NCBI RefSeq assembly: GCF_024199845.1
Contig: NZ_JANADO010000001.1
Coordinates: forward strand, 7,254,001 to 7,318,000
From: Bradyrhizobium sp. CCGB12
GTDB lineage: Bacteria > Pseudomonadota > Alphaproteobacteria > Rhizobiales > Xanthobacteraceae
DNA: 64,000 bases
Reading direction: 5' to 3'
Below are positions 1 through 64,000 of this stretch, piece by piece. The translations under genes and the position numbers were made by a program. The stretch's first letter is position 1. Each line of letters opens with the position of its first letter. The notes under the pieces are model-generated. The model was not told where the DNA came from, did not search any database, and saw nothing but the letters and a program-made list of their open reading frames with translations.

Positions 1-1098
<1,098 letters not shown>

Positions 1099-1172
1099 TC
1101 AAGGGCTGATGTCAGGGCGGGTTTGACCGGGCGAATATCAAATTTCGCACGCCTCGGCACCCATTTAATGGC

Positions 1173-1949
1173 TCAAATCGACGGCGCGGGACCGGTCTTG
1201 CCGCCAAACAGGCGCTGGCGGAGCCGGTAGCCGGGCCAGGCCAGCCGGGTCAGGGCGGCATCGACCGCCTCGTCCGAAAATCGCGTGCGCGGCCAGCGGT
1301 AGATCAGCGCGTAGGCGAACCAGATCACGACAAAACTGACGAGGCCGGCAATCGCCACATCGGTGAAGAAATGTCCGCCGAAGGCCATGCGCAGGCCGCT
1401 AGTCAAGGCGCCGAACACCACGGCGCCGGCATAGGCGAGCGGCCGCCATGCCGGCGGGGCCAGCGCGGCGGGTGCCAGGGTCCAGAAGGCGGTCGCGCCC
1501 TCGCCCGAGAAGAACGAGCAGTTGCGCGCGCAGCCGCCGCGCGGATCCCACCACGGCACGAACTGCTGGTCGCCGGCAAACTCCGTCACCACCACGGGAC
1601 GCGGACGTCCCCAATAGGTCTTGAAGGTCAGGTTGGTGAGAATGCCCGCAGACATGATGATCGTGACCAGCAGGAACACCATCGCGCGCCCCGACACCAG
1701 CAGCGGCCGGTCGGGCCGGATCAACTTGACCACGAGCGCGACCAGCGACGGCAATACGAACGCCCAGGCGATCCACATCGCCGCATCCCGCGCGAAGCTG
1801 GCCCAGCCGTCCAGCTTGAGCGGAAACGTCCTCGTCTCGGGGTCGAAGAACAACGACGCGAGCTTGAGATCGAGCTCGGGATAGAGGCCGAAGACAACGC
1901 CGATCACGAGCCACAGCGCCAGGGCGATGAAAAGTCCAGTCCGGTTCAT
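1173..1949 (-). CDS. PAP2-family membrane phosphatase
   Basis: A 258-residue integral membrane protein of the phosphatidic acid phosphatase type 2 superfamily, probably acting on a lipid phosphate or undecaprenyl pyrophosphate at the periplasmic face. The three family motifs are visible: K110-x6-RP (KTYWGRPRP), a middle motif around residues 148-150, and R187-x5-H193-x3-D197. The middle motif reads SGE where the family norm is SGH, so the general-acid histidine is not in its usual place. Five to six hydrophobic segments are present. I chose the ATG at 1947-1949 because it begins directly with a membrane segment (MNRTGLFIALALW); an upstream in-frame ATG would add 26 basic, non-conserved residues. 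The substrate cannot be told from sequence. Confidence 0.85.
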   Translation of the reverse strand: MNRTGLFIALALWLVIGVVFGLYPELDLKLASLFFDPETRTFPLKLDGWASFARDAAMWIAWAFVLPSLVALVVKLIRPDRPLLVSGRAMVFLLVTIIMSAGILTNLTFKTYWGRPRPVVVTEFAGDQQFVPWWDPRGGCARNCSFFSGEGATAFWTLAPAALAPPAWRPLAYAGAVVFGALTSGLRMAFGGHFFTDVAIAGLVSFVVIWFAYALIYRWPRTRFSDEAVDAALTRLAWPGYRLRQRLFGGKTGPAPSI

Positions 1950-2052
1950 GGCGCGCGGTTTAGCGGAGTGGAGAGAGGATGGAAACCCTGGATTCGGTCG
2001 CGGCAAGCGACGTGAGCGAGCATGCATTTGTCGGAGCGTAATGCTTCAACGA

Positions 2053-2187
2053 CGTCGTCCCGGCGAAGGCCGGGACCCATAGCCACCGGCCGTGGTTTGG
2101 CGAAGACTCAACCAGTTCGCTCACAACCCCTCCTCGGGGTAATGGGTCCCGGCCCCCGTGTGCAATTGCGCACTAGGCCGGGACGAC
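2053..2187. repeat. Palindromic intergenic repeat, GTCGTCCCGG family, copy 1
   Basis: The outer arms CGTCGTCCCGGCGAAGGCCG and the complementary right end, closing with GGCCGGGACGAC, form a long imperfect inverted repeat around a variable centre. The same arms recur at 58473-58616. It lies between convergent genes and encodes nothing visible. Confidence 0.75.
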
Positions 2188-2200
2188 ACCGAGTATGTGG

Positions 2201-2695
2201 TCACCGCACATCCGGCCTTGAATTCGACGGTAGCGGCGGGGGCGGCTTGCGCGGAGGCGGCCGCTCGCGCCAGGCACCGGCATTGCGGCCGGCGATCAGC
2301 CAGTAGACCACGCCGGAGACGATTCCCGCCCCGGTCATGATCTCCAGGTGACGCCGCACGATGCCCTCGAATTGGAAAGTATCGGAGTGGAAAGGAACGA
2401 GCCCGAGGTAGCAGGCAAGCCCCACGACACCACCACCAACGGCGTAAGCGAGCGCGCTGCGGATGTAGAGCGCTTCGGTGATCGCGACGATGACCGCCGC
2501 CGGCACCAGCGCAAAGCCGGACACGAAGATGAAGCCGAAACCGAGCAGGATATCGATCGCGCCTTGATCGACGGGACCCGCGCCGAGATCGGCGAATTCC
2601 GGAAACAGCAGCGCGACGACCACGATCATGCCGCCGACGAAGCAGGCGGCGAGGAAGGCGAGGAAGATGACGATAAGGCGGCCGATCAGGGACAT
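2201..2695 (-). CDS. Hypothetical four-helix membrane protein
   Basis: A 164-residue protein that I do not recognise as a named family. It has four strongly hydrophobic segments, at about residues 5-28, 50-75, 79-100 and 120-138, and a Pro/Arg-rich cytosolic-type tail at the C-terminus. I placed the start at ATG 2693-2695 (MSLIGRLIVIFL) because the upstream 15 in-frame codons lie inside a palindromic repeat (2716-2802). The stop is at 2201-2203. No operon partner is evident: the convergent neighbour is a PAP2 phosphatase and the upstream neighbour is rlmN. Confidence 0.7.
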   Translation of the reverse strand: MSLIGRLIVIFLAFLAACFVGGMIVVVALLFPEFADLGAGPVDQGAIDILLGFGFIFVSGFALVPAAVIVAITEALYIRSALAYAVGGGVVGLACYLGLVPFHSDTFQFEGIVRRHLEIMTGAGIVSGVVYWLIAGRNAGAWRERPPPRKPPPPLPSNSRPDVR

Positions 2696-2715
2696 GAAGG
2701 GAAAGCCACCTTTGC

Positions 2716-2802
2716 CGTCATTGCGAGCGCAGCGAAGCAATCCAGAAATGCGTCCGCGGAGACTGCCTGGATTGCTTCGTCGCTACGCTCCTCGCAATGA
2801 CG
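2716..2802. repeat. Palindromic repeat, TCATTGCGAG/GCAATCCAG family, copy 1
   Basis: The left arm reads CGTCATTGCGAGCGCAGCG with GAAGCAATCCAG; the right arm is its complement (CTGGATTGCTTCG and CTCGCAATGACG). This is the most abundant family in the window, with further copies at 5865-5945, 9485-9604, 20089-20175 and 30516-30602. All lie between genes. Confidence 0.85.
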
Positions 2803-2829
2803 AGGATGCGAGAGCGCGGGCATAACAAG

Positions 2830-4023
2830 CTAATCCGTCATCGCCATGGCGCGCAGCGCCTGGCGCTCGCGGGCGCTGAGCTTCTCGGTTTCCGACTTGA
2901 GCTGGCCGCAGGCGGCGAGGATGTCGCGGCCGCGCGGGGTACGCACCGGCGAGGAATAGCCGGCGTTGAAGATATACTCGGAAAACTTCTCGATCTGGTC
3001 CCAGTCCGAGCATTCATAGACCGTGCCGGGCCAGGGATTGAACGGGATCAGATTGATCTTGGCCGGAATGCCCTTGAGCATCTTCACCAGCAGCCTTGCA
3101 TCGTCGAGCGAATCGTTGACGTCCTTGAGCATCACATATTCGAAGGTGATGCGGCGCGCGTTCGAGGCGCCGGGATAGTCGCGGCAGGCCTGCAGCAGCT
3201 CCTTGATCGGATATTTGCGGTTGAGCGGGACCAGCTCATTGCGCAGCTCGTCGCGCACCGCATGCAGCGAGATCGCGAGCATCACGCCGATCTCCTCGCC
3301 GGCGCGCACGATGTTCGGCACCACGCCCGAAGTCGACAGCGTGATGCGGCGGCGGGAGATGCCGATGCCTTCATTGTCGCCGACGATCAAAAGCGCATCG
3401 CGCACCGCGTCGAAATTGTAGAGCGGCTCGCCCATGCCCATCATGACGACGTTGGTGACGCGGCGCGTGCCGTCCTCGCGATCGGCCCAATCGTTCAGGC
3501 GATCACGCGCGACCATGATCTGGCCGACGATCTCGCCCGCCGTGAGGTTGCGCACCAGGCGCTGCGTGCCGGTGTGGCAGAACGAACAGTTCAGGGTGCA
3601 GCCGACCTGCGAGGAGACACAGAGCGTGCCGCGATCGGTCTCGGGGATGTAGACGCACTCGACTTCATGGGCGCGCTCGACATTGTCGCCGCTCGGCAGC
3701 CGCAGCAGCCATTTGCGGGTGCCGTCATTGGAGATCTGCTCGGCCACGACTTCGGGCCGATCGACGGTGAAATGCTGCGCGAGCTCGGCACGAATGCCCT
3801 TCGAGATCGAGGTCATGTCGTCGAAGTTCTGGGCGCCGCGAAAATAGAGCCAGTGCCACAGCTGCTGCACGCGCATCTTGCGCTGCGCCGGTGCGACGCC
3901 GATCTCGCCGAGACGATCGGCAAGCTCAGTGCGCGACAGGCCGATGAGCGACGGCTTCGCCGGCGGCACATAAGTTTCGAGTGGAATCTTCTCCACCAAT
4001 ATTGCGTTGTGCGGCTCGGTCAT
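2830..4023 (-). CDS. rlmN: Dual-specificity RNA methyltransferase RlmN
   Basis: A 397-residue radical-SAM methylase that makes 2-methyladenosine at 23S rRNA A2503 and, in known members, A37 of some tRNAs. The radical-SAM cluster motif C142-x3-C146-x2-C149 (GCTLNCSFC) is intact. The two reactive cysteines of the methylation mechanism are also there: C135 in TLCVSSQ, and the C-terminal Cys in DILAACGQL. These separate RlmN/Cfr enzymes from other radical-SAM proteins, and the overall length and AACGQL ending fit RlmN. The start at ATG 4021-4023 opens the Bradyrhizobium-like N-terminal extension. A palindromic repeat lies just upstream. Confidence 0.96.
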
Positions 4024-4048
4024 CGGTTGCCTGAGATTGCTGCTGTGT

Positions 4049-4135
4049 CGTCATGCCCGGGCTTGTCCCGGGCATCCACGTCCTTTCCCGCCCGGAACCA
4101 GCGCGTGGATGGCCGGGACAAGCCCGGCCATGACG
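4049..4135. repeat. Palindromic repeat, CGTCATGCCCGGGCTTGTCCCGGGC family, copy 1
   Basis: Two hairpin-forming half elements, TGCCCGGG-CTTGT-CCCGGGCA and GGCCGGG-ACAAG-CCCGGCC, sit head to head around a short spacer containing CATCCACG / CGTGGATG. Related copies occur at 30403-30484 and 57929-58018, with solo halves at 24268-24300 and 38859-38881. Confidence 0.85.
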
Positions 4136-4222
4136 GCAGCACCTTTGGGATAGCCCCCTATATAGCAACCGGAATTGCCGATTGCGACGGTGATAGCGCC
4201 CGCAGGCTTAACGCCTGCAATT

Positions 4223-4879
4223 TTACCGCCTGCAATCCTGGGCGATCCGGTCGAGCGCCTGGGCGAGACCCTTCAGCGAAAAGGTATCGGTCGTCTCGGT
4301 GCCCTTGGCTGAGACGCCCTTGACCACGAGATCGGCGGATTTGCGCATGGCCTCGACCATTCGCTCCTCCTCCGCCGCGTTCTTGATCCAGAGGCCGTCG
4401 CCCTGCGTATACATTGCGAAAGCAGCGCCGCCGACCTCGACTGTCGATTCCGAGCCTGGTTTCAACGCGTAACCGATCATGACCGAGACTTCGTTGCTGA
4501 CCTTCTCCGCCGGCCTGGTCGAGACGAACGCATAGGCGGGATCGCGCGGCCGATTCGGCGGATTGGTCTTCGACGACGAGGGCTTGGCCAGCGCAAAACA
4601 GACTTTCTTGCCGCTGGGCGTCGCCGAATAGGCGCCCCAGGTCCCGAACTGGCCGATCAAGGTCGGCTCTGCACCGCCCGCAACCGCGGCGGCCGGGGCC
4701 GCCGATTTGCTCTCGGGCTTTGCAGCCGTCTTCGCAGTCGTGTGGGCCGCCGGCGCAGCCGGTTTCGGTGCGGCCTTCGGCGCCGGTTGCGTCGGTTGCG
4801 TCGTCTGCGCCCGCGCGGAATCGGCGACTCCGCCGGCCGCCACGCCAGTCATCACAGCTAAAATCAGCACCCGCCACAT
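4223..4879 (-). CDS. Invasion-associated locus B (IalB) family secreted protein
   Basis: A 218-residue exported protein. Residues 1-24 form a signal peptide ending in ADSARA. Residues 25-70 are an Ala/Pro/Lys-rich linker. Residues 72-218 match the IalB-type beta domain, opening with LIGQFGTWGAYSATPSGKKVCF and ending with a conserved cysteine near DCRR, probably paired with C94. The family is named after a Bartonella erythrocyte-invasion factor, but many free-living alphaproteobacteria carry several members of unknown role, so virulence should not be read into it. The start at ATG 4877-4879 gives a well-formed signal sequence. Confidence 0.82.
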   Translation of the reverse strand: MWRVLILAVMTGVAAGGVADSARAQTTQPTQPAPKAAPKPAAPAAHTTAKTAAKPESKSAAPAAAVAGGAEPTLIGQFGTWGAYSATPSGKKVCFALAKPSSSKTNPPNRPRDPAYAFVSTRPAEKVSNEVSVMIGYALKPGSESTVEVGGAAFAMYTQGDGLWIKNAAEEERMVEAMRKSADLVVKGVSAKGTETTDTFSLKGLAQALDRIAQDCRR

Positions 4880-4976
4880 GCTGGAGTGGTTCCCTCAATA
4901 TTGTGACTGGAAGATGGCCCGGCCGCGCTTTGTCCCCGTGCAGGGATAGCCGGAAAAGTCCAGTTTGGGAAGGCAG

Positions 4977-5834
4977 TTAGCCGGATGACAGCGGCTGGCT
5001 TCTGAATCGCGCGGCGCGCTGCTCGGTCCATTGCGCCTCGCTCCAGCCGAGCAGGTCCTCGGCGCCGGAACTGCGCAAGTGCGCGCCACCGTCGATCACC
5101 ACCATCTCGCCGTTGATGTAGCCGGCGCGTTCCGAGACCAGGAAGCTGGCGAGATCGGCAAGCTCGCGGTGCTCGCCCGTGCGTCCCAGCGGATTGCGCG
5201 ACGTCCAGCCTTCGTCGCGGCCTTCGGGACGCAGCTGTCCGGTGGCGCCGGCGGTCGGGAACGGACCCGGGGCGATCGCGACGGTGCGAATTCCCTTCGG
5301 ACCCCACTCCACCGCGAGGCTCTTGGTCATCGCCAGCACCGCCGATTTCGCCATCGCCGACGGCACGGTGAAGGCGCGGCCGGTGATGGTCGAAGTCGAC
5401 AGGATCGAGAGCACGACGCCGCCATGCTTGCCGTCGATCCAGCGCTTCCCGGCGGCGAGCGTGCAATACATCGCGCCATGGAGCGTTGGCGCGAGGATCG
5501 CATCCGCGGCGCGGAATGAGAGATGCTCGCTCTGCGCGACAAACGTTGCGGCCGCGTTGTTGACGAGAATATCGAGCGGCGCCTCTCGCCAGATCGCGTC
5601 CATCATGTCATCCACGGCCGCGCCGTCGCGAACGTCGCAGGCGACGATCTTGACCTTGCCACCGGTCTCTTCGCGCATCTCATTCGCCGTAGCCTCGAGC
5701 CGATCGAGCTTGCGACCGCAGATGACGAGCTCGGCACCCAGGCTGAGGAAACGACGCCCCATCGCCGCGCCAAGGCCCGAGCCGCCGCCGGTGACGAGGA
5801 TGCGCTTGTTCTTGAGCAGGCCTGTTTCAAACAT
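4977..5834 (-). CDS. SDR-family oxidoreductase, 2,4-dienoyl-CoA reductase-like
   Basis: A 285-residue short-chain dehydrogenase. The cofactor motif TGGGSGLG is at residues 15-22 and the structural NNAA motif follows. The region PSAMAKSAVLAMTKSLAVEWG resembles the dienoyl-CoA reductase branch, where Ser-Ala-x-Ala-Lys replaces the usual Tyr-x3-Lys. A tyrosine expected 15 residues before the lysine in the mammalian enzyme is serine here, so neither usual catalytic Tyr is visible. A role in beta-oxidation of unsaturated acyl-CoA is plausible but inferred. The start at ATG 5832-5834 follows an AGGA ribosome-binding site 8 nt upstream; the longer in-frame extension is repeat sequence. Confidence 0.8.
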   Translation of the reverse strand: MFETGLLKNKRILVTGGGSGLGAAMGRRFLSLGAELVICGRKLDRLEATANEMREETGGKVKIVACDVRDGAAVDDMMDAIWREAPLDILVNNAAATFVAQSEHLSFRAADAILAPTLHGAMYCTLAAGKRWIDGKHGGVVLSILSTSTITGRAFTVPSAMAKSAVLAMTKSLAVEWGPKGIRTVAIAPGPFPTAGATGQLRPEGRDEGWTSRNPLGRTGEHRELADLASFLVSERAGYINGEMVVIDGGAHLRSSGAEDLLGWSEAQWTEQRAARFRSQPLSSG

Positions 5835-5864
5835 CGTTTGAATCCTCGCTGTTTCCGCACACTT

Positions 5865-5945
5865 CGTCATTGCGAGCGAAGCGAAGCAATCCAGAATCCG
5901 TCCTGCGGAAATAGTCTGGATTGCTTCGCTTCGCTCGCAATGACG
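5865..5945. repeat. Palindromic repeat, TCATTGCGAG/GCAATCCAG family, copy 2
   Basis: A near-perfect inverted repeat, CGTCATTGCGAGCGAAGCG...CGCTTCGCTCGCAATGACG, with a short asymmetric centre. It lies between the divergent SDR and quinone oxidoreductase genes. Confidence 0.85.
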
Positions 5946-6000
5946 AGGATAGGCCGAACATAGCATCTGGCAAAGAATCCCGATTGTCGCCGGTGCCTAA

Positions 6001-6048
6001 ATCCGGCAAAACCGGGCCAACTATATCCGGCAAAACCGGGCCAACTAT
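6001..6048. repeat. Exact 24-bp tandem duplication
   Basis: The unit ATCCGGCAAAACCGGGCCAACTAT occurs twice back to back (6001-6024 and 6025-6048), 30 bp before the start of the downstream oxidoreductase. Each unit contains CCGG-CAAAA-CCGG. It falls where a promoter or operator would be expected, but no function is shown. Confidence 0.9.
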
Positions 6049-6078
6049 AATTCCACTCGAAACGCCCCAGGTGCCGCC

Positions 6079-7053
6079 ATGAAAGCCATCCTCTGCTCGC
6101 AATATTGCCAGCCCGACGATCTCGTGTTGGCCGAGGTGCCGGACCCCGTGGCGGGCCCCGGCGAAGCCGTGATCGCGATCAAGGCGGCGGCGCTGAACTT
6201 CTTCGACATCCTGATGATCCAGGGCAAGTATCAGATCAAGCCGCCGTTCCCGTTCTCGCCGGCCGCCGAAGTCGCCGGCGTGATCGAGAGCATCGGCGCT
6301 GGCGTGACTGATCTCAAAGTCGGCGATCGCGTCGTCGCGTCCTGCGGCCACAACGGCGCACGCGAAAAGATCGCGCTGCCGGCGGCTTCGATCGTGAAGA
6401 TTCCCGACAATCTCGACTATGACCGCGCGGCCGGCATCATCATCATTTACGGCACCGCGCTGCATGCGCTGGAGGATCGCGCGAGCCCGAAGCCGGGCGA
6501 GACGCTCGCGGTGCTCGGCGCGGCCGGCGGCACGGGCCTTGCCGCCTGCGAGCTCGGCAAGCTGATGGGCCTGAAGGTGATCGCCTGCGCCTCGTCGGAG
6601 GAGAAGCTCGAATTCGCCAAAGCACATGGCGCCGAGCTGACATTGAACTACGGCAAGGAAGATCTGAAGGAAGGTCTACGCAAGCTCACCGGCGGCAAAG
6701 GCGTCGACATCATCTTCGATCCCGTGGGCGGCGCATATGCCGAGCAGGCGCTGCGCTCGATCGCCTGGGAAGGCCGTTTCCTCGTGATCGGCTTTGCCGC
6801 CGGCGACATTCCGAAGATGCCGCTGAACCTCGCGCTGCTGAAGGGCTGCGACATCCGCGGCGTATTCTGGGGCGCGTGGACGCGGCTCAATCCGGCGAAG
6901 AACCGCGCCAATCTCGAGAAGCTCGTGAAGTGGACGGCGGAAGGCAAGATCTCATCGCATGTCGATCGCACCTTCCCGCTGGCACAGACCGCGGACGCGT
7001 TGAAGGTGCTCGCGGGACGCCAGGCGATGGGCAAGGTCATCTTGCATCCGTGA
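6079..7053 (+). CDS. NADPH:quinone oxidoreductase-like, zinc-free MDR family
   Basis: A 324-residue medium-chain reductase. The GroES-like N-terminal half carries FPFSPAAEVAGVIESIGAGV, typical of quinone oxidoreductases. The Rossmann half has the nucleotide loop LGAAGGTGLAA at about residues 147-156 and DIIFDPVGG later. The zinc ligands of alcohol dehydrogenases are absent, so it should be a zinc-independent NADPH-dependent reductase of quinones or enones; the substrate is unknown. The start at ATG 6079 has AGGTG upstream and matches the conserved MKAILCSQY opening. It is divergent from the SDR gene and stands as a single transcription unit. Confidence 0.88.
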   Translation: MKAILCSQYCQPDDLVLAEVPDPVAGPGEAVIAIKAAALNFFDILMIQGKYQIKPPFPFSPAAEVAGVIESIGAGVTDLKVGDRVVASCGHNGAREKIALPAASIVKIPDNLDYDRAAGIIIIYGTALHALEDRASPKPGETLAVLGAAGGTGLAACELGKLMGLKVIACASSEEKLEFAKAHGAELTLNYGKEDLKEGLRKLTGGKGVDIIFDPVGGAYAEQALRSIAWEGRFLVIGFAAGDIPKMPLNLALLKGCDIRGVFWGAWTRLNPAKNRANLEKLVKWTAEGKISSHVDRTFPLAQTADALKVLAGRQAMGKVILHP

Positions 7054-7384
7054 GGATGTCGACGACGGCGTCGCCTGCTACGCCCATTCGCCAAGCATAT
7101 CACTGTCATCGACCGCTCAATGCGCAGTTGCGCACTTGGGCGGGCGAAAGACGCCACAATTGGGAAAACCTTCCTCAACCATAGCGCCAAAATCTTGGTG
7201 TATTCCCCCACCTCGCCTCAATCAAACCTAAATATTTCCTGATTCGCGCAAACCGTTGTCGCTTTTTGGGCTGATTCAGACGGCGATTTACTCGCTCCAG
7301 TTGACAGGGAACTTTCTGGACAAAAGCAAGAAAACTGAAGCCGGGAGTGCCCCCTGCGTTGCGTCAGTAATGGGGAGCTTCACC
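7054..7384. other. 331-bp stretch without a gene
   Basis: No coding region is supported here. It holds a small inverted pair TGCGCA-GT-TGCGCA at 7121-7134 and a TTGACA hexamer at 7301-7306 without a convincing -10 partner. An in-frame TTG at 7256 would extend the downstream protein by 43 residues of atypical composition, which I do not accept. The promoter of the SEL1-like gene is probably here. Confidence 0.5.
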
Positions 7385-8284
7385 ATGGAGACGACGGCAT
7401 ACCGCCCGTCGAACGAATCAAGCGCGTTCGAGTTCAATCGAGCCGCATCACACCCGCAGACCGCGTCCTTTATCCGAGCGCGTGCTGCACGGGCCGATCT
7501 TTCGCAGGACGATCCGGTTCCACTATTTCTGTCCGATCCGCTCGGGGCGCCGGACCCAAGCGAATATGCGCCGGTGGAATTGCGCTCCAGAATCGTCCCG
7601 CGCGTGCTCGCGGCCGTTCTGGTGGTATCCACCCTGGCAGTTCTGGTCACCCTGTATCAGTCCGACTTTCGCGGCCTCCTCGCCGCCAATGCCGGCAATT
7701 GGGTGGGCTTCGCGGCGGACCAAGCCATGGCGGCGGTCAGAACGCCGGCCATCCCGCAGACCCCGCTCAAGGATCCGGGCCGCGTAAGCGACACGAAGCT
7801 GGCAAGCGCCGACACGCAGGCTATCCTTGCGCCGGCAACGCCGAGCCGTGAGGCGATCGCGACCGCCTATCAGACGGCGCTGCAAGCCCAGACGCCCGCC
7901 GCCGTCGCGGCACCGCCCGCGCCCGTTGCGGCACCGCCTGTGCCTGTTGCGGCACCGCCCGCGTCCGTCGCAGCGCCGGCCGCGCCGCCTCCGCCCGCCA
8001 AGACGCTCGACGCCGACACGCTGGCCGGGCTGATGACGCGCGCGAAGAGCCTGCTGGGCGTCGGCGATATCGCTGCGGCCCGCCTGCTGCTTGAACGTGC
8101 GGCCAATGCACAGGATCCGACGGCGGCGTTCATGCTAGCGCAGAGCTATGACCCGGCGGTGCTGGGCACCAGCGACTCGCGGCGCATCTCCGCCGACGCG
8201 ACCGCCGCGCGCGATTGGTACCAGAAAGCCGCGGCACTCGGATCGGCGGACGCGCGGCAGCGCCTCGGCCAGCTTCAGAACTAG
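7385..8284 (+). CDS. Single-pass membrane protein with C-terminal SEL1-like repeats
   Basis: A 299-residue protein of unknown function. The N-terminal 70 residues are polar and probably cytosolic, residues 72-91 form one membrane helix, then an Ala/Pro-rich linker built on repeats of VAAPPAP leads to a helical C-terminal part of about 95 residues. That part contains SEL1/TPR-like features (AARLLLERAANAQDPTAAFMLAQSYD, then WYQKAAALGSADARQRLGQL). SEL1 repeats usually mediate protein contacts. The start at ATG 7385 follows GGGGAG 8 nt upstream. The gene ends 23 bp before a TAXI receptor gene on the same strand, so the two probably share a transcript. Confidence 0.72.
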   Translation: METTAYRPSNESSAFEFNRAASHPQTASFIRARAARADLSQDDPVPLFLSDPLGAPDPSEYAPVELRSRIVPRVLAAVLVVSTLAVLVTLYQSDFRGLLAANAGNWVGFAADQAMAAVRTPAIPQTPLKDPGRVSDTKLASADTQAILAPATPSREAIATAYQTALQAQTPAAVAAPPAPVAAPPVPVAAPPASVAAPAAPPPPAKTLDADTLAGLMTRAKSLLGVGDIAAARLLLERAANAQDPTAAFMLAQSYDPAVLGTSDSRRISADATAARDWYQKAAALGSADARQRLGQLQN

Positions 8285-8307
8285 AACTCTTTGATTTAGA
8301 GGACATC

Positions 8308-9480
8308 ATGCGTAACGCTTTGGGAATGGCGCTTGCCGCCATCATGACGATCTGTGCCTTCGCGGCACGTGCCGAGTCGCAGACCGAATACGATCCGGCC
8401 AAGGTTTCGGACAGCCTGAAGGCCATCTTCCAGTTCGGCTCGACCTCGACCAAGCAGGCGCTGAACGCCAACACCGTCACGCTGATCACCGGCACGATCG
8501 GCGGCACCTATGTGCAGTTCGGCGCCGACCTCGCCTCGGTGCTCGACGACGGCAACAAGATCCGCGTGCTGCCGATCGTCGGCCGCGGCTCGGTGCAGAG
8601 CGTCGCCGACATCCTGTTCCTGCAGGGTGTCGATCTCGGCATCGTGCGGGCCGACACGCTCGACTATCTCGAGCGCAAGGGCTTTGCCAAGGACATCAAG
8701 AAGCAGTTCACCTATGTGACCAAGCTCTACAATGAAGAGATGCAGGTCATCGCGCCGAAGTCGATCGCCACGCTCAAGGACCTCGAAGGCAAGACGGTGA
8801 GCGTGGACCTGCCCAATGGCGGCACCTTCGTCACCGCGCTCACCGTGTTCGAGCGTCTCGGGCTCAAGGCGAACTTCGTCTATGTCGAGCAGCGCATCGC
8901 AATGGAGAAGCTGAAGGCCGGCCAGATCGACGCCGTCATCGTGGTCGGCGGCAAGCCGTACAAATCGGTTTCGACTTTCAATAATGACGGCCGCTTCCAT
9001 CTTGCCAAGGTCGATTATGCAAAGCCGCTCCAGAGCGACTACCTGCCGGCAACGCTGACCGCCAAGGACTACCCCAACCTGATCAAGGAAGGCGAGAGCG
9101 TGGACACGATCGCAGTGCCTGCCGTGCTTGCGGCGTATAATTGGGCGCCGAACACCGAGCGCTATCGCAAGATCGCGCTGTTCGTGGACGCGTTCTTCAC
9201 GAAATTCCCCTCGCTTCAGAACCCGCCCTTCCATCCCAAGTGGAAGGAGGTCTCGCTCGCGGCGCCCCTGGCGAGCTGGAACAGATTGCCGGTGGCGCAG
9301 CAATGGCTCGACAAACACGGTGTCGAGCCGGTGACGCAGAAGCGCTTCGAGGCGTTCCTGAAGCAGAATCCGGCGGCCGCAAAAGTGTCCGACGCGGACA
9401 AGGAAGCGCTGTTCAGGCAATTCCAGGCGTGGGACGCGGAGAATGCGCGGGCCCAGGCGATGCCGGAGAAGAAGAAGTGA
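8308..9480 (+). CDS. TAXI-family TRAP transporter solute receptor, secreted
   Basis: A 390-residue periplasmic binding protein of the TAXI family. It has a signal peptide at residues 1-22 (ending FAARA) and the family signature ITGTIGGTYVQFGADLASVLDDG. It also has GVDLGIVRADTLDYL, where glycine and small residues line the ligand pocket in known members. TAXI receptors normally feed a fused TRAP membrane component, but none lies in this window, so the protein is an orphan receptor here. The start at ATG 8308 follows AGAGGACATC. It sits 23 bp downstream of the SEL1-like membrane protein. The ligand is unknown. Confidence 0.85.
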   Translation: MRNALGMALAAIMTICAFAARAESQTEYDPAKVSDSLKAIFQFGSTSTKQALNANTVTLITGTIGGTYVQFGADLASVLDDGNKIRVLPIVGRGSVQSVADILFLQGVDLGIVRADTLDYLERKGFAKDIKKQFTYVTKLYNEEMQVIAPKSIATLKDLEGKTVSVDLPNGGTFVTALTVFERLGLKANFVYVEQRIAMEKLKAGQIDAVIVVGGKPYKSVSTFNNDGRFHLAKVDYAKPLQSDYLPATLTAKDYPNLIKEGESVDTIAVPAVLAAYNWAPNTERYRKIALFVDAFFTKFPSLQNPPFHPKWKEVSLAAPLASWNRLPVAQQWLDKHGVEPVTQKRFEAFLKQNPAAAKVSDADKEALFRQFQAWDAENARAQAMPEKKK

Positions 9481-9484
9481 AAGC

Positions 9485-9604
9485 CGTCATTGCGATGAGT
9501 TCGCGATAGACCTTGCGAAGCAATTTTCGCACTGAAGCGTCGAAGCAATCCAGACCGCCGCTGCGGAAACATCTCTGGATTGCTTCGCTGCGCTCGCAAT
9601 GACG
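9485..9604. repeat. Palindromic repeat, TCATTGCGAG/GCAATCCAG family, copy 3 (expanded)
   Basis: The same arms as the copy at 2716, but the left half carries about 35 extra bases (an interrupting ...GTTCGCGATAGACC... segment), so the element is longer and less symmetric than its siblings. Confidence 0.75.
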
Positions 9605-9633
9605 ATTGAGACGCGCTCTTGCCCCACACTCAC

Positions 9634-9735
9634 CGTCGTCGCCCGGCTTGACCGGGCGATCCAGGACTCCGTGACGTCAATGGTTGAGCCGAGGCGCCGC
9701 GGCGTACTGGATTCCCCGCCTTCGCGGGGAATGAC
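9634..9735. repeat. Palindromic repeat, CCCGGCTTGACCGGG / TTCGCGGGGAATGAC type
   Basis: The left part contains a CCCGG-CTTGA-CCGGG hairpin and the right part CCCCGCCTTCGCGGGG, a second hairpin, joined by a spacer. This is the only copy I see here. It lies just beyond the stop of the DUF1232 gene. Confidence 0.65.
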
Positions 9736-9759
9736 AAGCAGCGCGTGCGATTGAGCCGC

Positions 9760-10143
9760 CTACTGCTCCGCCTCCGCCTCATCCAGCCCGCGCTTCAACG
9801 CGGTACGGGCGGCGTCGCGATGCTCGTTCGTGATGTGGCCGGCGACCATGCGGATCGCCGTGGCGAGCACGGCGGCGTCATCGGCGAAACCGAGGATCGG
9901 CATCACGTCAGTGACGAAGTCGAACGGCAGGATGAAATAGGCGATCGCCCCGAGCAGCGAGGCCTGGACATGGCGCGGCGTCTGCCGGTCGAAAGCGCAG
10001 TAATAGGCGGCGAGCAGATCTTCCGCGAACGGCAGTTGCGCAGCGACGCGCTTCAACTTGCGCCAGAAGCGGCGGCGCACGCCCTCACGGTCTTTCGCGA
10101 GCCGATCGGCCGGCTCGAAGCCGACGCTGTGTTCGGCAGCCAT
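9760..10143 (-). CDS. DUF1232 (YkvA-like) small membrane-associated protein
   Basis: A 127-residue protein with a DUF1232 core at about residues 60-95: a hydrophobic helix followed by ILPFDFVTDVMPILGFADDA, rich in conserved Asp and Pro. Family members are small and poorly understood, with one or two membrane-interacting helices. The ATG at 10141-10143 follows GGGGAG 9 nt upstream; a longer frame reaching 10311 overlaps the next gene's end and lacks family similarity. It lies downstream of phhB on the same strand, 100 bp away, but no functional link is evident. Confidence 0.8.
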   Translation of the reverse strand: MAAEHSVGFEPADRLAKDREGVRRRFWRKLKRVAAQLPFAEDLLAAYYCAFDRQTPRHVQASLLGAIAYFILPFDFVTDVMPILGFADDAAVLATAIRMVAGHITNEHRDAARTALKRGLDEAEAEQ

Positions 10144-10243
10144 GCTCAAAAACTCCCCGTTCGGCCGCAGCGGCGCATCGCCGCATCGCCTGCTGATCAC
10201 AAGATGGGGATGAGGCCGGGCACCGCAAGACGTCAGCCAGATG

Positions 10244-10534
10244 TCAGCCGGCGAGCGCGTTGATCGCCTTGGCCAGGTCGATGTCGCGTGCGGTGACGCC
10301 GCCGGCATCATGGGTCGACAGCACCACCTCCACGGTCTTGTAGACGTTGCGCCATTCGGGATGGTGATCCATCTTCTCGGCCACCAGCGCCGCGCGGGTC
10401 ATGAAGCCGAAGGCCTGATTGAAATCCTTGAAGACAAAGGTCTTCCCGATGGCGTCGCGACCGGAAATCTCGCCCCATCCGGGTAATCCGCCCAGTGCCT
10501 GCTTGCGCGCCTCTGCCGTCAGCCGCTCTGCCAT
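10244..10534 (-). CDS. phhB: 4a-hydroxytetrahydrobiopterin dehydratase (pterin carbinolamine dehydratase)
   Basis: A 96-residue enzyme of the PCD/DCoH family, which dehydrates 4a-hydroxytetrahydropterin to regenerate the pterin cofactor of aromatic amino acid hydroxylases. The active-site histidines sit in [11 protein letters not shown] (H57, H58) and in LSTHDAGGV (H75), the arrangement of functional enzymes. The length is standard. No phenylalanine hydroxylase gene is in the window, and many bacteria with PCD have no obvious hydroxylase, so the physiological partner is open. The start at ATG 10532-10534 fits the family N-terminus. Confidence 0.92.
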
Positions 10535-10685
10535 AATCGCCTCCGTTTTTAGGGGAACTTTACCCTAACACTGTCCTGACGCCCCGGGTTCATACGGGAT
10601 CCGCCCCATCCGCTAACCATGACGGAGATGTAACCCTGCCGGACAAGAAATTTGCTACAATTGCCGGCGTAAATCGCCGGCCAAG

Positions 10686-12131
10686 ATGAAACTGAGCCTC
10701 AAGCGCCTGTTTGGGAGATCGATGACCGGGGGATTGGACCTGGCCGAGACGCCCTCTCCGCCTTCGCCGCGATCCGCAGCGCGGAAGACGGCGCTGGCGT
10801 CGCTTGCGCTCGTGCTTGCGATCATCGGTGCGCTCGCCGGCGGTTATTATTTCGCGATGCGGCCGGTGACGCTGAAGATCGCGGTTGGTCCCGCCAACAG
10901 CGATGACGTCAAGGTCGTGCAGGCGCTGACCCAGGCTTTCACGCAGAACAAGAGCAATGTGCGGCTGCGACCGATCCAGACCGACGGCGCCACCGCCAGC
11001 GCCAATGCCCTCGCGGAAGGCAAGGTCGATCTTGCCATCGTGCGCGGCGACCTCGACGTGCCGAAGAACGCACAGGCGGTCGCGACGCTGCGCAAGAACG
11101 TCGTGGTGCTGTGGTCCGTGCCCGGCAAGGGCAAGAAGAAGGGCGCGAAGATCACCAAGGTCGCGCAGCTGGCCGGGCACCGGATCGGCGTCGTCGGCCG
11201 CACCCAGGCCAACGTCAACCTCCTCAGGGTGATCCTCCAGCAATACGGCGTCGATCCCGCCAAGGTCGAGATCGTGCAATTCCCGGCCAATGAAGTTGCC
11301 GAGGCAATCAAGGCGCAGAAGGCCGACGTCTACCTCGCGGCCGGCCCGGTCAACAGCAAGATCACGGCGGACGCGATCACGGCATCGGTCAAGGAGGGCG
11401 GCACACCGACCTTCCTCGCCATCGATTCCGCCGACGCGATCGCGCAGAACCACCCGGTCTACGAATCCTCGGAGATTCCCGCAGGCACTTACGGCGGCTC
11501 ACCGGATCGTCCGGACGAAGAGGTCAAGACCATCAGCTTCTCGCACCATGTCGTGGCGCGCAAAGGTGTGTCCGAGACCACCATCGCCGCGTTCACGCGC
11601 CAGCTGTTTGCCGTGCGGCAGCAATTGGTGGCGGAGTTCCCGCTGGCGGCGAAGATCGAGACGCCCGACACCGACAAGGATGCGGTGATCCCCGTGCATC
11701 CCGGTGCCGCCGCCTTCGTCGACGGCGAGGAAAAGACCTTCCTCGACAAATACAGCGACTACATCTGGTGGAGCCTGATGGCGCTCTCGGCCACGGGCTC
11801 GATCGGCGCCTGGTTTGCGGGCTATCTGAAGAAGGACGAGCGCGACAACAACAGCCATCTGCGCGAACGCCTGCTCGACATGATCGCCGCCGCACGCAAG
11901 AGCGAGACGACCGAAGAGCTCGACCAGATGCAGGCCGAAGCCGACGCGATCTTGCGCGATACGTTGCGTTGCTTCGATCACGGCGCGATCGAGGAAGCCG
12001 CGCTCACCGCCTTCAACATCGCACTCGACCAGTTCCACGCCGCCGTTGCCGACCGCAAGGCGGTGCTGTTCAGCCTACCGCCAAGCCTGCAACGCACCGG
12101 CGCGCAATTCAGGGCCGCCGGCAACGCGTAA
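10686..12131 (+). CDS. Membrane-anchored TAXI-family solute receptor
   Basis: A 481-residue protein with one N-terminal membrane helix (residues 36-57), a TAXI-like periplasmic binding domain (about 60-350) and a second membrane helix at about 359-381. A helical cytosolic tail of about 100 residues follows. The binding domain shows GPANSDDVKVVQALTQAF and GKVDLAIVRGDLDVP, the equivalents of the secreted TAXI protein encoded 1.2 kb upstream. Tethering a receptor by two helices with a cytosolic tail is unlike a transport receptor and suggests a signalling or scaffold role, which is inference. No TRAP permease gene adjoins. The ATG at 10686 is the first in frame. Confidence 0.78.
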   Translation: MKLSLKRLFGRSMTGGLDLAETPSPPSPRSAARKTALASLALVLAIIGALAGGYYFAMRPVTLKIAVGPANSDDVKVVQALTQAFTQNKSNVRLRPIQTDGATASANALAEGKVDLAIVRGDLDVPKNAQAVATLRKNVVVLWSVPGKGKKKGAKITKVAQLAGHRIGVVGRTQANVNLLRVILQQYGVDPAKVEIVQFPANEVAEAIKAQKADVYLAAGPVNSKITADAITASVKEGGTPTFLAIDSADAIAQNHPVYESSEIPAGTYGGSPDRPDEEVKTISFSHHVVARKGVSETTIAAFTRQLFAVRQQLVAEFPLAAKIETPDTDKDAVIPVHPGAAAFVDGEEKTFLDKYSDYIWWSLMALSATGSIGAWFAGYLKKDERDNNSHLRERLLDMIAAARKSETTEELDQMQAEADAILRDTLRCFDHGAIEEAALTAFNIALDQFHAAVADRKAVLFSLPPSLQRTGAQFRAAGNA

Positions 12132-12235
12132 ACGCTTGCGCGCGTAATTGCTGCGTCACATTGTCTCAGTATAGCGTCTGACTTCACCGGGGCGGCCGCC
12201 GGGGCGGTCGTCTCACGCGATATCGAGACCATCCC

Positions 12236-13777
12236 ATGAACATCCAATTTTCCCGCCGCCGTTTCCTCTCCACGAGCGCCGGTGCGCTTGGCGCGGTCGC
12301 GATGCCCTATCTCTCGCGCGCCGCGGACCGGCCGGCGGTCACCCATGGCGTGCAATCGGGCGACGTCACCGTCGACGGCGGCGTGGTCTGGGCGCGCACC
12401 GACCGGCCGGCGCAGATGCTGGTCGAGGTCGCGACGACTGATACGTTCAGGAATGCCCGCGCGCTGCCGCCGATCGCGGCGCTGCCCGAGAGCGACTTTA
12501 CCGCGAAGATGCTGGTTGAAAATCTTCCGGCCGGCCAGGACATCTTTTACCGCGTCCGCTTCCGCGATCTCTCGCACAGCGCGGTCGAAGGTGAAGCGGT
12601 GACCGGCCGCTTCCGCACTGCGCCGGCCGACCGCCGCGATGTCAGCTTCGTCTGGGGCGGCGACGTCGCCGGCCAGGGCTGGGGAATCAATCCCGATGAC
12701 GGCGGCATGTACACCTTCTCGGCCATGCGCAAGCATCGTCCGGACTTCTTCCTGCATTCGGGCGACACGATCTATGCCGACGGCCCGATTCAGTCCGAGG
12801 TGAAGCTTGCCGACGGCAAGACCTGGAAGAACCTCACCATCCCCGAGAAGGCCAAGGTCGCGGAGACGCTGGACGAGTATCGCGCCGCGCACAAATACAA
12901 TCTGACCGACGACAACCTCCGTGCCTTCAATGCCGAAGTGCCGATCTTCGTGCAGTGGGACGACCACGAGGTGACCAACAACTGGTCGCTCTCGAAGGAG
13001 CTGCCGGCGACCTACAAAGTGCGGGACATCAGCCTGCTCGCCGCGCGCGCCTCGCGTGCCTTCCACGAGATGTATCCGATGCGCGAGAGCATCAACGAGC
13101 CCGGCCGGGTCTATCGCCAGATCTCCTACGGCCCGCATCTCGACGTGTTCGTGCTCGACGAACGCAGCTATCGCGGCCCGAACGGCGCCAATCTGGAAAC
13201 GGAATACGGCCCGGCCAGCTACTTCCTCGGACCCGACCAGATCGCCTGGCTCAAGCGCGGTCTGCTCAATTCGCGCGCAACCTGGAAGGTAATCGCCTCC
13301 GACATGCCGCTCAGTCTCGTCGTATCGGACACGCCGAAAGGTGGCTCGGAAGCATTCGCGCAAGGAGACGGCCCGGTGCGCGGCCGCGAGTTCGAGATTG
13401 CGGACATCCTTCGCTTCATCAAGATGGCACCGATCAGCAACACGGTATGGCTGACCGCGGACGTGCACTACGCTGCCGCGCACTATTACGACCCGAACAA
13501 GGCGCAATTCCAGGAGTTCGAGCCGTTCTGGGAATTCGTCTCGGGCCCGCTCCACGCCGGCACTTTCGGCCCGAACGCGCTCGACAACACGTTTGGACCG
13601 GAGGTCCGCTTCGTCAAGGTACCGGACAAGGACAGCCAGAACCTGCCGCCGTCCGCCGGCATGCAGTTCTTCGGCCACGTCAAGATCGACGGCGCCTCCG
13701 GCCAGATGACGGTGACCCTGCGCGACCGCGCCGACGTCGCGCTGTGGTCGACCACGCTCGACCCGAAACTTGCTTGA
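12236..13777 (+). CDS. Alkaline phosphatase D (PhoD) family protein, Tat-exported
   Basis: A 513-residue metallophosphoesterase of the PhoD family, which hydrolyses phosphate mono- or diesters outside the cytoplasm using calcium and iron in characterised members. The N-terminus carries a twin-arginine signal (SRRRFLSTSAGALGA). An Ig-like N-terminal PhoD domain precedes the catalytic part, which shows SGDTIYADG near residue 174, QWDDHEVTNNW near 239 and TADVHYAAAH near 407, covering the metal-binding Asp and His residues. The start at ATG 12236 directly precedes the Tat signal. It converges on a receiver gene with only 3 bp between the stops. No Pho box was identified. Confidence 0.9.
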   Translation: MNIQFSRRRFLSTSAGALGAVAMPYLSRAADRPAVTHGVQSGDVTVDGGVVWARTDRPAQMLVEVATTDTFRNARALPPIAALPESDFTAKMLVENLPAGQDIFYRVRFRDLSHSAVEGEAVTGRFRTAPADRRDVSFVWGGDVAGQGWGINPDDGGMYTFSAMRKHRPDFFLHSGDTIYADGPIQSEVKLADGKTWKNLTIPEKAKVAETLDEYRAAHKYNLTDDNLRAFNAEVPIFVQWDDHEVTNNWSLSKELPATYKVRDISLLAARASRAFHEMYPMRESINEPGRVYRQISYGPHLDVFVLDERSYRGPNGANLETEYGPASYFLGPDQIAWLKRGLLNSRATWKVIASDMPLSLVVSDTPKGGSEAFAQGDGPVRGREFEIADILRFIKMAPISNTVWLTADVHYAAAHYYDPNKAQFQEFEPFWEFVSGPLHAGTFGPNALDNTFGPEVRFVKVPDKDSQNLPPSAGMQFFGHVKIDGASGQMTVTLRDRADVALWSTTLDPKLA

Positions 13778-13780
13778 ACC

Positions 13781-14161
13781 TCAGGAGACGTGCGTCCGCA
13801 GCGCGGCCTCCAGCGCCTCGCTCGAGCACGGCTTCTGCAGCCGCGGGCGCGCCGCAAATTCGGGCGGAATCCGCGTCTCGGCGCCATAGCCGGTGACGAA
13901 GACGAACGGAATGTTGAGCGCGACCAGTCGCTCGGCGATCGCAAAGCTCTTCTCGCGGATCAGCTCGACATCAAGCAATGCGAAATCCGGGGCGCGCTTC
14001 TCGATCGCGTCCAGCGCCTGCGACACCGATCCGGCGGTACGCACGTGCGTCACGCCAAACCCGAGCAGACGGTCCTCGAAATCGATTGCAATGATCGGAT
14101 CGTCCTCCACGACCAGGACGTCAGCAGGACAGGGTGAACCATCGGAAAGTGCGGGTGCCAT
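13781..14161 (-). CDS. Stand-alone response regulator receiver
   Basis: A 126-residue single-domain receiver. The acidic pocket is E19-D20-D21, the phospho-acceptor is D64 (FALLDVEL), the signalling Thr is T90 (FVFVTGYG) and the conserved lysine is K110 (LQKP). There is no output domain, so it should act by protein contact, like the many single-domain receivers of alphaproteobacteria. No histidine kinase is adjacent; the upstream divergent neighbour is a Crp/Fnr regulator. The start at ATG 14159-14161 leaves a short N-terminal tail. Confidence 0.88.
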   Translation of the reverse strand: MAPALSDGSPCPADVLVVEDDPIIAIDFEDRLLGFGVTHVRTAGSVSQALDAIEKRAPDFALLDVELIREKSFAIAERLVALNIPFVFVTGYGAETRIPPEFAARPRLQKPCSSEALEAALRTHVS

Positions 14162-14342
14162 GATCGCATCTTGAAGCGAGAGGTTTTTTGATCAGGACAG
14201 CCGCGCCACGATACCTGCGCTCAGCGCATCGGAGGGTTCCCGGAACGAAACCCACCACATCGCAGTTCTTCAGTCTGTCCACTTGTGCACACAGGAAACG
14301 GACGGAACTCGGTATTGTGGAAAGGAGGACAGGGGTTTCACC

Positions 14343-15113
14343 ATGGATGCGCGTATCGCCAGTACAATCGAGGTCGACAGCCGGCCGACAAACAATCTGC
14401 TGCGGCGCCTGAGCCCGACGGACTACGCGCTGCTTGGGCCGCACGTCTCTGTCGAAGACTGCGCGGCGAGCGAGTTGCTCTACAATCCCGGCGACGACGT
14501 CCAGGTTGTCCACTTTCCTTGCGGACCCTCACTCGCGACGTTTCTCGTCCCCAACGAGGATGGCCGCGATGTCGAGACCATCCTGGTCGGTCGTGAAGGC
14601 GCGGTGGGCGGCATCGTCAGCGAGGGATTTCTGCCGGCCTATACCCGCATCTGCGTGAAGTTCGGCGGGCCGTTTGCACGCATTCACGTCGGCAAGCTGG
14701 AAGCGGCCAAAGCGCGCTCACCGACGCTGCGCAACATCTTCGCCCGCTATGCCGACTGCATGCTGGCGCAGATCTTCCAATCGACCGCCTGCAACGCCAT
14801 CCACTCGATCGAGCAACGCACTGCCAAATGGATCTTGGCGGCGATGGAGCGGACCGGCGACGAGCGCAGCGTGCCGCTGACACATGAGCAGCTTGCAACA
14901 TTGCTCGGGGTCGGGCGCAGCTATGCGAGTCGTGTGCTCCAGTCGTTCAAGGCCGAGGGCGTGCTCGACACGAGGCGCGGTTCAATTCTCGTTCGTAGCC
15001 GCGACGGCCTGCGCCTGCGCGCCTGCCTCTGCAACGACGCCGTCAAGTCGCACTTCGAGGAGGTGCTGCGGGGGGTCTATCCAACCGAGGAGCGGGAGGG
15101 CCAGGCCCAATAA
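14343..15113 (+). CDS. Crp/Fnr-family transcriptional regulator
   Basis: A 256-residue regulator with a cyclic-nucleotide-binding-like beta barrel at about residues 20-150 and a winged helix-turn-helix at about 178-222 (LTHEQLATLLGVGRSYASRV). The phosphate-binding cassette that binds cAMP in Crp is not recognisable. The N-terminal cysteine cluster that would hold the Fnr iron-sulfur centre is absent too, so the signal is unknown. The start at ATG 14343 was chosen over an in-frame upstream start that adds 20 non-conserved residues; GGAGG lies somewhat far upstream (about 14 nt). It is divergent from the lone receiver and followed by an Lgt-like membrane gene. Confidence 0.85.
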   Translation: MDARIASTIEVDSRPTNNLLRRLSPTDYALLGPHVSVEDCAASELLYNPGDDVQVVHFPCGPSLATFLVPNEDGRDVETILVGREGAVGGIVSEGFLPAYTRICVKFGGPFARIHVGKLEAAKARSPTLRNIFARYADCMLAQIFQSTACNAIHSIEQRTAKWILAAMERTGDERSVPLTHEQLATLLGVGRSYASRVLQSFKAEGVLDTRRGSILVRSRDGLRLRACLCNDAVKSHFEEVLRGVYPTEEREGQAQ

Positions 15114-15199
15114 TCCTCACGGCTTCTTCCACAGAAGGAAGAGGGTAGAACAAGACTCAACCTCTACGATTGAGGCTGGTGGTGCTATACTGGCCTCGC

Positions 15200-15916
15200 A
15201 TGAGCGGGGCCTTCCTCCACACCATCTTCGATATTGCGGCATGGCTGGCGGCGGCCGGCGCGGGTTACTTTCTGTCGCGACAAGGCCTGCGATTTCCTGC
15301 GCAATCCTTCGAGCTGACTTACATCGCCGCGCTGCTGTTCGGTGCCGGGCTTGGCGCCTGCCTGTTCGGTTCGCTGAATCTGTGGCTATCAGGCAAGAGC
15401 GGCGTGGCGCGCTCGGTCGAAGGGGCGATCGCCGGCGGCGTCATCGCGGTCGAGCTCTATAAATGGTCTGTTGGCATCAGCTTCCGTACCGGGGCGCGCT
15501 TTGCGCTACCGCTGGCGGTCGGCATCGCGGTCGGGCGGTTCGGCTGCTACTTCGCCGGCCTCGACGACTTCACCTATGGCACGCCGACCACGCTGCCCTG
15601 GGGCCTTGATTTCGGCGACGGCATTTTGCGCCATCCCGTGCAGCTCTACGAGAGCGCCGCGATGGCCCTTTTTGCGGCCGCTTACTCGGCAGCCGTGTTG
15701 AAGCGGAACGCGTTCGTGATTGCCAATGGCTTTGACCTCGCTGTCGCCTATTACAGCGCGCAGCGTTTCGTGTGGGAATTCCTCAAGCCGTATGGCGCGT
15801 TGCTCGGCCCGCTCACGCTGTTTCACCTGCTGTCGATTGGCATCTTCGTCTACGCGGCCATCATGCTCGCAACAGCTGCGAAGACGAGATCCCTGCATGA
15901 ACGCGCCCTTGCCTAA
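15200..15916 (+). CDS. Lgt-like (prolipoprotein diacylglyceryl transferase family) paralogue
   Basis: A 238-residue protein with about six or seven membrane segments. It keeps the Lgt landmarks VGRFGCYFAGL and PWGLDF, and RHPVQLYES near residues 145-150, but two residues important in characterised Lgt appear changed. The His of the HGG motif aligns with Glu (VEGAIAG), and the Asn of GRxGN is Cys. It is therefore more likely a paralogue acting on another lipid or protein than the housekeeping Lgt. An ATG at 15200 is preferred to a TTG at 15170. The downstream membrane gene begins 11 bp after its stop, indicating an operon. Confidence 0.75.
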   Translation: MSGAFLHTIFDIAAWLAAAGAGYFLSRQGLRFPAQSFELTYIAALLFGAGLGACLFGSLNLWLSGKSGVARSVEGAIAGGVIAVELYKWSVGISFRTGARFALPLAVGIAVGRFGCYFAGLDDFTYGTPTTLPWGLDFGDGILRHPVQLYESAAMALFAAAYSAAVLKRNAFVIANGFDLAVAYYSAQRFVWEFLKPYGALLGPLTLFHLLSIGIFVYAAIMLATAAKTRSLHERALA

Positions 15917-15927
15917 GTCGCGCGCCG

Positions 15928-16671
15928 ATGAGTGACGCAAAGCCGCCGCTTCCAAAGGAGCGATGGAAGGGACCGCCGGAAGGCGTCCCAGATTACGTTG
16001 GATTGTCGGGCAACGCTGGCTGTTCGGCGTCCTCACTGCTGATAGTGGGCAGCCTGCTGATCCTCGCCGGACTGTGGCCGCTCACCCGCGCCTTGATCGC
16101 ACTCAACTGGACTATAGGCCGAACTTTCTGGCTCTTCCTCTCCGGCCTCATCGTTGGCGGCGCGGGGATCACTCTGGTCCGGATTGCCAAGCGCAGGCGG
16201 TCATCCCCAAAGCAAGCTGCTGCACCCGAAGCACCTCAATCACCGTCCGGAAGGGACGGCTGCCTCACGCTCTTCATGGCTCTGGCCGGAATCGTCCTGT
16301 TGCTGCCCGGCCTGTGCTCGTTCGTGTTCGGCTTCTTGATGCTGGGTCCTCCTCCTTCAGGGCCGGAGCGGGACCTCTTCGATTACGCCGGCTATGCTAC
16401 GATGTTCCTGATCGGCTGCGTGACCGGTTCAACGGGGGGTGGCATGATCTGGTGGACCATCGTTCGTCCACCGGCCGCCGCCGGACTGATGACTCTGGTG
16501 GGCTTCGCTTTGCTGGTCCCCGGTCTCTACTTCGTCCTTTACGGTGCAAGCCGCATCTATTGGGCCGACCATTCGCGCGTGACCTGGCTGCTGATGGGCC
16601 TGCCCGTCGGGCTCGTGTTCATCGGCCTGGCATTGCGGGTGCGCGACCAGAACGCGCCGCCCAACCCCTAA
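15928..16671 (+). CDS. Hypothetical multi-pass membrane protein
   Basis: A 247-residue protein I do not recognise. After a Pro-rich N-terminus of 30 residues it has six or seven hydrophobic segments separated by short basic loops, including RIAKRRRSSPKQ at about residue 85. Several segments share a G-x-L-LLPGL flavour (IVLLLPGLCS, FALLVPGLYF), suggesting an internal duplication of a two-helix unit. It starts 11 bp after the Lgt-like gene, so the two are probably co-transcribed. No catalytic motif is visible. Confidence 0.68.
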   Translation: MSDAKPPLPKERWKGPPEGVPDYVGLSGNAGCSASSLLIVGSLLILAGLWPLTRALIALNWTIGRTFWLFLSGLIVGGAGITLVRIAKRRRSSPKQAAAPEAPQSPSGRDGCLTLFMALAGIVLLLPGLCSFVFGFLMLGPPPSGPERDLFDYAGYATMFLIGCVTGSTGGGMIWWTIVRPPAAAGLMTLVGFALLVPGLYFVLYGASRIYWADHSRVTWLLMGLPVGLVFIGLALRVRDQNAPPNP

Positions 16672-16722
16672 CCCCCGGAGATTCCCGGACAAAATTCAGT
16701 CAACCAAGGCCCAAAGAACACA

Positions 16723-16750
16723 TTGTTTTTTGGCGGTTTTTGCATATATT
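16723..16750 (+). promoter_or_regulatory. Candidate sigma-70-type promoter upstream of typA
   Basis: TTGTTT at 16723-16728 and TATATT at 16745-16750 are separated by 16 bp, close to the housekeeping consensus. Transcription would begin near 16757, just before a terminator-like hairpin at 16770-16800 and about 150 nt before typA. Assigned by eye only. Confidence 0.5.
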
Positions 16751-16769
16751 GCGCCGCAACGCACAGGGT

Positions 16770-16800
16770 GCCCGGTCTGATATGGCCGGGCTTCCTTTTT
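16770..16800 (+). terminator. Terminator-like hairpin in the typA leader
   Basis: GCCCGG (16770-16775) pairs with CCGGGC (16786-16791) across a 10-nt loop and is followed by TTCCTTTTT. It lies between the candidate promoter and typA, so it could end a very short transcript or attenuate typA. It could equally close off the upstream membrane-gene operon. Confidence 0.5.
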
Positions 16801-16910
16801 GGGCGGAAAGCGCCCCGTTTCCAGTCTTCCAGCGTTGTTTCGAGAAGAGGTCCCGGTCCGACCGGCGAGATCGCGCTTAACCCATTGTTCGACCGCAAAG
16901 AAGCTCACTC

Positions 16911-18737
<1,827 letters not shown>

Positions 18738-18739
18738 GT

Positions 18740-18835
18740 TGGCGAACTGAGCGTGGCGAATAGCGAATAGGGGAATCACCGCGCGGCGCGGTGTGCTATA
18801 GTGCTACTCGCCATTCGCAACTCACCACTCGCCCA
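18740..18835. repeat. Low-complexity repeat of GGCGAATAGCGAATA / ACTCGCCATTCGC type
   Basis: GTGGCGAATAGCGAATAGGG on the left and ACTCGCCATTCGC followed by ACTCACCACTCGCC on the right are loosely complementary. The right arm runs into the start of the downstream amine oxidase frame and may have replaced its original 5' end. Confidence 0.5.
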
Positions 18836-20078
18836 TGCCTTTCCCCTCCTCTGTGGACTCGCGATCATCGGGGCCGGTGCCGCCGGCCTTGGTGCGGCGC
18901 ATGCGCTGGCAGGCTCCGGCCTCGTCGTGATTGTGCTGGAGGCACGCAACCGGCTCGGCGGCCGCGCCTGGACCGTGCAGGCCTCGCCCGAGGTCACCTT
19001 CGACGTCGGCTGCGGCTGGCTGCACTCGGCCGACAAGAACTCCTTCGTCGGAATCGCGAAACGCCTGAATTTCGAGGTCAACACGGATCTGCCGCCCTGG
19101 CGCGATCGTGCCTTTGGCGAAGTATTTCCGGAGCGCGAGCGGAACGAATTCGCGCACGCGATCGACGAGTTCTACGACCGCGTCAGTGACGCTGCGGAAA
19201 CGGGCGAGGATGCACCGGCGGAGCGCTATCTCGAGCCAGGCAATCGTTGGAACCCGATGATTAACGCCGTCTCGACCTACGTGAACGGCTCTGAGCTCGA
19301 TCGGGTCTCGATCCTCGACATGGATTCCTACGAGGACACCTATTTCAATTGGCGTGTGCGGGCCGGATATGGCGCGCTGATCGCGGCCTATGGCGCCTCG
19401 TGTCCTGTGGCGCTGGACTGCAACGTCTCGCTGATCGACCATTCCGGCAAGCACATCCGGCTCGAAACGTCGCGAGGTACGCTCACCGCGGAAAAAGTGA
19501 TCGTCACGGTGCCGACCAACCTGATCGCAGACGAGGCGATCCGCTTCCGACCGGCGCTCCCGGCCAAAGTCGACGCCGCGCGCGGCCTGCCGCTCGGCGT
19601 CGACGACAAGGTGGTGCTGGCGCTCGAAGATCCGGAAGCCTTTCCCAAGGAAGGCAATCTGCGCGGTGCCACCATGCGCACCGCAATGGGCACCTATCAC
19701 ATCCGCCCGTTCGGGCAGCCCTGCATCGATGGCTTCTTCGGCGGCCGCTTTGCGCGCGAATTGGAGGATGCCGGCGACGGCGCCTTCGCCGCGCAAAGCA
19801 TCGATGAGATCGCGGACTATCTGGGCAACGACATCCGCCGCAAGCTGAGACCGCTGCGCGAGTCGCGCTGGGCCCACGATCCGTTCGCCCGCGGCGCCTA
19901 TTCGCACGCGCTCCCCGGCCATGCCGGACGTCGCGCCGTGCTGGCGGAGCCGGTGGACGGACGGCTGTTCTTCGCCGGCGAGGCGACCTCCCCGAACTTC
20001 TTCTCAACCGCCCACGGGGCTCGGGATAGCGGGGAGCGGGCGGCGAAGGAAGTGCTGGCGGTCCTGATCAAGCCATAG
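18801..20078 (+). CDS. FAD-dependent flavin amine oxidase family protein
   Basis: A 425-residue flavoprotein of the monoamine-oxidase superfamily. The FAD dinucleotide motif IIGAGAAGLGAA (about residues 22-33) and LEARNRLGGRAWT are followed by a substrate domain and the C-terminal FAD motif RLFFAGEATSPNFFSTAHGARDSGERAA. The substrate could be an amine or a polyamine. The start is uncertain: the only in-frame option before the FAD motif is a GTG at 18801, which prepends 20 residues that look like read-through of a repeat and has no good ribosome-binding site. The catalytic body is intact. Confidence 0.85.
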   Translation: MLLAIRNSPLAHAFPLLCGLAIIGAGAAGLGAAHALAGSGLVVIVLEARNRLGGRAWTVQASPEVTFDVGCGWLHSADKNSFVGIAKRLNFEVNTDLPPWRDRAFGEVFPERERNEFAHAIDEFYDRVSDAAETGEDAPAERYLEPGNRWNPMINAVSTYVNGSELDRVSILDMDSYEDTYFNWRVRAGYGALIAAYGASCPVALDCNVSLIDHSGKHIRLETSRGTLTAEKVIVTVPTNLIADEAIRFRPALPAKVDAARGLPLGVDDKVVLALEDPEAFPKEGNLRGATMRTAMGTYHIRPFGQPCIDGFFGGRFARELEDAGDGAFAAQSIDEIADYLGNDIRRKLRPLRESRWAHDPFARGAYSHALPGHAGRRAVLAEPVDGRLFFAGEATSPNFFSTAHGARDSGERAAKEVLAVLIKP

Positions 20079-20088
20079 CCACAACCTC

Positions 20089-20175
20089 CGTCATTGCGAG
20101 CGCAGCAAAGCAATCCAGAATCTTTCTGCAGAGGGATTCTGGATTGCTTCGTCGCAAGAGTTCCTCGCAATGACG
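20089..20175. repeat. Palindromic repeat, TCATTGCGAG/GCAATCCAG family, copy 4
   Basis: CGTCATTGCGAGCGCAGCAAAGCAATCCAGAATC pairs with the complementary right half. It lies between the convergent amine oxidase and DCC genes. Confidence 0.85.
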
Positions 20176-20202
20176 GTGATGAGACAGTTGTGCAATGACG
20201 CG

Positions 20203-20610
20203 TCACTCGATCACCCGCGCCCGCAAATCGGCATCGGGGACGAAACACGCATCGTACTTGCCGAAGAGGCGATAGCGGTTGCGCGCGATGAGGCTGTAGA
20301 CCGAATCCCGCAACGGTTTTGGCACGGCGAAAAGCACCCGCACCCAGCCCCATCTCGGCAGCTGTGACAAAACGGTCAGCGCAGCGTCCGACTTCATGAA
20401 GACCTCGCCGCCGTGGACTACGGCATTGGTGTCGGGATCATCGGGATCGATGCCAAATGTCCGCGCCAACCGCGCCCCATAATCCGACTGAATCGGCGTG
20501 AAACGAAATCGCCCCGCCTTATCGCGCTTGGCAACGAACCGCACCCAGCGCGAGCAGAAGATGCAGACGCCGTCGAACAGGATCACGTCATCTTCGGGCC
20601 ACGTGCTCAT
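20203..20610 (-). CDS. DCC-family (DUF393) thiol-disulfide-like protein
   Basis: A 135-residue protein of the DCC family, with FDGVCIFCSRWVRF near residues 12-25 giving a C-x2-C pair and the family's second signature around KYDACFVP near the C-terminus. The CxxC pair is positioned as in thioredoxin-like folds, hence the usual name, but a redox activity is not demonstrated for the family. Its start codon overlaps by one base the stop of the SDR-DoxX gene (TGATG), so it is the last gene of a four-gene operon and probably translationally coupled. Confidence 0.83.
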   Translation of the reverse strand: MSTWPEDDVILFDGVCIFCSRWVRFVAKRDKAGRFRFTPIQSDYGARLARTFGIDPDDPDTNAVVHGGEVFMKSDAALTVLSQLPRWGWVRVLFAVPKPLRDSVYSLIARNRYRLFGKYDACFVPDADLRARVIE

Positions 20611-21929
20611 CAGCGATTATCCAGCATCAGAAACGCGACCAGCATCAGCACGATCGCCGGACCGGTCTTCACGAGCGCGCCGAGCGGCTCGATCCAGAGA
20701 TCGGGCGTGAGGATGGCTGCACCCACCATGTAGCCCAGCGAGGCGACGATGCCTGCAACGAGCCCGATCGCCGCGGTGCGGCGGAGGGCGATCAGCATAC
20801 CGATGCCCATGTCCATCAGGCTGGTGCCGATGGTGATGGGATCGACCAGCGCAGGCGGAAAGTTATGCGCCGCCAGAATGCCGGCGGCGGCGCGGTAAGA
20901 CACGAACAGCGCGATGAAGCCGGAGACGAGCCAGAACGCAACCAGGCTTGCGAAGATCAGCGCCTTGACCAGGAACAGCCGCGCGAACCATTTGTCCTGG
21001 ATACTTGCCGGATGACGCCCGATCGTCTCGGCCAATGTCTTTGGCACGATATCGGTGGCAGCGATCCATGCCGAGGGATCGCCGCTCACGCCACGGCGCA
21101 GCTCGGCAATGGCCGTGGAACGCATCGGCGGCGTCCAGCCGAGATGATTGGCGAAATCACCGATTTTCGCGCCGAGATCGAGCAGGAAGGTCGGCATCGC
21201 GATGCGCGGCCAGGCGGCCGTGCCGAACGCGAGGCGAAACTGCTTGATGACGCCGGCCATGGTGACCGGCTCTGGTAGCATCAGGTCCCAGCTCACGGCT
21301 TTCACGGAGGCGTCGTCACTGTCGCGCGCGGCGAGCCAGGCGATGGTGGCGGCGATATCCTCGACCGCAACGGGCTGGAACGGTGTCGCCATCTCCGCAG
21401 CCGGAAGATCGATCGGAAAGGCGGCCAGTGCGCGCAGCATGGCACCGCCGCCATAGGCAGATGGCGCAACCACGAACCCCGGCCGCAGGATGGCGTGGGA
21501 AATGCCTGAGGCCGCGATCAGGCGTTCGGCTTCGCGCTTGGTTGTCGCGAACGCGGTGCGATCGGCCGCTGCCGTTCCGGGGATCGAGATGTGCACCAGG
21601 CGAATCGCACGGCCGCTATCCCCAATCGCCTGAAGCAGGCGCGCGACGAAATCGCGATGCACCGCATTGGTGTCGCTGCCGGGCCCGTCCTGGAGCACGC
21701 CGAGGCAATTCACGACGACGTCGACGGCATGCTCGCTGAAGAGACGCGTCAGCGCAGCCGCGTCGAGGATGAGGATCGGCAATTCGATGTCCAGCGCGCT
21801 CATTGTCTGCGCCGGCGCCAGGCTGCGCGCCACGCCGACGACACGAAAACCCCGTGCGCGCAGATCATCAGTGACGAAACGGCCGATCAGGCCGGAGGCG
21901 CCGAATACCAAAATGGTTCGTCGGTCCAT
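20610..21929 (-). CDS. SDR / DoxX-like membrane fusion protein
   Basis: A 439-residue fusion. The N-terminal part of about 290 residues is an atypical NAD(P)-binding domain with the glycine motif VFGASGLIGRFV and an NCLGVLQDGPGS segment. The C-terminal 140 residues hold four membrane helices of DoxX-like type, with LVDPITIGTSLMDMGIGMLIALRR. A DoxX tail suggests a membrane redox role, but this is inference. The ATG at 21927-21929 is preferred to a TTG at 21941 that overlaps the upstream stop. It sits third in a tight operon after the hydrolase and DUF2269 genes, and its stop overlaps the DCC start. Confidence 0.78.
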   Translation of the reverse strand: MDRRTILVFGASGLIGRFVTDDLRARGFRVVGVARSLAPAQTMSALDIELPILILDAAALTRLFSEHAVDVVVNCLGVLQDGPGSDTNAVHRDFVARLLQAIGDSGRAIRLVHISIPGTAAADRTAFATTKREAERLIAASGISHAILRPGFVVAPSAYGGGAMLRALAAFPIDLPAAEMATPFQPVAVEDIAATIAWLAARDSDDASVKAVSWDLMLPEPVTMAGVIKQFRLAFGTAAWPRIAMPTFLLDLGAKIGDFANHLGWTPPMRSTAIAELRRGVSGDPSAWIAATDIVPKTLAETIGRHPASIQDKWFARLFLVKALIFASLVAFWLVSGFIALFVSYRAAAGILAAHNFPPALVDPITIGTSLMDMGIGMLIALRRTAAIGLVAGIVASLGYMVGAAILTPDLWIEPLGALVKTGPAIVLMLVAFLMLDNR

Positions 21930-21937
21930 CGCGTCTC

Positions 21938-22405
21938 TCAAAACGGTTTTGCGATCATCAGCCAGAGAATGAGCATCGTCGCACCAAAGCCAGGGAAGCC
22001 GAATGCGAACCAGCGGCGGAACAGCACGAAGTAGCGCTCCGGAAGCGCGGCACGCCGCCCGACCGCCTTGCGCGCGAGATCGCGCATCTCGATCTGCATC
22101 AAGACGACTGGAATCCAGAACAGACCTGCGACGGCATAGAGCGCGAGCGAGGCCAGCAGCCAGCGTTCGGTGATCGGCGTCGCCGAGAGCATCATCAGCA
22201 GGCCGCCGCTGACCGGCTGAAGAACAACTGCCGACAGTGTGAAGATCGCATCCGCGATCACGACCACCGAGGCAGTGCGCGCGATGAACTCTGCGTCATT
22301 GGTGCGATGTGCCATCAGCATGAAGAAGGCAATGCCGCTTCCGGTGCCGAGAATGACGATGGCGCCGAGCACATGCAGATATTTGATCAGAAAATACAGC
22401 GTCAT
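21938..22405 (-). CDS. DUF2269-family integral membrane protein
   Basis: A 155-residue membrane protein with four helices, starting MTLYFLIKYLHVLGAIVILGTGSGIAF, the characteristic opening of DUF2269 proteins, and a mid-region GGLLMMLSATPITERWL. The conserved His in the first helix could be a metal or haem ligand, but nothing proves it. The gene overlaps the preceding hydrolase by 4 bp (ATGA at 22402-22405) and abuts the SDR-DoxX gene. Confidence 0.78.
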   Translation of the reverse strand: MTLYFLIKYLHVLGAIVILGTGSGIAFFMLMAHRTNDAEFIARTASVVVIADAIFTLSAVVLQPVSGGLLMMLSATPITERWLLASLALYAVAGLFWIPVVLMQIEMRDLARKAVGRRAALPERYFVLFRRWFAFGFPGFGATMLILWLMIAKPF

Positions 22406-23292
22406 GGCCTGGTCGCAATCGGCTTTGGCAGGCTCAGCGCACGCGCGAGATCACTGCTTGCGGCTTTGACGCCAGCCTCGGTTTCGATCATCCAATGCCC
22501 CTCGCTGCCGACCGCCGGCAGGATACGGAAATCGACCTTGCCGCCACCGCCGCGAAACGCCTCGACCAGCCTTTGGGAAAAGGCCGGTGCGAAGTAACTG
22601 TCATTGGTTGCAACGAGCCACGTGACGGGAATGCGCGCGGCCTTGCCGAATTCGACCGCTGCCGCAAGGAGCGTGTGCGGCGCGCAGATCCTGTTCGGCT
22701 CATCATTGGCATGGCCGCCGCGCCCCGGCGCGAAGGTGATGATGGCGGAGACCGCCTTCGGATCGGCATTGGCGAGCGCCAGCGCACCCCAGCCCCCGGC
22801 GGAATGGCCGATCACGGTTGCGGCGTCCTTGCGGATGAAATCCTGCTTTCGCAAATAGTCCATCGCGAGCGAGATCTCGTCGGCCGTTGCGCGGGCCGAT
22901 CGTGCGTAGTCCGCCTCGTCGCAGCCGCCCTGGTCTTCGACATAGCGGCCTCCGGTCGCGCCATGGCCGAGCCGTTCCGGCACCAGCACGGCAAAGCCGC
23001 GCGCGACAAGATCTGCCGTGAGCGCGCGGTATTCCGGCTGCGGCATTTGCGCGCGACGCAAGCCATTTTGCGTCGAGGCGTGGGCAATGACCGCGAGCCG
23101 AAACGGGCCGGCGCCTCGGGGACGAAACAGCAAGGCATGCGCGGCCATCCCGGTGTCCGGCGACGGCACCCGCCACTCCTGCCGGCGAAACGGTTCGCCC
23201 TCCTCTCCCGATGAGCCAAACGTGACCTGAGCGCACAGGGGCGGCGCAGTCAGCAGCAACGACAGAAGCGCAGGTGCGATGAGAATTCGCAT
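22402..23292 (-). CDS. Secreted alpha/beta hydrolase, dienelactone-hydrolase-like
   Basis: A 296-residue hydrolase. Residues 1-22 are a signal peptide (ending PPLCAQ). The nucleophile elbow is GHSAGGWGAL, followed by an acid and the C-terminal histidine in GSEGHWMIE, so the triad appears complete. The family includes lipases, esterases and dienelactone hydrolases; the substrate is unknown. I chose the ATG at 23290-23292 because it gives a clean signal peptide; a GTG at 23331 adds 13 basic residues. It is the first gene of the four-gene operon, with a 4-bp overlap to the DUF2269 gene. Confidence 0.8.
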   Translation of the reverse strand: MRILIAPALLSLLLTAPPLCAQVTFGSSGEEGEPFRRQEWRVPSPDTGMAAHALLFRPRGAGPFRLAVIAHASTQNGLRRAQMPQPEYRALTADLVARGFAVLVPERLGHGATGGRYVEDQGGCDEADYARSARATADEISLAMDYLRKQDFIRKDAATVIGHSAGGWGALALANADPKAVSAIITFAPGRGGHANDEPNRICAPHTLLAAAVEFGKAARIPVTWLVATNDSYFAPAFSQRLVEAFRGGGGKVDFRILPAVGSEGHWMIETEAGVKAASSDLARALSLPKPIATRP

Positions 23293-23334
23293 GAATTGCC
23301 GGAAGAGGCGGACACGAACAGCGATGGTCACATT

Positions 23335-23436
23335 AGAGCGTTATCGGTTCTGATTGAATCAGAACCGAAGCTCTAGATTCTTGTTTTGACGCGTTTTCCT
23401 TACGCGAACCGGACCCACTTCGCTCGAAAACGCTCT
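23335..23436. repeat. Inverted-repeat element AGAGCGTT...AAAACGCTCT with inner palindrome
   Basis: The ends AGAGCG and CGCTCT are complementary. Inside, 23345-23367 is a perfect palindrome with 11-bp arms (CGGTTCTGATT-G-AATCAGAACCG). This arrangement looks like a mobile or transcribed intergenic element of the type seen in rhizobia. It lies between divergent genes. Confidence 0.75.
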
Positions 23437-23661
23437 GACAGGAACGAATCACTCCGGGCAGACTTTCTGCGCTGCCATTGCCGTTCATTCGTTGCCGCAA
23501 CGAGTTTTGCACCGACGCACGGCGATCCACGGCCAATCAGAACGGCGGCTTGTCCTCTTTCGGTACAACATGGCCAAAAACTGATGCAGAAAGTCCACAC
23601 GTTAACCGATAATTAACGATAGGTCTTGCCGCCGGCGCGGCGACTTGGTTTGATCGTGTTC
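23437..23661. other. 225-bp intergenic remainder without a gene
   Basis: Together with the adjoining repeat this fills the gap between the hydrolase operon and the GNAT gene. I see no coding region. TTAACCGATAATTAACGATA at 23603-23622 is an AT-rich patch 40 bp before the GNAT start and a likely place for its promoter. Confidence 0.4.
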
Positions 23662-24171
23662 ATGAGCACAACCCTGATCGAGGTCCGGCCGGCCAAAGCT
23701 GCAGATGCAACTGCGGTGGCATCGACCCATGACGAAGCCTGGCGCTCGGCCTATCAGGGCATCATCCCCGGCGCCGAGCTGGAGAAGCTGATCAACCGCC
23801 GCGGTCCGCAGTGGTGGGACAGCGCAATCCGTAAGGGCAGCCGCGTCAGCGTGCTCGTGTTCGGTGATAAGGTCGCGGGCTACGCCAATTACGGCCGCAA
23901 CCGCGCCCGCAGCCTGCACTTCGACGGCGAAATTTACGAGCTCTACCTGCGGCCGGAATTCCAGGGTCTCGGCTTCGGCCGCCGCCTGTTCGCGGCCGCT
24001 CGCCGCGACCTGATGCAGAGTGGCCTGAAGAGCATGGTGGTCTGGGCGCTCTCGGACAACGATCCGGCCACCGAGTTCTACCGTGCCCTGGGCGGCCGCA
24101 TGGTGGCGCGCTCTTCCGAGCGGTTCGGGCCGAAGTCGCTCGACAAGGTTGCCTTCGCTTGGACTAATTGA
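23662..24171 (+). CDS. GNAT-family N-acetyltransferase
   Basis: A 169-residue acetyltransferase. The acetyl-CoA pyrophosphate loop is in LRPEFQGLGFGRRLF, following the conserved beta strand IYELYL, and the C-terminal motif includes ALSDNDPATEFYRALGG, typical of RimI-like enzymes. The N-terminal part (ASTHDEAWRSAYQGIIP) resembles enzymes that acetylate small molecules or protein N-termini; the target is unknown. The start at ATG 23662 is preferred to an in-frame codon at 23626. Confidence 0.88.
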   Translation: MSTTLIEVRPAKAADATAVASTHDEAWRSAYQGIIPGAELEKLINRRGPQWWDSAIRKGSRVSVLVFGDKVAGYANYGRNRARSLHFDGEIYELYLRPEFQGLGFGRRLFAAARRDLMQSGLKSMVVWALSDNDPATEFYRALGGRMVARSSERFGPKSLDKVAFAWTN

Positions 24172-24267
24172 GCCGCTAGAAAATCTAGCCGGAAGCGCGC
24201 CCCATCCGTCGATACCGCCCGCCTTTCGCGCCGGTGATCGCTGGATTCATTATTTCACAAAAACGCG

Positions 24268-24300
24268 ATGGATCAGCGGGCCAAGCCCGCGTATGACAGC
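24268..24300. repeat. Solo half of the GGCCGGGACAAGCCCGGCC family, degenerate
   Basis: GCGGGC-CAA-GCCCGC (24276-24290), flanked by GATGGATCA and GTATGACAGC, matches one half of the palindromic element at 4049-4135. Confidence 0.5.
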
Positions 24301-24351
24301 GCCAAAATCGCTGCCGGGCGCGATTTAACCTCGGCAACAACGGAGCCTTGA

Positions 24352-24885
24352 ATGCGTATCGATGCGGTCTCGATCGGGAAAAACACGCCACACGAAGTCA
24401 ACGTCATCATCGAAGTCCCCGTGGGCGGCGAACCGATCAAATACGAGATGGACAAGGAAGCCGGCACGCTTGTCGTGGACCGCTTCCTGTACACGCCGAT
24501 GCGTTACCCCGGAAACTATGGCTTCATCCCGCACACGCTGTCGGATGACGGCGACCCCTGCGACGTCCTGATCATCAACACCCGCGCCATCATCCCGGGT
24601 GCCGTCATGAGCGTGCGCCCGGTCGGCGTGCTGTTCATGGAAGACGAAGCCGGCGGCGACGAGAAGATCTTGGCGGTGCCCTCATCCAAGCTGACGCAGC
24701 GCTACGACAAGGTGAAGAGCTACTCCGACCTGCCGGACATCACGCTCCAGCAGATCCAGCACTTCTTCGAGCACTACAAGGATCTCGAGAAGGGCAAATG
24801 GGTGAAGATCCTGCGCTGGGGCGGCCCGGAGGACGCGCACAAGCTGATCCTCGAAGGCATCGAGCGCGAGAAGAAGAAGGGTTGA
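24352..24885 (+). CDS. ppa: Inorganic pyrophosphatase, type I
   Basis: A 177-residue soluble family I pyrophosphatase that hydrolyses PPi to drive biosynthetic reactions. The metal-binding signature DDGDPCDVL (D-x2-D-x-x-D-V-L pattern) is intact, as are the substrate residues in KYEMDKE and [12 protein letters not shown] and the C-terminal Lys/Tyr residues in [13 protein letters not shown]. Length and order match the hexameric bacterial enzymes. The start at ATG 24352 matches the common MRIDAVSIG opening. It is monocistronic, with a repeat just after its stop. Confidence 0.96.
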
Positions 24886-24886
24886 T

Positions 24887-24980
24887 CGTCATTCCGGGGC
24901 GCGCGAAGCGCGAACCCGGAATCCAGACGTTTGTGGCCCGAGATTCCGGGTTCGGCTCTTTGAGCCGCCCCGGAATGACG
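24887..24980. repeat. Palindromic repeat, CGTCATTCCGGGGCGC / CCCCGGAATGACG type
   Basis: The arms CGTCATTCCGGGG and CCCCGGAATGACG are exact complements, with a second inner pair ACCCGGAATC / GATTCCGGGT. It sits between the convergent ppa and folD genes and may serve as a bidirectional terminator. Confidence 0.75.
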
Positions 24981-24986
24981 CCGAGC

Positions 24987-25871
24987 CTACACCGCAGGCT
25001 TCGGCAGCCCTGCGATTGCGCAGGCCGCGCGCAGCGTATTCACCAAGAGACACGCGACCGTCATCTGGCCGACGCCACCCGGCACCGGCGTGATCGCGCC
25101 GGCAACCCCGAGCGCTTCCTGATAGGCGACATCGCCGACGAGGCGCGTCTTGCCGTCTTCCTTGGGAATGCGGTTGATGCCGACGTCGATCACGGTTGCA
25201 CCCGGCTTCAGCCAGTCGCCGCGCACCATCTCCGGCTTGCCGACCGCGGCATAGACGAGGTCGGCGCGCTTCACGAGGCCGGGCAGGTCGCGCGAGCGCG
25301 AGTGCGCGATCGTGACCGTGGCGTTCTCGTTCAGCAGCAACTGCACCAGCGGACGGCCGACCAGGTTGGAGCGGCCGATGACGATGGCGTTCATGCCTTC
25401 GAGCGAAGCGTGCACACTTTTGGTCAGGATGATGCAGCCGAGCGGCGTACAGGGCGACAACGCTTCGAAGCCGCCGGCGAGCCGGCCGGCATTGTTTGGA
25501 TGCAGCCCGTCGACGTCCTTGGCGGGATCGATGGCATTGATGACGGCTTCGGTGTTGAGCCCCTTCGGCAGCGGCAATTGCACCAGAATGCCATGCACGG
25601 CCGGATCGCGATTGAGCTTCGCAACGAGCGCCAGCAGATCTGCTTGCGCGACGTCGGCCGGCAGCCTGTGCTCGAACGAAGCCATGCCGGCGCCTTGCGT
25701 CTGGGTGTGCTTGGAGCGGACATAGACCTCGCTGGCGGGGTCGTTGCCGACCAGCACCACTGCAAGGCCCGGCACAAGATTGTGCTCGCGCTTGACGCGG
25801 GCAACTTCGTCGGCGACGCGGGCGCGGAGTTCCGCGGCAATGACTTTTCCATCGATGATCTTGGCCGTCAT
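24987..25871 (-). CDS. folD: Bifunctional methylenetetrahydrofolate dehydrogenase/cyclohydrolase
   Basis: A 294-residue FolD, interconverting 5,10-methylene-, 5,10-methenyl- and 10-formyl-tetrahydrofolate with NADP. The active-site lysine is K54 in [10 protein letters not shown]. The FolD signatures are present: [24 protein letters not shown], then a NADP-binding segment [11 protein letters not shown], and [10 protein letters not shown] near the end. The ATG at 25869-25871 follows AGGGAA; the longer frame to 25928 runs into the DUF167 gene. Its start lies 2 bp beyond the stop region of the DUF167 gene, indicating an operon yggT-DUF167-folD. Confidence 0.96.
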
Positions 25872-25872
25872 G

Positions 25873-26226
25873 TCAGTTTCCCTGGTCTGTCGATTTGGCG
25901 GAGGCGAGCTGGCGAAGGTCTTCGCCAAGCCGCACCGGATCGCCGTCGACCGCGATTTGCTTCAGCCGCGAGGTTGCCCCCGACAAAAGCCTGACGCTGG
26001 CCTTGGGCACACCAAGCGATTTGGCCAGCAGGACCAAAACGGCCTTGTTGGCCTCGCCGCCATCGGCAATGGCCCTCACGCGCACCTTGAGCACGCTGCG
26101 GCCGTCTGAGAGCTGCTCGATCCCGTCGATGTCGTCGCGGCCGCCGCGCGGCGTCACCCGCAGCGCGATGCTGATGCCGGCGGTTGAGTAGCGCCAAGGT
26201 TCCTTGCGAGATTCTTTGGCAACCAA
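25873..26226 (-). CDS. DUF167 (YggU) family protein
   Basis: A 117-residue protein of the DUF167/UPF0235 family, with [14 protein letters not shown] and a core of [34 protein letters not shown] that is the family hallmark. Function is unknown although the fold is known. No in-frame ATG precedes the core, so it probably starts at the TTG 26226 preceded by GGAG. It lies 15 bp after yggT and directly before folD; the yggT-yggU pairing is conserved across many proteobacteria. Confidence 0.85.
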
Positions 26227-26241
26227 GGCGCTCCAGCCCGC

Positions 26242-26532
26242 TTAGATCACGTTCGGGTAGATGTAATACAGGATCACCCGTTCGATGAACATGATGAGCA
26301 GGATCAGGATGATCGGCGAGATGTCGAGGCCGCCGAGGCTGGGCAGGAAATTGCGAATCGGCGCGAGCAGGGGCTCGGTGATCCGGTACAGGAACTCCGC
26401 GACCGCCGAAACGAACTGGTTGCGGGTGTTCACCACGTTAAAGGCGATCAGCCAGGACAGGATCGCGGAGGCGATCAGCAGCCAGACGTAGAGATCGAGC
26501 ACGATGATGACGATATCGAGAACGGCACGCAT
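26242..26532 (-). CDS. YggT-family membrane protein
   Basis: A 96-residue protein with two YggT helical hairpins: an N-terminal membrane helix with [16 protein letters not shown], and a second one with [20 protein letters not shown] residues ([20 protein letters not shown]) followed by [13 protein letters not shown]. The family is linked to osmotic or potassium tolerance in E. coli and to cell division or membrane organisation elsewhere; the role here is not determined. It is the first gene of the yggT-DUF167-folD unit. Confidence 0.9.
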
Positions 26533-26752
26533 GATTTTTCAGGACTCTGGCTTTTGAAGACTCTGGCCTTTGAAAACGCTGGCTGCGGTCGGGATTGAGG
26601 GCTTTTGCTAGATATCGGTTCCCCCCGACCCAAACAAGGGAAGTCGGCGTCCCGAATGGCTAAAACCGGGTTACACCCGTCCTTGACTTGACCTTGGCGG
26701 GGACTTAAATGGCGCCCGGTTGTCGGCCGCGTTCACCAGAGCGGCCAGCAAA

Positions 26753-26828
<76 letters not shown>

Positions 26829-26915
26829 GCCTTCGCAGGCTGTGCCTGCTTCGGCTCGGCAAGCCGCTTCGTAGCGAAGGCTGCCGCGCCATAGCCCGAA
26901 GGGCGACGGCGGGCT
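26829..26915. repeat. Repeat-like sequence directly after tRNA-Ala
   Basis: GCCTTCGCAGGCTGTGCCTGCTTCGG followed by CCGCTTCGTAGCGAAGGCTGCC forms nested hairpins (for example CTTCGTAGCGAAG). Placed immediately 3' of the tRNA it may help 3' processing or termination, or be another intergenic element. Confidence 0.45.
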
Positions 26916-26933
26916 CCCTCCGAATATCTCCCC

Positions 26934-27746
26934 CTACCTCCCCGTAAACCGCGGCGGCCGCTTCTCCATGAAGCTCGCCACGCCCTCGCGGAAATCGCTG
27001 CCGTTCAGCGCCAACAACATCTCCCTGTTCGCCTCGATCGTGGCTTCCGCGAGCGTCTGGAACGGCACCTCGTAGAGCTGCCGCTTGATCACGGCCATCG
27101 CGCTCGGCGAGACGAAATCGGCGAGATCGCGCGCATAGGCATAGGTCTCCTCGCGCAGCTTCTCGGGCGGACAGAGCCGGTTGACCAAGCCGATCCGCAG
27201 CGCCTCCTCGCTCGGCACGCGCCTTGCCGAGAGCAACAGATCCATTGCATTGGCATGACCGACGATTCGCGGCAGCATCCAGCTGATACCATGCTCGGCA
27301 ATCAGGCCGCGCCGCGCGAAGGCCGTGGTGAACACGGTGTTGTCAGCGGCAAAGCGCAGGTCGCAATAGAGCGCATGGACGAGGCCGATACCGGCGGTCG
27401 CGCCGTTGAGCATGGCGATGACAGGCTTCTTGATCGAAGGATAATAACCGTAGCGCGTCTGCCAATCCGGGCGACGGTTCATGTCAAAGGGCGGCAGACT
27501 GGAGGCGCGCCTGACATCGTCGGGATCGAGCCCCTTCAGCACCTCCATGTCGGCGCCGGCGCAGAAGGCACGGCCCGCACCGGTGAGCACGATGACGCGG
27601 ACATTGTCGTCGGCGCTTGATGCTTCCATCGCGTGACGCACGTCGCGCTCCATGATCGGCGTCCACGCGTTCATGCGGTCCGGGCGGTTGAGCGTGATGG
27701 TCGCGATCCGGTCGCTCACCTCATAGAGAATGTGTTCATAGGCCAT
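26934..27746 (-). CDS. Enoyl-CoA hydratase/isomerase family protein
   Basis: A 270-residue crotonase-fold enzyme. The oxyanion-hole segment is [15 protein letters not shown], the second is the [12 protein letters not shown] segment, and the region [21 protein letters not shown] holds a glutamate at a position used catalytically in hydratases. It probably hydrates or isomerises an enoyl-CoA in fatty acid or aromatic catabolism, with the substrate unassigned. The start at ATG 27744-27746 matches the family opening ([22 protein letters not shown]). No acyl-CoA gene adjoins it. Confidence 0.9.
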
Positions 27747-27845
27747 GGCGCTCTCCCTTTGTTTGCCGGCGCGATTTCGTGCGCGCGCGTTGCGGGCGAG
27801 CCTAGCATATAAAGGGAAGAGGCGAGGGCTTGCGCGGAGGCGCGA

Positions 27846-28646
27846 TCACTCGGCGGCTTGCGCCAGCATCGGTCGTCGCGCCAGCCAGCCGCCGATGAAG
27901 TGATCGAGCCAGGCGCGTTCTGCGACGTCGTAGACGGCACGATCCGCGAAATGATGATGCCGCTGCCGCGCACCGGGCGCGCTGAAGCCGTCATAGCCGC
28001 GCGTGGTCCAGCAATGCATCATCGCGTAGGTCACATCAGGGTGAAACTGCACACCGAAGGCATCGCCGGCGCGGAAGGCCTGCACCGGAAAATCATCACC
28101 TTCCGCAAGCAGCTCAGTACCAACCGGCAGCTCGAATCCTTCGCGATGCCAGTGATAGACCTGCGCAGGCCAATCCGGGCAGAGCGTGCGGCCCGCGACG
28201 GTCGGCCTGATCGGGTAGTAGCCGATCTGGCTCAATGCCTCCGCATGCGGCGCGACGCGGGCCCCAAGCTGCACCGCGAGCATCTGCGCGCCGAGACAGA
28301 TGCCGAGAAACGGACGCTGCTCGCGGAGCGGAATTTCGATCCAGTCGATCTCGCGGCGGATGTAGTCGTCGTGATCATTGGCGCTCATCGGACCGCCGAA
28401 AAATACGGCGCCGGCATGCCGGTCGAGTGTCTCGGGCAGGGGATCGCCGAAGCGAGGACGGCGAATGTCGAGGCGATGGCCGCGTGCGCGCAGCGCATTG
28501 CCGACCCGGCCGGGCGTCGAGGATTCCTGGTGCAGGACGACCAGAACCGGCAACGAGCCTTCGGCAGCGGAGGCGGTCGCGCCCGGTGTCCTTCTGGGGA
28601 AGGGCACCAATTCTGCGCCACCAAACCTGTCCGTCCGGAACGACAT
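27846..28646 (-). CDS. Class I glutamine amidotransferase-like protein
   Basis: A 266-residue protein with a GATase1 fold. The nucleophile C117 is in LGICLGAQMLA and the histidine H202 in FGVQFHPDVT. The third triad position is Asp (D204), where the family usually has Glu (HPE). An oxyanion segment FFGGPMSAND precedes the Cys. Stand-alone proteins of this kind can be GMP-synthase-like or gamma-glutamyl hydrolases. Residues 1-30 are a poorly conserved tail, so the start could be slightly downstream. It is unlinked to any synthase gene here. Confidence 0.83.
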   Translation of the reverse strand: MSFRTDRFGGAELVPFPRRTPGATASAAEGSLPVLVVLHQESSTPGRVGNALRARGHRLDIRRPRFGDPLPETLDRHAGAVFFGGPMSANDHDDYIRREIDWIEIPLREQRPFLGICLGAQMLAVQLGARVAPHAEALSQIGYYPIRPTVAGRTLCPDWPAQVYHWHREGFELPVGTELLAEGDDFPVQAFRAGDAFGVQFHPDVTYAMMHCWTTRGYDGFSAPGARQRHHHFADRAVYDVAERAWLDHFIGGWLARRPMLAQAAE

Positions 28647-28775
28647 GGCCTCTGCGAGTGCTATCGGTTCAGACCGCCAGCATAGCTAAGCGGTGGTTAA
28701 CATCGTGTGAGTTCGCGCACACACGCCATGACAATGAAGCAATCCCCGGGCCACTACGGGCGCTCCAGGATTTCT

Positions 28776-29555
28776 CTAGTGCCTGCGCCGCTGGAAGCGG
28801 CTGGTGGCCGCCAGGATGAAGCCGCGTGGGAAGAAACGCAGCGCGAACGGCACAATCTTGATGCCCAGACCAGGCAGCACTGCCCGTTTGTTGGCCATCA
28901 GGCCGCGATACGCCTCCCGCGCAACTTCGGCGGCAGAGACGTTCAGAGCGGCCGTATCATGTTGGGGTCCAACGCCGGCGCGCGCCTGAAACTCGGTAGG
29001 GACCGGACCCGGGCAAAGCACGGTGACGCGGACGCCGCGGGGCGCGAGCTCCGCCCGCAACGCTTCGGTAAAGGAGATCACATAGGCCTTGGACGCGTAG
29101 TAGACGGCCATGCCGGGCCCGGGCAGAAAGCCGGCGACGGAGCCGACATTGAGAAGTCCGCCCTTGTTCCTGATCAGCTGATCGGCAAAGCGCAGCGACA
29201 GATCCGTCAGAGCCCGAACGTTGACGTCGACGATGCCGACCTGCTCGACGCGATCCCGCTCGATTGCATCGCCGAACACGCCGAAGCCGGCATTGTTGAC
29301 GAGGTGATCGAGCTCGACACCTTCAGCAGCAAGTGCTGCCGCGATCTTCTCGCCGGCATCCGCTTCCTCGAGATCGCAAGCGATCACGATCGGCTTCTTG
29401 CCACCGCGGGCGGCGAGCTCGGTGGCGAGCGCTTCCAACCGGTCTGCCCGTCTCGCGGTCAATGCGAGGCGATGCCCATTAGCGGCAAAGACCCGCGCCA
29501 GCTCCACGCCGATGCCTGCCGAAGCACCGGTAATCAGCGTCACCCGCTCAGTCAC
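28776..29555 (-). CDS. SDR-family NAD(P)-dependent oxidoreductase
   Basis: A 259-residue classical short-chain dehydrogenase. The cofactor motif is TGASAGIG at residues 9-16, NNAGFGVFG follows, and the catalytic Ser and Tyr-x3-Lys are in NVGSVAGFLPGPGMAVYYASKAYV. The pattern is close to DltE/YqjQ-type SDRs with a C-terminal hydrophobic or basic segment (LRFFPRGFILAATSRF), which may touch the membrane. The substrate is unknown. The start at ATG 29553-29555 fits the family (MTERVTLITGAS). Confidence 0.9.
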   Translation of the reverse strand: MTERVTLITGASAGIGVELARVFAANGHRLALTARRADRLEALATELAARGGKKPIVIACDLEEADAGEKIAAALAAEGVELDHLVNNAGFGVFGDAIERDRVEQVGIVDVNVRALTDLSLRFADQLIRNKGGLLNVGSVAGFLPGPGMAVYYASKAYVISFTEALRAELAPRGVRVTVLCPGPVPTEFQARAGVGPQHDTAALNVSAAEVAREAYRGLMANKRAVLPGLGIKIVPFALRFFPRGFILAATSRFQRRRH

Positions 29556-29776
29556 GATCGAAGTCTCTTGAATTCAAGTTTTTGGCCTCGCAATGGCGGA
29601 ACGAGAGCATAAGCCACGCGCGACATGCAAGCTGTGCTGCCGGCATCGCCGTGTGAGCCGAACGACAGGCCGTGCTGAGAAGCCATTGATTTGGGGGCGA
29701 ATTCGGCGCAGGCGGCAAATAAATTAAAGTTTCGTCATGTGTCCGCGCAGGTCGCGATCAGCCGGGGCCAGTGCCG

Positions 29777-30265
29777 TCAGCCGCCGACGGCACTATCCTT
29801 CACCTGACCAACGGCACGGTCCGCGACCGCGTGCTTCAGGTCGATCCGGTCGCGCTGGGATATCCCGAGCAGGTCGGAAGCACGCCAGACGACGTTGTCC
29901 TCGAACTCGCTGACCTGGCCATCGGCATAGACCAGCTCCCACATCATCTGCACGATGCGCTTGCGGCCCTCTTCGTCGAGCGAACGCATGATGACGCTGG
30001 TAAAGTGATAGAGATCGACCGCCTCGCCTTCGACCTGGGTGGCGTCGGCGATCAGCCGGTCCGCGCTGCCCCGGTCGAGCCCAAAGTGGCTTTCAATCAG
30101 GCTGTGCAGCTTACGCTGCTCGGCCGCGGTCGGTTGGCCATCCAGCGAGACCACATGAACCAGCAACGCGGTGGCCGCCAGCCGATAGTCGCTGTCGCCA
30201 AATGCGCGGTCCTGGTCATGGGGAGCAACAATGTCGGCAATGAATTGGCGCAAGCCGTCGAGCAT
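29777..30265 (-). CDS. TerB-like (tellurite-resistance/DUF533-type) protein
   Basis: A 162-residue all-helical protein resembling the TerB domain, with acidic metal-binding-like positions in VHVVSLDGQPTAAEQRKL and WELVYADGQVSEFEDNVVWR. The duplicated D-G-x2-x2-E patterns are the family's hallmark. It has no ter operon partners, so resistance is not implied; many alphaproteobacteria carry a single such gene. The start at ATG 30263-30265 is the first in the conserved part. Confidence 0.85.
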   Translation of the reverse strand: MLDGLRQFIADIVAPHDQDRAFGDSDYRLAATALLVHVVSLDGQPTAAEQRKLHSLIESHFGLDRGSADRLIADATQVEGEAVDLYHFTSVIMRSLDEEGRKRIVQMMWELVYADGQVSEFEDNVVWRASDLLGISQRDRIDLKHAVADRAVGQVKDSAVGG

Positions 30266-30402
30266 GAAATCCTACCGAGATCGATGAAGCCGCAGGGGGC
30301 GGCCGGTACCAGCACTATATGAGCAGCAAACTCAACCGGCGCAACGTGCGACAGCTCCGCGCGCTGCATTACGTTTCGGCAATCTGGGCCGCCCTCATTC
30401 AC

Positions 30403-30484
30403 CGTCATGGCCGGGCTCGTCCCGGCCATCCACGTATATCCGCGAGCGAAGGCGTGGATGCCCGGGTCAAGCCCGGGCATGACA
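30403..30484. repeat. Palindromic repeat, CATGGCCGGG / CCCGGGCATGAC family, copy 2
   Basis: Two complementary halves in the same arrangement as 4049-4135, here directly beside a copy of the TCATTGCGAG family. Confidence 0.85.
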
Positions 30485-30515
30485 ACGGAGAGTGTGGCGC
30501 ATCCGCCTCCACATT

Positions 30516-30602
30516 GTCATTGCGAGGAGTTCTTGCGACGAAGCAATCCAGAGTCTCTCCGTGGAAAGATTCTGGATTGCTTCGCTGCGCTCGCAATGAC
30601 GG
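30516..30602. repeat. Palindromic repeat, TCATTGCGAG/GCAATCCAG family, copy 5
   Basis: GTCATTGCGAGGAGTTCTTGCGACGAAGCAATCCAG with its complement TCTGGATTGCTTCGCTGCGCTCGCAATGAC. It follows 31 bp after another palindromic family, between the TerB-like and cyclase genes. Confidence 0.85.
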
Positions 30603-30628
30603 AGAGTGTAGCAGTCGCCTCCCGACCC

Positions 30629-32038
30629 TCACGGTATCTCGTACACCACCATCTTATCGGCGATGCCGCGCAAGGCCGCCTGCTTCTGGATCGGCTTGAT
30701 CGCGCGCTGCTCGAGCACCTCGGCGACCGCGGGCGCATCGAGCACCGGGCCGGTGATGTGGATCTCCTGCGCAGTCGACAGGCTCTGCACACGGGCGGCG
30801 ATGTTGACGGTCTGACCGAAATAATCCTGCCGCTCGTTCAGCATCACCGCGAGACAGGGACCTTCATGGATGCCGATCTTGACGATGAGGTCGGCAGTGC
30901 CGCGACGCTTGTTGAGCTCGTCCATCGCCCCCCGCATCCGCAGGCCCGCGACGATGGCGTGCTCGGGACGGACGAAGGTCGCCATCACGGCGTCGCCGAT
31001 GGTCTTCACCACCGCACCCTTCTCGGAGGAGATGATCTCGAGCAGCGCGTGGAAATGCGCGCGCACGAGATCGAAGGCGGCGAGATCGCCGACGCGCTCA
31101 TAGAGCGCGGTCGATCCCTTCAGATCTGTGAACAGGAAGGTCAGCGAGGTGATCTGGAGCCGCTGGTCGAGACTGAGATTGTCCGCCTTGAAGACGTCGC
31201 GAAAGGTCTGGTTCGACAGCATCCGCTTGGCGGTGAGGAAAGGCTTGCGCTTGCCGATCAGATGATGAAGCGCCTCGGCCGCGATGAACACCGACGGCAG
31301 CACGCGCACGCCGGCCTGGTTCTCCAGCGACAGCCGCAGCGGACCCGGCCGCATGGTCGTGGTTCCCGTCGGGGCCTGCACCTTGTTGTACATGATGGCG
31401 AGCTGCTGGCGATCCTTGGTCGGCTCGCCCTGGACATCGATGAAATGAGCGGCGTGCGTCACCGGCTCGAAGATGATGACGAAATCGCCTGGCAGCTGTA
31501 GCGACATGGTCGCCTTCTCGCCGGCCGGCAGCTCCATCGTATCCAGCGTCACCTCGTTGGCCAGCGTCGCGAACGACTCCTTGTTGAAGTCGACGCCGGA
31601 GCTCCAGAATATCTGCTTGAAATACTCCCACACCGGAAGCGTATCGGGATCGTGTGCCGCGATGCGCCGGACGCGCGGATTCACGCTGAAGGAGACCTCG
31701 ACCTGATCGTCGACGGAGGCCTTGTAGCCACAGGCGCAGAGCGCACAGTGATAATCGTCGGACTTGAGCGCCTTCAGCGTCGTGTGCGCGCCCAGCACGC
31801 CGCCGCAGCCCGGACACAGCACATTCCAGCCGAGATCGAACAGCCCGAGCCGCGCCGAATGCAGGAATGCGGAGATTGCGTGCTCTTCGTCGACACCATG
31901 CTGCGTGGCAAAGTCGAGGACATTGACGCGGTTGAGCTCGTGATCCTCGCCGTCCTCGATGAGCCGCGCAATCGCGTCGACCACCTTCGCATCGGCGGTC
32001 TGCTTCAGAACGGAAAGCTGGGCCTGGATGTCGCTCAT
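30629..32038 (-). CDS. Class III adenylate/guanylate cyclase with DUF5939-type N-terminus
   Basis: A 469-residue protein. The C-terminal 180 residues form a class III cyclase domain: FLFTDLKGSTALYERVG and KTIGDAVMATF contain the two metal-binding Asp residues and TVNIAARVQ the transition-state Asn and Arg, so it should be active. The N-terminal 280 residues match the DUF5939 cyclase architecture and include a cysteine cluster (C75, C78, C98, C101, C103) that looks like a zinc ribbon. The ATG at 32036-32038 is chosen over an upstream in-frame ATG. It follows the P450 gene on the same strand by 49 bp. Confidence 0.87.
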   Translation of the reverse strand: MSDIQAQLSVLKQTADAKVVDAIARLIEDGEDHELNRVNVLDFATQHGVDEEHAISAFLHSARLGLFDLGWNVLCPGCGGVLGAHTTLKALKSDDYHCALCACGYKASVDDQVEVSFSVNPRVRRIAAHDPDTLPVWEYFKQIFWSSGVDFNKESFATLANEVTLDTMELPAGEKATMSLQLPGDFVIIFEPVTHAAHFIDVQGEPTKDRQQLAIMYNKVQAPTGTTTMRPGPLRLSLENQAGVRVLPSVFIAAEALHHLIGKRKPFLTAKRMLSNQTFRDVFKADNLSLDQRLQITSLTFLFTDLKGSTALYERVGDLAAFDLVRAHFHALLEIISSEKGAVVKTIGDAVMATFVRPEHAIVAGLRMRGAMDELNKRRGTADLIVKIGIHEGPCLAVMLNERQDYFGQTVNIAARVQSLSTAQEIHITGPVLDAPAVAEVLEQRAIKPIQKQAALRGIADKMVVYEIP

Positions 32039-32087
32039 GCGGGACTCTATTTGGGGTGGATCACGCCATCGGCCAGACGGACGCCCG

Positions 32088-33455
32088 TCACCGACGCGTG
32101 ATGCGGAACAGGGGTGAATGGTTCGGCTGGGTCGTGACGACACCGAACGGGATCACGGGAACGGTGTCGGCGAGCTCGACACGGAACGCGCCGACGAGCC
32201 GGGCCAGCGCCAGCACTGACTCGGCCTGCGCGAACGGCGCACCGATGCAGACGCGCGGGCCCGCGCCGAACGGCAAATAGGCGAAACGATCGGGCGCCTC
32301 TTTTGCCATGAAACGTTTTGGAATGAACGCATTCGGTTGATCCCACAGCTTCTCGTGTCGATGCAGCAGCCACGGCGCGATCATGATGATGTCGCCCTTG
32401 CCGATCTCGATTCCGGCCGCATCGTCCTTCTCGCGCGCGGCGCGCGCGACCAGGAACGCCGGCGGGTAGAGCCGCATGGTCTCCTCGATCACCGCACGCG
32501 TGAATTTCTGGCGATCGATGTCAGCCATGCTGTCGAGATGCTCGCCACGGGCCTCGGAGGCGACTTCCTCCTGCGTGTCGAGATCGAGCGCGAGCAGATA
32601 GAGCGCCCAGAACAGCGCCGTCGCCGTGGTCTCGTGACCCGCCAGGATCATGGTCGCGACCTCGTCGATGAGCTGTTCGTCGGAAAAGCCCTTCCCCGTT
32701 TCAGGATCGCGCGCCTCGTCCATGAGATCGAACAGGTCACGTGGCGGCGCACCGTCCTTCTTGCCCGCCGCGCGCCGCTCGGCGATCAGCATGGCGACAA
32801 ATTCGGTCCAGCGCTTGCGGAAGCGCGCCCGCGCGAGATCCATCGGGCTCGGCCAGGACACGGGTAGCACCATGTCGAGGAAATAGGGGCGTCCGAGTCG
32901 CGCGCCATATTCCATGATGAAGTTGCGCAATGTCGCGGCATGCCGGTCCATGCCGAACGAGAACATCGTGCGGCCGGCGATCTCGAGCGTCATGCGCTGC
33001 AAAACCTCGCGCAGGTCGAGGGGCTCGCCGGATTGCGCCTTCAGCTTTGCGATGGTCTCGTCGAGCACCGCAGTCATATGCGGGACGAGATTTGCGGTGG
33101 CGCGCGGCGTGAAGGCCGGGGCGAGCGTGCGGCGCTGAAACGTCCAGGAATGACCCTCCGCAATCAGGAGGCCGTCACCGAGCACGGGGCGCAGCATCCG
33201 AATGCCCGCCGGCGTGCGCGTATAGTTCTGGTAATTGTTGAGCAAGACGTGCCGGATCGCGTCCGGCCGGTTGAGAATGAAGCTGTTGCGGAAGAAAAAG
33301 CGGCCCGGGATGACCTCTTCCTCATAGGCGCGCTGCCCCCAGGTCGCGATCATGTTCTGCCTGATGACCGCGAGCTTGCCAAGGAACGACATGTCGTCCG
33401 GTGCACGCGGCGGGGTCGGAGGGACGATGGGCCGACGCACGCTGGCGATGTTCAT
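32088..33455 (-). CDS. Cytochrome P450
   Basis: A 455-residue haem-thiolate monooxygenase. The haem-binding loop is FGAGPRVCIG with the axial Cys at about C403. The I-helix oxygen motif is AGHETTATALF and the K-helix ExxR is EETMRLYPPAF. The general layout is closest to eukaryote-like bacterial P450s (long E-class type) that oxidise fatty acids or hydrophobic compounds; the substrate is unknown. No ferredoxin or reductase gene adjoins. The start at ATG 33453-33455 is supported by conserved sequence from the first 30 residues. Confidence 0.94.
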   Translation of the reverse strand: MNIASVRRPIVPPTPPRAPDDMSFLGKLAVIRQNMIATWGQRAYEEEVIPGRFFFRNSFILNRPDAIRHVLLNNYQNYTRTPAGIRMLRPVLGDGLLIAEGHSWTFQRRTLAPAFTPRATANLVPHMTAVLDETIAKLKAQSGEPLDLREVLQRMTLEIAGRTMFSFGMDRHAATLRNFIMEYGARLGRPYFLDMVLPVSWPSPMDLARARFRKRWTEFVAMLIAERRAAGKKDGAPPRDLFDLMDEARDPETGKGFSDEQLIDEVATMILAGHETTATALFWALYLLALDLDTQEEVASEARGEHLDSMADIDRQKFTRAVIEETMRLYPPAFLVARAAREKDDAAGIEIGKGDIIMIAPWLLHRHEKLWDQPNAFIPKRFMAKEAPDRFAYLPFGAGPRVCIGAPFAQAESVLALARLVGAFRVELADTVPVIPFGVVTTQPNHSPLFRITRR

Positions 33456-33490
33456 GGCTCCCTCCCGAGAGATGTGATGCAGGCAAATAG

Positions 33491-34864
33491 CTAGTAAGTC
33501 AGTTCGGCAATCGCAATCCTGTTCTCCGCGGCAGGCCAGGCGCGTGCCACAATCCGTTCTTCGCCGAACTCGGCCACGATGTTACGTCCGACCTCAGCCG
33601 CCGAAAGCCGCAATGTTGCTGCCGCATCCGTAGGCACGCCCGGCTTGACGTCGGCGGGCTCCTTGCCGTCGAGCAGCACCACGTCCCGCGGCAGGCCGAA
33701 ATAGCCGCGTGGCCGTGACATGATCACGACAGCCCCCGCGTCCTTGTCGGCGGGCCCGAGCGGACGCGCGGCGCGCAGATGCACGACCTCGGACGAGCGC
33801 GGGAAGGGCGAACGATAGATGTGCGTCGTCGGCGCATCGGGCGACGCCAGGACGAATTCAAGCGACCAGGCGGGATCGACCTGCGCCGGTCCCCAGCGGC
33901 CGTCGGCACCGGTCTTCGAGCTGTGCAACGCACTGCCCTTGCGCTCTCCTGTATCAGGGTCAATGCGGAAGATATCGACCGTTGCGCCCGCGACCGGGCG
34001 GTTGGTCGGTACGCCCGCCGGCGTGCCCGTGACCAAACCGCTCAATTTCACACTTGCCTCCGGAACAATCGCGATGCGCGTGGGCTCGCGCCCGGCGATG
34101 AACTTGTAGATTTCCCGGAAGGCGCGCGGATGAAACGCTACCTCGCGATGATCGAGCGCACCGAGCACAAGGTTGGTGGCGCCTTTCAGCTCAGGCCCCT
34201 CATTGGTGACGCCGGTCGGCGCGCCGGGCTTGCCGATGAAGCGGCCGTCGGCTTGCGCATATTTGTCCAGGCCGTCGCTGCGCAGCGTGAGAAAAGCCGT
34301 GCCCGGCGTCACCTCGCTCTCGCCCTCGTTGAGGCTGCGCAGGAATGTACCGCGGCCGTTGAACTCGTTGTTGGGCGTATCGTCGATCGCGAACACGCCG
34401 TGATTGGGCGTGCCGCACAGGACGGCGTGGCTGACATCGCCGACACCGCCATTCTTGATGACGTTGCGGATCGCATAGCCGCCGCGGGAGCTGCCCACCA
34501 GCGCCACGCGGGACGCGCCGGTGCGGCGCTTCAGGTCGGCAATGGCGGCGGCGAGCTCGCGGCGCTGGTCCTCGGTCGAGGAGCGGTTCGCCTGCTCGAC
34601 CTTGTCGTCGCTCCGCGCCAGCGGATCGGTGAAATTGATCGCCATCATGCGATCGCGTGCGATGCCGTTGGATTCCATCCGCCACAAGGTCGTCATCCAG
34701 AGCGCATCGTAGTCGCCATTACCGTGAACGAACAGGATCGGCGGCACCTCGGCGCTCGGCGCTGCGGCAGGGGCAGTTTGGGCCAGTGCGCCCGCCCGCA
34801 AGCTCGCAACCGCGAAAGGCAAGCTGCCCGCCCCCTGCAGGATCGTCCGTCGCGACAGCGTCAT
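33491..34864 (-). CDS. Tat-exported alpha/beta hydrolase with C-terminal beta-sandwich domain
   Basis: A 457-residue exported hydrolase. A twin-arginine signal (SRRTILQGAGSLPFAV) opens the protein. The hydrolase part has the motif LVGSSRGGYAIRN at about residues 130-142 as nucleophile elbow and LFVHGNGDYDALW-like HGNG near the start (PPILFVHGNGDYD). From about residue 265 the C-terminus (LSGLVTGTPAGVPTNRPVAG) looks like an immunoglobulin-like or carbohydrate-binding beta domain. The ATG at 34862-34864 follows AGGGGGAA. It is likely a secreted esterase or lipase; the substrate is unknown. Confidence 0.8.
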   Translation of the reverse strand: MTLSRRTILQGAGSLPFAVASLRAGALAQTAPAAAPSAEVPPILFVHGNGDYDALWMTTLWRMESNGIARDRMMAINFTDPLARSDDKVEQANRSSTEDQRRELAAAIADLKRRTGASRVALVGSSRGGYAIRNVIKNGGVGDVSHAVLCGTPNHGVFAIDDTPNNEFNGRGTFLRSLNEGESEVTPGTAFLTLRSDGLDKYAQADGRFIGKPGAPTGVTNEGPELKGATNLVLGALDHREVAFHPRAFREIYKFIAGREPTRIAIVPEASVKLSGLVTGTPAGVPTNRPVAGATVDIFRIDPDTGERKGSALHSSKTGADGRWGPAQVDPAWSLEFVLASPDAPTTHIYRSPFPRSSEVVHLRAARPLGPADKDAGAVVIMSRPRGYFGLPRDVVLLDGKEPADVKPGVPTDAAATLRLSAAEVGRNIVAEFGEERIVARAWPAAENRIAIAELTY

Positions 34865-34999
34865 GTGTTCCCCCTGGCAAACCATCTCTTTGCACCGCTT
34901 ATAGCGGCCTAACCACTGGACAGCGAAGGACTTTCGCAGGCATCACTGAATTTGCCGGAATCGCCAAGACCACTTCTGACACCCGATATGGAAGGGGAT

Positions 35000-36688
35000 A
35001 TGACCGAGCAGACGAACCGCCAGAAATTTGCCGGTGACGGCATCACCGCGCCCCTGCGGTACACATTGTTCCGGCGCATCTGGCTCGCCAGCCTGCTCTC
35101 CAATCTCGGCCTCCTGATCCAGGGCGTGGGCGCCGCCTGGGCGATGACGCAGATGGCGGCCTCGGCCGACAAGGTGGCGCTGGTGCAGACCGCCTTGATG
35201 CTGCCGATCATGCTGATCTCGATGCCGGCCGGCGCCATCGCCGACATGTATGACCGCCGCATCGTCACCCTGGTCTCGCTCTCGATCGCCTTGATCGGCG
35301 CGAGCGCGCTCACCGTGCTGGCCGGCTTTAACCTGATCACCCCCGAATTGCTGCTCGCCTTCTGCTTCGTGGTCGGCAGCGGCAATGCGCTGTTCGGCCC
35401 GGCTTGGCAGTCCTCGGTCAGCGAACAGGTGCCGCCCGACGCCCTGCCGTCCGCGGTGGCGCTGAACGGCATCAGCTATAACATCGCACGCAGCTTCGGC
35501 CCTGCGGTCGGCGGCGTGATCGTCGCTGCGCTCGGCGCGGTGGCGGCGTTCGCCGCCAACGCGATCCTCTATCTGCCGCTGCTTGTGGTGCTGCTGCTCT
35601 GGCGTCGCAGCACCGAGCCCTCGCGCCTGCCGCGGGAGAAGCTCAACCGCGCCATGGTCTCTGGCTTCCGCTACATCACCAATTCGCCGCCGATCAAGAT
35701 CGTGCTGTTGCGCACGCTGGTGATGGGCCTGATCGGCGGCGCCATCATGGCGCTGATGCCGCTGGTCGCGCGCGACCTGCTGCATGGCGGCGCGCAGACC
35801 TACGGCATCATGCTCGGCGCTTTCGGCATGGGCGCGGTGGTTGGTGCGCTCAACATCCACGAATTGCGCAAGCGCATGAGCGGCGAGGCCGCGATCCGCG
35901 CCTGCACCATCTCGATGGCCTTCGCGATGGCCGCGATCGCCGTGAGCACAGAGCCGGTGCTGACGGCAACCGCGCTGGTGCTGGCCGGCGCGGTCTGGAT
36001 GGCCGCGGTGGCGCTCTTCAATATCGGCGTGCAGCTGTCGGCGCCGCGCTGGGTTGCCGGCCGTTCGCTCGCGGCGTTCCAGGCCTCGATTTCGGGCGGC
36101 ATCGCGATCGGCGCCTGGGGCTGGGGCCATCTCACCGACTATGCCGGGGTCGAGATCGCGCTGCTGACGGCGGCTGGCCTGATGCTGATCTCGCCGCTGC
36201 TCGGGATCTGGCTCACGATGCCGCGCGTCGGCGCGCGCAACGAGGATGCTGAGGTGCTGGCCGATCCCGAGGTGAAGCTCTCGCTGACCGGCCGCAGCGG
36301 GCCCCTGGTGGTCGAGATCGAATACCGGGTGAGCCAGGAGAACGCCCGCGCTTTCCACAACGTGATGCAGGACGTGCAGCTCTCGCGCCAGCGCAACGGC
36401 GCCTATGGCTGGTCGATCGCGCGCGACATCGCCGATCCCGAGTTGTGGACCGAGCGTTATCACTGTCCGACCTGGTTCGACTATCTGCGCCAGCGCAACC
36501 GCTCGACCCAGTCCGAGCGCGCGCTGCACCAGGAGGCAATCGCCTTCCACATCGGCCCCGACCCGGTGCGGATCCGCCGCATGCTGGAGCGTCCATTCGG
36601 CTCGGTGCGCTGGAAGGAGGAGACGCCGGACCGCGCCAACAGCGAGGTGCTGCCGGTGGTTGCGACCGCGGCAGGGAGCAGCACGTAA
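35000..36688 (+). CDS. MFS exporter of the transmembrane secretion effector (MFS_3) family
   Basis: A 562-residue transporter. About twelve membrane segments span residues 25-415, beginning LFRRIWLASLLSNLG, with the conserved MFS loop after TM2 reading AGAIADMYDRRIV. A C-terminal cytosolic domain of about 110 residues (from VEIEYRVSQENARAFHNVMQ) has a dimeric alpha/beta barrel-like look, as in other members of this family, which includes the enterobactin exporter EntS. The ATG at 35000 follows AAGGGGAT; a longer in-frame start at 34952 is less likely. The exported compound is not predictable. Confidence 0.88.
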   Translation: MTEQTNRQKFAGDGITAPLRYTLFRRIWLASLLSNLGLLIQGVGAAWAMTQMAASADKVALVQTALMLPIMLISMPAGAIADMYDRRIVTLVSLSIALIGASALTVLAGFNLITPELLLAFCFVVGSGNALFGPAWQSSVSEQVPPDALPSAVALNGISYNIARSFGPAVGGVIVAALGAVAAFAANAILYLPLLVVLLLWRRSTEPSRLPREKLNRAMVSGFRYITNSPPIKIVLLRTLVMGLIGGAIMALMPLVARDLLHGGAQTYGIMLGAFGMGAVVGALNIHELRKRMSGEAAIRACTISMAFAMAAIAVSTEPVLTATALVLAGAVWMAAVALFNIGVQLSAPRWVAGRSLAAFQASISGGIAIGAWGWGHLTDYAGVEIALLTAAGLMLISPLLGIWLTMPRVGARNEDAEVLADPEVKLSLTGRSGPLVVEIEYRVSQENARAFHNVMQDVQLSRQRNGAYGWSIARDIADPELWTERYHCPTWFDYLRQRNRSTQSERALHQEAIAFHIGPDPVRIRRMLERPFGSVRWKEETPDRANSEVLPVVATAAGSST

Positions 36689-36698
36689 TTCTTGCTTC

Positions 36699-36784
36699 GT
36701 AGCCCGGATGGAGCGCAGCGCAATCCGGGGTTCTGTCCGCGTGGCGAGATTTCCCGGATTTCGCTTCGCTCCATCCGGGCTACC
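36699..36784. repeat. Palindromic repeat, GTAGCCCGGATGGAGCG / CTCCATCCGGGCTAC family
   Basis: GTAGCCCGGATGGAGCGCAGCGCAATCCGGG and the complementary right arm CCCGGATTTCGCTTCGCTCCATCCGGGCTAC make an extended hairpin. It lies between the MFS and Cys-rich genes, which converge here. Confidence 0.85.
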
Positions 36785-36792
36785 ACAACGAA

Positions 36793-37008
36793 CTACTGCC
36801 CGTGATCCGTCAGCACCTTGTCGCAGCCTTTGCTTAGCCGGCTGCGGTTCTGCTTCAGGCAGGCGAGCACGGCGCCATCGCCATTGTTCATCACGGGACG
36901 GCAGAAACGCGAGACATCGCGCGCGCAGGCATCGTGGCCGGGCTGCTGCTGAGCGAACGCACCCGATGCGCACAGGAGCAAAGGAATAATGAAAAGAAAT
37001 CTGGCCAT
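36793..37008 (-). CDS. Small secreted Cys-rich-repeat protein
   Basis: A 71-residue protein with a signal peptide (ending SGAFAQ) followed by a mature part of about 50 residues with four cysteines. The spacing C-ARDVSRF-C, then C, then C resembles a single cysteine-rich repeat of the GLG1/Golgi type, known in bacteria as small secreted domains of unknown use. It is clearly related to the larger neighbour at 37203-37523 (ACLKQNRSRLSKGCDKVL against ACMIKHRSDLSAGCRAVM). The start at ATG 37006-37008 opens a good signal sequence. Confidence 0.8.
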   Translation of the reverse strand: MARFLFIIPLLLCASGAFAQQQPGHDACARDVSRFCRPVMNNGDGAVLACLKQNRSRLSKGCDKVLTDHGQ

Positions 37009-37202
37009 CGCGTAATGCCTCTTACCCGGACGAATGTGCGGGCGAAGCTAGTGCGCTGATCCCGGAGCCGCAACGGCTTTGTTGACTGACTGCAACGCGC
37101 CACCGCGTGGCCCGGCTTGACGCCGGGGCACATTGCTGGGGAGCTGACCGACGCAACGAGGGCCGTATTGCTTACTGCTTGTCTCTTACTGCTTGTCTCT
37201 TG

Positions 37203-37523
37203 CTACTTGTCCTGGGCGTCAGCGACCTTGCGCGACGCGCCCTTGGCGAGGTCCTTGTCCATCACCGCGCGGCAGCCGGCGCTCAGATCCGAACGATGCT
37301 TGATCATGCACGCGGTGATCTTCGGGATGTTGGGGATCTCCGCCGAGCAGAGACGGAAGGCGTCGCCAGTGCACATCTGCTGCGCCTCGGATGAGAAGGC
37401 GAAGCTCGAGGTCGTCGAGGCGATCGAGACGATGGCGGCAAAGCCCAGGGCCAGGCCGGTGTCGCGGATCTTGCTCGTCAGGGACTTCTCAGAAAGGGAC
37501 TTGCCAGAAAAAGACTTGGTCAT
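37203..37523 (-). CDS. Secreted Cys-rich-repeat protein, paralogue of the neighbour
   Basis: A 106-residue secreted protein with the same Cys pattern as the downstream 71-residue gene (CTGDAFRLC, then a CMIKHRSDLSAGC block). Residues 1-40 hold an N-terminal extension rich in Ser/Lys with a repeated SLSEKSL-type stretch before the membrane signal (LGFAAIVSIASTTSSFAF). The ATG at 37521-37523 gives this layout; a longer frame to 37646 adds nothing conserved. The two genes are 190 bp apart on the same strand and probably arose by duplication. Function is unknown. Confidence 0.75.
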   Translation of the reverse strand: MTKSFSGKSLSEKSLTSKIRDTGLALGFAAIVSIASTTSSFAFSSEAQQMCTGDAFRLCSAEIPNIPKITACMIKHRSDLSAGCRAVMDKDLAKGASRKVADAQDK

Positions 37524-37776
37524 TTGAAGCTCCCATTGGCACCGCCACTGGCGGGCCCGTTGTTGATGGGAGCTACGATGCTCCGGCAAAACAATTTCCA
37601 CTGTGATGACGGTCACGGGAGGCCCAGCCTTTGTGACGTCGGTCACTTTGGCGCACCGCGCTGAAATTCCTCGGCAACCGCTGTCGCGTTGGTGTCACGT
37701 TAACTGTTCCTTCGCATTAATGGCTCGTCGCGCGGGAAATTCCGCCGGTTTGGTTGCGTAATTGGAAAGAATAGCG

Positions 37777-38826
37777 ATGCGTAATGCGTTGGGCCTGATG
37801 CTGGCCAGTGTAGTTGCGGCGGTCGTGATTGCCGCCGGCGGTTGGTTTTATTATTCCGCGCGCGCCGACCAGGGCGCGCCCAAGACAGTTGCCGCCCGTG
37901 CCGCCGATCAATTGCCGGCGCAGGCGAAGCTCACGGCCAGGGATGACGTCGAGACCACCGCGGCGATCGCGGCCAAGCCGGCAGCTGCTGCTCCGGCGCC
38001 TGCGCCCGCCCCCGCTATGCCGGTGCAGCAGAAACAGGCCTGCGCCAATCCGAACGCGCTGGGTGTGTCCCGCGTGGTCGAGATCGACACCACCGGCGGT
38101 CCCGGCTTCGGCTTCGAGCACTTCAAGCAGTTCGACTTCCTCACCGAAAAGGAGGTCGTGCTGACCTTCGACGACGGTCCGTGGCCGGTGAACACGCCCG
38201 CAGTGCTGAAGGCGCTCGCGGATGAATGTACCAAGGGCCTGTTCTTCTCGGTCGGCAAGCACGCGACCTACCATCCGGAAATCCTGAAACAGGTGCTGGC
38301 CCAGGGCCACACGGTCGGCACGCACACCTGGTCGCACGTCAACCTCAACAGCAAGAAGATGACGGAGCAGCAGGTCAAGGACGAGGTCGAGAAGGGTTTT
38401 AGCGCGGTGAGATTCGCGCTCGGCACCAACCCGGCGCCATTCTTCCGCTTCCCGCAGCTCCAGCACAATCCGGCGATGGTGACCTATTTCGGCACCCGCA
38501 ACGTCGCGATGTTCTCGACCGACATCGACTCCTTCGATTTCAGGAAGGGCGCGACGCCCGAGAAGATCGTCGAGACCGTGATGACCAGGCTCGACAAGCT
38601 CGGCAAGGGTATCATTCTGATGCACGACTTCCAGAAGCACACCGGCGAAGCCATGCCGGCGCTGCTCGCGCGGCTGAAGGCGGGCGGCTACAAGGTCGTG
38701 CAGATGAAGGCCAAGACCACGTTCCAGACGCTGCCGGAATATGACGAGGCGCTGCTGAAGGACCTGAAGGTACCGACCTCGAGCGCACGTCCGATCTCGA
38801 GCGTGGTACAGACCGTCTCGCAGTAA
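37777..38826 (+). CDS. Polysaccharide deacetylase (NodB-like) with N-terminal anchor
   Basis: A 349-residue carbohydrate esterase family 4 protein. Residues 6-24 form an N-terminal membrane helix or uncleaved signal, then an Ala/Pro linker leads to the NodB homology domain at about residues 120-310. The catalytic base and metal ligands are visible: TFDDGPWPVNTP (Asp pair) and GTHTWSHVNL (His-x3-His). The FRFPQLQHNP region and MLHDFQKHT-like IILMHDFQKHT complete the motif set. It should remove acetyl groups from an N-acetylated polymer such as peptidoglycan or chitin-like chains. The ATG at 37777 has GGAAAG upstream. Confidence 0.9.
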   Translation: MRNALGLMLASVVAAVVIAAGGWFYYSARADQGAPKTVAARAADQLPAQAKLTARDDVETTAAIAAKPAAAAPAPAPAPAMPVQQKQACANPNALGVSRVVEIDTTGGPGFGFEHFKQFDFLTEKEVVLTFDDGPWPVNTPAVLKALADECTKGLFFSVGKHATYHPEILKQVLAQGHTVGTHTWSHVNLNSKKMTEQQVKDEVEKGFSAVRFALGTNPAPFFRFPQLQHNPAMVTYFGTRNVAMFSTDIDSFDFRKGATPEKIVETVMTRLDKLGKGIILMHDFQKHTGEAMPALLARLKAGGYKVVQMKAKTTFQTLPEYDEALLKDLKVPTSSARPISSVVQTVSQ

Positions 38827-38858
38827 GCGCCGTCGATCAGATCCAGAACTCGCGCATG

Positions 38859-38881
38859 ATGGCCGGGCTTGTCCCGGCCAT
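38859..38881. repeat. Solo half of the GGCCGGGCTTGTCCCGGCC family
   Basis: ATGGCCGGG-CTTGT-CCCGGCCAT is one hairpin half of the element at 4049-4135, with no partner half. It follows the deacetylase stop by 34 bp. Confidence 0.7.
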
Positions 38882-38901
38882 TTGCTTTTGGAGCGAGCGG
38901 C

Positions 38902-39297
38902 TCACCAATAGATGCCGTGGCGGTGCAGCTCGCTGATGATGCGGCGCTCGGTCCAGTTGCGCTTGTGCTTCGGCTTGTCCGCGCGTGCCGTGGTCTTGGT
39001 GACTGGCTTCGCCGCGGTGACCGGCGCCGGGGCCGTCGCGGGCGTGGTCGCGGCCCGAGCAGTCTCAGCCGCCGGCGCAGAGAGCGACACCGCCGGCGGA
39101 CGATCGGAATATTTCGGAGCCTCCGCGGCTGGCGCGACTTCGCTGACCTGCGTCGTCGCGGTGGTCGCCGAAATCGTCGTGGTTTGCGGAGCGGCGGCCT
39201 GAGCACTCGCCGCGGACAGCGACAGGCTGCGGGAGCCGTCCGCCTGGGCCGATGCGGAGGTCAGGAGCATGGCGGCAACCAGAATGATCTTGCGCAT
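38902..39297 (-). CDS. Hypothetical secreted Ala/Thr-rich protein with basic C-terminus
   Basis: A 131-residue protein with a signal peptide (MRKIILVAAMLLTSASAQA), a long low-complexity stretch rich in Ala, Thr, Pro and Val, and a basic C-terminal end KPKHKRNWTERRIISELHRHGIYW. The aromatic and basic tail may be a small folded or binding part. The ATG at 39295-39297 is chosen because it opens the signal sequence. No homologous family is recognised. Confidence 0.65.
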   Translation of the reverse strand: MRKIILVAAMLLTSASAQADGSRSLSLSAASAQAAAPQTTTISATTATTQVSEVAPAAEAPKYSDRPPAVSLSAPAAETARAATTPATAPAPVTAAKPVTKTTARADKPKHKRNWTERRIISELHRHGIYW

Positions 39298-39406
39298 GTG
39301 AAATCTCCCCGTGTTTACGTGCCGGGACACTACGGGAGAGATGCCCGAGGTTAAGTGACTGGCGTCACACAAGGCCGCTGCGCAATTTCGAACCGGACGG
39401 CTGCGA

Positions 39407-41095
39407 TCAACACCCGCGCCTGTAGACCCGCAGCGTCACGTCCGGAAAACTCATGCTGTCGAGCAGGCAGACGTCCTTCTCAGCGTCCATGCGGGCGATG
39501 AGCTCATCACCGACGCGCGGTCCGACCAGCGTGTGATGGATCGAGCTCGAGACGACAAGAACGTTCGACTGCAAGAGCGCATCTCCCGTGGCCGCTGCCG
39601 TTCGATGCAACATCTCGCCGCGGACGACGAGGTTCATCCGCGACTGGGCTGCATACAATTGAATGGTCGTCGGCGTGACCGGGTAGGGACTCGAGAAGCC
39701 GACATAAAGCGGGCCGGACGGCGACGGCTTGACCTCGCGCAAAAGCAACCAGAGACGCTCGGTCGCCGCCCGGATGCTGTCCTGCTGCTGCGCGCTCAGC
39801 GGCGTTGCAACGCTGAGCTGACCGACCACGACGTGCCTGACGAAGAGCTGAAGCACGAAGGCGAGCACAAGCACCCGGCTCGCCGTGAGCAGATAGCGGC
39901 GGATGTCGGCACCAAGACCCGCGCACGCAAGCAATGCTTCGATGGACGCCAGGCTGGCGCAGCCATTGAGGACCATGGCGATGATGAACACGCCATAGAA
40001 CATTGCGCCGAAGAAGTAGGTCTTGATCTCCGCGACGGATGGAATCGCATAGGCGATCAGCACTGCCGCAAGCAGAACGACGGCGTCAAGCAGTGCAGTT
40101 TTGCCCTGAATGGCCGCGAGAACGAGACGCAGGAGCATCAAGGCGAGGCCAATGGCGAGCCAGTAGTGCAGGCCGAACTGGCCCTCTCCGCCGATGGAGA
40201 AGCGCAACAAGCCGGCCCAGAAGCTTTCGCCTGTGGTCCAGAGGTCGCGTTGACCCACGAACACATTGAAGATGTAGGTGACCGTCTCGACCAAGGCCGG
40301 GCCGAGCAGCACCGCAATGGTCGCGATCAGCGGCAGCACGAACCACGCGAACGCAGTGAATGCCTTGCTGAGCGATGGCCGAAATCCGCCCGCCTCGACG
40401 CAATCCGCAACCAGCCGGATTGCGAACGCGCTGCCGAGCAGAGCGAGCGCAGCCGGAAACGATGTCGGCTTGATGCTGGCGACCAGCGCGCAGGCGACGC
40501 CCAGACCGGCCAACGAGCGCACGCTGCGGCCGAGCACGCTGCGATAAACGATGGCCCCGGCGGCGAGACCGATGGCAAGACCCGAGGGCAAATCAGGACG
40601 CGCTTCCGTGACCGTGTGCCACAGCACCGGCACGCAAGCCGCGGTGACCAGACACGCTGCGACTTCGAGGACCGGTCGCCGCCGAGCCAGCCAGATGATC
40701 CCAAGCAGGAAGCCGAACACGGCCACGGCATGAACGAGATAGGGACCGACAAAGCTTCCGGGAAACAGCCAAAGCCCGGCGGCCGCCACCAGCGTCGAGA
40801 ACGGCGCATGGTGATGCAAGAGATCCCAGACGCTGGAAAAGATGCTCTCGTCTTTCGCTGCATTCGTCCAGCGCACGGCGTCGAGGAAATAGGCGACGTC
40901 GTCATAGAGCGGAGGAACGGACAGCCGGCCGTGCAGCTGTGAAGATTCAATTGATCGCGAAGCGACGATGGCAGTGATGGCAGCGGCGAGGATAACGAGA
41001 CCCGAGATCCGCAACCATGCTCGTCGATCTGTCGTCCCGGCCCCGTTGTCCTGACCCACCACTTGCCCCGTCACGCGCAGTTCTCGGCGGCGCAT
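39407..41095 (-). CDS. Large multi-pass membrane protein, GT-C glycosyltransferase-like
   Basis: A 562-residue protein with about ten or eleven membrane helices. Its first periplasmic loop holds SVPPLYDDVAYFLDA; the Asp-Asp followed by aromatic residues resembles the catalytic loop of GT-C glycosyltransferases that use polyprenyl-linked sugars. No other firm motif is present, so sugar transfer is inferred. The ATG at 41093-41095 starts MRRRELRV. The 5' 243 bp and the upstream 77 bp are duplicated at 51137-51456 near the tRNA-Thr gene, showing where the island inserted. The gene itself is complete. Confidence 0.72.
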   Translation of the reverse strand: MRRRELRVTGQVVGQDNGAGTTDRRAWLRISGLVILAAAITAIVASRSIESSQLHGRLSVPPLYDDVAYFLDAVRWTNAAKDESIFSSVWDLLHHHAPFSTLVAAAGLWLFPGSFVGPYLVHAVAVFGFLLGIIWLARRRPVLEVAACLVTAACVPVLWHTVTEARPDLPSGLAIGLAAGAIVYRSVLGRSVRSLAGLGVACALVASIKPTSFPAALALLGSAFAIRLVADCVEAGGFRPSLSKAFTAFAWFVLPLIATIAVLLGPALVETVTYIFNVFVGQRDLWTTGESFWAGLLRFSIGGEGQFGLHYWLAIGLALMLLRLVLAAIQGKTALLDAVVLLAAVLIAYAIPSVAEIKTYFFGAMFYGVFIIAMVLNGCASLASIEALLACAGLGADIRRYLLTASRVLVLAFVLQLFVRHVVVGQLSVATPLSAQQQDSIRAATERLWLLLREVKPSPSGPLYVGFSSPYPVTPTTIQLYAAQSRMNLVVRGEMLHRTAAATGDALLQSNVLVVSSSIHHTLVGPRVGDELIARMDAEKDVCLLDSMSFPDVTLRVYRRGC

Positions 41096-41172
41096 CGTAG
41101 TGGCACGAGCGCGAAGCGCAACGCGCTGGCAAGCCGGCTTCAGTGAATGGAGGCGCTGGTGCCGCAAGAGGG
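40853..41172. repeat. Left copy of 320-bp direct repeat flanking the island
   Basis: This 320-bp sequence is repeated at 51137-51456 in the same orientation with 7 mismatches and no indels (my alignment). It spans the first 81 codons of the GT-C-like gene, its 5' flank and the last 16 nt of a tRNA-Thr gene (41157-41172), where identity stops exactly. Confidence 0.92.
41157..41172 (-). other. Displaced 3' end of tRNA-Thr, putative attachment site (left)
   Basis: TGGTGCCGCAAGAGGG is the complement of the final 16 nt of tRNA-Thr(CGT), including the CCA. The rest of the tRNA is missing here and present 10.3 kb away, the pattern left when an element inserts at a tRNA 3' end. Confidence 0.85.
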
Positions 41173-41210
41173 CATCACATTTTGTTACTAAGCAATTATG
41201 CCGATGTAGT

Positions 41211-42461
41211 TTATCCAGTCCGCCGATCCAATCTCGGGAAAGCGGCGTCAGTCGTCAGACGGGACGCAAACCGCTCAGTCAACAACGGACCAAGAACCGA
41301 TGTTGCGAACACAAGTACAAGCACGACATTGAGCATTCGGTCGTCGAGCAATCGTTGACCGGTCGCGCTGAGCGTTTCGTGCGCGACCAGCGTCGCGGCA
41401 AGCGTAGCGGCGACTTGCGGCAGGGTGAGCGACCAGACCGTGAGTTGTTCATTCGGGCTGTAGCCGAACGCGCGACCAACGCCCCAAGCTGCCATCCACT
41501 TGCCGAGAAGCAAGGCACCGATGATACCGGCCACGAGCAGGAAATTGTTGAGAATCCCGTAAACAAAGCTAACTGGGTCGATCAGAAATCCGGTGACGAC
41601 GAAGAAGATCGGAATAAACAAAGATTTGGCCAGAAAATCCAGCTTCATGCTGGCCGGCGCGTTTTGTGCCGAGGCGTTGATGGCTAGTCCCGCAAGGAAC
41701 GCACCCACGATGCCTGGTAGCTGAATCGCATCCGCAAGCACACCCGCGATGGCGATGATGCTCAGCAGGAGAACGAAGTATGCGTCCTCCTCGTCTTCAA
41801 CCCGCTTGAGCACATAGGCACCGAGTCGGCTTAGGCCGAACAGAACCACGAGGATAAAGCCAGCGATCTCGGCCAGAAGAAGCGCCAGACCCGACGGCGA
41901 AAATCCGGTCGTGTAAATCGAGACGCAAATGGCGAACACCACGAGCGACAGAGTGTCTGACATCACCGTGGCGCCGACTGCTACTGTCACTGGCTCCAGC
42001 GTGCCAAGGCCGAGCCGGTTCACCGTGCTCAGCCCCAGCAGGGTATGGGAAGCCAGCAGCGATCCAATCACGATTGCCGGAATCGCGGCGTAGCCGAATG
42101 AGAGCCCAACGACGGTGCCAAGCAGGAGAGGAAGCGCTGTCGTGGCGATGCCAAGGGCAATGGATCGGTGGCGGGCACGCCGGAACTGCTCAAGATTGAT
42201 TTCCAGGCCGGCAAAAAACATCAACAGCAGTTGGCCCAATTCCGCCAGGAAATCCGCGATTGGCCGGACCTTGCCAAAGATGTCCAGCACATACGGCCCG
42301 ACCAAAACTCCGCATAGCAGCAGACCTACAGGTGCAGGAAGATGCACGCGACGGGAAAGATGGGGAATGATGACAATCATCACCATGCCTAACGCGAACT
42401 TTGCGAGCACCGGCAGGGTGAAGAGGTGATCCCGGAGGAAGCTGATCGTGTCAGACGGCAT
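41211..42461 (-). CDS. Cation:proton antiporter, CPA2 family
   Basis: A 416-residue membrane protein of the CPA2 (KefB/Na-H exchanger) type, with about twelve helices. Conserved segments are PVGLLLCGVLVGPYVL, FFAGLEINLEQF, and a central ATVMSDTLSLVVF carrying the Ser-Asp pair where CPA transporters bind ions. No regulatory RCK or TrkA-N domain follows, unlike KefB/C, so it is a short exchanger. It probably moves K or Na against protons. It is the left-most gene of the island, ending 38 bp from the left repeat. A SAM-start ATG at 42459-42461 is clear. Confidence 0.88.
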   Translation of the reverse strand: MPSDTISFLRDHLFTLPVLAKFALGMVMIVIIPHLSRRVHLPAPVGLLLCGVLVGPYVLDIFGKVRPIADFLAELGQLLLMFFAGLEINLEQFRRARHRSIALGIATTALPLLLGTVVGLSFGYAAIPAIVIGSLLASHTLLGLSTVNRLGLGTLEPVTVAVGATVMSDTLSLVVFAICVSIYTTGFSPSGLALLLAEIAGFILVVLFGLSRLGAYVLKRVEDEEDAYFVLLLSIIAIAGVLADAIQLPGIVGAFLAGLAINASAQNAPASMKLDFLAKSLFIPIFFVVTGFLIDPVSFVYGILNNFLLVAGIIGALLLGKWMAAWGVGRAFGYSPNEQLTVWSLTLPQVAATLAATLVAHETLSATGQRLLDDRMLNVVLVLVFATSVLGPLLTERFASRLTTDAAFPRLDRRTG

Positions 42462-42563
42462 ATTCCGACGGTGCCTGCGTTCTGCTTGTCACGCGTGATC
42501 GAGCGCCGCTGTTAGATGGATCGGCGGGCGCAGAAGAAGCGCCCGCCGGGTTCGCTTCGGTCG

Positions 42564-44351
42564 TCAGTCGCTGCGACCGGCCGTCTTCATGTTCTGAACT
42601 TGCCGCATGACTTGCTCCAGATTGTAGCTGGCCGGATCCTGCAGCGGCGGGAACTTGATGTAGGACTCGAGGTGCATCAACCAGAGCTGCTGGCCGATGG
42701 GCAGCAAGTTCCAGTCATAGACATAGGCGGTCGACGGAGCGGCGATCGCCCCGCCCATACCGAACAGCGTCTTCTGTTGCGCACCCACCGAGGTCTCGAA
42801 GGGGTCGCGCTTGATGTTGACGACCTGGGTCCAGGAGTAGGGCTGCACTCCCGAAACGAAGCCCGCCGGGTCGTCGGACACCATCGCGAAGTACATCTTC
42901 CAGTTCTTGTAGCGAACCGCCGACGGCGTCGTGCTGGAGTAGTACAGGAAGTGGTCGCGTGCCGACTTCTCAGACTTGCCGCTCAGATAGTCGGTCTGGT
43001 TGACGCCATCGAGCGTGGTCTTGACGATGCCGGGATACTCACCGGCCTCGATCCTTTGCTTCAGTGCGTCGCCCTTGGGCCCGCCGGCGATCTCGACGAG
43101 AGTCGGAAGCCAGTCGAGGGCGGCAAACATTTCGTTCTTCACCGTGCCGGGCTTGATGACGTTCGGCCACCGGATCACCATCGGGGCGCGCATGCCGCCC
43201 TCCCAGGTGCTCAACTTGCCGCCCTTGAACGGCGTGACGCCGCCGTCGGGGAAGGTAATCGTTTCGGCGCCGTTGTCGGTGGTGAAGACGACAATCGTGT
43301 TGTTGAGCTGGCCCATGTCTTCGAGCTTCTTGAGCACCACGCCAATGTTGTCGTCCATCTGCTTCATGCCAGCTTCATTGATGCCCCAATCCTTGCCGCC
43401 GGATTCACCCAACATGCCCAGGTACTTGTCATTCAGCACGGTCGTGATGTGCATGCGCGCCGGATTGTACCAGACGAAGAACGGCTTGTTGGTGCGGCGG
43501 GGGTCGTTGCGATCGAGGAAGTCGACGACCTTGGCCGAGATTTCCTCGTCGATACCCTTGGATCGCTCGAGAGTGAGAGGACCCTCGTCCTTGCACGTCA
43601 TGTTCTTGGCGCTTCCATCCGAGGACTTGCACGCGAGCATCGGACGCGGTGGCGTCAGGCAAACCGTGGTCTTGGCATCCACCGCGCCGGGAATCTCGGC
43701 TACGCCGGGGATCGGCGTGTTCCTGCATGGCGGCGCGACGGTCTGCTGGCTCGGGGTCTTGTTGATGTCAGGGAAGCTCACCCCCTGCATGGCATCGAGG
43801 TGATACAGGTAGCCCCAGTACTCTTGGAAACCATGCGCGGTCGGCAGCGAGTCGGTGTGGTCGCCGAGATGGTTCTTGCCGAACTCGCCGGTGTTGTAGC
43901 CGAGATCGAGCAGGAATCTGGCAAGGTGCGGTGTACCCGGCCGCAGGTAGGATGGGCTGCCGGGGATTTCCGGCAAGGTCATGCCGACGCGAACCGGCTG
44001 CATGCCGGTGATGAAGGCGGTGCGCCCGGCCGTGCAGCTCTGCTCAGCATAATAGTGCGTGAATATCGCGCCTTCGTTGCCGATGCGATCGATGTTGGGC
44101 GTCTCGCCAACCATCAGGCCGCGATGGTAGATGCTCGGCTGCATATAGCCGATGTCGTCGCCCATGATGAAGAGGATGTTGGGCTTCTGCTGTGGTTGCT
44201 GCGCCGCAGCCGGAGTGGTGGCTGGCCCGGATAGTGTCACCAACATGGTCGCGCCGAGCAGGGAAGCGCAATACCGGCGGTACCCGCCTCCTGTTGCTGG
44301 TGATGCTGGTGGAGTATCGCAAGGATGGTCGTGCAATCCGTGGTTAGACAT
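42564..44351 (-). CDS. Secreted sulfatase of the formylglycine type (arylsulfatase)
   Basis: A 595-residue sulfatase. A signal or anchor segment lies at about residues 28-50. The N-terminal metal-binding residues are D65-D66 in FIMGDDIGYM, and the cysteine to be converted to formylglycine is C106 in CTAGR, matching the C-x-(P/A)-x-R rule. Later landmarks NPARMHITT, TTDNGAE and FKGGKLSTWEGG fit sulfatases or phosphonate monoester hydrolases. It should act on sulfate esters in the periplasm. The ATG 44349-44351 follows GGGAGAG. Its activator gene lies 35 bp upstream on the same strand. Confidence 0.92.
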   Translation of the reverse strand: MSNHGLHDHPCDTPPASPATGGGYRRYCASLLGATMLVTLSGPATTPAAAQQPQQKPNILFIMGDDIGYMQPSIYHRGLMVGETPNIDRIGNEGAIFTHYYAEQSCTAGRTAFITGMQPVRVGMTLPEIPGSPSYLRPGTPHLARFLLDLGYNTGEFGKNHLGDHTDSLPTAHGFQEYWGYLYHLDAMQGVSFPDINKTPSQQTVAPPCRNTPIPGVAEIPGAVDAKTTVCLTPPRPMLACKSSDGSAKNMTCKDEGPLTLERSKGIDEEISAKVVDFLDRNDPRRTNKPFFVWYNPARMHITTVLNDKYLGMLGESGGKDWGINEAGMKQMDDNIGVVLKKLEDMGQLNNTIVVFTTDNGAETITFPDGGVTPFKGGKLSTWEGGMRAPMVIRWPNVIKPGTVKNEMFAALDWLPTLVEIAGGPKGDALKQRIEAGEYPGIVKTTLDGVNQTDYLSGKSEKSARDHFLYYSSTTPSAVRYKNWKMYFAMVSDDPAGFVSGVQPYSWTQVVNIKRDPFETSVGAQQKTLFGMGGAIAAPSTAYVYDWNLLPIGQQLWLMHLESYIKFPPLQDPASYNLEQVMRQVQNMKTAGRSD

Positions 44352-44386
44352 GGCGTCGCTCTCCCATTGTTGATGGTTGATATGTG

Positions 44387-45379
44387 TCAGTGCCGCGACC
44401 GTCTGATGCATCGAAAGCCAAGATGGCTCGTGGAGGTGTCAACCGGCTCCGCGTGTCGGGCTGCCGGCCGGTAGCGTCGGCAGTAGTTCGGTGCGCACAA
44501 ATGCGAGCCACCCTTGATGACCTTTCGTGGAATTTTCACATTGGTTATTCTGGGATCGTGGCTGTCGGCTTCACTGCCGCCCCGCGGGTTGCGCGGAATG
44601 CAGCACGTCTTCGTTGCATCGGCTTGATGCTTCGGCGCATACCAGTCGGCGGTCCATTCCCAGACGTTGCCGATCATGTCATGCAGCCCGTAGCCGTTTG
44701 GCGGAAAGGCGGTCACCGGGGAAGTGCGTTCGAAACCATCGGCATTGGTGTTCTCGCGGGGAAAATCGCCCTGCCAGGTGTTCGCCATGTGACGGCCGTT
44801 CGGAGTGAACTCATTGCCCCAGGCAAACTCTGTGTCCTCGAGGCCGGCGCGCGCCGCAAATTCCCACTCCGCCTCGGTCGGAATATCTTTGCCAGCCCAT
44901 TTGGCGTAGGCGAGCACGTCGTTGAACGCCACATGCACGACGGGATGATCGTCGAGGTCCCTGATGTTGCTCCTCGGTCCGTACGGATGCCGCCAATCCG
45001 CGCCCCTGGCAAAGGTCCACCACTGACTGAAGTCGCGCAAACTCACCACGTGCTTGGGGGGCGAGAACATCAGCGAGCCCGCATAGATCATGTGCGGAAG
45101 GATCCCGGGATAGTCCTTCGGGTTGGGTGCAATTTCGGCCAATGTGACGTGACCCGTGGCCTCGACGAACTCCCTGAATTGCCGGTTCGTCACGGGATGA
45201 CGATCCATCCAGAATCCGTCCACGGTGACGCAATGAGCAGGTGCTTCCTCCGGATAATGTTTGTCCGACCCCATGCGAAAAGTGCCGCCGGGTATCCAGA
45301 CCGGGTCATCGATCTGCGGAAACCCTTCACGAGCAGCGGCGTCCGGCAGGAAGGTTGTCGAGGGGAAAAGAGCGCTCAT
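44387..45379 (-). CDS. Formylglycine-generating enzyme (sulfatase activator)
   Basis: A 330-residue FGE-sulfatase family protein that oxidises the sulfatase active-site Cys to formylglycine using copper and oxygen. The catalytic cysteine pair appears in GSHLCAPNYCRRYRPAAR, spaced exactly as C336/C341 in human FGE, and the ending SHLGFRCIR is diagnostic; this separates it from FGE-like proteins lacking the cysteines. The N-terminal motif WIPGGTFRMGSDKHYPEEAP is the family opening. An ATG at 45377-45379 with GGAAGG upstream is preferred over a GTG at 45430. It lies directly upstream of the sulfatase, so the pair is a working unit. Confidence 0.93.
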   Translation of the reverse strand: MSALFPSTTFLPDAAAREGFPQIDDPVWIPGGTFRMGSDKHYPEEAPAHCVTVDGFWMDRHPVTNRQFREFVEATGHVTLAEIAPNPKDYPGILPHMIYAGSLMFSPPKHVVSLRDFSQWWTFARGADWRHPYGPRSNIRDLDDHPVVHVAFNDVLAYAKWAGKDIPTEAEWEFAARAGLEDTEFAWGNEFTPNGRHMANTWQGDFPRENTNADGFERTSPVTAFPPNGYGLHDMIGNVWEWTADWYAPKHQADATKTCCIPRNPRGGSEADSHDPRITNVKIPRKVIKGGSHLCAPNYCRRYRPAARHAEPVDTSTSHLGFRCIRRSRH

Positions 45380-45457
45380 CGCAAGCATTGCCTTCCGGTG
45401 GACCGCGGAAATGCGATCTAGCCGGGGCACGCTACGCAGGAGCCATGTCGCGTTCTA

Positions 45458-45473
45458 TTGGACCGTGGTCCAA
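45458..45473. promoter_or_regulatory. Perfect palindrome, candidate operator between divergent genes
   Basis: TTGGACC-GT-GGTCCAA has 7-bp arms with no mismatch. It lies between the divergent activator/sulfatase unit and the small secreted gene at 45554, about 80 bp from each start. A shorter TTGGACCAA occurs at 51062-51070, 61 bp before the Cys-repeat gene. Confidence 0.55.
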
Positions 45474-45553
45474 CATCAAGTGGAGCGTCGCTCTGATATT
45501 AAACGAGGACCCGGAGGCAATCCCCACCTTCAACAAAGCAACGCGAGCCTCTC

Positions 45554-46030
45554 ATGAGAATGAGCGTCGCCGAGGACCGGATCGAACGAGCAAATTGTCG
45601 AAACCTGCTTGGGCGACGGTTGATTCCCCCCTTGTTTGCGATGTTTTTCCTCCTTTGGATTGCAGGTCCGGCATGCGCGCAACAACCGCCTGCGGCGACG
45701 GTCGTCGGACCCGCTGAATCTGCATTCGAGAGGTTGCCGGGCCGCTGGGTCCGTTTGCAGGGAGGTTACGTGATCACCATCCGGGCAGTTGGCGCGGACG
45801 GAAAACTCGATGCGAGCTACGCAAATCCGACTCTTCTTCCCTTTCATGTCGCCGTGGCAAGCCGCGACGGTAACGCGATCAAGTTGCGCTTCGAACTACG
45901 CGCCGGCGGCTACAATGGCTCCTCCTATGTGCTCAATTACGACGCGGCCAACGACCGGCTGACCGGCGTCTTCGATCAAGTGGTTGCCAAGCAGAAGTTC
46001 GACGTCGTATTCGTTCGCTTTGAGCCATGA
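45554..46030 (+). CDS. Hypothetical secreted protein
   Basis: A 158-residue protein with an N-terminal membrane segment (PPLFAMFFLLWIAGPACAQ) that looks like a signal peptide. The remaining 110 residues form a beta-rich domain: LPGRWVRLQGGYVITIRAVG, then LRFELRAGGYNGSSYVLNYD and a closing QKFDVVFVRFEP. The repeated beta-strand look suggests a lipocalin- or avidin-like barrel, but no family is recognised. It is divergent from the sulfatase activator and precedes the sensor kinase. Function is unknown. Confidence 0.68.
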   Translation: MRMSVAEDRIERANCRNLLGRRLIPPLFAMFFLLWIAGPACAQQPPAATVVGPAESAFERLPGRWVRLQGGYVITIRAVGADGKLDASYANPTLLPFHVAVASRDGNAIKLRFELRAGGYNGSSYVLNYDAANDRLTGVFDQVVAKQKFDVVFVRFEP

Positions 46031-46315
46031 CGGCTGCATGTGCGGCGCGTTGCCCGCCGGTACCCACTTCCGCCATACGCCTGGGTCCGCGGGCTCTGGG
46101 GGCGGGACGCGAGTCAGCGACCCCCGCTGAATTGAACCAGGTCGCACATCGATTGGTCCAAAATCCCGCATCGGTATCGCAGGGTGACGGCCGGAAAAAT
46201 GTGGCAGATCGATCCTGGCGCGGATATGCGGCGAGTGCCATTGCGTGCAGACTCGACAGCCGCCAACCTGATGTTTTATCGTGGGTCTAGCGTTCTTCGG
46301 ACCGGATCGAACCTC

Positions 46316-48604
46316 GTGAGAGTTTACGATCGCGTTAGTGGGCCGAATGCCAGACACGCGCGCGTTGTGCGTGGCGCATTTCTATGGATCGTCGTCGTAT
46401 TTTTGCTGGAGAGCACTGCACTGCGTGCCAATGATGTGCCGCAGCGCGTGCTGGTCCTTCACTCATTCAACCAGACTTTTCCAGCCAACGCGATCATCTC
46501 GGAGGCTGTCCGCCAGCGGCTGCTCGATCGATCTCCGCGGTACATCGAAATCGAAGTCGAGTATCTCGACCTGGCACGACGCCCGGATGAGGCGCACGCT
46601 CAGCGCATGGCCAATTTCCTCCGCGAGAAATACGCCAATGTGCACATTGATTTGGCGGTGGTGATCGGCTTCTCAGGAATTCCTTTCATCCAAAAGTATC
46701 GAGACGTGGCCGGGCCGGGCGTCCCCATAGTATTTTCAGACATCACGCGCTCCACGTACGAACGCATGAAATTGCCGCCCGATATCACCGGGATGATCAG
46801 CGAGTTCTACCCGGAGAAGACCCTAGCACTCGCAGAAGGCCTTCAGCCCGAGGCGCGTCGGCTTGTGGTGATCGGAGGGAGCGACAGCCTTGACCGTCGC
46901 TGGCGGGAAGCGGCGCGCAAAGCCATTGAGGCTAGCAATTCGAAACTTGAGACGGTTTACTGGTTTGATCTCAGCTACGATGCGCTGCTGGCAGACGTAT
47001 CTCGGCTACCGAGCGATACGATCGTGATGCTTCTGACCTTCTTTGCGGACGGCGACGGCAAGCGCTTCGTTCCGAGGGATGTCGCCAATGCCGTTGCGAA
47101 AGCTTCCGCCGCGCCGGTCTATGGCTTCTTTGAAACCTATCTCGGTGCGGGAATCGTTGGAGCATACACTTATTCGTACGAAGCTCTTGGAGCTGCAGCC
47201 GCCGACATGGCTCTCGAGATTCTTTCGGGCGCTGACGTTAGCAAGGTTCCTCCGCGAGCCAATCCTTTGCCGACGTTCCGTGTCGACGCGAGAGCCTTGG
47301 ACCGGTGGGGGTTGAAGGAGCCCAACCTGCCGCCCAACAGCGTTGTCCTGTTCAAGGAACCCAGTGTTTGGGATCAGCATCGCAACCTGGTGCTGGCGAC
47401 GGCGGTCGTCGTCGGAATACAGTCATTGGTCGTCAGTGCGCTGCTGTTTCAACGGCGCAGGCGCAGGCAAGCCGAAATCTCGCTCAAGGAAAGCGAGGAG
47501 CGAATGACCTTCACCGCCGCTTCCGCGAATGTAGGGCTGTGGCAGTTCGATCGAGGGACCAATGAGCTATGGGCTACCGAACATTGTCGCGCGATGTTCG
47601 GGCTCGCCAGCGACGTGCCTCTCACGCGCGATACGTTTGTGAATGCAATCCACCCCGACGATCGCGGCGTGGCCGTCGACGCGATCCGGCAGATGAGGAA
47701 CGCCGGTGAATCCTCTGTGGTCCATGTTCGAATTGCCCTTCCCGACAACCGAGTACGCTGGGTGAGTATCCGGGCGCGCTCGCGCGCGAACCATCACGGG
47801 GCATCAAATCAGTATAGCGGGATCTTCGTCGATATCACCGAACAGAAAGCCGCCGAGTCCGAAGCCGAGTTGCAGCGACAGGAAGTAGCGCATCTGATGC
47901 GAGTGTCAGTTCTCGGCGAACTCTCCGGCGCTATCGCCCATGAAGTCAATCAGCCATTGACGGCAATTCTGTCGAACGCGCAGGCGGCGCTCTATTTGCT
48001 GGATCAGGAGACGCCTAATCTCGCCGAGATTCGCGACGCGTTGCAGGATATCGTGCGTGAGGACGATCGCGCCGGCGAAGTTGTGCATCGGCTCCGTAAC
48101 CTGCTCAAGAAGGGCGAGACCAGATCCGAGTTGGTCGACGTCAACGACTTGGTAGATTTAACCACCAGTCTGATTCGAAGCGAGTTGGTCAGCCGCCGCA
48201 TCACTGTCGAGACCAAGCTCGCGAGCGGTCTACCGGCGGTGTTGGGGGATTCCATACAGTTGCAGCAAGTGCTGCTCAATCTGATGATGAACGCGATGGA
48301 TGCGATGGCTTCGACGCCGTTGGCGCTGCGGCTGATCACCATCTCTACCCGCGCGACACCGGCAGGAACGATCGAGGTGTTGGTGAAAGACTATGGGCCC
48401 GGAATCAAACCGGCGCAAGGAGGCCGACTGTTCGAACCGTTCTTCACCACCAAGGATCACGGGCTCGGTCTCGGGTTGACGATCTGCTCGACCATTGTTG
48501 AAGCGCATGGCGGCAGGATTGCGCTATCAAACGACCCCGCCGATGGCGGCGCTATTGCCGGATTTTCGCTGCCCGTGCAGGAACTGTCGGTGGCTGCGCA
48601 ATGA
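46316..48604 (+). CDS. Sensor histidine kinase with ABC substrate-binding sensor domain
   Basis: A roughly 762-residue sensor kinase. After a signal or anchor segment, about 300 residues match the ABC substrate-binding (PF04392-like) fold, opening QRVLVLHSFNQTFPANAIIS. A membrane helix follows at about 356-378, then a PAS domain, and a histidine kinase core with H542 in GAIAHEVNQPL and an ATPase part with LMMNAMDAM and GLGLGLTI. This arrangement couples a periplasmic solute-binding module directly to phosphotransfer. The start is uncertain: a GTG at 46316 places the signal segment correctly; earlier in-frame codons from 46184 are possible. It overlaps the next gene by 4 bp. Confidence 0.85.
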   Translation: MRVYDRVSGPNARHARVVRGAFLWIVVVFLLESTALRANDVPQRVLVLHSFNQTFPANAIISEAVRQRLLDRSPRYIEIEVEYLDLARRPDEAHAQRMANFLREKYANVHIDLAVVIGFSGIPFIQKYRDVAGPGVPIVFSDITRSTYERMKLPPDITGMISEFYPEKTLALAEGLQPEARRLVVIGGSDSLDRRWREAARKAIEASNSKLETVYWFDLSYDALLADVSRLPSDTIVMLLTFFADGDGKRFVPRDVANAVAKASAAPVYGFFETYLGAGIVGAYTYSYEALGAAAADMALEILSGADVSKVPPRANPLPTFRVDARALDRWGLKEPNLPPNSVVLFKEPSVWDQHRNLVLATAVVVGIQSLVVSALLFQRRRRRQAEISLKESEERMTFTAASANVGLWQFDRGTNELWATEHCRAMFGLASDVPLTRDTFVNAIHPDDRGVAVDAIRQMRNAGESSVVHVRIALPDNRVRWVSIRARSRANHHGASNQYSGIFVDITEQKAAESEAELQRQEVAHLMRVSVLGELSGAIAHEVNQPLTAILSNAQAALYLLDQETPNLAEIRDALQDIVREDDRAGEVVHRLRNLLKKGETRSELVDVNDLVDLTTSLIRSELVSRRITVETKLASGLPAVLGDSIQLQQVLLNLMMNAMDAMASTPLALRLITISTRATPAGTIEVLVKDYGPGIKPAQGGRLFEPFFTTKDHGLGLGLTICSTIVEAHGGRIALSNDPADGGAIAGFSLPVQELSVAAQ

Positions 48605-49227
48605 CGAACACCAGGTTCACCGTCTTCCTAGTCGATGACGATGCCAGCGTGCTGACGGCATTGTCGCGGCTGTTGCGCACGCGCGGCTACGAGGTCCGGG
48701 CGTTCGCCTCGCCGCATGCTTTTCTCGCAGAACATGATGCGTCGATACCCGGTTGCGCCGTGTTCGACGTTTCGATGCCAGATCTCGATGGCCTGGAACT
48801 GCAACAGGAGCTGACTACAGGAGGTTCGCAGCGGCCCATTATTTTTCTCACCGGGAGGGGGGATATCCCGACGAGTGTCCGTGCCATGCGCGCCGGCGCG
48901 ATCGATTTTCTGACCAAGCCTGTTAGAGACGTGGACCTGCTGGCGGCCATTGCGCGCGCCGAAAAGGACGACGTCAGCACTCGCAACCGCAATGCCGAGC
49001 TGCAATCGATCAACGCCCGGCTCGCACTCCTGACGCCGCGCGAACGCGAAGTAATGACTCACGTCATCACCGGACGCCTCAACAAGCAAATCGCCGGCGA
49101 CTTGGGAACGGTGGAGAAGACGGTCAAGGTCCATCGTGGGCGGGTGATGGAGAAAATGGGCGTGCGCTCCGTCGCGGATCTCGTCCGGCTGGCTGAAAAA
49201 GCCGGCATTTCCGGCCACGGCAGGTAA
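48601..49227 (+). CDS. FixJ-family response regulator with LuxR-type output
   Basis: A 208-residue regulator. The receiver shows DDD at residues 12-14 (VDDDASVL), phospho-acceptor D56 (CAVFDVSMPD), and FLTKPVRD. The output is a FixJ-type helix-turn-helix near residues 140-205 with LTPREREVMTHVITGRLNKQIAGDLG and KVHRGRVMEKM. It overlaps the sensor kinase gene by 4 bp (ATGA), so the two form a translationally coupled pair. The target promoters are unknown; the 45458 palindrome is a candidate. Confidence 0.93.
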   Translation: MTNTRFTVFLVDDDASVLTALSRLLRTRGYEVRAFASPHAFLAEHDASIPGCAVFDVSMPDLDGLELQQELTTGGSQRPIIFLTGRGDIPTSVRAMRAGAIDFLTKPVRDVDLLAAIARAEKDDVSTRNRNAELQSINARLALLTPREREVMTHVITGRLNKQIAGDLGTVEKTVKVHRGRVMEKMGVRSVADLVRLAEKAGISGHGR

Positions 49228-49301
49228 AAAGGGGATGCGCGGTCTTGTTGGCCCTATGGCCAACTCGACAATCCGCCGCGACCACGCCGATAGTCCAGCG
49301 C

Positions 49302-49685
49302 ATGGCGCAAGCTTTGCCACGGATCGCAATTGTGGACGACGACCCATCGGTGCTGAAGGCATTGGCGAGGCTGCTAAGGGCGCGTGCGTTCGAAGCCAGC
49401 ACCTACACGTCCGCGCGCGAGTTTCTCGGTGCACTCCATGAGGGCCTGCCGGAGTGCCTGATTGTCGATTTGCAAATGCCGGACATGACCGGTCTCGAAC
49501 TTCAGCGGCATCTCACCAGCAGCGGGTTGCGAATTCCGACCATCGTGATCACCGCCCACAATGAAGCCGGGGCGCGCGAACGCTGTGAATCCGCAGGTGC
49601 CGCGGCATTTCTCTCAAAGCCGCTGCAGGATACCTCGCTGCTTGCAGCAATCGGAGCAGCAACGGGGCGCGCCATTCAAAACTAA
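49302..49685 (+). CDS. Second FixJ-like single-domain receiver
   Basis: A 127-residue receiver with VDDDPSVLKALARLL, phospho-acceptor D56 (LIVDLQMPDM) and FLSKPLQD. It resembles the receiver of the preceding regulator closely but has no output domain. An ATG at 49302 opens the conserved part; a TTG at 49245 gives a longer frame. It lies 74 bp downstream and probably belongs to the same operon, where it could compete for phosphate or bind another partner. Confidence 0.87.
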   Translation: MAQALPRIAIVDDDPSVLKALARLLRARAFEASTYTSAREFLGALHEGLPECLIVDLQMPDMTGLELQRHLTSSGLRIPTIVITAHNEAGARERCESAGAAAFLSKPLQDTSLLAAIGAATGRAIQN

Positions 49686-49762
49686 GACGGGTCGCGGTTC
49701 GCAGCATCCTGCTTTAGATGAGCAACGGCGAGCTGCCTGCTACTCCACTGCAATCGGGGCGA

Positions 49763-50494
49763 CTACTTTACCTCTTCCAGCACTTGGACCGGCACAGAAA
49801 CAACGTTGGGCATTCCCCACGCCGTCGAGAATCGTATTTCGCGAGATGCCAATTTCAAACTCTGGCTTAATACATTCGTAATGACGGCCGCGACGCGACC
49901 GTTGCAATCGACCACCGGTGCCCCCGAGGCTCCGTGATCAATGACAAGGCGGTTCTCCCCTTCGTACATTTCCAACAGGACCATGCCGGCGAGCTTCCCC
50001 TCCTCTCCGAACCGAACGAAGCGTCCTCCCACGGGACGAGAGCTGCCAGCCGGATAGGCGAGCGTCATGACCTGCTCCTCTGGCACGAGCGGTTCCTTTC
50101 GAATAGCGACGCTCCGCGCGTCGGAAGCGGCGCGTTGGAGTTCGATTACGGCCAGTTTTTCTGGCGTCCCTCCCACCCGGCGTTGGATGCGTGCACCGAT
50201 TAGCTCGCTGCCATCTCCGGCTGCGATCTCGAGCGGCTTCCACACCGTCGTGGAGAGTTTCATCGCTGTCGCGACGTGTTCGGCCGTGACCATAATGGTT
50301 GGAGAGAGGAACCAACCGGTTCCCTGGACGCCGATGATGCCCGGATGCGCATCGCGCTCCCTCTCATCGTAATTCTGCACAATACTGGCGGTTGAGCGTG
50401 CGAGCAGCGCGGGATCGACACATGCTGCATTGGCCCAAGTGCTTGCCAGCACACCGCAAAGAATAAGCAATCGACAAACGGTAGACCTATGCAT
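49763..50494 (-). CDS. Trypsin-like serine-protease fold, possibly non-catalytic
   Basis: A 243-residue secreted protein with a signal peptide (ending STWANAA). The chymotrypsin-fold His H73 is in VTAEHVA, and the serine S190 in DHGASGAPVVD matches the GxSG elbow. The usual Asp of xDLAxL is Lys (K113) in PEKLAVIEL, so the catalytic triad looks incomplete. It could still be a weak protease or a binding protein. It lies on the minus strand, convergent with the receiver genes and upstream of the Cys-repeat gene. Confidence 0.75.
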   Translation of the reverse strand: MHRSTVCRLLILCGVLASTWANAACVDPALLARSTASIVQNYDERERDAHPGIIGVQGTGWFLSPTIMVTAEHVATAMKLSTTVWKPLEIAAGDGSELIGARIQRRVGGTPEKLAVIELQRAASDARSVAIRKEPLVPEEQVMTLAYPAGSSRPVGGRFVRFGEEGKLAGMVLLEMYEGENRLVIDHGASGAPVVDCNGRVAAVITNVLSQSLKLASREIRFSTAWGMPNVVSVPVQVLEEVK

Positions 50495-50650
50495 CGCAGT
50501 GAAGCCCGCAGCCCGACCACAGGGGAAGGGGAAGGCGAACTCTGCAACTTGGCAATAGGACTCACCGGCTTATCCCGAGGCCTTTCTCCGGAACTCGGGA
50601 TTTTTCGCGCGCACTGTCACGCGTTTGTCACAGCGACTTGCGCCCTCATA

Positions 50651-50670
50651 CCTGGCGCCTTAGCGCCAGG
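50651..50670. other. Perfect hairpin spanning the stop codon of the Cys-repeat gene
   Basis: CCTGGCGC-CTTA-GCGCCAGG has 8-bp arms and a 4-base loop, and the TAA stop of the minus-strand gene lies in the loop. No T-run follows, so it may stabilise the transcript end rather than act as a classic terminator. Confidence 0.6.
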
Positions 50671-51001
50671 ATGCCGGTTCGCAAGGCGGTTGATTCCACG
50701 GACCTCCGGCATACTGGCCAACGTCTGGAGCCCGGACGCAGTGAACGATGCGGGAGGAGGGGACGACTGCGCCGTTCTTGTCGCGCCACGCCGCTCTGGC
50801 GCCTGAGCCCCGGGTTGCCGGTTCGCAAGGCGGTTGATTCCACGGACCTCCGGCATACTGGCCAACGTCTGGAGCCCGGATGCAGTGAACGACGCGGGAG
50901 GAATGGACGGCTGCGCCGCTTTTGTCGTACCACGCAGCCGTGGCCGGACTAGCGTACATGGCCGCGGCGGCGATCAATCCGACTGAAACGAGCTTGCTCA
51001 T
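50660..51001 (-). CDS. Secreted protein of two tandem Cys repeats
   Basis: A 113-residue exported protein. After a signal peptide (ending SPATAA) come two near-identical units of about 48 residues, each containing AWxDKxGAxVxSSRxVHCxR and ending GPWNQPPCEPA, each with two cysteines, two tryptophans and an invariant RAPDVGQYAGGP. At DNA level the unit is repeated with a 144-bp period (50672-50758 and 50816-50902, 2 mismatches in 87 bp), so the duplication is recent. I do not recognise the family. Function is unknown; it sits at the right end of the island. Confidence 0.78.
   Translation of the reverse strand: MSKLVSVGLIAAAAMYASPATAAWYDKSGAAVHSSRVVHCIRAPDVGQYAGGPWNQPPCEPATRGSGARAAWRDKNGAVVPSSRIVHCVRAPDVGQYAGGPWNQPPCEPASWR
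50672..50902. repeat. 144-bp-period tandem duplication inside the Cys-repeat gene
   Basis: Units 50672-50758 and 50816-50902 are 87 bp with 2 mismatches; the period of 144 bp equals 48 codons, so the reading frame and domain are kept. The flanking stretches are also similar but less so. Confidence 0.85.
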
Positions 51002-51034
51002 TTGCGCGTCTCCATATGCTGTCAGTGCGATTGA

Positions 51035-51379
51035 CTATTTACCGCAGACCAGTGGGAGTAAATTGGACCAAGGGGAAACGACGGTTTGTGCTTTCCAGCT
51101 CGTCCGCTGAGAGTCACAAGCAGACGTTCCAGACTTTTTCGCTGCATTCGTCCAGCGCACGGCGTCGAGGAAATAGGCGACGTCGTCATAGAGCGGAGGA
51201 ACGGACAGCCGGCCGTGCAGCTGTGAGGATTCAATTGATCGCGAAGCGACGATGGCGGTGATGGCAGCGGCGAGGATGACGAGACCCGAGATCCGCAACC
51301 ATGCTCGTCGATCTGTTGTCCCGGCCCCGTTGTCCTGACCCACCACTTGCCCCGTCACGCGCAGTTCTCGGCGGCGCAT
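51035..51379 (-). pseudogene. 5' fragment of the GT-C-like gene in the right island repeat
   Basis: Bases 51137-51379 repeat the first 81 codons of the gene at 39407-41095, then the match ends and the frame continues through unrelated sequence to a stop at 51035. The predicted 114-residue product would be a truncated, single-helix protein. It is best read as a relic carried by the island, not as a gene. Confidence 0.85.
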
Positions 51380-51456
51380 CGTAGTGGCACAAGCGCGAAG
51401 CGCAACGCGCAGGCAAGCCGGCTTCAGTGAATGGAGGTGCTGGTGCCGCAAGAGGG
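51137..51456. repeat. Right copy of 320-bp direct repeat flanking the island
   Basis: Same sequence as 40853-41172 (7 of 320 mismatches). Its end (51441-51456) is the true 3' end of the intact tRNA-Thr. At its left edge, homology begins within a TTTCGCTG stretch at 51137. Confidence 0.92.
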
Positions 51457-51516
51457 ATTCGAACCCCCGACCCCGTCATTACGAATGACGTGCTCTACCA
51501 ACTGAGCTATTGCGGC
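51441..51516 (-). tRNA. tRNA-Thr, anticodon CGT
   Basis: Reads on the minus strand as a complete cloverleaf: acceptor GCCGCAA with TTGCGGC, D arm GCTC-AGTTGGTA-GAGC, anticodon stem CGTCA/TGACG with loop TTCGTAA (anticodon CGT), variable loop GGGTC, T arm GGGGG-TTCGAAT-CCCTC (one G-T pair), CCA encoded. It reads ACG threonine codons. Its last 16 nt are repeated at 41157-41172. Confidence 0.95.
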
Positions 51517-51616
51517 GAACCCTGCCGGAGCCCGGGCGATGCCGGCCCCGATACGCGCGCCCCTGATATCGGGCATGGCCCGAATTGGCAAGGACAAGCG
51601 CGGCTCGAAATGCGCC

Positions 51617-53413
51617 TCACGCGCCCCACCGGGACCAGAATCCGCGCCAACCGCCAGCCTGGGCCTTTGGCGTGCCGATTTGTTCCGTAAATTCGTCGCT
51701 CGGGCCCTCGTCATCGATCCCGGGATCATCCGGCGCGCGGACGATGGGGATCACGGCGGGGATGGGGGCGGGCCCGGGTTTGCCGAGGTCGGCACGGGTC
51801 CGGAATACCGGCGTTGCCGCCGGTGGCGATGATTCGGCGGGCGCGGGCGCCGGATCAGCCGGCTCAGTGGGCGTGACCGTCGGCTCTTCCTTGGCAACTT
51901 CCTTGGGAGTTTCTTTGGGAACCTCCTCGGGAGCTTCCTTGGCAGCTTCCTTGGCCTCAGGGGGCGAATTGTCCTGGGCGGCCGGCACCGGGGTCGGGGC
52001 CGTCACCGGCGGTTCCACCGGACTTTCGCTTGGAGGCGCCATCACCCGTTTCGGCGGCGGGGCCGCCAGCATGGCTTCCTCGAAAGCCGAGGATTCGATC
52101 GTGGTGCCCCTGTCGGAAGGAAGGCTCGCGACCGGCGTCTGCCACTGGAAGGCATCGAGGCGGCCGGTGACGGGGGAGACCGGACGCCAGCGGTCGCTGA
52201 CATAGCCGTCGGCGGTCCAGGCCGGATCGTGGCGAGCGCGCACCGCGCGCAAGGTCCAGGCGCGGGCACGGCCGCCGTCGCCGTGCTCGGTGCGCTCGAT
52301 CTCGGCCATCAGCAGCGCGACGCGCTGGGTTGGATCGTTGACATAAGGCGCGAGCGCCGCGCGCGCGCGGGCGAACTCGGAGGCATCGATCGCCGCGCGG
52401 GCGATCGCGAACTGGCCCTCGTTATGACCGGGCTTGTCGGCAGAGATCTTGGCTGCAAGCGTCTCGACCCGCTGCAAGCGCTGCCGCGCGGAATCGCCGA
52501 GCTTCACATGCGCGTAGGCATCCGCGAGATCGGGATGCGGATTGGCGAGCCAGGCGGCCTCGACCAGCTTCATGGCGCGGCGCACCTGATGCGCCTCGCT
52601 CTCGAACTTTGCGGCGAGCACCGCGGCCGGCACCAGGGTCGGCGCGAGCTTGACCGCCTCCATCACGTTTTCGCGCGCGACGTCGCGATCCACGGTTTCC
52701 GATTCCAGCGCGCGCGCCGTGAGCAGGACGCCGCGCTGCCGGCGATAGGTCTGCTTGTCGATCAGGCCGGCGGACAGATTCGAATCGAGGATCGCAAGCG
52801 CGCCGCTCCAATCGCCGCGCGCGCAGCGGAAGCCGAGCACCGCATGCGAGGCCCAGGTCGAGGACGGCGACAGCTTGATGGCTTCCTCCGCGATCATCAC
52901 GGCGCCGACCGCATCGTCGGCGCGCTGCGCCTCGATGAACAGGCCGCGCAGACCGAGCAGGCGCGTGTCCTCGCGCTCGGCCATGACGCGGAAGACGCGC
53001 TGCGCCTCGTCGCGATTGCCTTCGAGCTGCGCCGACTGCGCGTGCAGCAGCAGCGCGAGCGGATCGTTCGACGCATGCCGCCGCGCGGCATCCGAATGCC
53101 GACGGGCGAGGGCAGTGTCGCCGTGACCGATCGCGAGCAGGCCTTGGGTGATGGCGTGGCGGCCGCGGGCGTGGCGCTTCTCATGACGACGGCGACGCAA
53201 GCGCCCCGGCGTGCGCCAGATCATGGTCAGGATGCTCCAGACCAGCACGGTCGCGGCTGCGAAGATGCCGAGCCCAAGCACGAACCCGGAAAAGGTCGTT
53301 GTGGCACGCAGGCCGCCCCAGGTCAGGACCAGATCGCCGGGCTGATCGGCAACCCAGGCTCCGCCGGCCGCCGCCAATGCGATCAGAATGAGGAAGAGGA
53401 CGATGCGAAGCAT
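51617..53413 (-). CDS. hemY: HemY-like haem biosynthesis protein with TPR repeats
   Basis: A 598-residue protein of the HemY family: two N-terminal membrane helices (residues 1-20 and about 40-65) followed by TPR-like helical repeats and a Pro/Glu-rich C-terminal stretch (PPVTAPTPVPAAQDNSPPE). HemY in this sense is a haem-pathway membrane protein of uncertain biochemical role, not the oxygen-dependent protoporphyrinogen oxidase also called HemY. It is followed by a mitofilin-like gene and hemD on the same strand, the typical alphaproteobacterial arrangement. The start at ATG 53411-53413 fits. Confidence 0.87.
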   Translation of the reverse strand: MLRIVLFLILIALAAAGGAWVADQPGDLVLTWGGLRATTTFSGFVLGLGIFAAATVLVWSILTMIWRTPGRLRRRRHEKRHARGRHAITQGLLAIGHGDTALARRHSDAARRHASNDPLALLLHAQSAQLEGNRDEAQRVFRVMAEREDTRLLGLRGLFIEAQRADDAVGAVMIAEEAIKLSPSSTWASHAVLGFRCARGDWSGALAILDSNLSAGLIDKQTYRRQRGVLLTARALESETVDRDVARENVMEAVKLAPTLVPAAVLAAKFESEAHQVRRAMKLVEAAWLANPHPDLADAYAHVKLGDSARQRLQRVETLAAKISADKPGHNEGQFAIARAAIDASEFARARAALAPYVNDPTQRVALLMAEIERTEHGDGGRARAWTLRAVRARHDPAWTADGYVSDRWRPVSPVTGRLDAFQWQTPVASLPSDRGTTIESSAFEEAMLAAPPPKRVMAPPSESPVEPPVTAPTPVPAAQDNSPPEAKEAAKEAPEEVPKETPKEVAKEEPTVTPTEPADPAPAPAESSPPAATPVFRTRADLGKPGPAPIPAVIPIVRAPDDPGIDDEGPSDEFTEQIGTPKAQAGGWRGFWSRWGA

Positions 53414-53448
53414 GACGGTCCCTATACGCGCCGATTGTTGCGCGAACC

Positions 53449-54702
53449 TTATTGAGCGGGCTTGACGGGATCAGATTTGGCGAGATCCGCCATGGCATCG
53501 TCGGCGAATTTGCGGGACGCGGCGAGCGCGGCGTCGCGAGCATCGGCCTTGTCGAGCCAGGCCTGTGCCGGCGCGCGATCGGCTTCGGGCAGCGTCTTCA
53601 GCTCGCGACGTGCTTCCACGAAATCGTTGCGCAGCGCCGACGCCGTGACGCGCGACACGATCGCGCCGCGGTCATTGCCGACGCCGTCGGTGCGCTCGAT
53701 GCGGACGAGCTTCGAGGCGCCCGCCTGCAGACGCTCGACGATACCGCTGCCGCCCGCCGGGCCTTCCGTCGGTGGCGACAGTTTCGGCACGATGTTGAGG
53801 AGCTCGCGGCTCAGCGCGACCGGCGTCGGAATGCCTGACGATGCAAAGGTGTCGAGCGGCTTCAGCGTGTCGGGCTTGGCTGCCAGCGACCGCGCCACGA
53901 CCAATTGCTGTTGATAGGGATCGCCATGGCGAACGGCGACGTCGAGCAGGGCGGCCGCCACCACGTGTCGCAGCGGCTTGTCGTCCATAGTCTTGACGTC
54001 GGCGATCTTCTCGCTCTGCTGCGCAAGCTCGGCGCGTTCGGTCCTGCTGGCACGTTCGAGCTGCGCGATGCGGTCGTTGAGAGCGGCAAGATCGGGCGCG
54101 GCGGCGCTTGGAGCCGACTTCGCGTCGTTCAGAGCACTCGCAGTCTTGTCGGATTGTGTGCGCAGATTGGCGATGTCGCTGCGCAGGCTGCCGACGGACT
54201 TCTCCAGTGCGTCGATCCGCGCCGCCATCGCCAGGTCTGCCGCGGGCTTGCTGGCCTTGGCTTCGACCGCGCTGACACGCCCGCTCAGCGCATCGACCGT
54301 CGCGCTCGTGACTTGCGGTGCGGCAGGCGGCGCCTGCACCGTGGGCCAGCCCAGCATCCAGCCGACCGCGATCACGACTGCCGCTGCGACAGCACCGGAA
54401 AACGGCGCAACGATCCAGGGCGAAATCGGCGGCGACACGGGAGCGGACGCAACAGTGGCTTCCGCCTCATCACGCGCCGGCTCAGCACCAGCAGGTTCGG
54501 ACTCTGGCGCGGACTTGGCCGGTTCGGATTGTGCCGGCTCGGTCTCGGCATGCTCCGACGTCGGTTGAGCCTCGGGCTCGGCCGCCACCTCCTGCGGCTG
54601 GGTCGAGACTTCGGTCGCCTCGAGGTCGATAGTGGGCGGTGTGCGCTTGGCACGTCCGGTGTCGGGGGCCAATCCTGCGTCTTCAGGCTTGTCGTCGGCC
54701 AT
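53449..54702 (-). CDS. Mitofilin/Mic60-like membrane protein
   Basis: A 417-residue protein with an acidic, Glu/Pro-rich N-terminal region, one membrane helix at about residues 95-120 (PWIVAPFSGAVAAAVVIAVGW), a coiled coil of about 100 residues (AARIDALEKSVGSLRSDIAN), and a C-terminal globular domain. This layout and its position between hemY and hemD are those of alphaproteobacterial Mic60 relatives, which shape cytoplasmic membranes in the related mitochondria. The assignment rests on architecture and context more than on sequence. It is the middle gene of the three. Confidence 0.78.
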   Translation of the reverse strand: MADDKPEDAGLAPDTGRAKRTPPTIDLEATEVSTQPQEVAAEPEAQPTSEHAETEPAQSEPAKSAPESEPAGAEPARDEAEATVASAPVSPPISPWIVAPFSGAVAAAVVIAVGWMLGWPTVQAPPAAPQVTSATVDALSGRVSAVEAKASKPAADLAMAARIDALEKSVGSLRSDIANLRTQSDKTASALNDAKSAPSAAAPDLAALNDRIAQLERASRTERAELAQQSEKIADVKTMDDKPLRHVVAAALLDVAVRHGDPYQQQLVVARSLAAKPDTLKPLDTFASSGIPTPVALSRELLNIVPKLSPPTEGPAGGSGIVERLQAGASKLVRIERTDGVGNDRGAIVSRVTASALRNDFVEARRELKTLPEADRAPAQAWLDKADARDAALAASRKFADDAMADLAKSDPVKPAQ

Positions 54703-54790
54703 CGTGACGGTTCCTCACACTTCCATACTTGCGCAGATCGTTGCGCAGACCCTTGGGCGGACCCGATTGCGTCGGATTCGGCCTGACCTC

Positions 54791-55537
54791 TTACGCCAAA
54801 CGGTTGCGCAAAGCACGCTCCAAGGTGTCAAATAAGGCATTTTCGTCCGGCGTCGCCGCCACCAGAACCTGCGACGCGCCGGCCTCGCGCAGCACGCCGG
54901 CAATCGCCTCGGACAGGCAGCATTGCGGAATCGCCAGCGCCGAGATTTCGACGCCTTCGTCCCGCGCCGCGTCCAGGAACGCCCGTGCGCTACGCCGGGA
55001 GTAGTGCAACACCGCCTCGATCCCATGGGCGGCAAAGCCGTCGCAAACTTCGCGCGGCAGCAACTTGACAGGCGCCATGCGATAAGTGGTCTGCGTGACC
55101 ACGTTGAATCCTTCGGCGCCGAGCTCGCCGCCGAGATCACGCGACAGATCCGCACCCGCGAGATAAAGCAGCGTGCTCTTTTTCTTCAGCAACTTGTCGC
55201 GCGCGCCCTGCACCACCTTGTCACGCAAGGCCGCCGCATCGCCACCGGCGACGATCACGTCGGCAAAGCCGGCGTCGCGTGCCGCGATAGCGGTGTGCTC
55301 GCCGACCGCAAACAGCGGCAGCTCCAACAGACCAAGGTCCCGCAATTGCGGCGCGACGCCGCGGATCGCGTTGGCCGACGTGACAATGATGCCGTTGTAA
55401 TTCGTCTCGCTCTCGTCATGAAAGGCGACCGGCTCGAACTTGAGCACCGGCGCAAGCAACGCCACATGGCCGCGCGCGCGCAAATTGTCCGCCGTCGCCT
55501 CATTGTCGGGATGCGGTCGTGTGACAAGAATGGACAT
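54791..55537 (-). CDS. hemD: Uroporphyrinogen-III synthase
   Basis: A 248-residue enzyme that closes and inverts ring D of hydroxymethylbilane to give uroporphyrinogen III. The N-terminal MSILVTRPHPDN, the segment GIIVTSANAIRG and the C-terminal two-domain layout fit HemD, a weakly conserved family; the tyrosine/Thr residues near the active site are within the two lobes. The start is ATG 55535-55537; a longer frame reaching 56545 runs backwards through tsaD and is not real. It is divergent from tsaD by 141 bp and first of the hemD-mitofilin-hemY unit. Confidence 0.9.
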   Translation of the reverse strand: MSILVTRPHPDNEATADNLRARGHVALLAPVLKFEPVAFHDESETNYNGIIVTSANAIRGVAPQLRDLGLLELPLFAVGEHTAIAARDAGFADVIVAGGDAAALRDKVVQGARDKLLKKKSTLLYLAGADLSRDLGGELGAEGFNVVTQTTYRMAPVKLLPREVCDGFAAHGIEAVLHYSRRSARAFLDAARDEGVEISALAIPQCCLSEAIAGVLREAGASQVLVAATPDENALFDTLERALRNRLA

Positions 55538-55678
55538 CGCTGGTGTTCCCGAACCACGTGGCGGCGGCGCATGGACGAGGACGACGATTGCGCAAGCCAT
55601 CCCCGGAATGCTACCGGACGTACCAGAACTCTGCTTTCCGGATGAGCGCAAGGCCGCAAATTGGATAACAATTCGCCA

Positions 55679-56752
55679 ATGCTGGTATTGGGCATCGAAA
55701 CCACCTGCGACGAAACCGCCGCAGCCGTGATCGAGCGCGCGCCTGACGGCAGCGGCAAGATCCTGTCCAACATCGTGCGGTCGCAGGTCGAGGAGCACGC
55801 CCGCTTCGGCGGCGTCGTGCCGGAGATCGCCGCCCGCGCCCATGTCGATCTGCTCGACGGCATCATCGACCGCGCGATGCGCGAGGCCGGCATCGGCTTC
55901 GCCCGGCTGGGCGGTGTCGCGGCAGCCGCGGGGCCGGGGCTGATCGGCGGCGTCATCGTCGGGCTCACCACCGCCAAGGCGATCGCGATGGTGCACGACA
56001 CCCCGCTGGTCGCGGTGAACCATCTCGAGGCACATGCGCTGACGCCGCGTCTCACCGACGGGATCGAATTCCCCTATTGCTTGTTCCTTGCCTCGGGCGG
56101 GCACACCCAGATCGTCGCGGTCACCGGCGTCGGCCAATATGTGCGGCTCGGTACCACGGTCGACGACGCCATTGGCGAAGCCTTCGACAAGGTCGCGAAG
56201 ATGCTGGGCCTGCCCTATCCCGGCGGTCCACAGGTCGAGCGCGCGGCCACAAGCGGCGATGCCGCGCGCTTCGCGTTCCCGCGCCCGATGCAGGGTCGCC
56301 CCGATGCCAATTTCTCGCTGTCGGGCTTGAAGACGGCGGTCCGCAACGAAGCGAGCCGGATCACTGAGCTCACGCCGAAGGACATCAGCGACCTCTGCGC
56401 CAGCTTCCAGGCCGCCGTGCTGGATTCGACGGCGGACCGGTTGAGCGTCGGCTTGAGACTTTTCCGCGAGCAGTTCGGCGCACCGCGTGCGCTCGTTGCC
56501 GCCGGCGGCGTCGCCGCCAATCAGGCGATCCGCGGCGCCCTGCATGATGTCGCGCAGCAGGCCGGGACCCAGCTGATCATGCCGCCGCCTGCGCTCTGCA
56601 CCGACAACGGCGCGATGATCGCCTGGGCCGGCGCCGAGCGCCTCGCGCTCGGCATGACCGACACGATGGAAGCGCAGCCGCGTGCACGCTGGCTGCTCGA
56701 TGCCAATGCGACCGCACCGGCGGGTTACGGCAACACGCGGGCGGGATTCTAA
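55679..56752 (+). CDS. tsaD: tRNA N6-threonylcarbamoyladenosine transferase TsaD
   Basis: A 357-residue ASKHA-fold ATPase that, with TsaB/TsaE, transfers threonylcarbamoyl to A37 of ANN-decoding tRNAs. The N-terminal [17 protein letters not shown], the metal-binding HVD...His pair in [13 protein letters not shown], and [10 protein letters not shown] are family signatures, and [11 protein letters not shown] appears later. An ATG at 55679 matches the universal start MxVLGIETSCDET better than the TTG at 55661. It diverges from hemD and precedes gpsA, an arrangement common in alphaproteobacteria. Confidence 0.95.
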
Positions 56753-56782
56753 TGCTGTGGTATCGCCACGCGATCCGCTTCA

Positions 56783-56932
56783 CCTCGCCCCGCTCGCGGG
56801 GAGAGGTCGGATTGCATCGCAGATGCAATCCGGGTGAGGGGGACTCTCCGCGGCTCTCTTTGTCACCGTCCTTGCGGAGACTCCCCCTCACCCCAACCCT
56901 CTCCCCGCAGGCGGGGAGAGGGGGCGGAGGAA
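56783..56932. repeat. Palindromic repeat, CCTCGCCCCGCTCGCGGGGAGAGG family
   Basis: CTCGCCCCGCTCGCGGGGAGAGGTCGGATTGCATC is mirrored by CTCACCCCAACCCTCTCCCCGCAGGCGGGGAGAGG, with a middle CTCTCCGCGG...GCGGAGA. It is the largest such element here and fills the tsaD-gpsA gap, ending 8 bp before the gpsA start. Confidence 0.8.
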
Positions 56933-56939
56933 TCGAGCG

Positions 56940-57920
56940 ATGACATCGTTCAAATCCGTCGCGGTGATCGGGGCAGGCGCCTGGGGCACGGCGCTGGCAG
57001 CCGTGGCGGCGCGGGCAGGCCGGACCGTGACGCTGTGGGCGCGCAATGCCGAGCATGCGACGCGGATTGCCTCGACGCGCGACAATCCACGGCTGCCTGG
57101 CGTGCGGATCGCTCCGGAGATCGTCGTGACGAGCGATCTGGCGGTCGCGGCGCGCGCCGACATGCTGCTCATCGCAACACCGGCGCAGCACCTGCGCGGC
57201 GCGGTCAACCTGCTCGCCTCGCATCTGGCGACGCCGGTACCCGTCGTCGCCTGCGCCAAGGGCATCGAGCACGGCACCCACAAATTCATGACCGAAATCA
57301 TCGCCGAAGCCGCACCGGCCGCGCAGCCGGCGATCCTGTCGGGCCCGAGCTTTGCCGACGACGTCGCGCGCGGCCTGCCGACCGCGGTCACGCTGGCGGC
57401 GAAGGAAGAAGCGCTGGCCAGCGGCCTGGTGCAGGCACTGGGCTCAGCGACCTTCAGGCCCTATCACACGACAGATATCGTTGGCGTCGAGATCGGCGGC
57501 GCGGCCAAGAACGTGCTGGCGATCGCCGCCGGCATCGTGGTCGGCCGCAACCTCGGGGCCTCGGCGCTCGCCGCGCTGACCACGCGCGGCTTCAGCGAGC
57601 TGGCCCGACTCGGCCGGGCCTGCGGCGCGCGTAGCGAGACGCTCTCTGGCCTCTCCGGCCTCGGCGACCTGCTCCTGAGCTGCTCGACCGCGCAATCGCG
57701 CAACTTCGCACTCGGTATCGCGCTCGGTCGCGGCGAGACGGCGCCGGCGGGCAAGCTTGCGGAAGGTGCATTCACTGCGCCGGTGCTGGTCGAGCTCGCG
57801 GCCGCGCGGAATGTCGACATGCCGGTCTCGCAAGCGGTGGCCGCCATCCTGGATAGCAGGCTGACGATTGACGCGGCGATCTCTGGGCTGCTGACGCGCC
57901 CCTTCAAGGCAGAGGAATGA
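56940..57920 (+). CDS. gpsA: NAD(P)-dependent glycerol-3-phosphate dehydrogenase
   Basis: A 326-residue GpsA, which reduces dihydroxyacetone phosphate to glycerol-3-phosphate for phospholipid synthesis. The NAD(P) motif [14 protein letters not shown] is at residues 6-19. The catalytic lysine is in [10 protein letters not shown], with [11 protein letters not shown] and [20 protein letters not shown] completing the signatures. Length is standard. The start at ATG 56940 immediately follows a palindromic repeat, so its ribosome-binding region lies within the repeat end (GGGGCGGAGGAATCGAGCG). Confidence 0.96.
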
Positions 57921-57928
57921 CGTCTTCC

Positions 57929-58018
57929 CGTCATGCTCGCGCTTGTCGCGGGCATCCACGTCTTGATATTGAACTGATAGCAGAGACGTGGATGGCCGGG
58001 ACAAGCCCGGCCATGACG
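57929..58018. repeat. Palindromic repeat, CGTCATGCTCGCGCTTGTCGCGGGC family, copy 3
   Basis: A diverged copy of the element at 4049: the left hairpin has changed to GCTCGCG-CTTGT-CGCGGGC while the right hairpin GGCCGGG-ACAAG-CCCGGCC is intact. Confidence 0.8.
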
Positions 58019-58035
58019 AATGGATAGGGCGCGTT

Positions 58036-58449
58036 ATGAACTACTGGCTGGTGAAATCCGAACCGTCGGTGTGGTCCTGGGACCAGCAGGTCGCGAAGGG
58101 CGCCAAGGGCGAGGCCTGGACCGGCGTGCGCAATTACACCGCGCGCCAGAACCTCGTCGCCATGAAGAAAGGCGACAAGGCGTTCTTCTATCATTCCAAC
58201 GAGGGCAAGGAGATCGTCGGCATCGCCGAGATCATCAAGGAGGCCTATCCGGATCCGACCGACAAGACCGAAAAATTCGTCTGCGTCGACATCAAGGCCG
58301 ACAAGCCCTTGAAGACGCCGGTGACCATGGCCGCAATCAAGGCCGAGAAGAAGCTCGCCGACATGGCGCTGGTGAAATATTCGCGCCTGTCGGTGCAGCC
58401 GGTGACGGCGGAAGAGTGGAAGCTGGTCTGCAAGATGGGTGGGATGTAG
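58036..58449 (+). CDS. EVE-domain protein (thymocyte nuclear protein 1-like)
   Basis: A 137-residue EVE (PUA-like) protein: MNYWLVKSEPSVWSWDQQV opens the domain, VRNYTARQNLVAMKKGDKAFFYHSNEGKEIVG provides the modified-base pocket surroundings, and LADMALVKYSRLSVQPV completes it. EVE domains bind modified nucleobases, such as methylated or hydroxymethylated cytosine, and RNA. The start at ATG 58036 matches the family; a frame from 57988 runs through repeat sequence. It follows gpsA, separated by a repeat. Confidence 0.92.
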   Translation: MNYWLVKSEPSVWSWDQQVAKGAKGEAWTGVRNYTARQNLVAMKKGDKAFFYHSNEGKEIVGIAEIIKEAYPDPTDKTEKFVCVDIKADKPLKTPVTMAAIKAEKKLADMALVKYSRLSVQPVTAEEWKLVCKMGGM

Positions 58450-58472
58450 GCGTTGTTGACTTAACTCTCCGC

Positions 58473-58616
58473 CGTCGTCCCGGACAAGCGCGCTCTTAGG
58501 CGCGCGCAGATCCGGGACCCATACTCCGCAGCATTCGTTTTGCGAGGACTCAAGATTACCAGCACGTGCTGCAACATAATTCGGTGGCTATGGGTCCCGG
58601 CCTTCGCCGGGACGAC
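58473..58616. repeat. Palindromic intergenic repeat, GTCGTCCCGG family, copy 2
   Basis: CGTCGTCCCGG with the complementary right end CTATGGGTCCCGGCCTTCGCCGGGACGAC. Between the arms are GCGCGCTCTTAGGCGCGC and AGCACGTGCT, both local palindromes. It lies between the convergent EVE and cyclase genes. Confidence 0.75.
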
Positions 58617-58664
58617 ACCGAGAATTTGGCACGGCCGTCGCCCGACGACCTGCAATATCCGGCT

Positions 58665-59744
58665 TCACGTCTCCGGCAGCGCAAAAACCTCGCATGGCGC
58701 GGCAATGCCGCGCAGCGAGTGCGATCCGAGCGCGATGAGGGGCGTATCCGTCTCTGCGGCGAGCGCGCCAGACACGAGCACGGTCCGCCCCAACGGCTTG
58801 CATAACCCTTCGAGCCTGCTGGCGAGATTGACGGCGGGACCGATCGCCGTGAAATCGAGCCGGTTGGCCGCGCCGATATTGCCCCAGAGCATCTCGCCGA
58901 GATGAAGGGCGGCCCCGAAGGCGAGCAGCGGTAGCCCCTGCGCACGGCGCTCCCCGTTGAGATACGCCATCCCGGCTTCGGCCGCGCCCGCCGCGCGCAG
59001 AGCGGCATCGCAGGCACGACGGGGCGATGCCTCGATCACGGGAAAGATCGCCAGCACGCCGTCGCCGATGAATTTCAGCACCTCGCCGCCGAAGGCGTGG
59101 ACGGCGCCGGCGATGCGATCGAACCAGGCATCGAGCGCCGCGATGACATCGGCCGGCGGATTGGTTTCCGACAAGAGCGTGAAGTTACGCAAATCGGCAT
59201 AGAGCAGCGCCGCCTGAATGGTCTCGCCGAGATCGCGCCGCAAGGGCGCCGCGAGCACCCGCTCCGCACTGCGCCTGCCGAGATAGGCGTCCAGCGTCGC
59301 CCGCAACGTGGCACGCCCGGCGAGCACCGCGAGCGGCGTCGCGGCAAAGCGCGCCGCCTGGCGCAACTGCTCGATTTCATCCTCAGTGAACGGACGCGGC
59401 CCGATCCACCCGAGCAACGGTCCATCGCGCCGGCCGGCGATGTCTTCGTGCACCTCTCCGCCCGCGATGTCGTGCAGCCAACGGCGGCCGGCATCGTTGG
59501 GCGGATCGGGCGCGAGGCCACCCGGCGCAAAGCCAAGCGCTTCGATCACCCGGCCGCTGTCGGCACGCCACAACCATGTCCGCTTCGCGATCAGCGGATG
59601 CGGCACCTCCAGCGTCAGGGCGCCCGCCGCAAGCGGCACGCCGTCGGCGACCAGATGTGCGCCGAGTTCCGCCAGCAGGCGGTCCGCCCCGGAACTGTCC
59701 GAGGCGGCGTCGACAAGCCAGGCGAGGGTCGGGGAGAGCTGCAT
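58665..59744 (-). CDS. Class III adenylate/guanylate cyclase
   Basis: A 359-residue cyclase. The C-terminal half has the metal-binding Asp in LLYADLRNFTLLSE and the second in FIGDGVLAIFP, with the transition-state Asn/Arg in GPAVNLASRLEGL, so it should make cAMP or cGMP. The N-terminal 170 residues are a sensory-like region without a recognised domain. The ATG at 59742-59744 starts MQLSPTLAW; a longer frame adds 14 basic residues. It has no relation in the N-terminus to the other cyclase at 30629-32038. Confidence 0.85.
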   Translation of the reverse strand: MQLSPTLAWLVDAASDSSGADRLLAELGAHLVADGVPLAAGALTLEVPHPLIAKRTWLWRADSGRVIEALGFAPGGLAPDPPNDAGRRWLHDIAGGEVHEDIAGRRDGPLLGWIGPRPFTEDEIEQLRQAARFAATPLAVLAGRATLRATLDAYLGRRSAERVLAAPLRRDLGETIQAALLYADLRNFTLLSETNPPADVIAALDAWFDRIAGAVHAFGGEVLKFIGDGVLAIFPVIEASPRRACDAALRAAGAAEAGMAYLNGERRAQGLPLLAFGAALHLGEMLWGNIGAANRLDFTAIGPAVNLASRLEGLCKPLGRTVLVSGALAAETDTPLIALGSHSLRGIAAPCEVFALPET

Positions 59745-59845
59745 GGCTCGATCATGACGAAGGCACGCCGCCTTTGTCACGGGCAATCCTTGACGGGCCG
59801 CGCTGGCGCCGCCATCTCCGAGTGTCAGCCCAGGGATGATCGCCG

Positions 59846-60298
59846 ATGACCGCCGAACCGTTCATAGTGCGACGCGAGACCCAGATTGCCGCCCCGCGCG
59901 CGACCGTTTTCGCCTATCTGACCGACCCTGAGAAGATTTTGGGCTGGATGGGTTCCGACGCGACGACGGAGCCGCATCCCGGCGGGCTTTATCTGCTCAA
60001 AGGCGTCGGCCCGCGCGGCGGAGATGCCCGCGGCGCCTTCCGCGAGGTCGTGCCGGTGCATCGTCTGGCCTACACGTTCGGCTGGGAGGGCGGTCAGGAG
60101 GTGCCGCCCGGCTCGAGCCTGATCGAGATCGACCTGATCGAGCACGACGGCGGCACGTTGTTGCGGATGACCCATAGCGGGCTGCCGACGGAAGAGCAGG
60201 CGGCTGCGCACGCAAAGGGATGGGCTCATTATCTGGAACGGCTCACTACGGTAGCTGCGGGCGGCGATCCCGGTCCAGACCGGGGCGTTTCAGGATAG
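59846..60298 (+). CDS. SRPBCC (AHSA1-type) domain protein
   Basis: A 150-residue START-like protein of the AHSA1 group: VRRETQIAAPRATVFAYLTDPEKILGWMGSDATTEPHPGG opens the fold, and AYTFGWEGGQEVPPGSSLIEIDLIEHDGGTLLRMTHSGLP fills the cavity strands. Such proteins bind hydrophobic ligands or activate chaperones in eukaryotes; the ligand is unknown. The start at ATG 59846 matches the family. It is divergent from the cyclase and convergent with topoisomerase IB, ending 14 bp from it. Confidence 0.9.
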   Translation: MTAEPFIVRRETQIAAPRATVFAYLTDPEKILGWMGSDATTEPHPGGLYLLKGVGPRGGDARGAFREVVPVHRLAYTFGWEGGQEVPPGSSLIEIDLIEHDGGTLLRMTHSGLPTEEQAAAHAKGWAHYLERLTTVAAGGDPGPDRGVSG

Positions 60299-60314
60299 AC
60301 GTGGCAACGGCAGG

Positions 60315-61484
60315 TCAAACCGCCGCGGTCGCCACCACTTGCGCCAGAAGCTGCTCGCGCCTGGCCTGCGAGCGCTGGCCCTTCATGGTCGCGGCGAAGC
60401 GTTCGAGGATGCCGTCCTCGAACGCGGTGACGATGGTGTCGTGAACGTAGCTCTTGCGGCAGATTGCCGGCGTGTTGGAGAGCTGATCGGCCGCGGCGCG
60501 GATCGCGTCCAGCACCTGCTTCTTGCGGCCGCGCTGGCTGGTCGCCGGCGTGATCCGCGACAGCGATTCCACGACGACGGCAGACGCCATCAGCGTACGA
60601 AAATCCTTCAGCGAAATCTTGATGCCGGCGATCTCGCGCAAAAACGCGTTTACCTGCGTGGTATTGACCGCGCGCACGATGCCGTAGGCGTCGCGATACT
60701 GGAACATGCGCTTGCCCGGAACGCCCTGCAAAATGCCGATGGCGCGCACGAGCTTGGCGGCGTCGCACTCCTTGCGCACGGCCTTGCCGCCTTTCGCCTT
60801 GAAGGTCAGCACGAAGCAGTCGTCTTCCAGCGTGACGTTGGACTTGAGCAGCGTGGTGGCGCCGCGGGTGCCGTTGAGGCGGGCGTAGGATTCGTTGCCC
60901 GGACGGATCGCGGTGCGCGCGATCAGCTCGATGACCGCCGAGAGCGCGAATTCGCGCGTCGGCTCGTCGCCCGACAGGAACGCCGAGACCTTGCGCCGGA
61001 TCTTTGGCAGCGCGCCGACGAGCTTTTCCAGGCGATGCGCCTTGCGATGCTCGCGGACCTTCTCCCAATCGGCGTGATAGCGGTACTGCAGCCGGCCCGC
61101 GGCATCGCGTCCCACGGCCTGGAGATGCGAGCTCGGATCGGCCGAGTAGCGTACCTCGCGGTAGGCCGGCGGCACCGCCATGGCGTGCAGCCGGCGGATG
61201 GTGCGGGCGTCGCGGATATGGGCGCCGTTGGGGCGGACGAAGGAATAGCCCTTGCCGCGCTTGATGCGCCGGATGGTCAGCTCGTTCTGGTCGCCGAGCC
61301 GCAGGCCGAGTTCCTTGGCGAGGGCCTCCACCGTTGCCGCCGGCGTCGTGTCGAAGGCCTTTTTGGGGCTCGGGCGCCTGAAACCGGTCGGTTTCGGCCA
61401 TTGTCCGAGGGCTTTGGCGAGGGCAATGGCCGCAGGATCGGCTGAAGCGGGCCGCATCGTCCCGAGATTCTGCTGATCCATCAT
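60315..61484 (-). CDS. DNA topoisomerase IB
   Basis: A 389-residue virus-like type IB topoisomerase that relaxes supercoils through a 3'-phosphotyrosine bond. The N-terminal domain contains RRIKRGKGYSFVRPNGAHIRD, and the catalytic residues are in IRPGNESYARLNGTRGATTLLKSNV (Arg and Lys), KAKGGKAVRKE, and the active-site tyrosine in PAICRKSYVHDTIV. It is found in scattered bacteria, including alphaproteobacteria. The start at 61484 (MMDQQN) fits, with a second Met immediately following. Confidence 0.92.
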   Translation of the reverse strand: MMDQQNLGTMRPASADPAAIALAKALGQWPKPTGFRRPSPKKAFDTTPAATVEALAKELGLRLGDQNELTIRRIKRGKGYSFVRPNGAHIRDARTIRRLHAMAVPPAYREVRYSADPSSHLQAVGRDAAGRLQYRYHADWEKVREHRKAHRLEKLVGALPKIRRKVSAFLSGDEPTREFALSAVIELIARTAIRPGNESYARLNGTRGATTLLKSNVTLEDDCFVLTFKAKGGKAVRKECDAAKLVRAIGILQGVPGKRMFQYRDAYGIVRAVNTTQVNAFLREIAGIKISLKDFRTLMASAVVVESLSRITPATSQRGRKKQVLDAIRAAADQLSNTPAICRKSYVHDTIVTAFEDGILERFAATMKGQRSQARREQLLAQVVATAAV

Positions 61485-61884
61485 AGTCTTATGCCTTAGC
61501 CCTGTCTGTTATCGGTCAATGCCGCTGTTCTGATTATTGTTCCAAGGGGTCTCGTTGGACCCGGGTTGGCCATTTAGGGTGTTCCGAACCGCATTGCGAG
61601 TCCCGAATCAGTGAGGAACGGTTCCTAAATACCGCCTGCGGCGCATGGACGCCCTGCGCGGGCCTATTCCGGTGGATTGGGTAAAGACGTCAAAACTGCC
61701 TCCGGCCTGTTTCACATCTGCGACAGTCACACGAGTGGGCCTTGACCCTCCGCATGGCCGGCGGCCCGCCGAAGGTCCAGCTTGTGCTCCTTGTCGGGCA
61801 CGGTTAGCCCGACGCATAATCGTTCGACGATCAAGTCGGTTTGCCAGAAAGTCTGTGCTTGGCTTGCCGTATGTGGAGGGAAAC
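61485..61884. other. 400-bp stretch without a gene, likely acs leader and promoter
   Basis: No coding region is supported. An in-frame extension of acs to 61645 is low in conservation and I reject it. The stretch holds a GC-rich hairpin TCGGGC-ACGGTTA-GCCCGA at 61794-61812 and a short palindrome ATCGT-TCG-ACGAT about 15 bp later. No riboswitch pattern or CRP-like site is evident by eye. Confidence 0.5.
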
Positions 61885-63831
<1,947 letters not shown>

Positions 63832-63841
63832 GGCACGCTCT

Positions 63842-63970
63842 CGTGCCCCGGACGCAGCGCAGCGCGCACTCGCGGTCCGCTGCTGAGCCGGGGCCCATGC
63901 CTCCAAATGCACAGAACTGGATATCGGCTCTGCCTCGCGGCACGTCGTGCCGCGGCGCGTCCGGGGCACG
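63842..63970. repeat. Palindromic repeat, CGTGCCCCGGACGC / GCGTCCGGGGCACG type
   Basis: CGTGCCCCGGACGCAGCGCAGCG and the complementary right end CGCGGCGCGTCCGGGGCACG enclose an asymmetric centre with GGGGCCCATGC. Positioned 10 bp after the acs stop. Confidence 0.75.
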
Positions 63971-64000
63971 CGTGCCATCCAGTTCGCACGCCTCTCAAAC

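Follow-up and report, generated by a model that had tools for sequence, protein, structure and literature searches.

A ten-kilobase accessory block at tRNA-Thr(CGT) in a 9.43 Mb Bradyrhizobium genome was found to be, with a probability that we put at about nine in ten, a truncated island of the family here called class B: the far end of such an element (attR core and arm) and its cargo appear to be retained, while the tRNA-proximal end is missing and 304 bp of empty-site flank stand in its place. Class B is our own label for elements at tRNA-Thr(CGT) with a core of 15-16 nt. The 320-bp direct repeat that bounds the block is very probably a scar at the end opposite attR. The window, meaning the whole 64,000-nucleotide stretch analysed, corresponds to C1:7,254,001-7,318,000.

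Structure of the locus

The two copies of the repeat (Table 1) align over 320 bp without a gap at 97.8% identity (blastn, E 3e-158), and we listed the 7 positions at which they differ; there are 0 indels. The left junction holds only the last 16 nt of the tRNA gene and the right copy adjoins the whole gene, so the arrangement given in the preliminary description is upheld in these respects. tRNA islands are marked by an intact tRNA at one end and, opposite it, a displaced piece of the tRNA 3' part, and single-crossover (Campbell-type) integration by a direct repeat of a homologous segment flanking the insert; both were found here. The join at 51136/51137 is illegitimate-looking and is situated inside an A-rich run.

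Excision of 10,284 bp, as earlier proposed, would put tRNA-Thr beside the GT-C-like gene. This is the arrangement found in relatives: tRNA-Thr(CGT) stands directly before GT-C in seven of eight named relatives, and the tRNA and the GT-C start are contiguous in one match in 21 of 265 genomes. The hemY-like gene is kept upstream of tRNA-Thr in 68 of 69 regions, a count that leaves out L078 (same genome as L009); some named loci and G-numbered genomes may represent the same genomes. With one genome per species compared, the best other match to the tRNA plus repeat was 83%. The GT-C label is taken from the preliminary description, as the protein matched no Pfam family at E 0.01, and its start at the ATG at 41095 is inferred within an ORF open as far as 41167. 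We also considered a conserved truncated GT-C fragment elsewhere and rejected it: besides the copy of this genome itself (99%), the search, restricted to proteins of similar length, returned seven further proteins at 53-81%, all of which lacked this junction.

Table 1. Features of the tRNA-Thr(CGT) locus (positions in the window).
Feature	Position	Strand	Basis
GT-C-like gene, intact full copy	39407..41095	-	ORF; orthologues adjoin tRNA-Thr in relatives
Left repeat copy: 3'-terminal 16 nt of tRNA-Thr, spacer and GT-C start	40853..41172	-	
tRNA remnant, 16 nt (putative attR core)	41157..41172	-	
Putative attR arm of class-B (16-nt-core) family	41173..41197	-	arm identity and profile
Sodium/proton (CPA2-like) antiporter, 416 aa	41211..42461	-	PF00999
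Arylsulfatase, 615 aa	42564..44411	-	PF00884
Formylglycine-generating-enzyme-like protein, 347 aa	44387..45430	-	PF03781
158-aa protein, no Pfam family	45554..46030	+	
PAS sensor histidine kinase	46184..48604	+	HATPase_c, HisKA, PAS; ORF
Response regulator with LuxR-type domain	48601..49227	+	PF00072, PF00196
Single-domain response regulator	49245..49685	+	PF00072
Trypsin-like protease, 243 aa	49763..50494	-	PF13365
113-aa protein, internal 140-bp tandem repeat	50660..51001	-	ORF and repeat search
Cargo reaching illegitimate-looking junction with GT-C fragment; no attL arm	51002..51136	-	
Right repeat copy: 3'-terminal 16 nt of intact tRNA, spacer and some 80 GT-C codons	51137..51456	-	
Intact tRNA-Thr(CGT)	51441..51516	-	
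hemY-like core gene, upstream of tRNA	51617..53413	-	ORF; label from preliminary description

Probable attachment site at the left junction

In ten Bradyrhizobium genomes a tyrosine integrase belonging to a single clade is encoded 168-190 bp past this tRNA, and these integrases are 58-100% identical to that of G231. The far end of these elements is a tRNA remnant of 15-16 nt preceded by a conserved arm. The attR was located in five of the ten (G231, G049, G073, G021 and G217), whose elements with both ends span about 15-27 kb, while that of G110 spans 3.5 kb. By the arm pattern it was not seen in G099 (about 59 kb), G006 (20 kb) or G178 (17 kb); in G202 (2.2 kb) and G101 (7.4 kb) the check covered the core alone, with at most 2 substitutions.

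An arm of the kind shared by the integrase-bearing elements at this site also lies beside the remnant in the window. It is identical to the G110 arm at 18 of 25 positions, which none of 20,000 random placements equalled, and to the G231 arm at 9 of 25, which 1,505 of 20,000 placements equalled. When scored with a profile built on the arms of six other genomes, four of these arms having been located using the G110 arm as search pattern, the junction ranked first of 127,950 positions, and among 1,095,135 positions in 60 other regions none scored as high. G222, of which the 16-nt remnant showed no arm similarity, was omitted from the profile. The exact 21-mer of arm and core was present in 2 of 265 genomes (this one and G110), and with 2 mismatches it was matched in eight genomes. 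Judged by these comparisons, the left junction has the look of a genuine attR left by an integrase element. Since the 16-nt remnant appears as an attachment core with the arm of its family, site-specific integration very probably happened at this locus. The locus had been described before as an insertion at an otherwise empty site, with about 300 bp of chromosomal flank and without integrase; that part stands, and the attachment core and its arm had been missed.

The missing tRNA-proximal end

No PF00589 match was found in the window, in agreement with the earlier statement that the island lacks an integrase. A genome-wide search gave ten PF00589 matches at E <= 0.001, the nearest at C1:7,167,265 and 7,666,450, and no integrase of the G231 type was found in the 9.43-Mb genome at E 1e-60. 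The attL motif, which occurs with at most 4 mismatches in eight of the ten integrase genomes (not G178 or G101), is absent from the island in the expected orientation at up to 5 mismatches. The motif was also seen once in L077, a locus of the 46-nt-core kind (class A). Directly after the intact tRNA comes the GT-C spacer instead of the element's own arm, and the position of integrase and arm is occupied by 304 bp of GT-C flank. An orphan tRNA-Thr half 247 kb away (L003/L091) was rejected as a partner, being on the other strand and showing no match in either flank. With both integrase and arm missing from the tRNA-proximal end, the block is a truncated island and not an integrase-free kind; we therefore file it as a truncated derivative and not as a member of the tRNA-targeted integrase islands.

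Cargo of the island

The cargo, including the antiporter, arylsulfatase, sulfatase-maturing enzyme and two-component genes, is ordinary Bradyrhizobium accessory DNA. Its GC content, for which a check had been proposed, is 60.0%, below every sampled 9,964-bp block of the window outside it (63.4-67.7%). Counterparts of the gene for the 158-aa protein lie next to related clusters in L082 and L087, with a DNA identity of 74-77%. The tandem repeat in the 113-aa gene (50652-50791 and 50796-50935) is 90.7% identical, and orthologues of this protein sit at unlinked places in other genomes. The antiporter is 100% identical to cluster P0009, which comprises 2 sequences with a longest contig of 2,916 bp; the closest match after it reaches 94%. 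This island had no cargo in common with any of the six class-B loci compared, and no relative with this cargo plus an intact tRNA-proximal end was found.

Two other candidates were rejected. A plasmid donor was considered, and 6 of 72,556 plasmid records matched, covering at most 16% of the cargo. Circular permutation, with the cargo ends adjoining in G041, would have spoken for a circle but was not borne out: the close homologue of the 113-aa gene lies about 350 kb from the sulfatase cluster of that genome, and near the cluster there is only a 52% copy.

Origin of the flank copy

The flank copy was probably brought by DNA of a close relative that recombined homologously at one end and illegitimately at the other. 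Both copies carry spacer indels absent from every other row among the matches listed, so that they are sister alleles, and their 2.2% divergence fits another strain. A flank of about 300 bp agrees with the allele of a related strain or an imprecise event, both of which had been suggested before.

As the whole best explanation we tentatively propose, at somewhat less than even odds, the remnant of a class-B island, brought in on a circularised fragment from a relative that integrated by single crossover. Class-B islands very probably insert at the 3' end of tRNA-Thr(CGT) through the one clade of tyrosine integrase, leaving 15-16 nt of the tRNA at the far end. A piece of the relative's chromosome, reaching from within the island across attR and 304 bp into the spacer and GT-C, would then have come into a cell whose site was empty; after its ends had joined, the resulting circle would have integrated through one RecA crossover inside the 320 bp. 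Circle and single crossover together would account in one step for the lack of an integrase, for the direct repeat and for divergence at strain level. The block could presumably no longer excise itself enzymatically, and RecA acting between the repeats might still remove it. In Escherichia coli, single crossover of a recircularised fragment was reported to give duplications in 56 of 60 clones, of 109-950 bp in the 14 clones sequenced (PMC3240628).

Rather less probable, though it has the same structural evidence behind it and would leave the same structure, is a half-finished cure by homology-facilitated illegitimate recombination (HFIR), in which DNA of an empty-site relative (hemY, tRNA-Thr and the GT-C start) recombined into a strain with the whole island. 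Homology would have acted on the hemY and tRNA side and an illegitimate join would have formed inside the island, with loss of attL and the integrase; the 304 bp would be what remains of the donor's flank. The empty state is common, so that donors of this kind would be at hand, and HFIR could strip mobility genes and aid domestication in the way Rocha proposed (PMC4795794). Its frequency, however, is reported as 100 to 100,000 times below that of homologous recombination, and most clones of the E. coli study were single-crossover duplications (PMC3240628). It is also expected to leave a junction microhomology of 3-10 bp, and the original island sequence at the join is gone. If HFIR were true, the locus would be the fossil of a half-completed cure, with the cargo frozen as a host property. 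Should such events recur, a flank duplicated over hundreds of bases, facing an orphan attR, could be read as the mark of island domestication.

We regard as unlikely an event within the strain, either an aberrant excision that took 304 bp of GT-C and then re-inserted or an unequal exchange with an empty sister chromosome, the 7 differences having arisen afterwards. The unusual spacer common to both copies would suit it, as a single local allele could have given rise to both. The differences, however, run the other way: five look derived in the left copy, which is intact and selected, and two in the broken right copy, the reverse of the decay of a dead copy. Against this argument, the probability of such a split is no lower than 0.045 under an assumed 2:1 expectation and 0.23 under 1:1, and the polarity of four of the seven sites is that of a majority and not of all sequences. 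We also tried to date the routes by the seven mismatches, and these are too few sites to separate them. The mismatches had been held to argue against a recent local duplication; they do exclude it, but an old event within the strain could also give them.

An insertion by end joining at a staggered break, with a 320-bp target duplication and without integrase, would give a direct repeat around non-homologous DNA but leaves unexplained that one edge falls on an attachment core with a matching arm; the arm profile strongly disfavours it, and we consider it very improbable. Least probable of all is an ordinary class-A tRNA-Thr element that lost its integrase: that class does use this tRNA, as G129, G058 and G106 have 46-nt remnants at 4.8, 13.9 and 14.1 kb and an ORF with an Arm domain close to the distal one. 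In the present island, however, the tRNA remnant amounts to just 16 nt, the tRNA is not followed by a CACTTAG-like start, an ORF of that type is absent, and the reading does not account for the 304-bp flank copy.

Comparison with known systems

Fewer than half of hotspots (45%) are reported to encode an integrase (PMC5635113), and the conversion of integrase-made islands into integrase-free ones is mostly inferred so far. With a recognisable attachment site at one end of this block and a measurable scar at the other, the route becomes testable with a few sister genomes. The analysis also separated two classes of element on one Bradyrhizobium tRNA target, which differ in their cores and in the position of their integrases.

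Compared with variable regions beside conserved genes, in which an integrase is often absent, the locus is alike in content pattern; however, integrases target the present site, and no duplicated flank would be left by a clean double crossover in both flanks. The products of single crossover and HFIR described in PMC3240628 likewise have one homologous and one illegitimate join, and those of single crossover duplicate a few hundred bp of a homologous locus, but those were laboratory plasmid events, whereas the present event is read from one genome. Islands of the Islander type, as described in PMC4383910, share the intact tRNA, the displaced 3' fragment with its arm and the variable occupancy; here a duplicate of the empty-site flank stands in place of the integrase and the tRNA-proximal arm, and the repeats are of 320 bp and not a 16-nt core. 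The closest likeness is to the class-B elements themselves (G231, G049, G073, G021 and G217, and G110 without integrase), which have the same tRNA, a core of 15-16 nt and the attR arm, while the present island lacks both the attL arm and the integrase and has none of its cargo in common with the elements compared. What is new here is the attR-like character of the left junction in a ten-kilobase accessory block.

Organization of the island and its cargo

The window belongs to a genome of 9.43 Mb in two contigs (G000), in which it spans C1:7,254,001–7,318,000. The preliminary description had claimed two 320-bp direct repeats, the left one retaining 16 nt of tRNA-Thr(CGT), and both claims are borne out: the repeats align ungapped with 7 mismatches, and the left copy retains only the 16 nt at the 3' end of the tRNA and continues into the intact GT-C-like gene (GT-C). 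The right copy adjoins the whole tRNA, and there GT-C breaks off after about 80 codons. The GC content of the 9,964-bp cargo, compared as had been proposed, is 60.0%, and equal-size blocks sampled from the rest of the window gave 63.4–67.7%.

Pfam families in the cargo include sodium/proton exchanger, sulfatase, sulfatase-modifying enzyme, sensor kinase, two response regulators and a trypsin-like protease; none was found for GT-C, a 158-aa protein and a 113-aa protein. From the family names, we would guess at scavenging of sulfate esters, controlled by a two-component system. Matches to the 9,964-bp cargo, often covering short parts only, were found in 255 of 265 Bradyrhizobium genomes. The sulfatase/FGE module lies near a related kinase and regulators in several genomes, G000 contains a second one (79%), and the top antiporter match beyond the 100% cluster has 94% identity. 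The 113-aa gene contains a 140-bp tandem repeat (90.7%), also present in most close homologues (eleven loci fetched). A perfect 23-bp sequence, found three times in the window, is possibly a dispersed intergenic repeat.

Positions of the island features and of related loci
Feature	Sequence	Position	Strand
GT-C	window	39407–41095	minus
Left 320-bp repeat	window	40853–41172	
Right 320-bp repeat	window	51137–51456	
tRNA-Thr(CGT)	window	51441–51516	minus
Putative attR arm	window	41173–41197	
Tandem repeat in 113-aa gene	window	50652–50935	
23-bp sequence, first copy	window	38859–38881	
23-bp sequence, second copy	window	4109–4131	inverted to first
23-bp sequence, third copy	window	57992–58014	inverted to first
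Second sulfatase/FGE module	C1	2,520,358–2,523,075	
tRNA-Thr(CGT) 3' half	L091	9150–9199 (G000:C1:7552149–7552198)	opposite to tRNA
Insert before GT-C	L009	6331–9940	
Class-B attR remnant, 1-nt deletion	L225	10660	
Class-B attR remnant, 1-nt deletion	L232	1232	
Class-B attR remnant, 1-nt deletion	L233	18837	
Class-B attR remnant, 1-nt deletion	L235	15314	minus

The tRNA-Thr(CGT) site in other genomes

The expected empty site was found in seven of eight named Bradyrhizobium relatives obtained through GT-C, the tRNA lying immediately before this gene. In the eighth (L009) GT-C starts 3.7 kb from the tRNA; a different 3.6-kb insert separates them, encoding a LuxR-like ORF and a 229-aa ORF in two tandem copies, and no tRNA remnant of at least 12 nt was found in it. 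Among the matches listed for the 265 genomes, 21 extend without a break from the first base of the tRNA past position 357 of the tRNA–GT-C query. We further compared 69 tRNA regions (the eight named, G129 and 60 via other handles; the same genome may recur). In 11 of them the GT-C start lies no more than 130 bp from the tRNA, two have the gene displaced, one has a C-terminal remnant of it, and in 55 it was not found within the fetched stretch (mostly 16–17 kb); therefore the sequence downstream of this tRNA is very variable. The remnant (L105, genome G252) keeps the C-terminal 100 residues 91 bp past the tRNA, which suggests a deletion at the same hotspot. The first 400 bp past the tRNA showed no same-strand repeat of at least 100 bp in the 69 regions, the longest match being 77 bp.

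Allowing up to one mismatch, 189 of the 265 genomes contain the final 28 nt of the tRNA, and eight of these have two same-strand matches (the pair of G068 on different contigs); the two in G000 are on opposite strands. We distinguish two element classes. Class A, comprising G129 (4.8 kb; Pfam-checked), G058 (13.9 kb) and G106 (14.1 kb), has a 46-nt tRNA remnant, CACTTAG or similar past the tRNA and, close to the distal remnant, an Arm-DNA-binding ORF. Class B has a remnant of 15–16 nt, and an exact 16-nt search gave second copies in G110, G222 and G231. G231 encodes a MobA/MobL relaxase and, 186 bp past the tRNA, a 415-aa integrase (Arm-DNA-bind_3, Phage_int_M and Phage_integrase). The best ten matches to this integrase in the 265 genomes (G231 included) show 58–100% identity, and by match coordinates all sit 168–190 bp past tRNA-Thr(CGT). 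A CAGCCGTTCTCCACCGTTC-like arm follows the tRNA in eight of these ten genomes, is absent in G178 and G101, and is also matched at one class-A locus (L077). Four of six class-B attR (far-end) remnants share an identical 1-nt deletion, TTGCG-CACCA instead of TTGCGGCACCA.

At a distance of 247 kb from the tRNA, G000 also contains a 50-bp tRNA-Thr(CGT) 3' half of 98% identity. A serine recombinase ORF lies about 6 kb beyond it, with a presumably methylase-like ORF between them. This half resembles a leftover of a different tRNA-Thr element that an inversion may have relocated.

A probable class-B end without its partner

The 25 nt before the tRNA remnant at the left junction are identical to the G110 arm at 18 positions, and none of 20,000 random placements was as good. 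G110 and G231 share 15 of 25 (1 of 20,000 as good); our arm is not notable against G231 (9/25; 1,505 of 20,000) or G222 (6/25). The 21-mer TGTGATGCCCTCTTGCGGCAC occurs exactly in two of the 265 genomes, G000 and G110, and with two mismatches in eight more. The G110 arm with part of the core retrieved four more sites (G049, G073, G021 and G217), all far ends of integrase-bearing elements. A profile of six arms, excluding our own and including four obtained with the G110 arm as pattern, ranked the left junction first of 127,950 window positions on both strands (16.1 bits; runner-up 13.7), and no position of 1,095,135 (one strand, 60 other regions) scored as high. By these comparisons the left junction is very probably a class-B attR.

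In class-B elements the attL (tRNA-proximal) arm and integrase adjoin the tRNA; in the window this place is occupied by 304 bp of spacer and GT-C sequence. Even with five mismatches allowed, the island lacks the attL motif in the orientation expected, and no G231-type integrase was found in the whole genome at E 1e-60. The suggested search of the surrounding genome placed the nearest integrase domain matches about 86 kb left and 348 kb right of the window edges. The island block is very probably (about 0.9) a truncated class-B element.

Origin of the flank copy

Because spacer indels are common to both copies and absent from all other rows among the matches listed, the two are sister alleles. 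Judged against 15 relatives, the derived state seems to be in the left copy at five positions (46, 66, 179, 200 and 230) and in the right copy at two (19 and 140); polarity is unanimous only at 19 and 230, the others following the majority and nearest relatives. All four coding differences are synonymous third-position changes (taking ATG at 41095). The differences fit two alleles held separately in two strains, and an old in-strain event may also lie behind the seven sites.

Two joins, one homologous and the other illegitimate, are required to give this structure. A fragment with part of the island that stopped 304 bp into the GT-C flank could have circularised, and the circle would then have integrated via a single crossover; we slightly and tentatively favour this route. 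Homology-facilitated illegitimate recombination of empty-site DNA into the island, a process proposed by Rocha for mobility-gene loss (PMC4795794), is the somewhat less likely second route.

No work on this tRNA-Thr(CGT) site was recognised in the literature searched. For E. coli, PMC3240628 gives duplications of the kind expected from the first, single-crossover route in 56 of 60 clones, measuring 109–950 bp in the 14 sequenced. For V. cholerae T6SS arrays, PMC5361080 puts forward a displacement comparable to that of the second route, and merodiploids by transformation (PMC3784515) are a more distant parallel to this locus.
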